Origin: a bacterium
GTDB lineage: Bacteria > Orphanbacterota > Orphanbacteria > Orphanbacterales > Orphanbacteraceae
Length of the DNA stretch: 50,398 bases
Assembly (NCBI GenBank): GCA_025782575.1
Contig: JALGYY010000040.1
Location: 1-50,398, forward strand
Direction: 5' to 3'
Below the pieces are notes generated by a model that saw only the letters and a list, made by a program, of their open reading frames with translations, did no database searches and had not been told where the DNA came from. Shown here piece after piece: positions 1 to 50,398 of the stretch; the stretch's first letter is position 1, and each line of letters begins with the position of its first letter. The translations under genes and the position numbers were made by a program.

Positions 1-371
1 CTTCTCAATTTCGGCAAATGTCTTTCCGGAGACCGATCAGAGAATCTCTTCCGGATTGCCCTCCGCCAGGAGACGGGCGATCTTGGCGAGGCCACACACG
101 GTGATCCTGCGATCCACCAGGAGCATTCTTGCCGCGGGGAGTTTTTTCATACATCTGGCAGCGGAGATGAACCGCCCCGCTTTGGATGGGGAGTAGCGCC
201 AGCGGCAGGTGCAGAAGGCAAAAAGAGATGAGTAGCCTTCCTCCAAGTAGAGAGATCGCTTCTCGATTTCGTTCAGACGTTCGAGAATGGAAATCAGCAA
301 TGTATGTTCGTTCCGAACCGCACTTCTTGAATAACCGCATTGTTGGAAAGCTGCTCGATCGATCGCTTCAT
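1..371 (-). pseudogene. HNH endonuclease family protein, decayed, partial
   Basis: Reading leftwards from an ATG at 369-371 with a strong AGGAGG-type ribosome site just upstream, the peptide begins MKRSIEQLSNNAVIQEV, then needs a one-base shift near 319-320 to continue as RNEHTLLISILERLNEIEK and RSLYLEEGYSSLFAFC. This is the N-terminal helical domain usual in a large family of HNH endonucleases (YLxxGYSSLFxYC, then a row of helices). An in-frame TGA at 37-39 follows NPEEIL, yet the family pattern goes on after it (SVSGKTFAEIEK) to the window edge. The HNH domain itself would lie outside the window. One frameshift plus one nonsense codon argue for a pseudogene. The family assignment is from pattern recognition, fairly sure. 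Confidence 0.6.
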
Positions 372-1072
372 CCTTTCCCCCCTCCTGTCCACCCATGTCG
401 TTCCAAGCCCCACAGACATTCTAACACCCCCTTTTTCGGCTTCGTGGGAGGCACGACAAGCGAAGTCGTCATTGATTTTGCAAAACGAAAGAGGAGATCG
501 CTTCCAATCGATTCTTGATAGAGAGAGGTCTTTTGAAAGGAATCCGGGGAGGTACCTGCGACAATGCAAACCGGCGAGGTCCAAAACGTGTCAAGCAATA
601 TTTATTGTAACCGATAGAAAAATTAAATTAATTGAAAACCAGGGCGGAACTACGGATCGGTGCCGTCAGGAAAACGCATACGTCTCCTGACAGCCCCCAG
701 ATTATTGGGACCGTGGCAGTTCGCATGGTTCAAGAGGCCGGCTGTTTTTCCGGCTTCGAGAGTACCTTTCCGGCGCACGAGCTGCGCTCGGGGAATGATC
801 GAATGATCAGAAGTGAGATGTATTCGCAGGTCGGTCAGCGCGGGCGATTTGCCACTTCCTTATGAGAGTCAGCTTGCGAAATTCGATGCCGCTGTCGTTC
901 TGGAGGCGATAAAGCAAACGCCGGATCGTGCGGGCCGCCGCCATCGTCGTGATCAGGCGACTGGCAGGGGGCGACTCGCCTCCCGGGCATTCGGTGAGAA
1001 GCCGCCGACAGCCCCGCGCCGGATGTAACTGCAGGGCTCCTGAGGAAGGGGCAACTCGCCCCGGTGCGCCGC
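372..1072. other. non-coding stretch, no gene recognised
   Basis: Only short overlapping open frames on both strands are present and none has a recognisable family pattern or a convincing ribosome site. A small GC hairpin (GGGGC, loop AACTC, GCCCC) lies at 1048-1062. I see nothing else that I can support. Confidence 0.5.
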
Positions 1073-1102
1073 TTGACCGCATAAAATGGCCTCTGATATG
1101 AT
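1073..1102 (+). promoter_or_regulatory. sigma70-like promoter of the giant Fn3 gene
   Basis: TTGACC at 1073-1078 and TATGAT at 1097-1102 are separated by 18 bases, close to the consensus -35/-10 pair. Transcription would begin near 1109 and leave a leader of about 155 bases before the ATG at 1265. The assignment rests on sequence match only, and in many lineages of this kind the housekeeping promoter consensus differs. Confidence 0.45.
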
Positions 1103-1264
1103 ATAGGCTGTGTGTCTCGCCGCGCTTCTCGAGTTCGCGTGACGAATCCTGTGAGACATGCGGCCAGGCGGGTCGACCCGATCGAGTCACTCTCCTTTCT
1201 CCCCGTCGATGGATCCGGGGATCCGCAGCATGATAGGCGCGGTCCTCAGGACAGGAAGATCCGG

Positions 1265-4200
1265 ATGCATCGCTTGACCCTCATTTTCATTGCTCTGGCT
1301 CTCGGGATTCCCGGGGCGGTGTCAGCCACGCTACCTGCGCCGACGAACGTCGTCGCTTCGACCGACTCATGCTGGGGGATCTACGTCTCCTGGGATGGCG
1401 TCGCTTTCGCCGATTCCTATGCGGTGATGAGCCCGGGCGATACGCTCTTCACCACCGACCTTTTTTATCGCGACCTATCCGTGCTGCCGGGCGCGAGCGT
1501 GACATACAATATCGCGGGTATCGATACGACCGGATTCGGGCTCTTCGGTTCCGCGCAGGGGACCCGTCGAGACGCGCCTCCACCGCCCGCTTCCGTGACG
1601 GCAAGCGACGATTCCTGCGGGGTTATCCAGATTGACTGGCTTGCCGCTGCGGACGCCGACTCTTATCGGGTCTTCCGAAATGGCGTGCCTCAGGTAGTCA
1701 TCGTTTCGCCGACTTTGAGCTTCAGGGACACACTCTCTCTTCCCGGCAAGTATGAGTACAGCGTGGCGGCGCTCAACGAATGCGGCCAGTCCGTAACCGT
1801 TTCCGATTCAGGAGGGAGACTGGAAGATCCGCCGCCGGTTCCGGCCGGCCTCACCACATCGACCGATCGATGTGACGGGGTTCTCCTCAGCTGGTCAGAC
1901 GTAGCGGGAGAGGATGGCTACTATCTCTATAGAGACGGCACTCCGATCGACACATTGCCGGCCAATTCGATCAGCAGGCTCGACGGTACATCACCCGCCG
2001 GTGTGCTGCTCAGCTATCAGATCGCGGCGTTCAACACATGTGAACCGGCACCCTCGCTTTCGCCGGCCGAAAACGGTTTTCGAAATCTCCCGGCGCCGGA
2101 TGGGATCGGCGTACTGCTTGCGACGACCGATCTCTGTACAGGAGTGCAGCTCACCTGGGGTGACGTAGACCGCGAAGACGGTTATGTGATCGAGCGGGAC
2201 AGCTCACCGATCGATACAGTTGCTGCCGATGCCATCGCCTATCTTGACGTGAGTGCGGTGTCGGGTATTGCGTACACCTATCGTGTGGGGCCGTTCAACT
2301 CCTGCTCGTCCGGGCCGGTCTACGGTGCGGGCACGGGAGGGAGCCGCGCGGCCGCCGCCCCTGCCGCGCCTTCCGTAGTTACGGCGAGCGATACGAGTTG
2401 CAGCCTGGTCCGTCTGGACTGGACCGCCTCGGTCGACGCCGATACGTATCATGTCTATCGTGACAATCTATTGATTGCGACGCTCTTGTCTCCCACCCTC
2501 TCTCTCGTCGATACGATCGGATCGGGGAGTTACCTGTACGGCGTTGCCGCGGGGAACAGCTGCGGCTTGTCTGATTCGACAACCGCAACAGGAACCGTGC
2601 TTCCCGGACCGCCGGTCCAACCGAGCGGACTGGTTGCGTCCGACACTTCCTGTGCAGCGGTCTTTCTCTTCTGGAACTCATCGGCGGATGCTGCGGATTA
2701 CGATGTCTTTCGAGACCATGCGTTTCTGGCCACGGTAACGGACACGTTCTATCAGGACTCCCCCGGTTCGGGAACTTTTACCTATAGTGTGATCGCCTCG
2801 AACAGCTGCGGCGAATCGGACACTACATTCGACAGCGGAACCGTCTTGCCCGGCGCACCCGCAGCTCCGGTAACGCTCGCGGCGAGTGATACGAGTTGTG
2901 TTCTCGTTCGACTCGACTGGAGCGTCTCGGCGGGCGCCGACAGCTATCGTGTTTATCGCGATAACCTGCTTCTCGCTACTCTCCCGTCGACCGCCCTCTT
3001 CTATGAAGATACGATCGGTTCGGGGACCTATGTCTATGGTGTTGCCGCGGGGAACAGTTGCGGCTGGTCCGATTCGACGACCGCTGCAGGAGCGGTGCTT
3101 CCCGGAGCCCCTGCCGGGCCAAGTCTCCTGACCGCATCCGACGACTCATGCTCTGCGGTTTTTCTCTTCTGGGACTCATCGGTCGGCGCCGATGACTACA
3201 AAGTCTTTCGAAACAATCTTCTTCTCGCCACAGTAACGGACACGTTTTATCAGGACTCTCCCGGTGCGGGAACCTACGTCTACGGCGTGACCGCCACAAA
3301 CAATTGCGGCGAATCGGATACCACCTTCGATTCGGGAACGCAGCCGGCGGGAGCGCCGCCACAGGTAGTGATCGACAGTGTTTCTCTCGATCGATGTGAC
3401 GGCATTCTTGTTCTCTGGAGCGATGTGAGTGACGAAGAGGGCTACTACATCTATCGAAGCGGGCTCCCCTTCGATACGCTCGCCGCGAATGCGACGAGTT
3501 ATCTTGATGTGACAGCTCCCGCTGGGGAGACAGTGGCCTATCGCGTGGGGGGCTTCAACACATGTACGCCGGCAGGCGTTCTCTCGGTCGCCGTCAATGG
3601 ATCAAGGCTTCTTCCCCCCCCCGACGCGCCTGCCGGATTCGACGCTTCAGGAAACGATTGTAACGGTGTTCTTCTCACCTGGACCGATGTTATCGGGGAA
3701 GACGGATACGTGGTGGAGCGGGATAATATCCTGATCGACACACTGGCGGCCGATCTTTCTTCCTGGCTCGATACGACAGCTGTGGCGCCCGTGAGTTACA
3801 CGTATCGCATCGGGGCTTTCAACGGCTGCACGATCGCGCCCGTGATGAGCGTTTCGGATATAGGGAGAAGGCAACCGGGTGCGCCAGATTCGCCGGCTAC
3901 CGTGAACGCAAGCGACGATTCATGCGGCGTTGTGCGGGTGGAGTGGACAGCGTCGGCGAGCGCGGAATCCTATTCGGTAGTTCGAGATGCCACGCCGATC
4001 GCAACGGTCGGGGCAGGCCAGCTCGTGTTTCGCGACACGCTCGCCACCGCCGGAACGTATACATATGGGGTAACGGCAGCAAACGTCTGCGGAACCTCGC
4101 CCGCCACAACCGATTCCGGGACAAGACTTCCTGACGCGCCTCTTCTCCCCGGCAGCCTCGCGGCGACGAACGATTCTTGCGATGGAGTGATCATCACGTG

Positions 4201-7200
4201 GGACGACGTAGTCGGAGAGGGTGGTTACGCACTCTATCGGGACGGCGATACGCTCGTCGTTCTGGCAGCCGACGTAATCAGCTACACGGACGGATCGGCG
4301 CTGCCGGGATCTACTTATTCCTATCAGATCGGTGCGTTCAACTTTTGCGAGCCCGACCCGGTGCTGACGACATCCGTGACCGGTGGACGTCCTGCTACAA
4401 CGCTCGAGGTCACCTTGCTCGTCGCATCGAGCGACTCGTGCGGCCTGGTTCGGATTGCATGGTCGGGTGCTCCAAACGATACGGCCTACGCGGTTTATCG
4501 GGGAAATACATTTCTGGGACTCACAAGCAGCGAGTTCTATCGGGACACGGCTGCACCCGCAGGGACCCACACATACTGGGTGGCTGCGCGAGGTGCCTGC
4601 GGCTCATCCGACTCGATCTCCGTTGCCGGCACACGGCCGCCTGACGCGCCGGCCGCCCCCTCGATCCTGACAGCGAGTGAAGATTCCTGTGGTGCGGTCT
4701 ATCTCGTCTGGGATCTATCGGCGACGGCCGACTCCTACGCGGTCTATCGCGAAGGTGCGTTTCTCGCCGGAACGACCGGCCTCTCTCTCATCGATACGCC
4801 GGGAGAGGGGACATTCTCCTACGGGGTGGAGGCGGTGAACGGTTGCGGCGTTTCCGCGATGACGGGAGATTCAGGGACCGTTCCAGCCATTCCTTCTATT
4901 CCTGCAGGTCTGGTCGCTTCGAATGATCGTTGTGACGGCATCGAGTTGAACTGGAACGATGTTACGGATGAAACAGGCTACTACGTGTACCGAGGCGTTA
5001 CGGTGATCGATACGGTCTCCGCAGGGATCACGACTTATCTCGACTTGGACGCAGAGACCGGTATTCCCGTCGTCTATCGTGTGGCGGCCTTCAATCTTTG
5101 CGCGCTCCTTCCGACGCTTTCCGATCCGGCTGAAGGGGCCAGGCTTCTTCCCGCACCCGACCCCGTTACGGGACTGATAGCCGGTACGGATCATTGCGAC
5201 CATATCGAACTCCGCTGGGACGACGTCGAACGTGAAGATGGGTATTCGATCGAACGGGATGGGGCGCCCGTTGATACGTTGTCGGCCGAAACGGACTTCT
5301 GGTTCGATCTCTCCGCACTCCCGGGAGCATCCCACGATTACAGCGTGATCCCGTTCAATTCCTGTCCCGTAATCGGCCCGGTCGATCATGACACCGTTAC
5401 AGGAAGTCGACTTTGGGATACGCCCGATTCCGTCACCAGCTTCACGGCGAGCACGGATTCCTGTGGTCTCATTCGGCTCGAGTGGATTACTTCGCCTAAA
5501 GCAGACTCCATTCTCATCGTGCGAAACGGGATCGTCACGATCGATACGATTCCGGCCACCACGACTTTCTATCGAGATACGGAAGCGATCCCCGGGAATC
5601 ACGTTTATACGATTCTCGCTTTCAATCAGTGCGGGACGTCTCTCGCTGCGGAAGCACATGGAACGCGTCTACCCGATCCGCCGGCTGTGCCGGACGGAAT
5701 TGCCGCATCGCTCGATTCATGCAACGGCATTCGAATCGATTGGAACGATGTGCAGGATGAGCAGGGGTACACCATTTATCGTGACGGTTCGTTGATCGAC
5801 AGCGTCGGCGCCGGAGTCAATTCGTATTTTGACGGTGGGGCGATTCCGGGAGGGACCCACTCCTATCAGGTGGCGGCCTGGAATCTGTGCGAGTTCGATC
5901 CGGTGCTCTCCGCATCGGCCGACGGTTTCCGATTGACCGCTCCGGACACGGTGATGTCGCTGACCGCCGTAGACAGCTGCCGGGGTGTCTTTCTTCTCTG
6001 GCCCGACGTCGACCTGGAAGACGGCTATCTCGTCACGCGGGACGGCGACTCGATCGCCACTCTGTCGAGGGATATCGCCGGCTACATCGACACGGGCGTG
6101 GCCGTCAACGTGGAACACACTTATCAGGTGCGGCCATTCAACGCCTGTTCAGGCGGTCCCGTATTCGGCGGGCCCAAGGCGACCGGCCGGCGATTGTTCG
6201 GCCCACCCGATCCGCCCGCACTCGTCACAGCCGGTGACGACGAATGCGATTTCGTCAGGATCGAATGGGACATATCACTGAACGCAACCAGCTACGATGT
6301 GTTTCGTGACGGCGCCTGGATCGATTCGGTCGGTTCGTCAGAGCTTCCGATATTCATCGACGCCGTAGCTCCCCCCGGGACCTATTCCTACTCGGTGGCT
6401 GCCAGGAATTCCTGCGGGTCGTCTTCGAGAGTTTCGGATGATGGCCGCCGCCGCGCCGGTCCCGGTGTACCGCAAAGCCCGAATGCGTCGGACAATCTGT
6501 GTGACGGTGTCTTAATCACGTGGGACGAGGCAATCGGTGCTGAAAACTATTCGGTCCGTCGCGACGGTTCCCTGGTTGCGAGCGGCCTGCCGTTCGGCCA
6601 GCTCCAGTACCTCGACAACGGTGTCGAAGGCGATGTCCAACATACTTATGTAATTGAGGCTGTCAACGCCTGCGGCACGGCGAACAGCACCGCCGTCATC
6701 GGATCGCGTCTTATCGGCGCTCCCCAGGCCCCCTCGAATGTCGTTGCATCACAGAATCTTTGCAACGATGTGAAAATCACGTGGAGCATTTCAGGTCCCA
6801 CAGACGATATTATCGGGTTCGAAATCGCCCGTGATACGGCGGGCGGTACTCTTTACGTGCCCCTCGATACTGTCAATGTCGGATCGCTCGAGTTTACGGA
6901 CATGCCCGCTCCCGGTGCATGGGACTACCTGGTTCGGACGATCAATCAGTGCGGTGCGTCACCGATCGATACGCCGGCGAGAGGAATCAGGCTGGGACCG
7001 CCGGAGGCGCCGCAGTTTGCCGACAACGACGACAAGGAAATCTGTGAGGGGAGTTCGGCCGTCCTTACATGGAACGCAGTCGACCTGGCGACATCTTACA
7101 CCGTCTTCCAGAACGGGAGCGCCCGACCGACGGGGAGCAATACTTCGTTCGAGTTTGTCGGAACAAGTGTCGGTTCGTTTGTGTTTCAAGTTCGTGCAGA

Positions 7201-10200
7201 CGGTGTCTGTGGGTCAAGCGGCCGGAGCGATACGGTTCATGTCGTTGTTACCTCACTTCCGGAGCCACCGACCAGCGCGGCGGCGACTCAGAATGAGTGT
7301 GGCGTCGTACTTCTTTCGTGGAAGCGGGGGAGAGACTCGGATACATGGATCACGATCGACGACGGTGATTCGCTTTATCTCGGCCAGGTCGAGTCGTTCG
7401 TCGACTCAATGCCCGAAGGGGGATCCCGCTCCTATCAGTTCGGCAGCTACAATGCCTGCGATACGCTTGCCGAAGCGTTCGAGATCGTAGGCAGCGCATT
7501 TCCCCTTTCCATCAGTGAGCCGACGGCGGTATTGGCCACCGATAACCGATGTGACACGGTAGTGGTGACGTGGTCGTGGGCAGGTCCGGACGACGAAGGG
7601 GTCACATTCCAGGTGGCTCGTTACGACGGCGTCCAGAAGAAGATCCTCGAAATCGTTCCGGCGGGTGCCGAGTATCGCGTGGCTGATGTGCCGCCGGACG
7701 GCGAATCTCATCAGTACACTGTGGAAACCGTAAGCGGCTGCGCCATGTCGGATGAGATCGCCAATCAGGGAAGGGCGCTTCGTAAACCGGTAAAGGTCAC
7801 ATGGATCAGCCAGGACCAGTCAACGTGCGTCTCCCAGCCGTTCAACCTGACCTGGGAAGTGATCGGCAATGCCGATGATTACATCGTTTTTCTGGGGGGG
7901 ACGGCGAGAGACACGACGAGCCAGTCGAGCTGGCTGGCCGCCCTCTTCGAGCCTGGAGATTATGAGTTCGTGATTCGCGCCATGAATGAGTGCGGACTCG
8001 GTCCGATGAGCGATTCTCAGGTCGTGACTCTTACCAATCCGCCGTCGGCACCGACGCAGGTCGTTCTCGACAGCAGCGCGTGCGACTCGGTCCGGATCTC
8101 CTGGAGCCCGCAGGTGGATAGCGTAATCGTGACGCGATCGGGGCTGGCGGCGCCGGTCTATGTCGGGCCTGGTGACGGCAGAGCCGCGGATCGTCCGGAG
8201 TCCGGGGCGACTTACCGTATCCGATCGTTCAATCAGTGCGGCGAATCGGAAGGGACCACGGTTTCCATCGGCCTGCCGCTGCTGAGTCCTCCGGCGCCTA
8301 TCTCTGTCACGGCGACGAACGGATTCTGCGATTCAGTCGTGATTACCTGGAGTCTGCCGCAGACAAACATCCCGACCGAGGAACTCTCCATTACGAGGAC
8401 AAGAGGGGGATCAACCTCGATTATAGTCGAGGGGCTCGCCCCTTCGCTCCGGCGACATGTCGACCACGGGGGGAGCGGCGAATACACATACGAAGTCGTT
8501 GCAGGGAACGAATGCGGCGTATCGATTCCGGGCGAAACCTCCGGCGATGTGGGAGCGTTCCTCCCATCCACCGGGCGCGTCTCGATCGATCCTGTGTCCG
8601 ATACATTGGCCTGCGTCAGCAGCAGCTTCCGTCTCGTCTGGAGTCCTGTGGATGGGGCCGAATCGTATCGGATCTGGGAGGGAGGGAGTGACGTGCTGAT
8701 CGACTTCGTGCTGGGCGAGACGAGTGTGGATGTTCTTGCGCCGTCGCAGGGCGATCAGTTCTTCCAGGTACAGGCGTTCGGCGAGTGTGGCGGCGGAGAG
8801 AGAAGCGAACTCTGGAAAGTATCTGTGGCGGCACTCCCCGGCCGGCCTCTCGAGTTCCGGGCAAGCCAGGAACTTTGCGGTGAAATCGAACTCGAGTGGG
8901 CCCGTTCCCCATTTCCCATCGACGGAGTTCGGGTCTATCGGAGTGGGGAGGCTATCGGCTTTGCCCCTTATCCCGACACGACCTGGTCCGATACTGATGT
9001 ATTGGCCGGTGCCGAGCATGACTACTCCGTGCAAGCTGAAGGGCGCTGCGGAATTTCAGCGCGGTCGGCTGAAGTTTCGGGCACGTCGATTCCCGGGCTC
9101 GATCCGCCGGTCTTGAGCGGGCCACCGTCGGGTGCGGCCGGCCTCCCCATTCCAGTGACGTTCAGTTGGAATCCGATTGATGAGGCACTGGGGTACCGGT
9201 TCGAAATCGAGCACCAGGAGACGGGTCTTACTGTGGTGGACACTCTTATCCCTGCCGATCCATCCGTGACCGTCCGCGCTCTCGAGTTGGGAGAGCCCTA
9301 CTTCTGGCGTGTGGCCACCGTCGGCGATTGCGGCCCGGGTGAGCCTTCCGGCTGGCGGGTGTTCCAGACTCTCGCCAGTGCTCCGGCCGTGCTGGCGAGC
9401 GATCCGGCGAACTTCTCTCTGAACGTTCCGGTTGACGCCGTCATTCGGGTGACGTTCAACCTGCCGATCGATCCGGCGAGTCTCGGTGGAGCGGTTCTCC
9501 GTCTCGGAAACGACGAAATCCCGGGGACGCCCAGCCTGGAAGAGGGTGGGAGCCGACTCGTGTTCGATCCGGTTGACAGCCTGCAGTTCAATCAGACTTA
9601 TGTACTGTTCGTCAGTGAACTTCATGATGTGTTCGGCCGGCCCCTTGGAGGCGTGGCGCCGATCACGTTCACCACGGTGCCAGGCAAGAAGCCGGTGGGC
9701 GATCTGGATGGAGACTTCCAAAGAAGTCCGGCCGACGCCGCTTACGCAGTCGATGTCATCATCGGCGGGCTGCCTGACGGATCGTATGACGAAGCCCTGC
9801 TCGATCTGAACGGGGACGGGCGCTTCACCGTGGCCGATCTCGTCTTTCTGGGCCGGTTGATCGTGAACGAAGGGGTTGTCCTTCTTCCTGAGGGGGGCAA
9901 GCGGGAGACGGCGCCGGTCGAGCTCCGGCTCGAACCGTCGGGGGATGACATCTATCGCGTCACGTTGCGGGCGGACCTGCCGTTCCGGGCGACGGGCGGA
10001 TACTGGGATCTGATCTGGCCGGAGAGAGTGCGCCTGATCGACGGAATTACCGACGGAGATCCGGCTTCCACCGCCGACATCTGGCACAGCTTCGCCGGGA
10101 ACCGTCTCCGTCTGCTTGTCGCCGCGCCGGACGGCCACGATCTTTCGTTCTCATTTCTGGTGCACGCCGACCGTATGCCCGAGTCGGTTCATGTCGCGGA

Positions 10201-10558
10201 GTTTATTGGCACGGATGAAAATGGTGAGGACCGTCGACTGGCACCCCAGACGGGCGATCGCATTCCCGTAACATCGACCGGCGTGATCCTGCTCGCTCGA
10301 AACCGGCCGAACCCGTTCAATCCCACGACCGAGATTCGATACTTCCTGCCTTATCCGGCTCCGGTTCGGGTCGAAGTATTCGATCTCACCGGCAGAAGTG
10401 TCGCCATACTGGTGGATGGACCGATCGGATCTGGCTGGCAGTCTACCGTCTGGAACGGGGAGTCGAGTGAAGGTACGGAAAGTGTGTCCGGAATCTACTT
10501 CGCGCGGCTCACGACGGGGGCGACCACTCACACCGTGCGCATGGTTCTCATACGATAG
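1265..10558 (+). CDS. giant secreted multi-repeat Fn3-like protein with dockerin and FlgD-like tail
   Basis: The ATG at 1265 is preferred over the upstream-extended frame from 1112 because it has an AGGAAG ribosome site seven bases upstream and starts a clear signal peptide (MHRLTLIFIALALGIPGAVSA). The mature 3,097-residue product holds about 31 fibronectin-III-like repeats of 85-95 residues (residues about 24-2705). Nearly all carry a Cys in the B strand (DSCxxVxLxW) and a second near the F strand (NxCG), probably one disulfide per repeat. Then follow a Big_5 Ig-like domain (about 2707-2805), a dockerin-like pair of calcium loops (DLDGD, DLNGDG; about 2811-2868), a cohesin-like beta domain, and an FlgD-like C-terminal module (about 3012-3097, NPFNPTTEIRYFLP) used in sorting or anchoring in FCB-type bacteria. 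It is probably an extracellular adhesin or matrix protein; substrate unknown. Confidence 0.9.
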   Translation: MHRLTLIFIALALGIPGAVSATLPAPTNVVASTDSCWGIYVSWDGVAFADSYAVMSPGDTLFTTDLFYRDLSVLPGASVTYNIAGIDTTGFGLFGSAQGTRRDAPPPPASVTASDDSCGVIQIDWLAAADADSYRVFRNGVPQVVIVSPTLSFRDTLSLPGKYEYSVAALNECGQSVTVSDSGGRLEDPPPVPAGLTTSTDRCDGVLLSWSDVAGEDGYYLYRDGTPIDTLPANSISRLDGTSPAGVLLSYQIAAFNTCEPAPSLSPAENGFRNLPAPDGIGVLLATTDLCTGVQLTWGDVDREDGYVIERDSSPIDTVAADAIAYLDVSAVSGIAYTYRVGPFNSCSSGPVYGAGTGGSRAAAAPAAPSVVTASDTSCSLVRLDWTASVDADTYHVYRDNLLIATLLSPTLSLVDTIGSGSYLYGVAAGNSCGLSDSTTATGTVLPGPPVQPSGLVASDTSCAAVFLFWNSSADAADYDVFRDHAFLATVTDTFYQDSPGSGTFTYSVIASNSCGESDTTFDSGTVLPGAPAAPVTLAASDTSCVLVRLDWSVSAGADSYRVYRDNLLLATLPSTALFYEDTIGSGTYVYGVAAGNSCGWSDSTTAAGAVLPGAPAGPSLLTASDDSCSAVFLFWDSSVGADDYKVFRNNLLLATVTDTFYQDSPGAGTYVYGVTATNNCGESDTTFDSGTQPAGAPPQVVIDSVSLDRCDGILVLWSDVSDEEGYYIYRSGLPFDTLAANATSYLDVTAPAGETVAYRVGGFNTCTPAGVLSVAVNGSRLLPPPDAPAGFDASGNDCNGVLLTWTDVIGEDGYVVERDNILIDTLAADLSSWLDTTAVAPVSYTYRIGAFNGCTIAPVMSVSDIGRRQPGAPDSPATVNASDDSCGVVRVEWTASASAESYSVVRDATPIATVGAGQLVFRDTLATAGTYTYGVTAANVCGTSPATTDSGTRLPDAPLLPGSLAATNDSCDGVIITWDDVVGEGGYALYRDGDTLVVLAADVISYTDGSALPGSTYSYQIGAFNFCEPDPVLTTSVTGGRPATTLEVTLLVASSDSCGLVRIAWSGAPNDTAYAVYRGNTFLGLTSSEFYRDTAAPAGTHTYWVAARGACGSSDSISVAGTRPPDAPAAPSILTASEDSCGAVYLVWDLSATADSYAVYREGAFLAGTTGLSLIDTPGEGTFSYGVEAVNGCGVSAMTGDSGTVPAIPSIPAGLVASNDRCDGIELNWNDVTDETGYYVYRGVTVIDTVSAGITTYLDLDAETGIPVVYRVAAFNLCALLPTLSDPAEGARLLPAPDPVTGLIAGTDHCDHIELRWDDVEREDGYSIERDGAPVDTLSAETDFWFDLSALPGASHDYSVIPFNSCPVIGPVDHDTVTGSRLWDTPDSVTSFTASTDSCGLIRLEWITSPKADSILIVRNGIVTIDTIPATTTFYRDTEAIPGNHVYTILAFNQCGTSLAAEAHGTRLPDPPAVPDGIAASLDSCNGIRIDWNDVQDEQGYTIYRDGSLIDSVGAGVNSYFDGGAIPGGTHSYQVAAWNLCEFDPVLSASADGFRLTAPDTVMSLTAVDSCRGVFLLWPDVDLEDGYLVTRDGDSIATLSRDIAGYIDTGVAVNVEHTYQVRPFNACSGGPVFGGPKATGRRLFGPPDPPALVTAGDDECDFVRIEWDISLNATSYDVFRDGAWIDSVGSSELPIFIDAVAPPGTYSYSVAARNSCGSSSRVSDDGRRRAGPGVPQSPNASDNLCDGVLITWDEAIGAENYSVRRDGSLVASGLPFGQLQYLDNGVEGDVQHTYVIEAVNACGTANSTAVIGSRLIGAPQAPSNVVASQNLCNDVKITWSISGPTDDIIGFEIARDTAGGTLYVPLDTVNVGSLEFTDMPAPGAWDYLVRTINQCGASPIDTPARGIRLGPPEAPQFADNDDKEICEGSSAVLTWNAVDLATSYTVFQNGSARPTGSNTSFEFVGTSVGSFVFQVRADGVCGSSGRSDTVHVVVTSLPEPPTSAAATQNECGVVLLSWKRGRDSDTWITIDDGDSLYLGQVESFVDSMPEGGSRSYQFGSYNACDTLAEAFEIVGSAFPLSISEPTAVLATDNRCDTVVVTWSWAGPDDEGVTFQVARYDGVQKKILEIVPAGAEYRVADVPPDGESHQYTVETVSGCAMSDEIANQGRALRKPVKVTWISQDQSTCVSQPFNLTWEVIGNADDYIVFLGGTARDTTSQSSWLAALFEPGDYEFVIRAMNECGLGPMSDSQVVTLTNPPSAPTQVVLDSSACDSVRISWSPQVDSVIVTRSGLAAPVYVGPGDGRAADRPESGATYRIRSFNQCGESEGTTVSIGLPLLSPPAPISVTATNGFCDSVVITWSLPQTNIPTEELSITRTRGGSTSIIVEGLAPSLRRHVDHGGSGEYTYEVVAGNECGVSIPGETSGDVGAFLPSTGRVSIDPVSDTLACVSSSFRLVWSPVDGAESYRIWEGGSDVLIDFVLGETSVDVLAPSQGDQFFQVQAFGECGGGERSELWKVSVAALPGRPLEFRASQELCGEIELEWARSPFPIDGVRVYRSGEAIGFAPYPDTTWSDTDVLAGAEHDYSVQAEGRCGISARSAEVSGTSIPGLDPPVLSGPPSGAAGLPIPVTFSWNPIDEALGYRFEIEHQETGLTVVDTLIPADPSVTVRALELGEPYFWRVATVGDCGPGEPSGWRVFQTLASAPAVLASDPANFSLNVPVDAVIRVTFNLPIDPASLGGAVLRLGNDEIPGTPSLEEGGSRLVFDPVDSLQFNQTYVLFVSELHDVFGRPLGGVAPITFTTVPGKKPVGDLDGDFQRSPADAAYAVDVIIGGLPDGSYDEALLDLNGDGRFTVADLVFLGRLIVNEGVVLLPEGGKRETAPVELRLEPSGDDIYRVTLRADLPFRATGGYWDLIWPERVRLIDGITDGDPASTADIWHSFAGNRLRLLVAAPDGHDLSFSFLVHADRMPESVHVAEFIGTDENGEDRRLAPQTGDRIPVTSTGVILLARNRPNPFNPTTEIRYFLPYPAPVRVEVFDLTGRSVAILVDGPIGSGWQSTVWNGESSEGTESVSGIYFARLTTGATTHTVRMVLIR
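2383..3355 (+). repeat. tandem duplication of a two-Fn3 unit (about 498 bp period)
   Basis: Fn3 repeats 5 and 6 (from about 2383) and 7 and 8 (from about 2881) match each other pairwise much better than other repeats. Repeats 5 and 7 share VAAGNSCG and SDSTT, and repeats 6 and 8 share ATVTDTFYQDSPG, CGESDTTFDSG and FLFW. The pairs are offset by about 498 bases, so the gene grew here by a recent in-frame duplication of a two-domain block. Confidence 0.75.
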
Positions 10559-10566
10559 CCGCTTCC

Positions 10567-10590
10567 CGCGGCAGGGATCACCCTGCCGCG
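10567..10590. terminator. hairpin between convergent genes, likely terminator
   Basis: A perfect 10-bp stem (CGCGGCAGGG at 10567-10576 against CCCTGCCGCG at 10581-10590) closes a four-base loop ATCA just after the stop codon of the giant Fn3 gene and before the end of the convergent CBM48 gene. No T-run follows on either strand, so it is a hairpin-only terminator candidate that could serve both genes. Confidence 0.5.
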
Positions 10591-10625
10591 AGCCCGTCTG
10601 GAAATAGTCCGGGTTAGAACTCCGA

Positions 10626-10919
10626 TCAGACGATAATGACCGAATCCTCGGCGCCGTGCGTATTGGACACGTACTTGTCGGCCGACCAGTCATTTTCCCA
10701 GCGTTTGCCGTCGAGCAGATAGCGGAACCGGTATTCATTGCCGGACTTCAGCGAAACCGTCAATGAGAACGTCCCGTCTTTCCGCTTCTTGAGGATGTGC
10801 TTTTTCGGATCCCACTCGTTGAACTCACCGCAAAGCGCGACCTTCTTCGCCACCACATCGGAGGGAAGGGAAAAGGTCACCCGGCAGGCGCGGCCGGTCT
10901 TCGTGTACGATTTCTTCAT
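10626..10919 (-). CDS. small CBM48 (isoamylase early-set) glycogen-binding-like protein
   Basis: The 97-residue protein consists of one early-set Ig-like fold resembling CBM48 of AMPK and isoamylases: VTFSLPSDVVAKKVALCGEFNEW, then a W..D....M/L spacing, and the strand FRYLLDGKRWENDW with the Asn-Asp-Trp features of glycogen-binding members. There is no signal peptide, so it should be cytoplasmic. The start is supported by AAGGAG eight bases upstream. Stand-alone CBM48 proteins of this size are common in environmental bacteria; their role (glycogen or starch binding, or regulation) is not well established. It converges on the giant Fn3 gene with the hairpin between them. Confidence 0.8.
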   Translation of the reverse strand: MKKSYTKTGRACRVTFSLPSDVVAKKVALCGEFNEWDPKKHILKKRKDGTFSLTVSLKSGNEYRFRYLLDGKRWENDWSADKYVSNTHGAEDSVIIV

Positions 10920-11078
10920 TGTCCATGCTCCTTACAGGCGAACAGTCAAAGAACACCTTCTTAATACAATATAAAGGGAAGGGAAGAGTGTGCCAGAGAG
11001 ATGTGGAAAAGGTCATCAAGTTTTTTGCAGGAAAGCGCGAATCGCTATGCCGTTGATATTAAGTCGGTTACGAGGTGT

Positions 11079-11663
11079 TTAGGGTGATTCCTCGGGGATT
11101 CCGGCCACCTGGGCGCTCCCGGCAAGCTCCAGTATCACCTTGGCCAGGCCGGCCACCCGGGATGGGCTGACATTTCGGCCATACGTACTTGCTGCAACCA
11201 TGCCGTCAGGACCAAAAATTTCGATATTGGTCGCCCCCGGTTTCCAGTGATAGGCCTTCGCAAATTTCCCTTCCCAGTCGAGAAGTGCCCACCTCTCTTC
11301 TTCTTTGGGAAACTTGCCCTTCACAAAACCCTTCATGAATCGAGGAACGCCGCGTAGATCGGCGGTGCCGAGAAACCAGATCCGGTCCATGTCGACCCCA
11401 CGAGCTACAATCGAGTCAAAGATCGCATTCACCCATAGGGCGTTGAAGCTGCTCCCTTTCTTGTCACTCCCCGTGAGAATCGTCACAAAGCCCGCGTATT
11501 TATCCTGATCATAAGAACGGTCGAACTGATCCGTCATCTTAAAGTTGATGAGCCGATCCGCTCGCTTGCCGGACTCGGCATCGGCGCTCGGGACCGATAG
11601 AATCAACAGTACGAACACCGCCATTGCGACTCGTCCATAGCAGGGGCGTGCTGGGAAAGGCAT
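11079..11663 (-). CDS. exported thioredoxin-fold-like protein without CxxC
   Basis: The ATG at 11661-11663 is chosen because GGAGG lies seven bases upstream; an in-frame TTG six bases earlier is less likely. The 194-residue product starts with a signal peptide (VAMAVFVLLILSVPSADA). The mature part has the pattern of the thioredoxin or peroxiredoxin fold: FKMTDQFDRSYDQDKYAGFVTILTGSDKKG, a mid-region IWFLGTADLRGVPRFM, and LLDWEGKFAKAYHWKPGATNIEIFGPDGMVA near the end, similar to YtfJ/AhpC-TSA type proteins. No CxxC is present at the usual place, so it may not be a disulfide enzyme. It is divergent from the putative selenoprotein lipoprotein gene, 127 bases away, and might share regulation with it. 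Function unknown. Confidence 0.65.
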   Translation of the reverse strand: MPFPARPCYGRVAMAVFVLLILSVPSADAESGKRADRLINFKMTDQFDRSYDQDKYAGFVTILTGSDKKGSSFNALWVNAIFDSIVARGVDMDRIWFLGTADLRGVPRFMKGFVKGKFPKEEERWALLDWEGKFAKAYHWKPGATNIEIFGPDGMVAASTYGRNVSPSRVAGLAKVILELAGSAQVAGIPEESP

Positions 11664-11777
11664 GGTCAAGCCTCCGTGAAATCTCGCGACGAATCCTGGT
11701 GAGCCATACGGCTTGAGCCCGGGACCGGTTCTTCAGTATCTCAAAAGATCGGGATTCCTTCACTCGAATACTTTTGC

Positions 11778-11783
11778 TACACT
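11778..11783 (+). promoter_or_regulatory. extended -10 element directly before the lipoprotein start
   Basis: TGCTACACT (extended TGN plus TACACT at 11778-11783) ends seven bases before the ATG at 11791, and no ribosome site is visible between them. If this is the promoter, the transcript would be leaderless. I see no good -35 element, which extended -10 promoters may lack. Confidence 0.3.
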
Positions 11784-11790
11784 GTCGCCC

Positions 11791-12405
11791 ATGAAAACAA
11801 AACTGATCTTAATGGTGCTTGCGGCGGCCGCACTGTCTCTGGCGTGCGATCAACGTTCCGGGTCGGTGCTCGTCAAAGATGACCTCCCTGTGACCTTTGT
11901 CGACGAGAGTGCCGAGTTTTCTCCGCTCCACATGGGCAACTGGACCACGATGAACGATCGCTGCATGGTGCGCCGGGCGAAGCTCAATCTGAAGATGCCG
12001 CCGGTCTACGTGAGCGGACGGCCTGTCGGCTTCTGCTGAGTGCCGTGCAGTCGGATCTTCGTGCAAGATCCAACACCTTACATCAACTCACTCGAACTCC
12101 TCATTCCCTGCGCCATGGATATCCGTCAGCGGGCGATCGTGGATGATGCCCATCGGTCTGTCATAAACTATGAGATTTATTATTTTTCGAGCGATAAGAA
12201 GAAGATCAAATTCGACGAAAAGCCATACAAGCATTGCGGGCCTCTTACTGACCCGGCAACGCACCAGCGGTTCATTCCGACCAAGGATTCACCTCGAATC
12301 GATCGCGCCGGGCGGGCTTTCTATTTTCTTTCCGATTCAACGCGCACGGTTTTCGAAGCCCACGCCGACAGTTTGACTCTACCGACCTACAGGATGAGAT
12401 CGTAG
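11791..12405 (+). CDS. candidate selenoprotein: CCxxC-type lipoprotein with in-frame UGA (Sec83)
   Basis: Translation from ATG 11791 gives a lipoprotein signal (MKTKLILMVLAAAALSLAC) and a domain ending PPVYVSGRPVGFC; TGA follows at 12037-12039, and the same frame continues open for 121 codons as VPCSRIFVQDPTPYINSL. Joined, this reads GxPVGFC-U-VPCxxxF...P..Y, matching YHS/TRASH-like small metal-binding modules in which FCCxxC is normal. UGA thus sits exactly where the second Cys is expected. A perfect 7-bp stem with a five-base loop starts 13 bases after UGA (see separate entry), as in bacterial SECIS elements. The second half (HRSVINYEIYYFSS ... CGPLTDPATHQRF ... FYFLSDSTRTVFEA) looks like another related domain. 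Full length 204 residues if UGA is decoded. A simple nonsense mutation (TGC to TGA) is the alternative. Confidence 0.6.
12053..12071 (+). promoter_or_regulatory. bSECIS-like stem-loop downstream of in-frame UGA
   Basis: GGATCTT (12053-12059) pairs perfectly with AAGATCC (12065-12071) around the loop CGTGC. The loop begins 21 bases after the UGA at 12037-12039 and its second base is G. The published bacterial SECIS consensus asks for an apical loop about 16-37 bases after UGA with a G among its first two bases, so this fits. The hairpin lies within coding sequence for RIFVQDP, so it is constrained by protein as well. Chance occurrence cannot be excluded from one sequence. Confidence 0.5.
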
Positions 12406-12436
12406 ATCGTAACGGCAGGCAGTTCGCCGGTGCCTC

Positions 12437-12509
12437 ATAGTTCTGGGGACACAATACTTAATTCCACCAAACGGGTCGGGGGAATTAAGTATTGTGTCCC
12501 CAGAACTAT
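12437..12509. repeat. REPIN-like perfect inverted repeat (29-bp arms)
   Basis: The arm at 12437-12465 is the exact reverse complement of 12481-12509, with a 15-base spacer. The arm contains GGGGACACAATACTTAATT, a sequence I recall beside REP-associated tyrosine transposases (IS200/IS605-like RAYT) in many environmental genomes. No transposase is adjacent, so this would be a non-autonomous hairpin mobilised in trans. It lies 32 bases after the putative selenoprotein gene and may also stop transcription. Confidence 0.7.
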
Positions 12510-12572
12510 TGGTCCCACCGGTCGGAAACCGGCCGGTTGATGTGCTATCCTTAATAGACAGAGGGAGAGGCG

Positions 12573-13427
12573 ATGCAGGGTATCGAGCGACTCACAGCTC
12601 AGTTCCTTCCCCGGGCGATTGCCGGGCCCCTCTGCGCCCTGATTCTACTTTCATGCACCGAGATCGAATACTCCACACGCTATTTCAAAGATATCAATTT
12701 CGAACCGCGGACGTACCCGCCAAAGGTGACTGACGCGCCCGAACTCGCACTCCGAAGCGAAGGCTTTGTCGATATCGGCGCGATCCTGGTCCGTGGAAGG
12801 GGGGCACGCGGCCGCGCCATGAAGGAGGCGCGTCGACGCGGGGCAGATATGGTGTACTTAAGTCACTACTCCCGAGCCGGTTCCCGGCTTGTATCCAAGC
12901 AGGAGGATGACCGGGAGGAGATCGTGGCGGAACGCGATTACTATTATCTGACGTACTTCGAAGCCAAGCTGTTCCGTCACGAGCCTGACCTCGCTATCGA
13001 CCGCGCCGTTCTCTTCGCGCTCGCTTATCCGACAAAAGTACCCGATGCGGGCGGGCACATGGTCACTCCCGATGTACGCCATCACTTTCTGGTGAAGCTA
13101 TTTGCTGCCGGTGCGGATCCGAATGCCCGCCATGACGGCGATCCGATTCTCTGCAAGACCCTGACTGTGTGGTACCGAAACCTGGGTGAGCACTTCGTCG
13201 GAGTTGTCCGACTGCTTGTCGATTCGGGGGCTGACCCGTACGCCCGCGCTTCGACCGGAAAATGCGCGGCCGATCTGGTTCAGGAAAAACTCGCCTGGCT
13301 GAAAGGGATGACATCGGAAGAGGAAATGGAGCTGGGAGTTCGGTTCAATCGCCGGCGATCCTACAGCGAGTATCTCGCCATCGAAGAGATCATTTCTCTA
13401 GCGGGAAAATCGGTCTCAGGGAAGTAA
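12573..13427 (+). CDS. ankyrin-repeat-like lipoprotein
   Basis: The 284-residue product has a lipobox-like signal (AGPLCALILLSC), placing it on a membrane. The middle has a YDxMKEARRRGADMVYLSHY-like stretch, resembling periplasmic domains in which a residue run AxxxGA follows a helix. Residues about 155-235 carry ankyrin-like elements: VKLFAAGADPNARHDGDPIL and VRLLVDSGADPYARASTGKCAADL, both with the GADPN/Y turn typical of ankyrin repeats, which mediate protein binding. A GGGAGAGG ribosome site precedes the ATG. It converges with the DCC gene and overlaps its end by 12 bases. No precise function can be assigned. Confidence 0.65.
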   Translation: MQGIERLTAQFLPRAIAGPLCALILLSCTEIEYSTRYFKDINFEPRTYPPKVTDAPELALRSEGFVDIGAILVRGRGARGRAMKEARRRGADMVYLSHYSRAGSRLVSKQEDDREEIVAERDYYYLTYFEAKLFRHEPDLAIDRAVLFALAYPTKVPDAGGHMVTPDVRHHFLVKLFAAGADPNARHDGDPILCKTLTVWYRNLGEHFVGVVRLLVDSGADPYARASTGKCAADLVQEKLAWLKGMTSEEEMELGVRFNRRRSYSEYLAIEEIISLAGKSVSGK

Positions 13428-13859
13428 CCGGTCCTGCTGCTCCTCGTCCGGAATCGGACAACCGCTTGACCTGCCGAACCAGTCGTATCGATTGCGGGCC
13501 ACCCACCTGTAGACTCCATCTCGAACAGGTCGGGGAACGATCAGAAGAATGCGCGCCAGTTTTCGGACGCCGCCGGTGAGTGCGATCGCCCGGAGTACCG
13601 CATTCGACCGGTGATAGACCCGTCCATCGAGTTCGAGCAGAAACGACCACCCTGCGGGATCCGGTCCCGGCTCGATGGCGAGTTCCCGGGCAGTCTCCCC
13701 CTCGATCGGCGCGAAGAGTAACAGGCCGGCGGAATCACGCTCGAAGAGCCAGCGCACGGACCGATGGCAAAGCGCACATGTACCGTCATAGAACACGATC
13801 GGGTTTTCGGCGTGAGAACTGTTGTCCGGCCCGCGGTCAGGCACCTGTCGCGCCGGCAA
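13416..13859 (-). CDS. DCC-family (DUF393) thiol-disulfide oxidoreductase-like protein
   Basis: The product (about 147 residues from a TTG start; start uncertain) has the family hallmark YDGTCALC near its N-terminus, followed by VRWLFERDSAGLLLFAPIEG, a conserved SNAVLRAI segment and the C-terminal YDWFGRSSGCPIP. These match the DCC family, thought to have a thioredoxin-like fold with a DxxCxxC motif. Its start lies inside the end of the mechanosensitive channel gene (23-base overlap), so the two are probably co-transcribed and translationally coupled. The physiological substrate is unknown in this family. Confidence 0.85.
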   Translation of the reverse strand: MPARQVPDRGPDNSSHAENPIVFYDGTCALCHRSVRWLFERDSAGLLLFAPIEGETARELAIEPGPDPAGWSFLLELDGRVYHRSNAVLRAIALTGGVRKLARILLIVPRPVRDGVYRWVARNRYDWFGRSSGCPIPDEEQQDRLLP

Positions 13860-15093
13860 GGGTCTGGAGATCGCTGCCTGACGGCCGCTGGAAGACCTTG
13901 AGATCGAACTCGGGGATCACGGCCAGAATATGATCGAACAGATCCGATTGGATTCCTTCGTAGTACGCCCATCTCTGATCTTTGGAGAATACATAGATCT
14001 CGAGGGGGAGCCCGTTTTCGGTCGGGGCGAGCTGACGCACCAGAAACGTCATGTCCTGATGAATGAGAGGATTGTGGCGAAGATAGGCTTCGACATACGC
14101 GCGAAACGTTCCGATGTTGGTGAGTCGCCGCCCGTTGACCAGCACCGATTCGTCGACATCGTGCTCACTGTTCCATGATGCCAGCTCGCTTGCCTTCCCG
14201 TCGATATACTCGCTTATATGCTGAAACTTTCGGAATCGCTCGATCATCTCGTCCGTGCAGAACCGGATGCTCGTCATGTCGATGTGAACAGCACGCTTGA
14301 TTCGCCTGCCGCCTGACTCATCCATGCCCCGCCAGTTCTTGAATGAATCAGAGATGAGCGCATAGGTGGGAATGGTGGTGATCGTCTTGTCCCAGTTCCG
14401 CACTTTGACTGTGGTCAATGTCATGTCGATCACATCGCCGTCCGCGCCGTACTTGGGCATGGAGATCCAGTCGTCCCGCCGGACCATGTCATTCGCCGAA
14501 ATCTGAATACTGGCAACGAAACCGAGAATCGTATCTTTGAAGACGAGAATGAGAACGGCCATGATGGCGCCGAGGCCGCTCAAGAAGATGATCGGAGATT
14601 TCTCGAGCACAACGGAAAGAACGAGGATGCCGAACGTGAGGAACAGGAGGAGTTTCAGGACCTGAATGTAACCCTTGATCGGTTTCTCGCGGGAGACGTC
14701 ATACTTGCGATAGATGTCCAGAATGCCGTCGAGCACGCCTGACAGAACGCGAGCGCCGACGATCAGCATATAGGCCAACGCGAATCGCTCGATCAGTCTG
14801 CGAATTCCCGGGTCGTCCGGGAAAGTGACCGACGCAAGAAGATAGACTACAAGCGCCGGGGCGATCTGGGAGAGTCGGTCAAAGACATGCCGTTCGAGAA
14901 GGGAATCGTCCCATGTAGTCTTGCTCTTTCGTACAAGTAGCTTGGTCCCGCGAAGAATGAGTTTTTTTGCGATGAAATTAACGATCACGCAGAGGAGTGC
15001 GATGGCAACAACGGCGATCGCGATGGCGCCGTAGCCGGCCATATCCTGACTCATGCCCGCCTGAACGAAGTAACTCTTCAGAAAATCCATCAT
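13837..15093 (-). CDS. YbdG-like small-conductance mechanosensitive channel
   Basis: The ATG at 15091-15093 (MMDFLKSYF) is preferred over one 19 codons upstream; a GGAGG lies about 12 bases before it. The 418-residue membrane protein has N-terminal TM helices (IAIAVVAIALLCVIVNFIAKKLI and following), then the MscS pore and beta domain (GLGAIMAVLILVFKDTILGFVASIQI, DDWISMPKYGADGDVIDMTLTTVKVRNWDKTITTIPTYALISDSFKNW). The stretch GGRRIKRAVHIDM and the long C-terminal domain are characteristic of the YbdG branch rather than MscS itself. It releases solutes under hypo-osmotic stress. It is followed by, and overlaps, the DCC gene. Confidence 0.9.
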   Translation of the reverse strand: MMDFLKSYFVQAGMSQDMAGYGAIAIAVVAIALLCVIVNFIAKKLILRGTKLLVRKSKTTWDDSLLERHVFDRLSQIAPALVVYLLASVTFPDDPGIRRLIERFALAYMLIVGARVLSGVLDGILDIYRKYDVSREKPIKGYIQVLKLLLFLTFGILVLSVVLEKSPIIFLSGLGAIMAVLILVFKDTILGFVASIQISANDMVRRDDWISMPKYGADGDVIDMTLTTVKVRNWDKTITTIPTYALISDSFKNWRGMDESGGRRIKRAVHIDMTSIRFCTDEMIERFRKFQHISEYIDGKASELASWNSEHDVDESVLVNGRRLTNIGTFRAYVEAYLRHNPLIHQDMTFLVRQLAPTENGLPLEIYVFSKDQRWAYYEGIQSDLFDHILAVIPEFDLKVFQRPSGSDLQTLAGATGA

Positions 15094-15187
15094 ATCTTTC
15101 AGCTGCCTCCGGTATGATTCCGAGACTCGGCCGGGCTGCCATGGGTCCAAGCCACCATACTACCACCGACACGATCAGGACGACACC

Positions 15188-15778
15188 ATGACCATGATCC
15201 TCGAAAAGGGTAAGCGAGTCTATCTGCGGTATCCCGAGATTGCGGATCGCGCCGAGTTTCTGGGACTTCGAAAAGAGAGCGAGGAGCTTCACCGCCCGTG
15301 GGAACCGTTGCCGCCGCCGGAAATGGACGTTTATGGATCGGCGGCGTTTACCCGTTATCAGATTGCATCGACCCAGGAACGGTCCCGCCACTTCCTGATC
15401 TGCCGCCGAAAGGACGATGCGATTGTCGGCGCGGCGTCGCTTAATGAAATCACACGGGGCTGTCTTCAAAGCGCCTATCTCGGTTACTGGGTGGGGGCGC
15501 CGTTCGAGGGTCAGGGGTACATGACCGATGGTGTGCGGCTGGTAATCAGGCACGCATTCGAAACGCTTCGGCTCCATCGCATTGAAGCGAACATCCAGCC
15601 CGAGAACGAACCTTCCCTCGCCCTTGCGAAGCGATGCGCCTTTCAGCTGGAAGGCTACTCCCCTCGTTATCTCAAGATTGCAGGCCGCTGGCAGGACCAC
15701 GAGCGCTGGGCCATTCTTCGGGAAGACTGGAAGAAGAATCGCGGGCAGGTAGCGAATGAGGGGGACGATGACCGTTGA
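15188..15778 (+). CDS. GNAT-family acetyltransferase, RimJ/RimL type
   Basis: The 196-residue protein has the GNAT layout: beta1 with VYLRYPEIADRAEFLGLR, a central IVGAASLNEI ... AYLGYWVGAPFEGQGYMTDGVRLVIRHAFETLRLHRIEANIQPENEPSLALAKRCAF QLEGYSPRYLKIAGRWQDHERWAI pattern. The acetyl-CoA binding loop is the Q-G-x-G/M type (EGQGYMTDGV). The pattern ENEPSLALAKRCAFQLEG is that of RimJ/RimL N-terminal acetyltransferases of ribosomal proteins, although many homologues act on other amines. It is divergent from the channel gene, 94 bases away. Confidence 0.88.
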   Translation: MTMILEKGKRVYLRYPEIADRAEFLGLRKESEELHRPWEPLPPPEMDVYGSAAFTRYQIASTQERSRHFLICRRKDDAIVGAASLNEITRGCLQSAYLGYWVGAPFEGQGYMTDGVRLVIRHAFETLRLHRIEANIQPENEPSLALAKRCAFQLEGYSPRYLKIAGRWQDHERWAILREDWKKNRGQVANEGDDDR

Positions 15779-15877
15779 CGGGATGGGCCTCAGAACCTAT
15801 AGTTTAAAGAAAAGTACACGATCCAGTGCCCGGCTAATTGTGCGGAAACCACCCCCCGGCCTGAGGCGAAGAGTGTC

Positions 15878-16348
15878 GTGGAAAAGAACGGACTGTCGGA
15901 AAATTTCGATTACCTCATCGAGCGGGTTGCCGCTTACCCGCACGGTCTTGGGTTCCTCCATCTCGCAGACATAGAGACGGTCGCCGTCCTGCTGGGCGTA
16001 AGCGCGTACAGCGTTGCGGAAGCAAGGGATCAGCTCGAAACGCGTAACGGTCGCAAGCTCTTCATCCGTAAAGTGCGAAAGGCGAAGGAGAGATTTCGCG
16101 CCGGCGATGTGACCTCTCCTGAGTGGACGATGCACGCCCTGCGGCGTATCAAAGATCCCCCACCACTGAAGACTCCCGAGCAGCTCGTCGAAGATGTCAG
16201 AGAACATGAGCTCGGAATATCTTTCCTTACAAAAGGCCCCGTCGAAACAGTAGCCGTCACTTTTGAAGTGCACCCCGACATCGTTCTAAAGGCCCGCGCC
16301 ATAGTAGACAACTCAAAGGAGAACAATGAACTCGAACCCGATAGTTAG
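15878..16348 (+). CDS. unknown protein with two copies of a 42-residue unit
   Basis: The GTG-started 156-residue protein sits nine bases upstream of the HMG-CoA synthase gene and is almost certainly in its operon. Residues 13-54 (LIERVAAYPHGLGFLHLADI ... ) and 103-144 (LVEDVREHELGISFLTKGPV ...) align without gaps at about one third identity, both containing ETVAV and a final VxxAR. This internal duplication supports the plus-strand reading over the overlapping minus-strand frame. The link between units is basic (KLFIRKVRKAKERFR). No family recognised; the repeat resembles short helix-sheet units with helix-turn-helix-like endings, so a regulatory role is possible but unproven. Confidence 0.7.
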   Translation: MEKNGLSENFDYLIERVAAYPHGLGFLHLADIETVAVLLGVSAYSVAEARDQLETRNGRKLFIRKVRKAKERFRAGDVTSPEWTMHALRRIKDPPPLKTPEQLVEDVREHELGISFLTKGPVETVAVTFEVHPDIVLKARAIVDNSKENNELEPDS

Positions 16349-16357
16349 GAGGTTGTT

Positions 16358-17413
16358 ATGGAAGTAGGAATCGTGGGTTATGGTGCCTACGTTCCCCGGC
16401 ACCGCATCAAGGTAGAGGAGATCGCCAAAGTGTGGGGCGCTGACGCACCTTCATATAAGAGGGGATTGATGCTGCAGGAGAAGTCCGTGCCGACACCGGA
16501 CCAGGACACGATCACCATGTCGGTTGAAGCAGGCCGGCATGCCCTCGTCCGAGCGGGAATCGACCCTGCGAAGATCGGCGCTATCTATATTGGTTCAGAA
16601 TCGCACCCGTATGCGGTCAAGCCGAGCGGTACGGTCGTCGCCGAAGCACTCGGCGGTACCCCTGACATCCATTGCGCCGATTTCGAATTCGCCTGCAAAG
16701 CGGGAAGCGAGGCGATGTTCGTCAGCCTCTCTCTTGTTCGCGCGGGTGAAATGGATTTCGCTCTTGCAATCGGCGCCGACACTTCCCAGGGCGCTCCGGG
16801 AGATGCTCTCGAGTACTCCGCTTCGGCGGGAGCTGCGGCGTTTATCTTCGGTCACGAGAATATCGCAGCGGTCTGTGAGACGACTTACTCCTACACGACC
16901 GACACTCCCGATTTCTGGAGGAGGGAGTATCAGTTCTATCCACGTCACGCGGGGCGCTACACGGGAGAGCCGGCATACTTCAAACATGTGCTTTCGTGTG
17001 CCCGCGGGCTGATGGAGAAGGCGAATGTCACGCCGGATGATTTTCGGTGGGCGGTCTTTCATCAGCCGAACGGAAAGTTCCCCATGCGAGCGGCAAAAGA
17101 GCTCGGCTTCTCGAAAGAAAAGGTCGAACAGGGCTGGCTCGTCCCGACACTCGGAAATACCTATTCGGGCTCTTCGCCGATGGGTCTCACGGCCATTCTC
17201 GACAAGGCGGAGCCTGGTGACAAGATCTTCATGGTCAGCTACGGATCGGGAGCGGGGAGCGACGGATTCATCTGGCGGGTAACCGATCGGATTCGAGAGA
17301 TACAGGACAAGGCACCCCAGACGAGAGAGCAACTCGAAAACAATCCGATCTACATCGACTATGGCACCTATGCAAAATACCGCGGCAAGATCCGCAAGCT
17401 CGCCGAGAGCTAG
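16358..17413 (+). CDS. mvaS: archaeal-type hydroxymethylglutaryl-CoA synthase
   Basis: The 351-residue enzyme condenses acetyl-CoA with acetoacetyl-CoA to HMG-CoA, the second step of the mevalonate pathway. It is a thiolase-fold protein with the archaeal HMGS layout: [21 protein letters not shown] at the start, the [12 protein letters not shown] loop with the catalytic Glu near residue 81, the nucleophile Cys113 ([10 protein letters not shown]), the active-site His235 ([10 protein letters not shown]) and a C-terminal [12 protein letters not shown] and [17 protein letters not shown] lies eight bases upstream of the ATG. The downstream thiolase starts 11 bases later. In archaea HMGS, thiolase and DUF35 form one complex that channels acetoacetyl-CoA, and the gene order here is the same. 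Confidence 0.93.
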
Positions 17414-17424
17414 GAGGTGATCAC

Positions 17425-18582
17425 ATGCGCGAAGTAGCAGTGATCGGCGTGGGAATGAACCGTTGGGGCGAGCTCTGGAAAAAGTCCCATCGACAGATCT
17501 GGACAGAAGCGGCGATCGAAGCGATCGAGGACGCCGGCGTCGATCATGTTGACGCGATGTACGTCGGCTGCATGAGCGGAGGGCTGTTCGTCGGCCAGGA
17601 ACATCTCGGCCCTCTTCTCGCCGAACAGCTCGGTATGGGGCCGATCCCTGGAACACGGGTGGAATCGGCTTGTGCGTCGGGAGGCCTCGCTTTTCGTCAG
17701 GCCTATCTCGCCGTTGCCTCGGGTGAGCATGACATCGTCATCGCAAGCGGAGTCGAGAAAATGACCGACGTCGACGGCGGCGCGGCGACCTATGCGCTCT
17801 CCACTGCGGCCGACCAGGAATACGAGTGCTACCAGGGAATTACATTCCCAGGTCTCTACGCGATGATGGCCAGCGTCCACATGGCCAAGTACGGAACGAC
17901 ACGGAAACAACTCGCAGACGTGGCGGTCAAGAACCACTATAATGGAGCAAGAAACCCGCTCGCCCAGTTCCAGGGCGAAATAACCGCTGACCAGGTGATG
18001 AGCTCGGTACTTGTCGCCGATCCGCTCCGGATACTCGACTGCTCGCCCATTACGGATGGCGCGGCCGCCGTCATTCTGGTGCCCCTCGACTACGCCAAGA
18101 AAATGAATGCTGATATGGTCGTCCGCGTCGCGGCATCGGCACACGCGACCGACGCGATTGCTCTGCATGATCGAGAAGATCTTGCCTGGCTCGCCAGCAC
18201 GCAGGTAGCGGCTGAAAAAGCGTACAAGCAGGCGGGCATCACGTCGAAAGATCTTTCCTTCTGTGAGGTGCATGACTGCTTCACCATTGCGGAGGTCATG
18301 GTGTCCGAGGCGCTCGGACTTTTCGATCGTGGGAGCGGGGGGCCAGCCGCATCGTCCGGTGCGACGGCGCTCGGCGGTGAGATTCCGATCAATCCGTCGG
18401 GAGGTCTGAAATCAAAAGGCCATCCGGTCGGGGCGACGGGTGTCGCTCAGATTCGCGAGGTGATGATGCAGCTCCGCGGCAAAGCGGGTGATCGCCAGGT
18501 GAAGAACGCCCATCGCGCACTCACGCAGAACATGGGCGGAACCGGCGCAAGCACTGTGGTCCACATCTTCGAGCGGGCATAG
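17425..18582 (+). CDS. acetyl-CoA acetyltransferase (archaeal-type thiolase)
   Basis: The 385-residue enzyme makes acetoacetyl-CoA from two acetyl-CoA and passes it to the upstream HMG-CoA synthase. Visible features: nucleophile Cys83 in VESACASGG, the [10 protein letters not shown] motif with the catalytic His near residue 284, [20 protein letters not shown] with the second His, and the final [14 protein letters not shown]. It belongs to the thiolase-like branch shared by archaea and some SCP2-type enzymes rather than the classical bacterial AtoB. A strong AGGAGGTGATC ribosome site precedes its ATG. The order HMGS-thiolase-DUF35 is conserved with archaea. Confidence 0.93.
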
Positions 18583-18593
18583 GGGGGAGAATC

Positions 18594-18989
18594 ATGATCG
18601 GATCAGCACGTTACTGGAGAGAGATCCCGCAGCGCTACCGCTATGAAGCCGGAAAATGCACGGGATGTGACAAAATATTCTTCCCCCCCAGGAATGTATG
18701 CAGCAAGTGCAGGGGGCAGGAGTTCGAAACCGTCACGCTTGCAAAGAACGGGGAAGTTGAGGCATTTACCATAATACGAGTGGCGCCGTCCGGTTTTCAG
18801 GATGAGTCGCCGTATGCCGTCGGTGTGATCCGCCTCGAGGATGGCGTCAAAGTGACCGCCCAGATTACGGACTGCGACCTGGAAAAGCTCGCGATTGGCG
18901 ATCAGGTGAGCCGGGAGTTCAGGTTGGTGCAGCAGGATGGGGAGTCGGGGATTTTGTGTTACGGGTATAAGTTTGTGCCTAGGGGGTAG
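18594..18989 (+). CDS. DUF35 Zn-ribbon/OB-fold acyl-CoA-binding scaffold protein
   Basis: The 131-residue protein has an N-terminal zinc ribbon (Cys22, Cys25, Cys36, Cys39: CTGC and CSKC) after the helix YWREIPQRYRYEAGKC, followed by an OB fold (FTIIRVAPSGFQDESPYAVGVIRLEDGVKVTAQI). In archaea DUF35 proteins bridge thiolase and HMG-CoA synthase and form a common CoA-binding tunnel. It is the last gene of the operon, 11 bases after the thiolase. Its presence strongly supports the archaeal-type complex in this bacterium. Confidence 0.92.
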   Translation: MIGSARYWREIPQRYRYEAGKCTGCDKIFFPPRNVCSKCRGQEFETVTLAKNGEVEAFTIIRVAPSGFQDESPYAVGVIRLEDGVKVTAQITDCDLEKLAIGDQVSREFRLVQQDGESGILCYGYKFVPRG

Positions 18990-19130
18990 GGGGGGGGAGA
19001 GGAGAGAACGCTTTGTCGTTTGCGGCGCCTCCTGATCATCAATTCGCCGAAGCATGTGCCCTTCATTGAAACGGATGTACATTGACGGCGTCCAGTTTGT
19101 TAACCGCTGGGGCAAGAGTTTGAGTCATAC
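18990..19130. other. intergenic, no gene recognised
   Basis: G-rich run directly after the DUF35 stop, then sequence without a recognisable gene or hairpin terminator. Confidence 0.4.
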
Positions 19131-19379
19131 CCGGGGAGGCTGGGAGAGAGACCCGTTGGAGCCCGTTGGGCGATGGCGGGTTTTTCTTTGGGTGTGGCCG
19201 GAATGCGGGGCACACGCGGCAATTGCCCAAGAGGCCGGTATGGCGAGTTCCTAGCTCGGACGGATCGGCCGGCACAACTCTCGGGTCTCGGCGGAGAGAG
19301 ACCACGGCCTAAGCCGGATGCGCTAGTCGCGCACGTCCGGATTTGTGTGGGCCGGGGGTGACCCCCCAGTTTACCCAAT
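19131..19379 (+). mobile_element. probable 3' remnant of a group II intron (domains V-VI)
   Basis: Bases 19311-19343 have the domain V layout: AAGCCGGA, a stem TGCGC/GCGCA with a five-base loop TAGTC, the two-base CG bulge and the closing strand TCCGG, with the catalytic AGC triad in place. Directly after it comes a domain VI-like hairpin (GGGGG TGA CCCCC, an unpaired A in AGTTTA, and TGGG/CCCA) that ends CCCAAT near 19379, compatible with the usual AY 3' end. No reverse-transcriptase/maturase frame is present upstream, so this would be a degenerate ORF-less remnant. The upstream limit is a guess. Domain V loop size differs from the standard tetraloop. Confidence 0.45.
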
Positions 19380-19827
19380 GGAATTAGAAACGAGTCTTGG
19401 CGCAATCGCAACTACTACAGAGCGGGCTTGCTATCAGGATCCAATTCGCAAGACACCGACCGGCTCCTTCCAGCCGATGGCCGTTCGGGATGTGTTAAGT
19501 TTTCGCTAAATCTCGTCCCATAAGCTTCCCAAGCGTACACCGTAACGTGATGACCATAAAGATTTAGGCACATGTCCTCAATCAGGGTGGCGAATTGTGT
19601 AAAGCTCCGAGGGTATGGCCATAGGATAGGAAGCGACGGTCGCAGATGGGTCGCGTTTGGAGCTAGATTACAGGGGGGGATCATGTACCATCATTAGTAG
19701 GAATTATTAAACTGAAAAGCGCACCCGAAGCGGCGGTGAGTATATTTGATGTGGATATATAGGTAATCTTTCATCATATCACGCTGAAGCGAGACAAGGT
19801 ATTTGTAGTTATGCCGGAGGAGAGGAC
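19380..19827. other. intergenic, start of lower-GC region
   Basis: No convincing gene. Base composition becomes clearly more AT-rich from about 19680 and remains so through the accessory island, so the left border of the transferred DNA probably lies here. GGAGGAGAGG at about 19817 is the ribosome site of the next gene. Confidence 0.4.
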
Positions 19828-20259
19828 ATGACTGATGCCCAACTTAAACACCTCGAATTCATCCAGAATGTAATTACACGGATGAATACGAATTCATTTC
19901 AGATCAAGAGTTGGACGGTGACTTTAGTTTCAGCACTTCTGGCAATATTCGCATCGACCAAGAATGATTTCTTCGTCCTCACAGCATTGTTCCCTACCAC
20001 CGTCTTGTGGTTTCTTGACGCATACTACTTGATGCAGGAACGCAAGTTCCGTGGCCTCTACGATGATGTCGCCGGGATTACAGAACAACCCAAACCGGTC
20101 AAACTGCTCGCGATGCGTCCTGATTTGTATGATAGAGGAAAGTATTCCTACTGGAGCAGTTTTACTTCTGTCACCATCAGGAGCCTATATTTCTCCATCT
20201 ATGTCGGCTTGGTGGGCTTGTTTGTCTGTCTGCGGTTTTGCATGACGATAGGAAAATAG
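19828..20259 (+). CDS. small three-helix membrane protein beside a ThsB-like TIR gene
   Basis: The 143-residue protein begins with an amphipathic segment (HLEFIQNVITRMNTNSFQIKSW) followed by hydrophobic helices at about residues 33-47 (VTLVSALLAIFAST), 50-70 (FFVLTALFPTTVLWFLDAYYLM) and 115-138 (IRSLYFSIYVGLVGLFVCLRF). The central LMQERKFRGLYDD loop is charged. Proteins of this pattern (NSF..K.WTVTL) are repeatedly found next to TIR-like genes; here the TIR gene starts three bases after its stop. I infer a membrane effector or partner of the downstream TIR protein. No enzymatic motif is visible. Confidence 0.75.
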   Translation: MTDAQLKHLEFIQNVITRMNTNSFQIKSWTVTLVSALLAIFASTKNDFFVLTALFPTTVLWFLDAYYLMQERKFRGLYDDVAGITEQPKPVKLLAMRPDLYDRGKYSYWSSFTSVTIRSLYFSIYVGLVGLFVCLRFCMTIGK

Positions 20260-20262
20260 GTA

Positions 20263-20703
20263 ATGGCTAGAAAAGTATTCTTCAGCTTCAAGTATAGGGA
20301 CGTTTCCAGAGCGATGGTTGTCCGAAAAAGTTGGGTCACACAAGGCAAGGAAACGGCTGGCTTCATTGATGCCGCTGGCTTTGAGAAGGTGAAACGACAG
20401 GGCGACAAGGCAATAAAGAACTGGATCGACAACCAGCTCAACGGAACATCAGTGACTGTGGTGCTGGTCGGGGAAGAAACATGTTCCAGCCGTTGGGTGA
20501 AATATGAGATCGAGAAGAGTATCGAAATTGGAAACGGGTTACTCGGTATCGATGTGAGCAAGATCAAGGATCTCCACGGAAACACCTCAAAGAGGTGTGG
20601 CGAGATCCCCAAGGCGTATAGTTTCTATCTGTGGAATAAGCACGATGGATACAACAACATGGGAGACTGGATAGAGCAAGCCGCAAAGGATGCAGGTCGT
20701 TAG
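20263..20703 (+). CDS. ThsB-like TIR domain protein (Thoeris-type)
   Basis: The 146-residue protein is a single TIR-like domain of the ThsB/DUF1863 kind: RKVFFSFKYRDVSRAMVVR, the conserved TQGKETAGFIDAAGFEKV, IDNQLNGTSVTVVLVGEETCSSRWVKYEIEKSIEIGNGLLGI and the family ending DGYNNMGDWIEQAAKDAGR. In Thoeris defence, ThsB senses phage infection and makes an NAD-derived cyclic signal that activates an effector. The usual ThsA (SIR2-SLOG or macro-TM) is absent; the upstream membrane protein takes its place. The Glu in VKYEIEKS sits at the catalytic position of TIR NADases. Starts three bases after the upstream gene. Confidence 0.85.
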   Translation: MARKVFFSFKYRDVSRAMVVRKSWVTQGKETAGFIDAAGFEKVKRQGDKAIKNWIDNQLNGTSVTVVLVGEETCSSRWVKYEIEKSIEIGNGLLGIDVSKIKDLHGNTSKRCGEIPKAYSFYLWNKHDGYNNMGDWIEQAAKDAGR

Positions 20704-20833
20704 ATAAGGATCGCATAACGATGCCACACATACGGACGAGAATTCGGCTACCATCCAGTCTCGCCTGTGAAGGCCATGTTAGCCAGAGTTGGAAAGAGAA
20801 TGACACGTTTTCAGCAACGAGGGCAGTTCAACC

Positions 20834-22978
20834 ATGAGTGATTCAACGACCTCTAATGGTTTTTGGCAACTCATCAAACCCTTTACTAAATTGCTCTTTG
20901 CGCAGATTGACAGCCCCTTTGATCTTCCGGCGAGCGATACGGATCGCTTCCTTGATCTTTATATTAGTGCCCCGAATACGAAGGGCCCCGACCCACCCGA
21001 GGTAGGGTTGCTCCACTATCTCAAGGAAAATCCGAGACCCAGCGTCCTGCTGTTAACTGGGCCCGCAGGTTCAGGAAAGACGACTCTTATCAACTTCGTC
21101 TTGCGAAAGGAACGAACCAGTCTAGCTCCTTCTTTTCCGGTCTACGTTGATATGCGCCGTTCACCGGCTTACCAATCGGCTAGTCAAGATGACCTCGGAA
21201 TTCACCAAGCCATCTCCGAGGCACTGGCCACAATCGTCGGAAAAAAGCGGATTGACGAGATAGTAACAATACTCGCCGATAGAGCCGTTCCCCCCTTCGA
21301 TCTTTTGGAACTCTCTCGGCGTATCCATCCGCTGGAAAGGACAGAGCTTGTTGATAAAATCACAGAGATCGCTGCCCAATCACTCCCCCAATGGAATGAA
21401 GCCCTGCTTAAGTATCTAAGCGAATACGACTATCGCGGTGGGGTGTTCTTGATTATCGATAACATGGACCATCACGCACCTGGAAAACAAGCTGACGCAA
21501 TCGCACTTGCTTACTCTCTTGCACAGAGAACGAGGTGCAAAGTCGTGCTCCCGGTACGGCCCGAGACAATGGCACGGCCTAAGAGCGTCTTGTCGGCGCG
21601 TGCGTTCGTCGGCTACACGCTATCGGTGAACACCCCGCCTCTTCGGGAAGTTCTTCGGGCGCGAACGAAACAATTCGTTCGAGGTGCCCCCGCCACAAAA
21701 TGTGTATCCATCAATAACCGCCAAATTGCTGTAAGTGGGGATAGTGTGGCTCACTTGATTGACCTCGCAGTGGATCAGATTCACGCAAGTAAAGCAGCCG
21801 TTATCATCGGAGATTTAGCGAATCATAGCATGCGGCAATCTCTCTTGTTGGCACAGAATATTCTTGCATCTTTCGAGTTTGATTGGCAGCAGATGCTTGA
21901 GGCTGGACTAGACCCATCTGCTACGCTGAGTCAGGCAAGTGCGGACGAACTTCTCGGCTCACTCCTTAAATCAGACGATCTCGCTACTACATTGCCAGAG
22001 AAGCCATTCTTCGATGTGTTCGCACATACTGAAACAAGAACAACATACTTACGGTTAGAGATTCTCGAGTTTGGGGCTCAAGCAAAGAGCTTCCGACGGC
22101 AACAGCTCGCCGCTTACCTAGCGTCTCTAGGCTACAATCCGTCAGACACAGCGGAAATCGACGACTTCCTTGAAGCCGGGCTGCTCAGTGCTCTAACGGA
22201 CGATAGGTTGTGGTTCACTCCGAAAGGACGTGTACATAGAGATTACCTCGTATTCCAACCGTTCTACGTTAACGCGATGCTGCGGCGCTCCGCGAATTTT
22301 AATTGGAAGCGTGCGAAGAGTGAGCGCGGCGTTAACATTCAAACCGAGAGCGCCGAAGACCATGTCACGAAGAATCCCGCAAAGTTCTTGCTGAAGCAAG
22401 TGAGTCGAGTGGGGCCAAGCGTGTCAATGTCGCTCCAGGCCCGAGAGCTTCTGGACCGAATGCGAATGGCTTTCGAATCCGGCGAAGAACCACACTATTC
22501 GCCTGTTCAAGGTGTCCCGAGAAAGCCAGAGGAATCTCGACAGGAAAATATATGTGCCGAATATCACGTGGCTCTGTCCTTCGCCGGGGAAGATCGCGAG
22601 CACGCTTCCGCGCTTGCACAACTGCTTCGTGATTCAGGCTTTAGCGTCTTTTTTGATGAGTACGAGAAATCCTCTCTGTGGGGAAAAGATCTGTATACAC
22701 GGCTTACCGAGGTTTATCGTGATAAGTCTCGGTTCTGTGTCATGTTTATCAGTAAGCACTATGCGGGCAAGGTGTGGACAAACCATGAGCGGCGCATCGC
22801 TCAGGCACGCGCGTTCGAAGATAACGAAGAATACATTCTTCCGTTGCGGTTAGATGATACCGAGGTTCCTGGAGTCTTGAACACGATCGGGTATCTCGAC
22901 TTGAGGGAACATGACATCCAATTTGTGTTCGATGTCCTTCGTGAGAAGCTTCTGAATAGTACAGAAAGTGGGGGATGA
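20834..22978 (+). CDS. P-loop NTPase with C-terminal TIR domain, predicted anti-phage protein
   Basis: The 714-residue protein has Walker A GPAGSGKTT (76-84) and Walker B VFLIIDN (about 204-210, Asp209), a helical and winged-helix-like middle region (EILEFGAQAKSFRRQQLAAYLASLGYNPSD ... DDFLEAGLLSALTDDRLWFTPKGRVHRDYLVFQPFYVNAML), and a TIR domain at about 575-714 (HVALSFAGEDREHASALA, FFDEYEKSSLWGKDL, with the probable catalytic Glu652 in WTNHERRIAQ). This plan, NTPase sensor plus NADase-type TIR, is that of STAND/Avs-like and related abortive-infection proteins. The trigger cannot be told from sequence. It lies 130 bases after the ThsB-like gene in the same direction. Confidence 0.85.
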   Translation: MSDSTTSNGFWQLIKPFTKLLFAQIDSPFDLPASDTDRFLDLYISAPNTKGPDPPEVGLLHYLKENPRPSVLLLTGPAGSGKTTLINFVLRKERTSLAPSFPVYVDMRRSPAYQSASQDDLGIHQAISEALATIVGKKRIDEIVTILADRAVPPFDLLELSRRIHPLERTELVDKITEIAAQSLPQWNEALLKYLSEYDYRGGVFLIIDNMDHHAPGKQADAIALAYSLAQRTRCKVVLPVRPETMARPKSVLSARAFVGYTLSVNTPPLREVLRARTKQFVRGAPATKCVSINNRQIAVSGDSVAHLIDLAVDQIHASKAAVIIGDLANHSMRQSLLLAQNILASFEFDWQQMLEAGLDPSATLSQASADELLGSLLKSDDLATTLPEKPFFDVFAHTETRTTYLRLEILEFGAQAKSFRRQQLAAYLASLGYNPSDTAEIDDFLEAGLLSALTDDRLWFTPKGRVHRDYLVFQPFYVNAMLRRSANFNWKRAKSERGVNIQTESAEDHVTKNPAKFLLKQVSRVGPSVSMSLQARELLDRMRMAFESGEEPHYSPVQGVPRKPEESRQENICAEYHVALSFAGEDREHASALAQLLRDSGFSVFFDEYEKSSLWGKDLYTRLTEVYRDKSRFCVMFISKHYAGKVWTNHERRIAQARAFEDNEEYILPLRLDDTEVPGVLNTIGYLDLREHDIQFVFDVLREKLLNSTESGG

Positions 22979-23000
22979 AAATTCCCTGGCTAACAATCGC

Positions 23001-23040
23001 TGTAGCGGTTCAGTGAACATGAGGCAGAGTCAAGAGATGA
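23001..23040 (+). repeat. dispersed 40-bp repeat, copy 1
   Basis: TGTAGCGGTTCAG, then a variable stretch, then GAGGCAGAGTCAA-AGAT. Two related copies lie at 24711-24748 (reverse) and 26823-26860 (forward). All are between genes of the accessory island. Confidence 0.7.
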
Positions 23041-23050
23041 GCGCCAGAGC

Positions 23051-23141
23051 ATCCATCCTCCCGCCACGTGCGTGAGCCCTGCGCGTGCAGCCAGTGACCC
23101 ACAGTGCCATCCTCGCGCTATGTGGGGGGGGTGAGTCCTGG
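23051..23141. repeat. intergenic GC-rich repeat related to the 51-bp units
   Basis: One good unit (ATCCTCCCGCCACGTGCGTG at 23054 onward) and one degenerate unit (from about 23109) of the repeat found tandemly at 24351-24452. The stretch 22979-23373 holds only this and the 40-bp repeat; no gene is seen. Confidence 0.6.
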
Positions 23142-23373
23142 CCCCACGGGCTGTGCCAAGCAACTCGGCTGTGATATTATGCATCTGAACCTCCATTGTG
23201 GTTGTCGTGAGATGTAGCGGAAGGCTGCACGCGGAGTCATTCCCATGCTAGGGATTGCATCCGGACTCACGCACACGAGCACCCAATGGCAGAGGCGATG
23301 TAAGAGGTAATTGTAGGCAGGGGTGGTGTGCATGAGACACGGCTCGATCATAGATGTTGGAGGGGCTTGATAA

Positions 23374-24300
23374 GTGCCTGGACGTGTCTTCATAAGTTGC
23401 GGCCAATCGACTACGGAGGAGATTGAATTAGCTTCTAGTGTCAGGGATTGGTTTATCAGCGCTGGATATACTCCTTATGTCGCGATTAAGGCTCAAAGTA
23501 TCGATGATGTCAACTCGAGTATCATTGGGGAACTCCGCCGATCGGATTATTATGTATTTATTGATTTCAAGCGAGAATCCCTAGTTGGCTCGACAGATAA
23601 TTCAGATCACAGAGGATCCCTCTTTACAAACCAAGAGTTGTCGATTGCCTATATTCTTGGTTTTCAGAACGTGATATTCCTCCAACAAAGCGGAGTTAGG
23701 CTTGAAGGACTTATTAGGTATATGGCGTCCAACGCACAACAATTCGAGCACGTGCATGAAATCCTGCCTCATGTCCAACGTCAAGTTGCAGACCGAAGTT
23801 GGAGTGTCGATTACTCTAGGCATTTCGTTGTAAGCGGGATTCGCTGGTCCGATGGCATTATCGATTATGCGAGCGGGCAAATTGTTGGACGTTTCCTTTA
23901 CCTTGGAATCGAAAATCGACGCCCCGATGTTGGTGCTTTCAACACCACCGCTCGACTAAGTCAAATACAACAAGAGGGCCAAGATCTGGTGGAATCTTCT
24001 AATCGAAGCCCACTGAAAGCGACTGGAATTGTTCGTGGTTACTCCCAGACTATCTGGCCGGATAGTGAAGAGGAATTTGACTTGCTTGCGGTAGGGAACA
24101 GTTGCGGAAATGAGGTGTTTCTAAATACCGCAATGGATGTTCCCCCGGTGCCTGTAATTCGCGAAGCTGGGCATCATCGTCTTCACTATGAGGTCTTTGC
24201 TGAAGGATTTGAGGTAGTGCGGGTTGAGGTACTTCTTGTTCTAGCTGGGAATCCTATGACGGCTACGGCTGAGATTTCCGCCCCCGTCGAAAGGCTGTAG
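23374..24300 (+). CDS. TIR-like N-terminal domain protein with beta-rich C-terminus
   Basis: The GTG start has GGAGGGG upstream. Residues 1-160 of 308 form a TIR/SEFIR-like fold: VFISCGQSTTEEIELASSVRDWF, YTPYVAIKAQSIDDVNSSIIGELRRSDYYVFIDFKRE, then RGSLFTNQELSIAYILGFQNVIFL with a conserved QELAxA. The following part (about 190-308) is beta-rich (IVRGYSQTIWPDSEEEFDLLAVGNSC ... VFAEGFEVVRVEVLLVLAG), like an Ig-type domain. The Glu of NQELSIA is at the position of the TIR catalytic Glu, but activity cannot be judged. It is a third TIR-type gene within 4 kb. Flanked on both sides by the intergenic repeats. Confidence 0.7.
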   Translation: MPGRVFISCGQSTTEEIELASSVRDWFISAGYTPYVAIKAQSIDDVNSSIIGELRRSDYYVFIDFKRESLVGSTDNSDHRGSLFTNQELSIAYILGFQNVIFLQQSGVRLEGLIRYMASNAQQFEHVHEILPHVQRQVADRSWSVDYSRHFVVSGIRWSDGIIDYASGQIVGRFLYLGIENRRPDVGAFNTTARLSQIQQEGQDLVESSNRSPLKATGIVRGYSQTIWPDSEEEFDLLAVGNSCGNEVFLNTAMDVPPVPVIREAGHHRLHYEVFAEGFEVVRVEVLLVLAGNPMTATAEISAPVERL

Positions 24301-24350
24301 ATACCTGTCCCTCAAAAAAACTAAATCTGCACGAGATGAGCGTAGCCCCG

Positions 24351-24452
24351 ATCCTCCCGCCACGTGCGTGAGTCCTGTGCACGCGGCCAGGTGACCCACG
24401 CATCCTCCCGCCACGTGCGTGAGTCCTGCGCGCGCGGCCAGGTGACCCCTGG
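24351..24452. repeat. two tandem 51-bp GC-rich repeats
   Basis: Units 24351-24401 and 24402-24452 are nearly identical (ATCCTCCCGCCACGTGCGTG, then AGTCCTG and CGCGGCCAGGTGACCC). Fifty-one bases is 17 codons, so open frames run through on the minus strand, but they look like repeat shadows. Related units lie at 23054-23141. Confidence 0.8.
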
Positions 24453-24710
24453 TGCCAGCCACATGCCTCGGGTCTCTGGATTGTGACCGATAATCTGTAA
24501 CATCTATGATAACAACGCAGACGGAATTATTTGGAGGGGCAGGCCGAGGTGTCGCTCTTCCCATTACTTGAGTAAACGATAGTATAGTATGGTGCTCAAG
24601 CAAATAGGCTACAGGCTTGGCGCGTGTGAGGTGTCAGAGAGCGTGTGGCCGAATCAGGCGCAGATAAATACAGAAGCTCTGAGCTCGGCAACCAGGGGAT
24701 GCATTCGTAA

Positions 24711-24748
24711 CTTGCTTGACTCTGCCTCGCGTTGGCTGAACCGCTACA
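24711..24748 (-). repeat. dispersed 40-bp repeat, copy 2 (reverse)
   Basis: The reverse complement reads TGTAGCGGTTCAG ... GAGGCAGAGTCAAG, matching copies at 23001 and 26823. A short 65-codon open frame crossing it (24589-24786) is probably not a gene. The remainder of 24453-24992 shows no gene. Confidence 0.7.
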
Positions 24749-24992
24749 CAACGTCACTGGAGAACAATATCATTCGCTTTGTTTAGAAAGCGATTAACGT
24801 TGCATTGAGCACACGCTTTTGCTAGAATTTCTTCCAAACAAAACAACTGCTTTCACACCACTGAGCTGGCATCAGCACGACATCCAACCACAAAGAACTT
24901 TAGTAATCAATAGAGAATCACGCAAGGTGGTGAACCCTTCTTAGAATTTGATTCATCACCACATTTTCACCGGTACATATGGAAGGAACATC

Positions 24993-26711
24993 ATGCGAGC
25001 GCCCCTTCTTTGTCAGGTTTTGACTCTAGTCGCTTCTTGCTGTGGATCCGCCTACGCGCAGGACACGATCCAAGTGTTCCAGTACAACGGTGGGCCACAA
25101 CCCCCAGAAATAACTGTATTCAGCGACATTGATTCGACTGGTGATATTGAATTCGGAGTCCCCCTTTCAAGGCTGTTTGATGCAAATTCCCCGCTTAGGG
25201 GTTCACTCGCGGACTCACTTGAGTTTCCGGGACCGGACGACACAACAGATACAGGTATTTTAATAAAAATGGACAACTGGGGAGCCGGAACTCGAAGAGC
25301 AATTATCTGTGTGCAGGCCACTCAGACCATTGAAACTGTGACCGAAATATGCGAAACGATCACCGTAACAATAGTTCGCGGTGGAAGCTTCGAAATCTCC
25401 GATGAAGCAAAGGAAGTGCTTACCCAAGGCGGACGCTGGGCATGGTTCTACGAAGTACTTCGACTTCAAAAGCTCCTGGCAATAGAAGAAGCAATTGATC
25501 CAATGTCACGCGAGGCAGTGAGGCTGCGCCAGAGACTAGACAAAATTTCTAATAAGAACGCCGCATATAAGACACTCGTAGATGGCACTCACTATATGGT
25601 TTTGACTCGTGAGGTAGTCAAGGAAATAAAAATCGAAGAGAGAACATCAGAGACAGTAGAAGTTACCCTGTACATTGTTTGGCGAGGAGACGCTTTTGAT
25701 ACTCACGGCGTATTTGTGCCAGAAATTGAAATCTCTTTGATCCAAGAACCAGTGACGGGCACTCCTCCTCCCGCTGAGATGAATATTGATGACGATGCCT
25801 TGATTGTTGGGTTTATCGACATAGTTGAGGCGAATGTGCCAGTAACTGAGATAGCATATGATTGCGACAGTCTTCAAAATGTACCTATTCTCCAAGTAAA
25901 TCCAGACGTAGGCTTCATTCTCCAGAATAAATGCCAAGCCGAAACATTGCATGCTTCAATTGATGGTTACGCTGATGTATCGCTTCCGCCTGCGCCCGCT
26001 CCTGACGACTGGTGGGAGACCGCTTATGGCTATTTGCCTTTTGCACAGGCCGTGACGCTAAACTGGAACTCATCGGGGGAGGATGCAGGTTCCTCACTTA
26101 TCCTTACAGCCCCACCAGACGCGATTGAGGCTCTGTCGAGTATCTCTGCTGAGGGAGCGAGTGGTCAAATAGTAGTAAGTTGGCTTCTTGAGTCTTACGA
26201 TGGAATCTACGCGTTCAATGTTCTTAGGGCCGATAACGTTGAGGGACCTTATTCGAAGTTAACAGCCACCGAGATTCCGAATGACGCGCGGTATTATCCT
26301 TACCGTTTCCACTATACAGACTCGGACCTGGTGGCCGGCCTGGAGTACTACTATCAAGTTGAAGCGATTGCGAATGACGAGAGGGCTCTGTTCGGTCCGG
26401 TGACCGCGACTGCGGCTCTTCCTCGATCGACAGTCGTCCTTCACAGGAACATTCCCAACCCATTCAACCCTACATCAAAGATTCGATATGAGTTGCCCGG
26501 ATCGGGGCTTGACCGTGTCCTGCTGCAGATCCTTGATCCGGCGGGGCGACTTGTAAGGACTCTAATCGACCAACGAGAGGGCCCAGGGGGGCATACCGCA
26601 ATCTGGGATGGAACCGACTCAGATGGGAGGGATGTCGCCTCGGGGATCTATTTTTATCGCTTGAGGACCACTGATAGTAGCATCGTAAGAAAGATGGCAC
26701 TAATCCGGTGA
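24993..26711 (+). CDS. secreted protein with Fn3-like domain and FlgD-like C-terminal tail
   Basis: The ATG at 24993 is chosen over one 15 codons upstream because it follows GGAAGGA and begins a signal peptide (MRAPLLCQVLTLVASCCGSAYA). The 572-residue product has an unrecognised N-terminal part with a helical segment (about 140-185, WFYEVLRLQKLLAIEEAI), a beta-rich middle, an Fn3-like domain (about 385-480, GQIVVSWLLESYDGIYAFNVLRAD ... YYYQVEAI) and an FlgD-like tail (NIPNPFNPTSKIRYELPGSG ... GIYFYRLRT). The tail marks it as exported to the cell surface or medium like the giant Fn3 protein. Its GC content is lower than that gene's. Role unknown. Confidence 0.8.
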   Translation: MRAPLLCQVLTLVASCCGSAYAQDTIQVFQYNGGPQPPEITVFSDIDSTGDIEFGVPLSRLFDANSPLRGSLADSLEFPGPDDTTDTGILIKMDNWGAGTRRAIICVQATQTIETVTEICETITVTIVRGGSFEISDEAKEVLTQGGRWAWFYEVLRLQKLLAIEEAIDPMSREAVRLRQRLDKISNKNAAYKTLVDGTHYMVLTREVVKEIKIEERTSETVEVTLYIVWRGDAFDTHGVFVPEIEISLIQEPVTGTPPPAEMNIDDDALIVGFIDIVEANVPVTEIAYDCDSLQNVPILQVNPDVGFILQNKCQAETLHASIDGYADVSLPPAPAPDDWWETAYGYLPFAQAVTLNWNSSGEDAGSSLILTAPPDAIEALSSISAEGASGQIVVSWLLESYDGIYAFNVLRADNVEGPYSKLTATEIPNDARYYPYRFHYTDSDLVAGLEYYYQVEAIANDERALFGPVTATAALPRSTVVLHRNIPNPFNPTSKIRYELPGSGLDRVLLQILDPAGRLVRTLIDQREGPGGHTAIWDGTDSDGRDVASGIYFYRLRTTDSSIVRKMALIR

Positions 26712-26822
26712 GCGCTCAGCTAAAGGTGCTCCCTTCTTGTTGGCCGAAACGAGTAGACTGAGATGGGCGCATGAAGCTGACGTTTGCCGGTCAAGGGAAT
26801 TCCGGACTTATGCCCATTGGAG

Positions 26823-26860
26823 TGTAGCGGTTCAGAGAAGATGAGACAGAGTCAATAGAT
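26823..26860 (+). repeat. dispersed 40-bp repeat, copy 3
   Basis: TGTAGCGGTTCAG ... GAGACAGAGTCAATAGAT, matching copies at 23001 and 24711. It lies between the FlgD-tailed gene and the convergent hydrolase gene. Confidence 0.7.
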
Positions 26861-26913
26861 TGGTCTAGGCCGCGATAGCTAAGACTTGGCGGGACACCCG
26901 TTTGTCAACTTGG

Positions 26914-28074
26914 TCATAAGAAAGATCGCAGCTCTTCATCGCCCCCGTCCATTACCTCAATCCCGCCTTCTCTCAATCCTCGATCAAGGTCATGATTCAT
27001 CGCACAATGGATATTGAAGATCCTAGCGAGGCGATACTGATTCCCAGAAATTCTGAGTTCAGTCGATGACTTCGGAAGAGGGATTATGTAGCGGCCATCG
27101 TCACAATAGACCATTGTGAACTTGCCCACGCACGCTTCCCGATACAAGATCCGGAAATTTCCCCTCTGTGCTGCTGAGCGAAATTTTCCAGTCCAAGGTT
27201 CAGAAAACACAGAGGATCCCTCGGTCTGCGGATCTTCCAAGATCCTAAGATCGAAGTCAGGAAGATAGACGAATTCTCCATCCACGTCATCGTAGATCCA
27301 ATCTTCCGGTTCGGAGTCTACGACTGTTCTCACAACTCCAAGCCTCGCATCGGAAGGGCTAACGCCATCAAAACCATGCAGGATCTCAAGGAGCGCCATG
27401 AGTACATCGTCATCCAGATCCTGGACGTGGGTTAGCTTTACGTGACTTCGAGCAATGCTCTTCGTCTCAATGCCGAGTTTCTGAAAGTCAGAACTGCGGC
27501 GTTCCACGACCCTGTCATCTGATCCGAACAGGACAGATGATTTCGCTCCCGTTCGCTCCGCATAGTCAACCCACATATCACGGACCTTCTTGAGGGACGC
27601 TGATCCCGGAAGAAGATTTTGAACGGTGCGGTTGGGTGATATGTGCCCCCAATGTGAACCCCAAAGGGCCGGGCCAATCATTACTAGCCCCCGAAGACGA
27701 TGCGCAATTGACACCCCTTGGCGCTCCAATTCAGCCCCGGCCCCGAGCGCAAGGACACTACCAAGGCTGTGTGCTATACAATAGACGCGTGAATAGCCGC
27801 CCATATGAAGAGAAATGTATGAAGTAAGATCCTCAATCAGACCCTCGATTGTTGGCCCCCCTGGCTTCCATCTTGATGATCGGTATGCGTATAGTATGAA
27901 GTCTTTCTCCCAGCCAAAACGAGAAGCCATCAGGAGGTGAGGAATTCGGCCCCATGTGTGTTTGGGACTACCGCTCAGACCGTGGAGGAAGAGTACTGCG
28001 GCTCGTGGCCGGGACTTCGGCAGCTGATAGACTATCGATTCACCAATTCTTGTCTTAGTTCGGGTTCCTTGCAT
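26914..28074 (-). CDS. alpha/beta hydrolase (lipase/esterase-like) with extra C-terminal domain
   Basis: Residues 1-225 of 386 are an alpha/beta hydrolase: oxyanion motif LFLHGLSGSPKHTW, nucleophile Ser103 in IAHSLGS (G-x-S-x-G variant AHSLG), Asp186/187 in VLFGSDDRVV and a His in SHVKLTHV (211 or 216). It resembles lipases of the DUF676/serine-esterase kind often carried in defence islands as effectors. The C-terminal 150 residues (DLRILEDPQTEGSSVFSEPW ... FNIHCAMNHDLDRGLREGG) form an unrecognised domain. It is transcribed with the HEPN and membrane-protein genes in the same direction, with a 37-base gap. The fold is sure, the role is inferred. Confidence 0.75.
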   Translation of the reverse strand: MQGTRTKTRIGESIVYQLPKSRPRAAVLFLHGLSGSPKHTWGRIPHLLMASRFGWEKDFILYAYRSSRWKPGGPTIEGLIEDLTSYISLHMGGYSRVYCIAHSLGSVLALGAGAELERQGVSIAHRLRGLVMIGPALWGSHWGHISPNRTVQNLLPGSASLKKVRDMWVDYAERTGAKSSVLFGSDDRVVERRSSDFQKLGIETKSIARSHVKLTHVQDLDDDVLMALLEILHGFDGVSPSDARLGVVRTVVDSEPEDWIYDDVDGEFVYLPDFDLRILEDPQTEGSSVFSEPWTGKFRSAAQRGNFRILYREACVGKFTMVYCDDGRYIIPLPKSSTELRISGNQYRLARIFNIHCAMNHDLDRGLREGGIEVMDGGDEELRSFL

Positions 28075-28111
28075 CAGTACTTTAAATCCTAAGAAGGCGT
28101 TGCCATCTGGG

Positions 28112-29026
28112 TCAGGAATCTCCGAAGATTAGGGAGTCGAAGAGATCATCTCGTTCTTGGCCGTCAATTGCGGCACAGTAATCCTGGCGTCCGAGAAGAG
28201 TTGTTAGGCTGCGGCGGATTAAGTTCTCAAGTTCAAGCCCGATCTCTAAATGCTCCCCTTCTTTCAGTTTTGCAATTCTCATTCCGTGTACTATGTTTGA
28301 GCGCCACCTGTAGCTGCGCTTTGTAATTTGGAAGAAGTTAATCCGTTCCGCTGCGGTCGCGCCGAGGAGGAACGCTACTCGCTGTGAAATCCTATAGCTA
28401 GTAGCCCCCGGACCTTGGGGACCATAGATACCCTCCATGGCGATCCACAGCTGTAGGAATCTAATTTGCCAAGCTCTCTCGCGCAAGGATCGGGACAGCA
28501 AGCGAATGGCAGTCCATAATGCCCCGCTGGGTTTAAGCGACAGTATTGATGACAGCAGTGGTGGAATCGCGGTGAGGTCGTTGTTTGACAATCTCGAGTT
28601 CTTTGCGGTTGGGTGGGGGAGAATGGGATCGCGTACGATTCCATGTCGAAATGACCAGGAGCTGTCCCGCTTGTATACATGGACTAGAAGGTTTGGGGAG
28701 ACTGTGGTTGGCCTCACCAGCCAGGAAGCAATCTCGGCATAGAGTAAGAGCTCTTCGGCCTTTTCTTGCCTGGATAGCGGGTGCGCTTCGTCGGGTTCGG
28801 GGTCTCCCAGCGAAGATGCGGTGTATTCATGGCAATAGGCGATTCGACTACTCTCCATCTGAGTACGGCTGGTTTCGCTGAGACGATGAGCAAATTCTAG
28901 ATCGGAAAGCCAGTCAGGAACATGTGCAAGACTAACCCCATTCCCTAAATCCCCAGGCAAATTGAGCTCACTTGGATTGTAGGAAGGTATGATTCCGAGA
29001 ATGCACCACTGGTAATTCAATGCCAA
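28112..29026 (-). CDS. ApeA-like HEPN domain protein
   Basis: The C-terminal half of the 304-residue protein carries a HEPN fold of the ApeA kind: IRFLQLWIAMEGIYG, YRISQRVAFLLGATAAERINFF and the RX4H motif at residues 242-247 (RSNIVH). HEPN proteins with RX4-6H are frequently RNases acting in abortive infection or toxin systems. The N-terminal 150 residues (PDWLSDLEFAHRLSETSR, AEEIASWLVRPT-like) are the sensor-like part usual for Apea family proteins. Neighbours on the same strand are the hydrolase and a small membrane protein, suggesting one defence cassette. Confidence 0.7.
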   Translation of the reverse strand: MALNYQWCILGIIPSYNPSELNLPGDLGNGVSLAHVPDWLSDLEFAHRLSETSRTQMESSRIAYCHEYTASSLGDPEPDEAHPLSRQEKAEELLLYAEIASWLVRPTTVSPNLLVHVYKRDSSWSFRHGIVRDPILPHPTAKNSRLSNNDLTAIPPLLSSILSLKPSGALWTAIRLLSRSLRERAWQIRFLQLWIAMEGIYGPQGPGATSYRISQRVAFLLGATAAERINFFQITKRSYRWRSNIVHGMRIAKLKEGEHLEIGLELENLIRRSLTTLLGRQDYCAAIDGQERDDLFDSLIFGDS

Positions 29027-29065
29027 TTGTCCCCAAGTACTTGTTAGCCTGTGGCATCCCAGGTG

Positions 29066-29419
29066 TTATTTCGTCAGAGTGGAGAGAACACCTAGGACCG
29101 TAGAGCCAACGACCCAACAGACATAGAATCCACTACCGAGCCATGTCGAAATATCAGAGGCGTTGCGAGCCTCGCGCATCCAAGCGGGTGCCAATTCCTC
29201 ACCAGCCAATAGTTCTGCAACTTCCCGACTATATCGATAGTAGCAAGAATGACGATGTATGATGTAATAGGAGGCATAAACGGCGGCGAATACCGCAGCG
29301 CCGATCAGTAGCCAATCGGGAGCGAACCGCCCAAGTTGGGTTGTCTGAGTGATGAGCAGTCCGTTAAGCGCAGAAATTGACGCGACGGCCCAAAACTGAT
29401 CTCGCCCACATCCGTCCAT
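29066..29419 (-). CDS. small three-helix membrane protein
   Basis: The 117-residue protein has hydrophobic segments at about residues 9-24, 36-53 and 92-114 (WVVGSTVLGVLSTL) and a charged loop (RHSCYYRYSREVAELLAGEELAPAWMREARN). No family recognised. It is 39 bases upstream of the HEPN gene in the same direction and is probably co-transcribed with it. Confidence 0.6.
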   Translation of the reverse strand: MDGCGRDQFWAVASISALNGLLITQTTQLGRFAPDWLLIGAAVFAAVYASYYIIHRHSCYYRYSREVAELLAGEELAPAWMREARNASDISTWLGSGFYVCWVVGSTVLGVLSTLTK

Positions 29420-29599
29420 TTGTTGCCTCAGGATTGTGATCAGTATTTCTCTCAGTGAACCATTCCTCCGCTACGAGAGGCCTTCGATTCCCAGAATACT
29501 GCTGAAACCTAGATGCTATTCAGAGGGTTGTGTGGCTCCACCAATCGGCCCTGCTTCCCATCATACTCTAGCCGATCGCTCGATGCTAGCGGATCATCC

Positions 29600-29980
29600 T
29601 CACGAGACAAGTCTGTTCAGCAGATCGCCTTGTTCATGCCAATCCAATATCTGCGCAGCTCTGCGTATCGACCGTTCCATCGAAGTCCTTCGCCCAAGCA
29701 GCATCTCCTCCTGAATCCCCGGACTCAAATTCACCAAGTTGAGGACCTGCGACACCCGCGCTCGACTCACCCCGTAACGCCGGGCGATCTCAGACTGCGC
29801 AATCTCGCCAGCTCGCAGCAATCGCTCAAACCGGATGGCTAGGGCAAGGAGCTGGGCGATCCGTGGGACCGGCGTTGCTACAGATTCCACAGGCAGGGGG
29901 GAATGCCCGAACCTCACCCGATGCTCCGTCACCCGCCTCACGACGCGATCTCCCCAGCAGCAGCCTCCGCTTCCCGCCAC
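29600..29980 (-). CDS. ParB/KorB-like helix-turn-helix protein of a recombinase cassette
   Basis: The core of this 126-residue protein is a helix-turn-helix: RIAQLLALAIRFERLLRAGEIAQSEIARRYGVSRARVSQVLNLVNLSPGIQEEML. Genes with this sequence pattern commonly follow a serine recombinase and a DUF2924 gene, as here, in Planctomycetes and similar groups. Its ATG lies inside the end of the recombinase gene (43-base overlap), suggesting translational coupling. It may bind the element's DNA; function unknown. Confidence 0.75.
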   Translation of the reverse strand: MAGSGGCCWGDRVVRRVTEHRVRFGHSPLPVESVATPVPRIAQLLALAIRFERLLRAGEIAQSEIARRYGVSRARVSQVLNLVNLSPGIQEEMLLGRRTSMERSIRRAAQILDWHEQGDLLNRLVS

Positions 29981-31437
29981 ATGACCTTTAGCCGCTCACC
30001 GTCATACTCAGCCCGCTCGATCATGGACGCCACTAGCCGAGCCCGCTCTTCATGCGACAGGTTACTCCAGAGCGGTCGCCACTCGGCGATGGCGGCACCT
30101 ACGTCCTGTGGGTCGACGCCAGCCTGTAGCGTCTCGATCTCTGCGTCCACCTCGGTCAGTCTACGCTCTGCCGCCTTGGCCTCCTCCCGTGCATCAGCCA
30201 GCCGTCGGGGCTCGTCCTGTTCCAGCAGCCGGTCGATCGTGGAGGTGATTCGTCCGCCCTCCCGGCGCAAACCAGTCCGCTCTACCCGCAGCGCTTTCAC
30301 CCGCTTCCTCGCCTCTTCCTCCGCATGCCGGGCCGTGGCCTCCACCACATCAGGCTCCTGTGCCCGTTCGCGCACCAGCTCCGTCACGTACTTCTCCATC
30401 TCCTTGGCTGGCACCGCACCCACAGGGCAGGCGGTTGGTCCATTCGCCCTCACGCTTCTGCACGTGTAGTACCGGAACCGACGCGTACCCTTCATCGTAT
30501 AAGTATGGACCATGGGCTCACCGCACTGCCCGCAGAAGAGAACGTCGCGTAGTAGCGCGTCATACTTGTTCCGCACCTTGCTTGCGCCGTTGGAGTTTTC
30601 CTTCAGCAGGGTTTGGACCTCACCCCATGTGGGTGTGTCGACTATTGCCTCGTGCTCCCCGGTGTAGGTCTTGCCCTCGTATGTGACTTGCCCGACATAG
30701 GTCTGATTCCTCAGCACCTTGTGGAGTGTGGTGGTGTTCCACGGCCTCCCACCCCAGACGCGCGTCGCGCCGACGTGCCGCTTCGTCTTCCAGCCACGCC
30801 GGTTCAGTTCAGCCACTGCCCGTCGGATGGTCCGCTCCTCCAGGTAGATGGTGTAGATCGAGCGTACTCGTTCCGCTTCCTCTTCGTTCACAACCAGCCG
30901 CTTATCGACCAGGTCGTACCCCAGCACCGGCAGCCCACCCGTGTGCTTACCAGCTCGACGCGTAGCACCCATGGCCGCTGAGGTGCGCTCGCTGATCAGC
31001 TCCCTCTCGTACTGCGCGAAGCTGAGCAGGATGTGCATCATAAGGCGGCCTGTGGAGTGCTTGGTGTTGAAGGACTCTGTGGTTGAGACAAACCCAACAC
31101 CGCATTCTTCCAGCCGCTCCAGTAGGTGGAGGAAGTCGAGGATGCTGCGTGAAAGGCGATCGATCTTATATACGATCACCGTGTCCAGCTTACCCGCCTC
31201 CATGTCGGCAAGGAGCCGCTGCAATGCTGGGCGATCGGTGTTGGCACCGGTGAAGCCACCGTCGTCGTAGTGGTCGGGGAGAGCGACCCAGTTGTCCTGC
31301 GAGGCGATGAACGCTTCGGCTTTCTGACGCTGAACCACAAGCGTTGTGATCTCGGAGTCGAGGTGCTCGGTCGTGCTCTTCCGCGTGTAGATCGCGCAGC
31401 GGGTGGGGCCGGACTTGGTGGGCTTTCGCTTTCTCAT
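29938..31437 (-). CDS. large serine recombinase
   Basis: The ATG at 31435-31437 overlaps the upstream stop as ATGA and is preferred over an ATG nine codons earlier. The 499-residue enzyme has the resolvase catalytic domain (CAIYTRKST with nucleophile Ser21, YDDGGFTGANTDRPALQRLLADMEAGKLD, VYKIDRLSRS, LLSFAQYERELISERT), the recombinase domain (GYDLVDKRLVVNEEEAERVRSIYTIYLE), a zinc ribbon (CGQCGEPM ... YYTCRS) and a coiled coil (about 380-440). Such enzymes integrate and excise mobile elements by strand exchange at short att sites. It is the middle gene of the DUF2924-recombinase-HTH cassette. Confidence 0.93.
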   Translation of the reverse strand: MRKRKPTKSGPTRCAIYTRKSTTEHLDSEITTLVVQRQKAEAFIASQDNWVALPDHYDDGGFTGANTDRPALQRLLADMEAGKLDTVIVYKIDRLSRSILDFLHLLERLEECGVGFVSTTESFNTKHSTGRLMMHILLSFAQYERELISERTSAAMGATRRAGKHTGGLPVLGYDLVDKRLVVNEEEAERVRSIYTIYLEERTIRRAVAELNRRGWKTKRHVGATRVWGGRPWNTTTLHKVLRNQTYVGQVTYEGKTYTGEHEAIVDTPTWGEVQTLLKENSNGASKVRNKYDALLRDVLFCGQCGEPMVHTYTMKGTRRFRYYTCRSVRANGPTACPVGAVPAKEMEKYVTELVRERAQEPDVVEATARHAEEEARKRVKALRVERTGLRREGGRITSTIDRLLEQDEPRRLADAREEAKAAERRLTEVDAEIETLQAGVDPQDVGAAIAEWRPLWSNLSHEERARLVASMIERAEYDGERLKVMWREAEAAAGEIAS

Positions 31438-31913
31438 CGCGGCTTCTTTGCGAGGCCGAACCATTGGTAGCCGTTTACATGGGACCCGGTGATCGCCTTG
31501 GCAAGCGAGCTGAGCGATGGGTATTCCTCACCCTTCCACTCAAAGGTGGACTCCAGCACTTCAACGGTGATGGTCTTGCCCCTGTAGCGGCGCACCAACG
31601 TACTGCCAGATTTCGGAAGGCGGGGATCGCGGGTCTTGCGCTGGAGGCCATGGCCGATCTTCTGCCACTTGGCGTTCCTCGGCGGGATCTGCCGAAGAGA
31701 AGACTCGTCGGCGATCTCCTCGGCTCGACGCAGCGCGCGCTCAGACAGGCCGCCGTACTCCATCTCCTGCAAGCGCCAGGCGCACCGGCGGATTAGGTGG
31801 CGGCGGTTCTTCGAGTAGGCCACACTGCCCCACAGGCGGGCGAACTCGGCCTTTAGCTCCAAGGTTGTTAAGGCTTCGAGGCGGGCGATTTCAGCGTTTA
31901 TGTCGAGGGCCAT
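31434..31913 (-). CDS. DUF2924 protein of the recombinase cassette
   Basis: The 159-residue protein matches DUF2924: EIARLEALTTLELKAEFARLWGS, SKNRRHLIRRCAWRLQEMEYGGLSERALRRAEEIAD, and the C-terminal PKSGSTLVRRYRGKTITVEVLESTFEWKGEEYPSLSSLAKAITG, the last being a small DNA-binding-like domain found in several recombinase-linked proteins. It overlaps the recombinase gene by four bases (ATGA). Role presumably to assist recombination; not established. Confidence 0.85.
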   Translation of the reverse strand: MALDINAEIARLEALTTLELKAEFARLWGSVAYSKNRRHLIRRCAWRLQEMEYGGLSERALRRAEEIADESSLRQIPPRNAKWQKIGHGLQRKTRDPRLPKSGSTLVRRYRGKTITVEVLESTFEWKGEEYPSLSSLAKAITGSHVNGYQWFGLAKKPR

Positions 31914-32170
31914 GTTTGCCTCCCGGGTCTCGGGTTCGTGACATTCACGTTCTCTGGGGGGAGAAGGTCAAGCTGAACCGAGACCCCGGGGCATAATTTC
32001 TTTCCCCTACAAAAGGTTGATTCTGGGGGAGTTAGGGGCGTGGGAGCCGGATTTGGGCGGACTCCGGCCCTATGGCGGAGGTAGGCGAGGGCCAGGCACT
32101 TTGGTGCTCCCTCTCTCTCCGCGGCGGCGCACTCGGCTGAATCCACGATGATTCTCCTCCCACACTTCAC
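31898..32170 (-). CDS. possible small protein upstream of DUF2924
   Basis: A 90-codon open frame whose N-terminal part (IIVDSAECAAAEREGAPKCLALAYLRHRAG) looks peptide-like. The rest is proline-rich and may be non-coding. No family recognised. Confidence 0.2.
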   Translation of the reverse strand: MKCGRRIIVDSAECAAAEREGAPKCLALAYLRHRAGVRPNPAPTPLTPPESTFCRGKKLCPGVSVQLDLLPPENVNVTNPRPGRQTWPST

Positions 32171-32225
32171 CTACCGACTAATCACACGAAGTGTCCGGAG
32201 TATGTTTGGATGGTAGGATCCTACG

Positions 32226-34037
32226 ATGAAGCGAAGGAACTCTCATTTCCCACGCCCACCGATTCCACTGGCAGGCGACTCGGAGGAAATGACTATGAAT
32301 AAGGAGCAGCAGCAGTTCGGCTGGGTGCGACGTGAGCTTACGTACGATCTAGCGGAGGAGTCCGGTAACAAGCCAGAAAGAATCAGGGGCATCCTAGATC
32401 GAATGGATTCGGTGGAATGGATAGGGCAACCGCAGGATGCATTATCGCAATACTACCCGCTCCTTCGCACCGTTCAAGTTCTCGGGATTAAGGATGCCAT
32501 TGCTATTTTCGAGCATATTGATCTACAAAAGCTTGACCAGCGAAACTGCGCATTCCACGAACTGGGGCATCCCGGATTACCGTTCTACTCAATCGATGAG
32601 CTCTTGCAACTACTTCGCGATTTCGTAGCATTCTTAAAAGCAAACAGGGCCCACCTAGTGAAGTTCGGACATCCCGCGCAGTACTTTGCGCCATCCATGT
32701 GGCTGGACGCGTTGCTCGGACGCCTTTATTACGATCGCCTTCCGGTTCTTGTTGATGTGGGGCATGGCACGTACTTCCAGGATTGGGAATGTGAATGGCT
32801 TGGCCATGGAATACCAAGAACCTTTGGTCGGTGGCTAGGTTTCCGAGAGGGGGAGACGATTCCCCTGCGCTATATCTGGAGTCGTGGCGAAGGAGATGAC
32901 CTTCCACGCCCAGGGTTTCGCAGGGTCGCAATCAAAACTGGGAAGGGCAAATATTCGAACGCGCCGATGATACCTAGGCTCACCAAGGAGGATGCGACGT
33001 ATCTGAAGGAGCTGCGGCCACGGGTCCATACTGCCAAAATATGTGTTCTGAAACGAGCTTGCCGATTCCTGAAGTCAGATGCGGATGGCGATCTCTTTCT
33101 AGAAGCAACAGGGATAATTCGAAGTTGCGAGATTTCATTAGAGGATGTTCAATTCTTGTTGAGTGTTGAGGCTAAGTACACGCGGGTTTTTGAACAATCC
33201 GGAGACATCAGTCGTGGGCTACCTGGTGGTTTAGAGGATCTATTCCGATTCGTGAGCCACTGCGAAGAGGAGAATCGGACAAGACGGTTTGATCAAATTA
33301 GACGAACTCTGGGCGACATGATTATGAGACCCGCCTGGAGGGATTGGGGTTTTTCCGTAAAAGGCTACTACGAGCTTCTCGGCCACTCAAAGCGCGATGG
33401 AATCAATAACGCCCTCGATGAGTACTGGCGTTGGAGCACCACACGCAGAGCTACTCAGAATAAGTGTTGGGAAAGAGTTGATGTAGCACTTGCACGATCA
33501 TTTCAAGGGGCCTTCACAAGCCGCACTCCGGGAGACGTGGAACAGTTGAGTCGAGGGCATTCACCGAACTCCTTTACTCCACAGATACCGATTCTATCGG
33601 GAAAGTCTTTGGCCTCTAGTAGACAGGAGATGCGGAAGCTTGAACTTGTGGTAGACAAGGATTCAGCAAGTATCAATGGATGTCTCATTGTTTCGAAGAG
33701 CGCCCCGGTGAGATTTGCCATCCTTAAGATCCTCTGCGAGCGATTCACCGCCGGACTGCTAGGAGATCCGAAGCACCCTGGATTGCCTGTGACAGTAAGA
33801 GAGTTCTGCAAGATACTTGACGAAAAGCGGAATCGTCAAGTCTCAGATGCTGAGAGTGTTCGCAAGAACATTAATCGCTTTCAGGCGCATATTGTGGAAA
33901 CACTAAGAACGCAGCTTGACATCGAGATTGATAGGGAGGATGTGGTCGAGAACTATAAATGGAAACACGGTCCGAATCGATCGGGGTTCCGCCTCAATCC
34001 GAAGACCCTAGTCCTGCTCCCGCCCAAGATGTCCTAA
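32226..34037 (+). CDS. unrecognised 603-residue protein, C-terminal winged-helix-like region
   Basis: The ATG at 32226 and an inner ATG (about 32291, MTMNKEQQQFG) are both possible; GGAGG precedes the inner one. I recognise no family. Charged helices dominate, with no signal or TM segment. The N-terminal half has a TPR-like flow; the C-terminal region (about 480-600, MRKLELVVDKDSASINGCLIVSKSAPVRFAILKILCERF ... REFCKILDEK ... SVRKNINRFQAHIVETLRTQLDIEI) follows the scheme of an OmpR-type winged helix, in which a short hairpin LxVD...INGxxI precedes three helices. It may therefore bind DNA, but the leading kinase-like or sensor part is unknown. Lower GC than the surrounding core genome. Confidence 0.7.
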   Translation: MKRRNSHFPRPPIPLAGDSEEMTMNKEQQQFGWVRRELTYDLAEESGNKPERIRGILDRMDSVEWIGQPQDALSQYYPLLRTVQVLGIKDAIAIFEHIDLQKLDQRNCAFHELGHPGLPFYSIDELLQLLRDFVAFLKANRAHLVKFGHPAQYFAPSMWLDALLGRLYYDRLPVLVDVGHGTYFQDWECEWLGHGIPRTFGRWLGFREGETIPLRYIWSRGEGDDLPRPGFRRVAIKTGKGKYSNAPMIPRLTKEDATYLKELRPRVHTAKICVLKRACRFLKSDADGDLFLEATGIIRSCEISLEDVQFLLSVEAKYTRVFEQSGDISRGLPGGLEDLFRFVSHCEEENRTRRFDQIRRTLGDMIMRPAWRDWGFSVKGYYELLGHSKRDGINNALDEYWRWSTTRRATQNKCWERVDVALARSFQGAFTSRTPGDVEQLSRGHSPNSFTPQIPILSGKSLASSRQEMRKLELVVDKDSASINGCLIVSKSAPVRFAILKILCERFTAGLLGDPKHPGLPVTVREFCKILDEKRNRQVSDAESVRKNINRFQAHIVETLRTQLDIEIDREDVVENYKWKHGPNRSGFRLNPKTLVLLPPKMS

Positions 34038-34056
34038 GTTTTTTGCGCATGTCCAA

Positions 34057-34239
34057 TTGGCGATGCGCGCCTTTTTGGAATACCTTGCCCCGTATAAGCT
34101 TACAGACTCTTCCCACATGCCAGATGTCCGACAAGTCCCGGCAGACGTCCTAGACCTGACTCGCGTGAGCACTCAAAATTACGTTATCAACCTGTTGGAC
34201 ACGTTTCGTATCAAACCAGAGGCTTGGCGTAGGAATTGA
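34057..34239 (+). CDS. possible 60-residue peptide
   Basis: An open frame (MRAFLEYLAPYKLTDSSH ...) lying between the orphan protein and the next small gene; plausible composition but no ribosome site or family. Start (TTG or ATG two codons later) uncertain. Confidence 0.2.
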   Translation: MAMRAFLEYLAPYKLTDSSHMPDVRQVPADVLDLTRVSTQNYVINLLDTFRIKPEAWRRN

Positions 34240-34249
34240 GGGTCAGCTG

Positions 34250-34582
34250 TTGAGGGAAGAAATCACATTCAAGTCTCTTCCGAATGAGTGGATGACTCTC
34301 TTTCGTAATTTCTCAGAGTACCAATATGGACGGATGGAGGATCTACATATTAGGAACGGGAAACCCACATTCGATCCTCCTCCGCTAATATTTCGAGATC
34401 ATAAGCTAAGCAATCCCCTTCTCGTCCGAAGTGAGAAGTCATTTCGTGGCTCTAGTCTAAAGAATGAACACATCCATCTCATGCAAGATGCGGAACGGCT
34501 CCAAGATACCGTGTTTGAGCTCATAGTATTTAAGGGCGGTCTTCCGTTCCTAGTCACAACGAAGGAGGGCATGGTCATGTAG
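34250..34582 (+). CDS. conserved-looking phage/mobile hypothetical protein
   Basis: The 110-residue product (TTG start) reads like a family of unknown function seen in mobile elements: NEWMTLFRNFSEYQYGRMEDLHIRNGKPTFDPPPLIFRDHKL, ending FELIVFKGGLPFLVTTKEG. No domain or catalytic motif is visible. It lies before the sigma-factor gene and may mark the beginning of the virus-derived module. Confidence 0.55.
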   Translation: MREEITFKSLPNEWMTLFRNFSEYQYGRMEDLHIRNGKPTFDPPPLIFRDHKLSNPLLVRSEKSFRGSSLKNEHIHLMQDAERLQDTVFELIVFKGGLPFLVTTKEGMVM

Positions 34583-34752
34583 CGAATATGGAGAAGTGAC
34601 TAAACAGCCAGACAGCGAGCTGACCGCAAAGCGGAGGCCGTTGTGGGTGTCGCCAATGGGCGAACTTGCAACGTCTCCGCTTCTGTGTGTCTGGGATGAG
34701 TTCGATGTCTTGACGACGCCCACACGGGCTCCTCGCCAACGAGGAGAGACCG

Positions 34753-35337
34753 GTGGGAATCGCAGAGTATCTATCCGACGAGAATTCAGAAATCAGCCAG
34801 ATCATTAAGCGGAAAGCTCGCCAGTTGATCTGCAAACCATATTTCGATTATGGCGACAAGGAGGACTTGGAGCAGAGCCTTTCTCTACGTGCCATCCAGG
34901 CGTACGCCAAGTTTGATTCAAAGCGCGGACGCCTTGTAGCCTTTATTCAACGAGTCATAAACAATGAATCCAGAAATTTGATCGCCGCACAGATGACAAT
35001 AAAGAGCAAGAATCGTCGAGGAGCACTTTCCTGGGAAGACGCGTTTCTTCCTCAGGACGGGAATCGACCCCCCAAGAAGATCGACTCTTCCACCTATTTC
35101 AATATGACCGGGCGAGGTCCATCTTTCGATGAGCAGGAAATCGACAGAAGGGCTGACTTAGACAATTTCATCCGGAGGCTGCCCGAAGACATGAAGAGCC
35201 TGTGTGAGAGTCTGGAAGTCCACACACAGTCAACTATCGCGGAGCTGCAGAAGACCGCCCGATCTACTGTCCACAGAAAAGTTCTCCTGGTTCGGCGGCG
35301 TGCCGAGGAAGAGGGGCTCAGAGACTACCTCGAATAA
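34753..35337 (+). CDS. phage-type RNA polymerase sigma factor
   Basis: The GTG start follows GAGGAGAG. The 194-residue protein has region 2-like sequence at about 15-75 (QIIKRKARQLICKPYFDYGDKEDLEQSLSLRAIQAYAKFDSKRGRLVAFIQRVINNESRNLIAAQ), in which region 2.2 binding of RNA polymerase and 2.4 promoter contact would lie, and a region 4-like helix-turn-helix at about 145-185 (LPEDMKSLCESL ... TIAELQKTARSTVHRKVLLVRRRAEEEGL). It is shorter than housekeeping sigma factors and fits the ECF/virus-borne class. Seven bases after its stop lies a motif that recurs at 42063, a likely target. Confidence 0.75.
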   Translation: MGIAEYLSDENSEISQIIKRKARQLICKPYFDYGDKEDLEQSLSLRAIQAYAKFDSKRGRLVAFIQRVINNESRNLIAAQMTIKSKNRRGALSWEDAFLPQDGNRPPKKIDSSTYFNMTGRGPSFDEQEIDRRADLDNFIRRLPEDMKSLCESLEVHTQSTIAELQKTARSTVHRKVLLVRRRAEEEGLRDYLE

Positions 35338-35344
35338 ACGTGGC

Positions 35345-35380
35345 GACACTCCTCCGGATTCCCCGGTAGTTCAGGAATAG
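35345..35380 (+). promoter_or_regulatory. putative element sigma-factor promoter, copy A
   Basis: GACACT at 35345, 14 bases, GGTAGTT at 35365-35371, four bases, AATAG at 35376-35380. The same words at identical spacing recur at 42063-42098. Copy A starts seven bases after the sigma gene and 60 bases before the replication operon. Confidence 0.55.
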
Positions 35381-35440
35381 AAAGCGGAGTGCGGTTTCTC
35401 CCTCCGCCGCTGCGGACTCAAAATACTAGTGGAGGTAGTC

Positions 35441-35731
35441 GTGAACGAAGAGACCTATCAGTACAAGTTTGGTGGGGATGTCCCCATGGACCAGGTGGAG
35501 GAGACCCTTCTCCTGGCTACATTGGCTGTGGAGTGTTTGCTCGGGAGATCGGGAATCAGACTGGACGCTGCGTTCGATCTCGATCCGGCCGCTCGCCGAG
35601 GCACCATCAGTGCAACTACAGAAGCCGGGAAGCAGATTGCCAAGATCTTCACGGGTTTTCTGGCGCATGAGTTTGGAGAGGAGACGTTTGAGGTTGAGAG
35701 AGTGGCCAGTGACTCGGGGGGCCGCCCATGA
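35441..35731 (+). CDS. small hypothetical protein upstream of Cas4-like nuclease
   Basis: GTG at 35441 is chosen, as GGAGG lies five bases upstream. The 96-residue acidic protein (NEETYQYKFGGDVPMDQVEETLLLATLAVECLLG ... AFDLDPAARRGTISATTEAG) has no recognised family, but its order before a PD-(D/E)XK nuclease suggests a phage replication operon member. Its stop overlaps the next start by four bases. Confidence 0.7.
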   Translation: MNEETYQYKFGGDVPMDQVEETLLLATLAVECLLGRSGIRLDAAFDLDPAARRGTISATTEAGKQIAKIFTGFLAHEFGEETFEVERVASDSGGRP

Positions 35732-36740
35732 GTGCCAAGAGCATCACTACCTACTCTATGTGGAGCCTCTTTCGGAATTGCCGGAAGGCGTGTGAGTGGC
35801 GATACCTGAAGGAGCTAGTTCCTCAGGCGCGTGACCCCAAGCTCCGATTCGGCAGCCTCATCCATGAGTGCCTTGAACTCTGGCACCGTGACCGAGACCT
35901 GGATGCCGTCCTCAGCCACATCGATCGATCCTTCTCCCATCGCCCCACCGATTCATTAGAGAAGCAGATGAGACTCAACGCTCGGGCGATGATGCGGGGC
36001 ACGCGGGTCGGTATCCAACCGAAGAGTTTGAAGTGGTCTCCCTGGAAGAATGCTTCGAAGGGAAGATCGTCAACCCGGAGACCGGGGCAGCCTCTCGAAG
36101 TTTCGTGCTGGCCGGTAAGGTCGACGGCATCATCCGGATTGGCGACGAGCACTACCTCCTGGAGCACAAGACGACCGCGCAGCTGACGGCGGACTACCTC
36201 GAACGTCTCTGGACGGACTTCCAGATCACCCTCTACGCCTGGTACGTGGAAGAAACCCTCGGGATTCGGATTACGGGGATCCTCTACAACATTCTGGTGA
36301 AGGCGAAGCTCAAGCAGCGCGAAGGAGAGACGGAGGCTGAATTTGAAGAGCGGCGGGCAGCGCTCATTGCCCGCTCGAAGACAGGGAAGAGCTCGGCCAA
36401 ACGGAAGCTGCCTGAGCCAGATGAAGAGTACGAAGCGCGACTGGCTGCGAAATACGCCAACCCGGAGATGTTCCACCGGGAGAAGCTCTACCTCTCCCGA
36501 GATCAGATGGTCAATCTACAGGTTGAGCTGTGGGAGTTGACGCAGACTTTCCTCGATGCCAGGCGGCGCGGGGTCTTCTACCAAAACACATCGTTCTGCT
36601 TCCACTTCAACCGGGCGTGTGCCTACTTCCCGCTCTGCCGCTCCGGCGGTAATCCCAATCTGATCGAGAACATGTACGAGAAAGTTCCGCCGCACCAAGA
36701 ACTGCGGACAGGAACGAACAGCAAAGGGAAGCCATTCTAG
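35728..36740 (+). pseudogene. Cas4/RecB-like PD-(D/E)XK nuclease, frameshifted
   Basis: The first 91 codons (MSAKSITTYSMWSLFRNCRKACEWRYL, FGSLIHECLELWH ... NARAMMRG, ending at 36000) are one frame; the remainder continues in the -1 frame from about 36000 as AGRYPTEEFEVVSLEECFEGKIVNP and then AGKVDGIIRIGDEHYLLEHKTTAQ, which holds the PD-(D/E)XK core (DG...Y.LEHK) and a C-terminal CAYFPLC cluster. Restoring one T after 36000 makes GGCTACGCG, giving the expected RGYAGRY. It is thus a single-base deletion, either real or an assembly error. Such nucleases accompany phage recombination operons. Intact length would be about 338 residues. Confidence 0.85.
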
Positions 36741-36762
36741 GCTCCCAGAAAGGAGATTTTTC

Positions 36763-37464
36763 ATGTTGCCGAATGAGAAGACCGAACCCAAGCAGGACCT
36801 GGCCGATCTCTCGGCGCTGGTCTACGGCCCGAGCAAGATCGGAAAGTCGACGTGGTGCTCCCACGCGGAAGGGGCACTCTTCCTCGCGACTGAGCCGGGA
36901 CTGAACGCCCTAGAGGTGTTTCAGATACCGATCACGACTTGGGAGGAACTGCTCGAAGCGTGCGGTGAGATCGTGGAGCGCGACCACAAGTTCCATACGA
37001 TCGTAATTGACACGATCGATAATGCCTATCGCATGTGTTCGGAATTCATCTGCCAGGCGCACGGGGTCGACCACGAGTCGGAGATGGGCTACGGAAAGGG
37101 CTACGCGCTGATCAACAACGAGTTTCAGCGGGTGCTGACTAAGCTCGCCTTCCTTCCCTCCGGCCTCTTCCTCGTTTCCCATGCCCACGAGAGGGAGTTC
37201 GAGACGCGGACGGGTAAGCACATCCGGGTCGTACCAACCTTGCCCGACAAACCCCGCAAGATCGTTCTCGGCATGGTTGATCTCATCCTCTACTGCGACA
37301 TCGAGGCCGACCACGATGAAAACGGAGACCCGATCTATCGGCGAGTGATGCGAACGAAGCCGAGTCCGCACTACGAGGCAGGTGACCGGACAGGACGGCT
37401 TCCGGAGACAATCAATCTCGATTTTCCAACCTTCCTTCAGACGTTTTCCGGAGAGAAGCGGTAG
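36763..37464 (+). CDS. Sak4-like RecA-type ATPase (AAA_24)
   Basis: AAAGGAG precedes the ATG. The 233-residue protein has Walker A GPSKIGKST (about 28-36), Walker B-like HTIVIDTIDNAY, then a phage-type AAA_24 pattern (GKGYALINNEFQRVLTKLA, GLFLVSHAHEREF, KPRKIVLGMVDLILYCDIE). Sak4 proteins promote single-strand annealing or recombination in phages, with a DUF669 single-strand-binding partner, which follows here. Part of the operon 35441-41690. Confidence 0.9.
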   Translation: MLPNEKTEPKQDLADLSALVYGPSKIGKSTWCSHAEGALFLATEPGLNALEVFQIPITTWEELLEACGEIVERDHKFHTIVIDTIDNAYRMCSEFICQAHGVDHESEMGYGKGYALINNEFQRVLTKLAFLPSGLFLVSHAHEREFETRTGKHIRVVPTLPDKPRKIVLGMVDLILYCDIEADHDENGDPIYRRVMRTKPSPHYEAGDRTGRLPETINLDFPTFLQTFSGEKR

Positions 37465-37514
37465 GTAAACATTGACGGGAAGATCACCGCAACACGAAAG
37501 AGGAGATGTAGAAA

Positions 37515-37994
37515 GTGAACGAATTTAGGAATGACCATGGGGCCGAGGGCCAATCCTACGATCTCAGCCAATTCGACGAAGGGTACACCCAGGCCGAGGT
37601 ACAGGATAGGGAGTTCGAAGAGATCGATGACGGGAAGTACCAGGTGACTGTCGACCGGGTGGAGATCACCAAGGCGAAGAGCTCAGGCAATCTGATGCTC
37701 AAGTGGACCTTCAAGATCCTCGGGCCAAAGCATGAGGGCCGGCTTCTCTGGCGGTGCAACCAGTTCGCGACTTCTCAGAACATGAGCTGGCTGAAGACCG
37801 ATCTCCACACCTGCGGGATTGAACTCGACAAGCTCTCCGATTTGCAGGACCGCCTTGGTGAACTCTTGGATCTCAAGCTGGAGGTAACCAGGAAGACGAG
37901 GGGAGAGAACTCGAACATCTACCTCGATCGGCTGATCGAGATTCAGGAAGGAAAGAGCGATGGGGCAGGCGCAGCCATGCAAACACCGTTCTAG
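37515..37994 (+). CDS. DUF669 single-strand-DNA-binding-like protein
   Basis: GTG start with AGAGGAG upstream. The 159-residue protein follows the DUF669 pattern: FEEIDDGKYQVTVDRVEITKAKSSGNLMLKWTFKILGPKHEGRLLWRCNQF, then WLKTDLHTCGIELDKLSDLQDRLGELLDLKLEVTRK. DUF669 proteins are predicted OB-fold-type partners of Sak4 ATPases in phage recombination. The end overlaps the ERCC4 nuclease start by 35 bases. Confidence 0.85.
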   Translation: MNEFRNDHGAEGQSYDLSQFDEGYTQAEVQDREFEEIDDGKYQVTVDRVEITKAKSSGNLMLKWTFKILGPKHEGRLLWRCNQFATSQNMSWLKTDLHTCGIELDKLSDLQDRLGELLDLKLEVTRKTRGENSNIYLDRLIEIQEGKSDGAGAAMQTPF

Positions 37995-38448
37995 TCTTCG
38001 GGCGGCAGTCGTGATCGATACGAGAGAGCAGCTTCCTTATGCGTTCGATCCGGAGTGCGTGACGGTAGTCCGCTCTGCACTTCCCGCGGGGGACTACTCG
38101 CTGGAAGGGTACGAGACCCGGGTCGCGGTTGAGCGGAAGAGTCTCAAGGACTTTGTCTCCACGGTGGTTCTCCATCGGGATCGCTTCAAGCGAGAACTCG
38201 AAAAACTCCGTGAGTACGACCTCGCCTGTGTTGTGGTCGAAGCCGATCTCCGCGACGTGATCCAGGGTCGTTACCGGAGCCGCGTTCATCCAAACGCCAT
38301 TTTCGGGAGTGCTTTGGCGATCTATGTCGACTATGGCATCCCCGTGCTCTTCTGCTCGGACCGTGAGATTGCCGCTCGGTTCGTAACGGGGCTACTGCTT
38401 CGCTATCGAAAGCAGATGGATGAGGCGAGGCCAGAGGGGGTGACATGA
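37960..38448 (+). CDS. ERCC4-type nuclease
   Basis: The 162-residue protein has the ERCC4/XPF nuclease core: VVIDTREQLPYAF, ALPAGDYSLEGYETRVAVERKSLKDFVSTV and RFKRELEKLREYDLACVVVEADLRDVIQGRY, with the D-x-R, GDY and VERK catalytic elements in place. Viral proteins of this type cleave branched DNA during replication. The ATG at 37960 follows GGAAGG. Its stop overlaps the start of the primase-helicase (ATGA). Confidence 0.9.
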   Translation: MGQAQPCKHRSSLRAAVVIDTREQLPYAFDPECVTVVRSALPAGDYSLEGYETRVAVERKSLKDFVSTVVLHRDRFKRELEKLREYDLACVVVEADLRDVIQGRYRSRVHPNAIFGSALAIYVDYGIPVLFCSDREIAARFVTGLLLRYRKQMDEARPEGVT

Positions 38449-41400
38449 GCCGCGTTCAAGACTACTACCAAGCCGTTACTTCTATCGATATAGGCGAGGT
38501 GGCGCGCGAACTCCTTCGGGATAGGATCCAATCGGCGTCCGATCACCTGCTCCGCTGCGATTGTCCCCACCATGCGAGCCAATCCAACGCATCCCTCCAT
38601 ATCATGCTGGACAAGCAGGGTTGGTGTTGCCATGGGTGCGGAGTAGGAGGTGATGTCCTTCAGCTGGTGGAGTTCATTCAGACCGGCCAGATTACGAAGG
38701 GAGTTTCCGGAACCATGCCGGAGAGTCACCAGGCTGCTCGAGATTATTTGGCAAAGAAAGTGGGGCTCCCCCCACTCTCGGGGAATGGGAGCTCAGATGA
38801 GGGAATCGCTGAAGCCGAAGAGCGGCGAAGGGATGAATTGCAGGTTCAGGAAACTCTGACCACGATCGCTGCGTTCTACCGCGAGAAGCTGAAGGACTCG
38901 CCGGAAGTGCAGGAGTGGCTACGTGATAACTACGCTATCTCCGACGAAACGATCGATCGCCTCCAGATAGGCTACGCAGCCCCGGGTGGCCGGGAGGAGG
39001 TGGAGATCCTTCATCGGGAACCGTATGGATGCCGCCTACGGAACTTGGCGGCTACTGGCGCATTCCGCAGGGTTCATACCGGTGGGCTTCGCCCCTTCTT
39101 CAACCACAGGATAGTCATTCCTTATTGGAATCGAGGACATGTAGTCTATCTGATTGGCCGGAAGACGCCCTGGACTCCTCGCGAGACCTGGGAAGAGTCA
39201 AAGTACAAGAAGCTCCCGATCCGCAGCGAGAATTGGCCATTCGTTTCCCCTGCCATCCAAAACGATCGGTTGTACAACGAAGACTGCCTGATCGCCCGCC
39301 CGGAATATGTCATCCTTACCGAAGGAGTCACCGATTGCATTGCCCTGATGGAGCGGGGCTTTCCTGCAATATCTCCAGCCACAGTGAAGCTGCGGAAGAA
39401 CGACTGGCCAAGAATCCTCCCCAAACTTCGCACCGCGAAAACAGTCTATCTCTGCCAGGATAACGAATACTCGGAAGTCGGTCTCCAGGGAGCCCTGGAT
39501 ATCGCCGCGGAGCTCCAGAAGGCAGACATTGAGGCTAGGCTCGTCGAGCTACCCCTCGGGGCAGAAGAGGAGCAAGCCCGGTCAGAGATCAAGGCTTGGC
39601 GGGGAAACCATCCCGGTGGGAACGTGCCTCCCGAGCTTCTGGCCAAGGCGAAGATCGACGTGAACGACTACTTTCTCTCCGGCCACACAAAGCAGGAGTT
39701 TGAAAAACTGTTGGATGAGGCGAAGACGCCGCTGGAGCTTTCCATCGACGAATTAGCGATCATAGGATCAGAGGAGGAGCGTGTGCCTCTCCTCCGAGAG
39801 ATCCTCCGGCCGGTTGCAGGCCTATCGCCACTTGAGCAGGATCGGTATATACGAATCATCCAGAAGAAAGGAGGCGAGCCAAAGCTGTCGATCGGCACCT
39901 TGAAGGGCGAGCTGCGTTCGATTCAGAAGGAGCGAGGCAAGGCGGCTCGAAAGGGGGCATCCCCGGCGACCACAGCGGCGGCAGGTTCTTGCCAGGCGGT
40001 CATCCAAGAGGTGAAGCGAGAGGCACAGGCGAATGATCGGGCCCCGGACAGTGCGCAGATGGCGGAAGCCGCCTTTAAGTGGTTTGGCGCGAACGGAGCG
40101 CAGTTCTTTCGATCACCAGATGGCGCGCCGTTTCTCTTCTTCCAGAATCAAATCTACTGGATGGAGACGGCCGACCGAGGAAGGCGGAGGCTCTACCTCT
40201 CCATGATGTACGACCAGACCGGTATCGTTCATACAACCGCAAGAGGGCGGGTCTTCTATGAGGTGATGGCGAATCTCGCAACGAAACACGGGAAGCTGCA
40301 GGATCGATTCTCCTGGCTCCACACAGATGTGGTCCAGCAGACCGTCTACTTCTGTTTGAACAACGAGGAACACGAGATTGCGAAGATCACGCCCGATGGA
40401 ATCGAGATCCTCCCCAACGGAGGCAACGAGGATGGTGTCATTCTGGAGTCATCGAATAAGATGCAGCCCATTAAGTTCATGCCCGATGCCGATCTTGAAG
40501 AGGCCGACCGAGTCCTCACGGAACTCATCCTGAAGAATCTCTCTTGCCCAATGGGTGAAAGCCAGCTGATCCTCTCCTGGCTATCATGCTTTCTCCTGCT
40601 CGATTTCACCGGAACGAAGCCGATGACGAGGTTCGAGGGGCCGGCGGCATCTGGCAAGACGACGGCGAGTAAGCTGATTTCCACCCTTCTCTATGGTGAG
40701 CCTCAGCAGAAGAAGAGTACCGACGCGGCCAACTACACTGACGGAGCGAAGAACCCGCTGATCGTTCTCGACAATATCGAGGTAAAGCAGATGACGGATG
40801 AACTGTCTTCATTCTTCCTCACCTGCATCACGGGGATTGCGAAAGAAAAGAGGAAGAGCGGGACGGATACCGAGACGGTGATCGAGCGGACCAATTGCCT
40901 CCTGAACACCACCGGGATCGAGCCGCTTGGTGGAGGTCAGTCAGAGATTCTCTCTCGATCCTTCATTATCCGATTCGACCGAAGCGAGCAGGAATCTGAC
41001 TGTTTTTTAGAGGTTAATCTCATCGCATCTATTCGAGAGCAGAGGGATCTCATCCTCTCAGCCCTCATGAAGAAGACGAGCCTCGTTCTGGCGATGATTC
41101 GGGACGGGGATCAAAAGAAGTGCATGACGCTCTTGCAGCGGGATCTCGGCGATCACGCCAAACGCCGGTGTAACGACTTCCTCAGCCTTATGTACATGAT
41201 TGAGCTGGCGACTCTGTCGGTACAGGACCGGGCGAGTTCCTTGGAGAATCTCCAGCCACAGTTTTGCGAATGGGTCCAGACAACAAACGAGGTGAGTAGC
41301 GAGACCGCTCGGGAGTCGAACCCTACGATCACCGCCCTCGGCGTTCTCTTCAAAGCTCACAGGCAGGCGATCGAAGCTGATGAGAAACTGCGGTATCGCC

Positions 41401-41690
41401 CCGACGGTAAGACAAACGTTGCCTATTTTCTCGAACGCTACCAACTCGACTTCGCCAGCAAGGATAGGATTGACAACGCGAAAGCCCGTGAGATCTTCAT
41501 CGCCCTCACTCGGGTCGCCAAGGACTTCGGTATCGCGTTCCCCATGCGATCCGTTCAGCAATTCGTCCAGCGGTTCACGAATGACCTGGAGACGATCCGG
41601 GAGGCGGGGTACGAGGTGGAAATCGAGATGGGAGAGCACAACTTCAAGCGATACAGCATCAGTCAGCTGCCGGACGAGGTCCCATTCTAA
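38445..41690 (+). CDS. viral DNA primase-helicase
   Basis: The 1,081-residue protein has a CHC2 zinc finger (C40PHH, C62HGC, ending GVGGDVLQLVEF), a helical linker, a Toprim-like domain (Glu293 in ILTEGVTDCIALME, then YLCQDNEYSEVGLQGALDIAA), and a C-terminal helicase-like ATPase with Walker A FEGPAASGKTTASKL (about 730-742), Walker B-like PLIVLDNIEV and an arginine-containing FIIRFDR. It combines primase and helicase as in many phage and plasmid primases of the DnaG-type N-terminal class. It should drive replication of the element. Followed by an AT-rich gap with iteron-like repeats. Confidence 0.88.
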   Translation: MSRVQDYYQAVTSIDIGEVARELLRDRIQSASDHLLRCDCPHHASQSNASLHIMLDKQGWCCHGCGVGGDVLQLVEFIQTGQITKGVSGTMPESHQAARDYLAKKVGLPPLSGNGSSDEGIAEAEERRRDELQVQETLTTIAAFYREKLKDSPEVQEWLRDNYAISDETIDRLQIGYAAPGGREEVEILHREPYGCRLRNLAATGAFRRVHTGGLRPFFNHRIVIPYWNRGHVVYLIGRKTPWTPRETWEESKYKKLPIRSENWPFVSPAIQNDRLYNEDCLIARPEYVILTEGVTDCIALMERGFPAISPATVKLRKNDWPRILPKLRTAKTVYLCQDNEYSEVGLQGALDIAAELQKADIEARLVELPLGAEEEQARSEIKAWRGNHPGGNVPPELLAKAKIDVNDYFLSGHTKQEFEKLLDEAKTPLELSIDELAIIGSEEERVPLLREILRPVAGLSPLEQDRYIRIIQKKGGEPKLSIGTLKGELRSIQKERGKAARKGASPATTAAAGSCQAVIQEVKREAQANDRAPDSAQMAEAAFKWFGANGAQFFRSPDGAPFLFFQNQIYWMETADRGRRRLYLSMMYDQTGIVHTTARGRVFYEVMANLATKHGKLQDRFSWLHTDVVQQTVYFCLNNEEHEIAKITPDGIEILPNGGNEDGVILESSNKMQPIKFMPDADLEEADRVLTELILKNLSCPMGESQLILSWLSCFLLLDFTGTKPMTRFEGPAASGKTTASKLISTLLYGEPQQKKSTDAANYTDGAKNPLIVLDNIEVKQMTDELSSFFLTCITGIAKEKRKSGTDTETVIERTNCLLNTTGIEPLGGGQSEILSRSFIIRFDRSEQESDCFLEVNLIASIREQRDLILSALMKKTSLVLAMIRDGDQKKCMTLLQRDLGDHAKRRCNDFLSLMYMIELATLSVQDRASSLENLQPQFCEWVQTTNEVSSETARESNPTITALGVLFKAHRQAIEADEKLRYRPDGKTNVAYFLERYQLDFASKDRIDNAKAREIFIALTRVAKDFGIAFPMRSVQQFVQRFTNDLETIREAGYEVEIEMGEHNFKRYSISQLPDEVPF

Positions 41691-42062
41691 GATTACAATC
41701 ACAGGTGGGGTGAGAGGGGGGCTCTAGCGGTGACCGGCCTATTCTCCCAATCTATTCAAATCAAACAATATGCGGCATTATGTTAGAGGGTTAGGGGTTC
41801 TCAGAGGTTTGCCCCCCTATATCATGAAAAAAGAAAGCAAATGTCATTTCCACTTTCTGTAGCATTTCACATAATGGATATATATATCTATTCTCTTCTA
41901 ACTCTAACCTTCTAACTTCTATCTATCTAATCTAATCAATATCAATCACTTGCGACCAACTAGAGGGTCAGCTAGAGGTCTGAAATCGGCAAAAGAGCCT
42001 CACCCCCTAACCCACTCCCCCCCTGTGGTTGTTGCCTCCCCGCCTTTTTTCAGATTCCTCCC
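41691..42062. other. AT-rich non-coding region with iteron-like repeats, candidate origin
   Basis: About 370 bases with no gene, much more AT-rich than both neighbours. The 11-base word TAGAGGGTTAG at 41784-41794 recurs as TAGAGGGTCAG at 41961-41971, as a degenerate copy TAGAGGTCTG at 41973-41982, and inverted with one mismatch at 41904-41914. A pyrimidine-rich tract with TCTAAC words lies at 41891-41935. Its place behind the primase-helicase gene fits a replication origin. No proof from the sequence alone. Confidence 0.45.
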
Positions 42063-42098
42063 GACACTTTGGACCGATTCCCGGTAGTTAGGTAATAG
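42063..42098 (+). promoter_or_regulatory. putative element sigma-factor promoter, copy B
   Basis: GACACT at 42063, 14 bases, GGTAGTT at 42083-42089, four bases, AATAG at 42094-42098; matches copy A at 35345 in every spacing, with GATTCCC preceding GGTAGTT in both. It ends 30 bases before the methylase start. Confidence 0.55.
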
Positions 42099-42128
42099 AG
42101 CGAAGAATCGCTCGGAAAGGAGTGACGG

Positions 42129-43151
42129 TTGAGTCTCAGGATCTTCCAAGCTCTGCCGGCGTACTTCGGTGGGAAACGTCGGTTACTCGCCAGCATCTTC
42201 CGCCATGTTCCGCCGCCGAGCGAAGCGCCGGTGTTCGTCGATGCGTTTCTGGGTGGCGGGTCGGTATCGCTTTATGCCAAAGCCCGCGGCTACCAGGTGC
42301 GGTGCAACGATGTGGCTGAGCGCTCCGTGATTGTAGGCCGTGCCCTGATCGAGAACGACCGCCACACCTTCGAGTACGACGACCTTGTACGCCTCTTCAT
42401 GTGGACGGAGGGACCGAGGTATGCCGAGAGGTGTCTGGCACCCGATGTCTTTCCAACCAAGCACGCTAGATTCCTTGATGCGGCGTTGGCAAATGCGAGA
42501 AAACTGGACGGACCGAAGCGGTGGTTGGCCTTCCTCTTGGTGATCAAGTATGCACTCGGTCTCAGGCCCATGGGGAACTGGGGTGCCAAGACAATCATCC
42601 GCCAAATGGAGGACGGGGACTACGAAGCGATGAACCCCAACTACGTGAAGGATGTCTTCGCCCGGAAGATCCCGTACCACCCGATCGGCCTGGCGAACAA
42701 GATTCGGGAGTCGATCAACCGAGGGGTGTTCGCGAATGGGCATGAGAATACGGTGCACCAGGGTGACGTGTTCGAGTTTCTGGCAGGCGTGGAAGGAGAT
42801 GTTGCGTACTTCGACCCACCTTACGCGAGCACTCAATCATACGAACGATCCAGCCGGCCTCTTGATGAATTGCTGAACGGTGCTCCTGCGGTTGTAGGTC
42901 CGAACCCGTTCTCGACCGAAGCCCCTGAGAAGATCCTGCCGAAGCTCTTCGAAGCGGCTGCTCATATCCCGACTTGGATCATCTCGTATGGCAACAAGGC
43001 GATTGATCTCAACGGGCTGATTGACCTTGTCCGGAAGCATCGCTCCGACGTCACTGGCGAGGAGATCCGCCACATCCACTGCACTGGTTTGGCCGGAAAG
43101 GAAAGCCGCACGAAGAATCGTGAATTCTTGGTTGTGGCGAGGGAGAAGTGA
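42129..43151 (+). CDS. D12-class DNA adenine-N6 methyltransferase (Dam-like)
   Basis: TTG start with AAAGGAG eight bases upstream. The 340-residue enzyme has the D12-class motifs: YFGGKRRL (S-adenosylmethionine site FxGGK), VFVDAFLGGGSVSLYA, and the catalytic DPPY in DVAYFDPPYAST (motif IV). It methylates adenine N6 at a sequence that cannot be read from the gene; no cognate endonuclease is adjacent, so it is probably a protective or regulatory solitary methylase of the element. The ParB-like gene overlaps its stop by one base (TGATG). Confidence 0.92.
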   Translation: MSLRIFQALPAYFGGKRRLLASIFRHVPPPSEAPVFVDAFLGGGSVSLYAKARGYQVRCNDVAERSVIVGRALIENDRHTFEYDDLVRLFMWTEGPRYAERCLAPDVFPTKHARFLDAALANARKLDGPKRWLAFLLVIKYALGLRPMGNWGAKTIIRQMEDGDYEAMNPNYVKDVFARKIPYHPIGLANKIRESINRGVFANGHENTVHQGDVFEFLAGVEGDVAYFDPPYASTQSYERSSRPLDELLNGAPAVVGPNPFSTEAPEKILPKLFEAAAHIPTWIISYGNKAIDLNGLIDLVRKHRSDVTGEEIRHIHCTGLAGKESRTKNREFLVVAREK

Positions 43152-43798
43152 TGAAGATCGAGCAGATCGCAGTGGACCAGATCCACGCGAACTTTTGGAA
43201 CGTCAATCGCATGTCCGATGCGATGCGGCAAAAGCTGAAACGCTACATCGAGCGGGAAGGGCTGGTGCAACCGTTGGTTGTTCGCCCTCATCCGTCGATC
43301 GAGGGGGAGTACGAACTACTCGGCGGAGAACACCGATGGCGTGTATGTCGGGAGGAGCTTGGGTTCAAGTCACTCCCTTGTGTGGTTGTGGAACTCGATG
43401 ACAAACGGGCGAAGATTTTGTCCGTGAACCTAAACAGTATGACGGGGGAGACGGTGCCGTCGTTACTCTCGAATCTACTGAACGATCTGAACCAGGACAT
43501 GCCGATCGAAGATATGGTGGCGCTCCTTCCCTACGAGAAACGCGACATCCAGGACACCCTCTCCCTCATGCAGCTTCCTGAGGGGCTGGCGGCCGATCTC
43601 GAGGAAGCAGCGGCGACCGAAGACCGGGAAGCTCCGTCGATTGTGACTCTCGTATTCAGCCCCGATCAGAGGGAAGTGTTCGATCAGGCGATTGAGAAGG
43701 GCGTGGCGGAGGTTGGACCGGCCAAGGATGCTCGGGCCCAAGCGGCGGTTCTCATGGCGGAGAAGTATCTGGGAGGGAGTTCCCGTGTAAGTGGATAA
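43151..43798 (+). CDS. ParB-like nuclease-domain protein
   Basis: The 215-residue protein starts with the ParB/Srx N-terminal domain: IEQIAVDQIHANFWNVNRMSDAMRQKLKRYIEREGLVQPLVVRPH, YELLGGEHRWRVCREELGFKSLPCVVVELDD, with the GEHR motif that in ParB binds CTP or nucleotide. The remaining part is helical and shorter than chromosomal ParB. Phage forms of this gene often sit beside methylases and terminases as here; role unproven. No ParA is present. Confidence 0.88.
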   Translation: MKIEQIAVDQIHANFWNVNRMSDAMRQKLKRYIEREGLVQPLVVRPHPSIEGEYELLGGEHRWRVCREELGFKSLPCVVVELDDKRAKILSVNLNSMTGETVPSLLSNLLNDLNQDMPIEDMVALLPYEKRDIQDTLSLMQLPEGLAADLEEAAATEDREAPSIVTLVFSPDQREVFDQAIEKGVAEVGPAKDARAQAAVLMAEKYLGGSSRVSG

Positions 43799-44333
43799 CT
43801 TCCACACCCATTATAATAGAGAACGATTTGTTTGGCCGGCCTAACACTGGGGGGATCAAGTAGGGAAAACAGGACCTCCGCCACCTGCTGAGTGGAATCC
43901 GGAATCTCTCCTATTGGAGCGTACTGCCTTAGTGGCGGGGATTCAGTAGGTCCGACACGGCGAATTCGGGCGAGAGAGCGGCTGTGTAAGCGGTTGTAAT
44001 TATGGTAGTTGGAGAAATACATGGTTTCTCTCAAACGGCCAATTTTTGGCCAGTTACCCGGGGGGTCAGAACCGCACCGAAGTGACGCGGAAGATGGGCG
44101 AAACCCGGGCTGAAACCCGCATTGCAGGGACAAAATGGGGATGTTCCCGGCAGGCCCCGGAGGGGCATTCCCCGGACAGATTGGCCGGTTCAGCCACGTA
44201 ACCCCCATAATCGCCGTGTGTTGCGAATTCCGCGTGGTCGGGGGGCGGAACGCGGGACCCTCGGGAAACGGCCGCTTTCTGGCCCTCTAGGCGGGATGAT
44301 GGGCCTATAGCGGCAGGATCGGAGTGTATTCGC
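43799..44333. other. non-coding region upstream of the terminase genes
   Basis: No credible gene on either strand. It holds the palindrome GGCCGGCC (about 43833), a weak third match to the sigma motif (GGTAGTT at 44004 followed by GAAATAC) and a hairpin GGCCAA-TTT-TTGGCC (44037-44051). The position, directly before the terminase pair, would suit a packaging (pac or cos) site, but nothing in it is decisive. Confidence 0.35.
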
Positions 44334-44945
44334 ATGAAAGACAAGACCGGCGAGATCGAGCTGACGCCCACCCCTACGCTCAAACCCCTGCCTGGAGAAG
44401 TGGTCATTCGGGCACCGAGGGGGATGAAACAAATGGGCCGCACCGGGGTGACCCACGGCTTTCACTGCGCGGATGCGATCGAGATTCCCACCTCTCTCAC
44501 CTGCAATGTTTGCCCGCTCTATCACGTCCGCCGGAAGGACCGCCGTCACAATCTCGCCTGCCCCGAAGGGCGGAAGAATCAAATCTGCCCCATCCTCATG
44601 CGCCGGCAAATCCAGTGGGCGGAGTCGCTCATTTTGGAAGTCCGAGAGGCAACGGGCCAGATCCCCACCGCGAGCGACCGGGCCCGAATCGAGCAGATCG
44701 TCCGCCACCGGTCGAAAATATTTCAGGTGGAAAATTATTTAAAAGTAGCCGGTCTGATCGATCTCAAGAAGGGCGAGATCCGGAATGTGGCCGAGCGCCT
44801 CACCACCACAGAGAACGCGCTTTCACGCTCACTCTCCGAATTCCGCCAGGCCGTCGAATCCCGCCGGGATGCGAAGTCTCCCGCACTGACACTCGCCGAA
44901 TATCTGGAGGTGAAGGGAGAGGGGAATGACTCCTCAAACGATTGA
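44334..44945 (+). CDS. Cys-rich protein preceding terminase, possible small-terminase counterpart
   Basis: The 203-residue protein has a cysteine cluster (residues about 57-88: LTCNVCPLYHVR, LACPEGRKNQICPILM), likely a zinc-binding module, followed by a helical second half (QWAESLILEVREATGQIPTASDRARIEQIVRHRSKIFQVENYLKVAGLIDLKKGEI). No family recognised. It overlaps the terminase gene by 20 bases; small terminase subunits stand there in phages, so a DNA-recognition role is possible but inferred only from position. Confidence 0.75.
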   Translation: MKDKTGEIELTPTPTLKPLPGEVVIRAPRGMKQMGRTGVTHGFHCADAIEIPTSLTCNVCPLYHVRRKDRRHNLACPEGRKNQICPILMRRQIQWAESLILEVREATGQIPTASDRARIEQIVRHRSKIFQVENYLKVAGLIDLKKGEIRNVAERLTTTENALSRSLSEFRQAVESRRDAKSPALTLAEYLEVKGEGNDSSND

Positions 44946-46347
44946 TATCATCCGGGCGATCCGAGATCCGAACATCTTCGCTGATGATCTCTCGGCTGCG
45001 CAGGAGGCGGGGCTCCGCACGCTCTACGGTTTACCCATCCCCAGGGTCCAGGAGAAACTAGTGCGCCGCTGCCTCGGCCATCCCCCCCGGAAACCACGGG
45101 AGCACCGAGAGGCGGCATTCATCTGTGGCCGGAGAGCCGGGAAGTCAGACAAGATCGCCGCGAATGTGGCGCTTTACGAGGCCTTCTTCCGGAAGCACAA
45201 GCTCTCCTCGGGGGAGAGGGGAATCGTGCTGCTGCTCGCTCAAAACATGAGGCAGGCGAAGGTTGTCCGAGGCTACATCGAGGGGAAGATCGAGCGGAGC
45301 CCGATCCTATCCGGCCATGTGGTCTCGACCAGGGCCAATGAGATCGACCTCGATAACGGGATCACGATCGCCATCCATCCGGCCAGCTTCCGATCGATTC
45401 GGGGTCTCTCGGTAGTCTGCTGTATCTGCGATGAGATTGCCTTCTGGTGGACGGAAGACGGCTACGCGAATCCAGATGTGGAAGTGCTCCGGGCGATCCG
45501 CCCCTCGATGGCGACCTTCCCGAATGCCAAACTCGTCATGGCCTCCTCGCCGTATGCGATGAACGGGGTTCTGTACGATGCCTGGCGAAACCGGAAGAAG
45601 GACAGGGAGGTGTTGGTCTGGCACGCCCCCACCGCGCTCATGAACCCCTCCGTCCCGAAGCGCTTCCTGGAAAACGAGAAGAGGCGCGATCCCGAGACGT
45701 ACCGCCGAGAGTATGAGGCGGCATTCACCGAGGCGGTCAGTTTGTTTCTTCCCGGGCACATGGTTGATGCCTGTGTGGTGGAGGGGCGGACCGAGTTAGC
45801 GCCTGCGCAGAATCATTACTTCGCTGCCATCGACGCGGCATTCAAGGGTGATGCGTTTACTTTCGCGGTGGCCCACAGGGATCGGGGAGTTATCGTGGTC
45901 GACAAGCTCATGGGGTGGAAGGGGTCCAGCCGGCAGCCCCTCAAACTCGGGACTGTGCTCCCCGATATCGTGGAGACCGCCCGTGCATATCGAGTCGAGA
46001 GGATCCTGGGCGATCAGTACGCTTCCGAGCCGATCCGCCACGCGTTGCAGGAGAAGCACGTCTTCTTCAAGGAAGTCCCGTTCACGCCGCAGTCTAAGAT
46101 CGAAATCTACGGGACGCTGCGTGCCCTGATATCCGACGAGAGTATCGAGCTGCTCGACCATAAGGAGAGCCTGCGGGAATTGCGAGGATTGGAGGTAGAA
46201 CTCTTACCTGGCGGAAATGCGCGCGTGGGCCACGGGAACCGCGGACACGACGACTATGCCGACGCTATCGCGCTGGCCGTGCATCAGGCGGTAAAGCAGC
46301 GGGAACAGTCGGTTTCTAGCTGCGCGCCGATCGTGGGTGGTGGGTAG
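44926..46347 (+). CDS. terL: phage terminase large subunit
   Basis: The ATG follows AGGGAGAGGGGA. The 473-residue protein has Walker A GRRAGKS (68-74), Walker B VVCCICDE (D169/E170) of the packaging ATPase, the coupling motif ASSPY (about 206-210), and the RNase-H-like nuclease domain with Asp303 (AAIDAAFKGD) and the DDYADAIALA element near residue 447-456. It would cut concatemeric DNA and drive it into a capsid. In this window no portal, protease, capsid or tail gene follows, so it must use structural proteins from elsewhere or be a remnant. Confidence 0.9.
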   Translation: MTPQTIDIIRAIRDPNIFADDLSAAQEAGLRTLYGLPIPRVQEKLVRRCLGHPPRKPREHREAAFICGRRAGKSDKIAANVALYEAFFRKHKLSSGERGIVLLLAQNMRQAKVVRGYIEGKIERSPILSGHVVSTRANEIDLDNGITIAIHPASFRSIRGLSVVCCICDEIAFWWTEDGYANPDVEVLRAIRPSMATFPNAKLVMASSPYAMNGVLYDAWRNRKKDREVLVWHAPTALMNPSVPKRFLENEKRRDPETYRREYEAAFTEAVSLFLPGHMVDACVVEGRTELAPAQNHYFAAIDAAFKGDAFTFAVAHRDRGVIVVDKLMGWKGSSRQPLKLGTVLPDIVETARAYRVERILGDQYASEPIRHALQEKHVFFKEVPFTPQSKIEIYGTLRALISDESIELLDHKESLRELRGLEVELLPGGNARVGHGNRGHDDYADAIALAVHQAVKQREQSVSSCAPIVGGG

Positions 46348-46484
46348 GAGCTGCTCCGACTAGCAGGCTTTCAAGCCACCGCATTCAAAGGGGGGGACAC
46401 AATCAATCCACGCTCCTCTCCCGTAGCAGAAACTCGCAGGCGTAGGCGATTAAATGGAGGTAGAATGAATACACGTGGATCCGA
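46348..46484. other. intergenic, drop in GC after the terminase
   Basis: No gene seen. Composition shifts from GC-rich to about average across this gap, in line with a junction between the viral module and a cargo gene. Confidence 0.3.
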
Positions 46485-47747
46485 GTGCGAAGACTAAATG
46501 AGCGTGGGGGATCTTTGTCACACAGCAATGACAGCCTTCGACATCGATTTGACCTGAAGGGGAAATCGGCAGAACGTATTGTCTACGAACTAGCCGAGAA
46601 GTCGTTCCTTACTGACTGGTGTTACGCAAATCCACGACTCCCCAATGGCAAAGAGCTGTGTGATCTCTTGGTTGTATTCGACAATATAGCAATTGTCTGG
46701 CAGATCAAAGATCTGAAGCGCCGAGAGGACGGACAGTACAAACAGTCAGAGGTGGAGAAAAATACGAGGCAAGTATTGGGGGCCAAAAGGCAGCTGTTCG
46801 AGCTTAAGACTCCCGTGCAGCTCACCAATCCACGTCGCGGAAGCGAGAAATTTGATCCCGACAGTATTTCTGATATCTATCTCATCTCTGTTCTTATGGG
46901 GCAGCCCCCGAGGCGCGCAAAAGGTATCGAACACAGGAGCGGAAGCCAGATTCATATCTTCTCAAGGGAATTTACTAGTATTGTATTGGCCGAGTTGGAC
47001 ACGATTCGAGACTTCGTAGAGTACCTTAAGGAAAAAGAGCGCGTATTCTCTGCCGAGTGCAACCTGATTGTCGAGGGTGGAGAGAAGAACCTTCTCGCAG
47101 AGTACCTTTTTCGTGGAAAGAGCCTGGAGCAATTCAACACTGGGGAGCGCTCGTGGCTTGAAAACGGAACATGGGATAACCTCGTCGAGTCTACTGCCTA
47201 TCTTAAAAGGACAGAGGCAAATCGACAGAGCTATATATGGGATCATCTGATAGATAGAGCGCATGAGGGTTCGAATAAATACGAGAGGGTCGCCCGAGAA
47301 TTAGCTCGCCCCGCTAGATTTGAAAGACGACTACTGGGCAGAACATTTCTTGAAAGGCGGAATGCAGCAAATCGCGCGCCAGAGGGAGCCATGCTCCGGC
47401 ATATGATGCCTGGTGGTGATTCAACATATGTCTTCTTGTTTGCCGACCCACCAGAGGGGACTGGTGGATCCAGAGAGCCAAGAAGAACAATGCTCAGCAA
47501 CATGTGTTTCGTGGCTAGGGGAATGTCCGAGGCAAGTGACAAGGTCATTGGAATCGCAACTGAAAAGACGCTCAAGCGCGAACACTCACTCGACTACCAC
47601 GTCCTCTATCTGCCAGAATGGACTGCAGATGCGCAGAGTCAGATGGAGCTTTTGCAGCGAGAGCTAGGGATTTTCGCTAATCCCTCGAAGACTTGGGAGG
47701 AGGATGACGAGTTTCCTGGGTTTGAACCAATTGACTTTACTTGGTAG
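46485..47747 (+). CDS. predicted PD-(D/E)XK-type nuclease, cargo gene
   Basis: The start (GTG at 46485, or TTG about ten codons later) is uncertain. Residues about 28-80 hold a restriction-endonuclease-like core: SAERIVYELAEKSFL, GKELCDLLVVFDNIAIVWQIKDLKRR, with Asp60, then Gln73-x-Lys75 as the D...QxK catalytic set. This resembles nuclease proteins of the NERD/Mrr kind. The rest (about 80-420) is unrecognised but includes helical and a final acidic segment (WEEDDEFPGFEPIDFTW). Standing behind a terminase and before an integrase, it is probably defence cargo. No methylase partner in the same operon. Confidence 0.65.
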   Translation: MRRLNERGGSLSHSNDSLRHRFDLKGKSAERIVYELAEKSFLTDWCYANPRLPNGKELCDLLVVFDNIAIVWQIKDLKRREDGQYKQSEVEKNTRQVLGAKRQLFELKTPVQLTNPRRGSEKFDPDSISDIYLISVLMGQPPRRAKGIEHRSGSQIHIFSREFTSIVLAELDTIRDFVEYLKEKERVFSAECNLIVEGGEKNLLAEYLFRGKSLEQFNTGERSWLENGTWDNLVESTAYLKRTEANRQSYIWDHLIDRAHEGSNKYERVARELARPARFERRLLGRTFLERRNAANRAPEGAMLRHMMPGGDSTYVFLFADPPEGTGGSREPRRTMLSNMCFVARGMSEASDKVIGIATEKTLKREHSLDYHVLYLPEWTADAQSQMELLQRELGIFANPSKTWEEDDEFPGFEPIDFTW

Positions 47748-47806
47748 AGCATCGGAAGTTAGTTAACGATCTTACCCTAAGGCTCTTCTGCCTTCGGCAC
47801 GTGCCC

Positions 47807-49138
47807 TTATCTGTTCGGAATCCCGCTAAGGGACTTACTCGATTCGCTTGACCCGGGTGCTACAGTGAACGTTGGGGCCTCTTCGAATTTGTTAACTATT
47901 GTTCTTCCCCTGAGAGCCCAGACGTCCCACCGGTAGCGTACGCCGTGAGAGGGTTCCGGGATCGGGAACGGAGTTAAGGTTGTATCTGTAGTTTCCCAAG
48001 AGCCGATCCAGCCCTCCTGATTGGAGATCGAGACACGATAGGAAAGGGCTTCGGAGTACGAGCTCCAAGTCAATCGATCAGGAAGTTGATTAAGCTCAGA
48101 GCCTGCGATCGGTTCCAGAGGTACAATGGCACGCACAATCTCAAGGTCATCCACAGCTTCGGTTTCGTCTACGCTAAGGATTACCCACTCCGAATTTCGG
48201 ATCGATAGATAGCCATCGTTGGGAAGTGGTGCCGGGTCGACGAAGTACGCGCCGCTGGGTAGGCCCGTGAACTCGTACTCTCCGAGGGGGTTTGTGCGCG
48301 TATTGGAACCGAGAACAGGCCCCACTTGCTTGCTGGGGTGAGAGTATTCACCGAAAAGTTCAAGGAGGTTTAGTCCCACCGCAATGCCCGCGATCGGTTG
48401 TCCCTCGAAGAGAACGCGACCATGTATGCGACCTCCTGCTGTGGCACTACTCAGCTCAAAATCATAGGTGACTGTGCTGTCGGGCGAGCCGGGAATGGGG
48501 AGTAGCCCACTAGTTGAAGGGAGATAACCTTCCTTGTCGGCAAGAATCGCGGCAAGCCCGAGCACCTCGCCATCATTTGCTATTTGTACAACGGCGCTGG
48601 CAATGAAGAATCGACCACTGGAATCTGTGATCCCCTCACCGTAGCCGGTTACTCCGAGGAAGAACGGCTCCTGTTCAAGGCTGAAGGTGGAGACGAGTGC
48701 TCTCTCAATGGGCGCTCCTGTTTCGGCGTCACGTACAACGCCTTCAATCTGGTAAGAGCTGGCTGATCCGTAACCCGCTTCGCCTAGCCACATGTCGTGT
48801 CTGGAGAGGCCCCATGAGTTTACCTCGACGACGGGATCTGTACGATTGAAGAGCCAGTGAATGTCTGAGAGTGCATGAACAAAATACTGTCCCGGGCGAA
48901 CTCCTCTGATCTCGTAGTACCCGGTGGAATTCGTACGTACGGGACCGGCGACGAGAACAAACGATTCTCCATCGAGAACCGAAACAGGAATATCTGGCAA
49001 TGGAGTCGAGTCGGTCGAATAGATGAAGCCTGCCACGCCACCGATGGGTAAGGGGGTAATGAACCTATCGGCATCGCCGCAGCTGACTAGGCTAGTGATG
49101 CAAACCAGGAGAGCTAGAGAGGATCGACGCAGGTTCAT
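47807..49138 (-). CDS. lipoprotein with carboxypeptidase-regulatory-like repeats
   Basis: The 443-residue product has a lipobox signal (SLALLVCITSLVSC), so it is membrane-anchored. It contains several CarboxypepD_reg-like beta modules: GGVAGFIYSTDSTPLPDIPVSVLD ... NSTGYYEIRGVRPGQYFVHAL, then YQIEGVVRDAETGAPIERALVS ... DSSGRFFIA, then GGRIHGRVLFEGQPIAGIAVGL ... NPLGEYEFTGLPSGAYFV, and an Fn3-like end (LTWSSYSEALSYRVSISNQEG). Such proteins are surface-exposed in Bacteroidetes-like bacteria; the partner or ligand is unknown. It is chromosomal in character. Confidence 0.85.
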   Translation of the reverse strand: MNLRRSSLALLVCITSLVSCGDADRFITPLPIGGVAGFIYSTDSTPLPDIPVSVLDGESFVLVAGPVRTNSTGYYEIRGVRPGQYFVHALSDIHWLFNRTDPVVEVNSWGLSRHDMWLGEAGYGSASSYQIEGVVRDAETGAPIERALVSTFSLEQEPFFLGVTGYGEGITDSSGRFFIASAVVQIANDGEVLGLAAILADKEGYLPSTSGLLPIPGSPDSTVTYDFELSSATAGGRIHGRVLFEGQPIAGIAVGLNLLELFGEYSHPSKQVGPVLGSNTRTNPLGEYEFTGLPSGAYFVDPAPLPNDGYLSIRNSEWVILSVDETEAVDDLEIVRAIVPLEPIAGSELNQLPDRLTWSSYSEALSYRVSISNQEGWIGSWETTDTTLTPFPIPEPSHGVRYRWDVWALRGRTIVNKFEEAPTFTVAPGSSESSKSLSGIPNR

Positions 49139-49194
49139 ATCTCAGTCCGCGGGGAAGACAAACATAGTATAAGCATGTGCCGCCCAGGGGGCAA

Positions 49195-49220
49195 CGGAGA
49201 AACCACTTGCTGTTTCTCCG
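49195..49220. terminator. perfect 9-bp hairpin in the divergent gap before the integrase
   Basis: CGGAGAAAC (49195-49203) pairs exactly with GTTTCTCCG (49212-49220) around an eight-base loop. It lies between the start of the lipoprotein gene and the integrase ribosome site, so it may be a terminator for an incoming transcript or a regulator-binding or recombination site. No T-run. Confidence 0.35.
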
Positions 49221-49262
49221 ACTTGAAGCCATTCATGTGTGAACCCTCAAAAGGAGGCACGC

Positions 49263-50093
49263 ATGACCACTGTACAAGATCCACAACTACTGGACGCGCT
49301 ACCGCTATACCTACTCCGCTGTGATGCGGTATCGACGAAGGTCGCCTACGCCCGCGAGCTAACCCGGTTCATGGCCTGGCTAGGCGATGACTCCCCCTGT
49401 GCGGGGACGTGTGAGCGTTACGTGGCGAACCTGCGGGAGCGGGGGCTGAGTCCTACCACGGTAAGGTGGCGCGCTACGGTTGCCGCGGCGTTTTTAAGAT
49501 CCGCGCATGAGCAGGGCATCCTTCCTGTGGATGTGACCCGCGGCTTCAAAGCCCCGAAGGGGACCGGCGGCTTCGCGCCCAAGTTCCTGACAGCCCGCCA
49601 GCTTCGCAAGCTCCTCCGCGCACCGGACGAGCGCTCCCACATCGGACGGCGTGATCTGGCCCTGCTCACGTGCATGGGTGTCGGCGGACTTAGGGTTGGC
49701 GAAGTTTGTGGGCTCGACTGGGGGGATGTGAACTGGCACTCGCACCGCGTGCTGCTTCGGGTGAATGGCAAGGGGCGGAAGCTCCGGCTCGTGCCGCTGA
49801 CAGGCGATGCCGCCGATGCGCTGCGGGCTCACAAGCGAGTGTGCCGAGGCGTTGCAGCCGACGCGCCCCTCTTCACCTCAACCATGGGCAACCGGCTTAC
49901 CGTCGCCGGGATCGACTACATCCTGCGGAGGAACTGCGAGCGGGCCGGGATGGAGCGCGTGAACGCGCATGCCCTACGCCACACCGCCGCTACACTCTCA
50001 CTGGAAAATGGTACTCCACTGCATCATGTGAGGGACCTGCTTGGGCATTCGAGTGTGATGGTGACGTGTCGGTATTTGCATGTGGTAAACTAG
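49263..50093 (+). CDS. tyrosine recombinase/integrase
   Basis: The ATG at 49263 with AAGGAGG upstream is preferred over one eight codons earlier. The 276-residue enzyme has the SAM-like N-terminal domain (LLDALPLYLLRCDAVSTKVAYARELTRFMAWL) and the catalytic domain with Arg144 (GGLRVGE), Lys170 (NGKGRK), His236-x-x-Arg239 (AHALRH), His262 (LLGHSS) and nucleophile Tyr271 (CRYLH): the full R-K-H-R-H-Y set. It is XerC-like in length, and could be the integrase of the element to its left. The att sites were not found. Confidence 0.92.
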   Translation: MTTVQDPQLLDALPLYLLRCDAVSTKVAYARELTRFMAWLGDDSPCAGTCERYVANLRERGLSPTTVRWRATVAAAFLRSAHEQGILPVDVTRGFKAPKGTGGFAPKFLTARQLRKLLRAPDERSHIGRRDLALLTCMGVGGLRVGEVCGLDWGDVNWHSHRVLLRVNGKGRKLRLVPLTGDAADALRAHKRVCRGVAADAPLFTSTMGNRLTVAGIDYILRRNCERAGMERVNAHALRHTAATLSLENGTPLHHVRDLLGHSSVMVTCRYLHVVN

Positions 50094-50398
50094 GGAAGTT
50101 GTCGACCCGGTGAATCCACGAAGTCCAACTGCTGCTACTAGGCCGATGCGCACCACCGCAGGGACAGGCGGGGAATACGGAGAAGATTGATTGGGGATCC
50201 AGGTATTGAATATCGACGATAGGGGTGGCGATGCACCTGCCTGACCAACGAGCTGGCCATGGTACTCGGCGGTTTGTGCTGCCCCTGTATGTCGTCAGCC
50301 AAAGTGGGACAGTTTCTCCTGAGAGCTAAAGGACACCCTCTCTTAGATCAGCGGGCCGTAATAGATCGTTTCGACCAATTGATCTCCCTTGATTATAC
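50094..50398. other. intergenic to window end, nothing recognised
   Basis: About 300 bases after the integrase without a gene, tRNA or clear inverted repeat. A right attachment site might lie here but I could not identify one. Confidence 0.35.

Follow-up and report, generated by a model that had tools for sequence, protein, structure and literature searches.

The window, the whole stretch of bacterial DNA analysed here (50,398 nucleotides), contains at positions 11791–12405 what is almost certainly a single gene for a secreted selenoprotein, in which an internal UGA codon is read as selenocysteine (Sec). This reading draws on comparison of the sequence with its orthologues, and the predicted features of the locus are as follows.

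11791–12405, plus strand: predicted selenoprotein gene, 204 residues with UGA as Sec, stop TAG at 12403–12405; orthologues align over the full length
11791–11847, plus strand: predicted signal peptide with lipobox LSLA-C19 (pattern match; helix at residues 2–20 in the predicted structure)
11953–12084, plus strand: YHS-like module 1, residues 55–98, NDRC58...GFC82-U83-VPC86...F, with the conserved Cys/Sec set
12037–12039, plus strand: UGA codon, predicted selenocysteine 83
12053–12071, plus strand: bSECIS-like hairpin, core 12054–12059 with 12065–12070, loop CGTGC at 12060–12064, identified by pairing and covariation
12109–12234, plus strand: YHS-like module 2, residues 107–148, ligand Cys lost; best stretch of the Pfam YHS match (130–147), above the gathering score
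12235–12384, plus strand: YHS-like module 3, residues 149–198, ligand Cys lost; Pfam YHS match in orthologues and a repeated strand-strand-helix unit in the model

Reading frame and selenocysteine machinery

A preliminary description of this DNA had noted two in-phase frames parted by one TGA. This is correct: the TGA at 12037–12039 is the sole in-frame stop before the terminal TAG, and the frame is otherwise open. The joined translation runs ...GRPVGFC, the TGA, then VPCSRIFVQDP.... The same description matched the UGA to the second Cys in the motif FCCxxC, rightly so because Cys paralogues with FCCxxC are present in the same genome (L034), and four orthologues have TGC at this position. In the proposed mechanism, SelB bound to the hairpin would bring Sec-tRNA to the UGA, and the ribosome would then continue to the TAG at 12403. 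Recoding of the UGA is strongly supported by the comparisons given below.

The genome from which the window comes (4.88 Mb, 95% complete) holds the Sec machinery that the preliminary description had proposed to look for. Its tRNA-Sec scores 72.7 bits, far above the cut-off, and is also found by ARAGORN, with anticodon TCA; SelA, SelB and SelD score 524.6, 378.6 and 379.1 bits respectively. SelD has an in-frame TGA of its own, within a G-U-AAK motif, and is an internal positive control. Read-through of TGA both here and in selD might also follow from a genome-wide reassignment of this codon to Trp, Gly or Cys, but the probability of this is negligible in a genome with the full Sec machinery; general reassignment is excluded because TGA is a normal stop, ending 12 of the 30 long open reading frames of the window.

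In total, tRNA-Sec is present in 29 of 34 genomes tested. It was not found in G005, G112, G506 or the Cys-bearing G501, all of which have genes of the family; as these are draft bins and scoring was confined to a limited set of candidates, its absence from the remaining genomes is not established.

Conservation of the UGA codon and its hairpin

Alignment of homologues, also suggested in the preliminary description, gives 27 distinct orthologues, in which this exact codon is UGA in 23, TGC (Cys) in four (L086, L087, L092 and L097) and never a codon for any other residue. An initial search yielded three relatives, all belonging to the taxonomic family of the window's organism; a single in-frame TGA interrupts every one of them, at the same codon. 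A further phylum contributes eight orthologues, all with UGA. Two others (L067 and L068, both UGA) come from a broad survey of 386 genomes, and a third group adds nine with UGA together with the four with TGC. Named records among the carriers include bins of Candidatus Eisenbacteria, one bin under the label Gemmatimonadetes and one unplaced bacterium. In the family tree Sec and Cys have switched four times, with at least two switches forced by well-supported branches. The selenoprotein family is common to several little-studied bacterial phyla.

A frame split by one in-frame stop could also arise if a YHS gene in decay had acquired a true nonsense mutation. We regard this as highly improbable, as 23 orthologues, drawn from several phyla, have UGA at this codon, and the near relatives L021 and L022 differ downstream of it mostly at third codon positions (5, 8 and 36 differences at first, second and third positions). 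None of the UGA orthologues has a second stop or a frameshift. In place of the disabling downstream mutations that the preliminary description said would count against recoding, the relatives show purifying selection after the UGA.

The possibility that there are two adjacent genes is similarly slight. Positions 12040–12405 do form an open frame that could begin with the GTG at 12040, but the split would cut the YHS module through its FC-U-xxC motif, the codon that follows the TGA in most orthologues is not a start codon (ACT, AGC, CGC, TCC, AGG and others), and the four Cys orthologues are each one continuous protein.

The hairpin is as first described, a perfect 7-bp stem (GGATCTT at 12053–12059, AAGATCC at 12065–12071) enclosing the loop CGTGC, with G at loop position 2; the spacing from the UGA to the loop is 20 nt. 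The preliminary description held that the UGA site and the hairpin together make chance less likely. For the hairpin taken singly this argument is weak: when the same loop and spacing rules are applied to both strands of the window, a Watson-Crick stem 7 bp or longer lies behind 15 of 1570 TGAs (1.0%), and the share is 5.9% when G-U pairs are allowed. Because a lone hairpin is not very rare, the argument rests instead on comparison, and here the conserved UGA with its stem does go beyond chance.

Over the 23 UGA genes the core follows the consensus GRYYUU-CG(U/G)N-AARRYC, and all six core pairs are intact in 22 of them. Pairing is found in 98.6% of cells, compared with at most 66.7% in slid registers. 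Compensatory changes on both sides occur at three pairs (G-C/A-U, U-A/C-G and C-G/U-A), with 15 cells changed on both sides where 5.5 are expected, and none of 500 shuffles gave a covariation score as high as that observed. Some compensated changes alter the amino acid, from Ile or Val to Thr or from Asp to Gly, and the loop varies from CGUGC to CGGUG or CGGCG with the G retained. The exception is L067, in which UGA is retained, two of the six core pairs are broken and an alternative hairpin can form; this gene may use the other stem. Among the Cys genes, L086, L092 and L097 have lost the hairpin, and L087, which is closely related to Sec members, has weakened pairing that is kept with G-U pairs. 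This is the behaviour expected of a SECIS freed from selection. The family shows with unusual clarity a bacterial SECIS that covaries within translated protein sequence.

Protein architecture and the putative metal site

The window protein matches the Pfam YHS family PF04945 at 31.7 bits (gathering threshold 30.3), and all 12 members of the family that were scanned match at E <= 1, the best at 7.3e-12. A structure model (14 sequences, mean pLDDT 84.3) has a strand-strand-helix unit that is repeated in modules 2 and 3. Comparison of this predicted structure with known folds gave no match at E <= 0.001, and searches of the PDB by sequence and by fold gave weak matches, many of them to toluene, phenol and methane monooxygenases and to ribosomal proteins. 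Only module 1 of the three YHS-like modules keeps the Cys/Sec ligand set: all 27 orthologues have Cys at positions 58, 82 and 86 and either Sec or Cys at 83. Modules 2 and 3 are degenerate repeats, probably with a structural role.

The signal peptide would take the protein across the membrane. The protein had been called a lipoprotein, a description that fits the window protein and six of the 13 other members, so that the lipobox pattern, met here at Cys19, is found in seven of 14; the others carry a signal peptide without it. Judged by this motif, the protein is probably lipid-anchored in this species.

If the protein is a selenoprotein, the balance of evidence tips slightly towards a soft-metal site in module 1. 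This module, of YHS/TRASH type, would bring Cys58, Cys82, Sec83 and Cys86 together, and their sulfur and selenium atoms may bind a soft metal or metalloid ion of the copper or mercury class, with Sec83 raising the affinity or reactivity of the site.

The main competing proposal, which we think has perhaps one chance in three, is that the selenoprotein functions in reversible thiol redox chemistry through a selenenylsulfide between Sec83 and Cys86, without bound metal. UxxC is present in all 23 Sec members, mostly as UxPC and so like the CxPC of thioredoxin; a strictly invariant Pro before Cys86 was considered and dropped once more members had been added. A redox role is presumed for most selenoproteins (PMC13188914), and a gene for a DCC1-like thiol oxidoreductase lies nearby, both here and in two relatives. 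Against this, the fold is YHS-like rather than thioredoxin-like, Cys58 and Cys82 are invariant although a two-residue redox site does not need them, and the oxidoreductase neighbour is found only within one taxonomic family. We consider soft-metal binding more likely than thiol redox, and leave a small share of probability to functions other than these two.

No neighbouring gene shared across phyla was found. The recurring neighbours are an ankyrin-like lipoprotein, a DCC1-like oxidoreductase and a CBM48 protein, and as these recur chiefly within the taxonomic family of the window's organism they indicate no function by association. The oxidoreductase is placed as follows.

13416–13859, minus strand: DCC1-like thiol-disulfide oxidoreductase, near the selenoprotein gene; relatives lie near the orthologue in G002 and G005

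Just downstream of the selenoprotein gene, at 12437–12509, is a near-perfect inverted repeat with 32-nt arms and 9 nt between them (ATAGTTCTGGGGACACAATACTTAATTCC), the sole copy within the window and possibly a small mobile element or a terminator. An Rfam scan of the window gave no match. Upstream, at 1112–10558 on the plus strand, a single open reading frame of 3148 residues appears by eye to consist of repeated fibronectin-III-like modules with a FlgD-like or sorting-type C-terminal end.

A second candidate family and relationship to known proteins

Short secreted two-module YHS-like proteins, resembling modules 2 and 3 of the main family, are encoded at 15 loci (L098–L112) in the phylum of G411. 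All 15 have an in-frame TGA, never TAA or TAG, just past the signal peptide and usually behind [RS]FT or similar residues such as FS, IT or FV. A hairpin, GGUCCC-GUC-GGGACC, is found in 11 loci with its loop starting 17 nt downstream of the TGA; pairs form in 97.4% of its cells, and no shuffle reached its covariation score. One subgroup (L098, L102, L105 and L111) has the TGA at the same place followed by a different downstream sequence, CGPSxPVPAA. Most of the genomes have tRNA-Sec, and the proteins give weak matches to NF041384. By these marks the group is probably another unlisted selenoprotein family. A further locus, L069, is assigned to it, with a TGA at 1849–1851 (minus strand) of L069.

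It is conceivable, and we offer this tentatively, that the exported YHS family of several uncultured phyla, with Sec and three Cys as a Se/S soft-metal site outside the cytoplasm, and this second YHS-like selenoprotein, with Sec near its mature N-terminus, together represent a Sec-based envelope system for metals or metalloids.

The closest described selenoprotein is NF041384 (YHS_seleno_dom), likewise of the YHS superfamily and with Sec in some members. It is the sole YHS entry in a review of 119 prokaryotic selenoprotein families and subfamilies, where its motif is given as GxU (PMC13188914). Its model does not match the window protein at E <= 10 and reaches at best about 25 bits on the family (cut-off 70), as a weak local similarity to modules 2 and 3, outside the Sec module; Sec in the present family lies instead in GFCUxxC of module 1. 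The same review counts proteins with Sec at another position of a shared domain as a distinct subfamily. The Sec-site type described here is absent from those 119 families and subfamilies, although it may figure in subscription papers or later annotation, and the family scores below the cut-off of every NCBIfam 20.0 model. Standard annotation is therefore likely to truncate the gene at the UGA. Plasmid and viral collections contained no relatives.

Triple-YHS proteins with Cys (L034 in the same genome; L032, L033 and L055–L060) share the signal peptide and the repeated YHS modules, and the UGA of the family falls at the second Cys of their FCCxxC. They differ in having no UGA, and L032–L034 keep Cys in all three modules. 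The layout Cys-x23-Cys-x3-Cys in module 1 is one that we take to be close to the TRASH pattern. The family resembles TRASH/YHS domains (PF04945 and the TRASH models) in its Pfam YHS match above the cut-off, and departs from them in that Sec adjoins the second Cys and modules 2 and 3 lack Cys. The double selenoprotein MbdU (NF045648), which is called metal-binding, has a comparable Cys-Sec (CU) motif (PMC13188914); unlike the present proteins it has two Sec residues, and they give no match to NF045648.

The preliminary description knew of no selenoprotein of this type. The subfamily and its Sec site do appear new, since the family falls below the cut-off of NF041384 and has its Sec elsewhere, although a YHS selenoprotein had already been described in NF041384 itself. 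What is added is a selenoprotein subfamily in which Cys variants occur naturally, and because such variants exist the benefit of Sec relative to Cys at a site of YHS type is directly testable.
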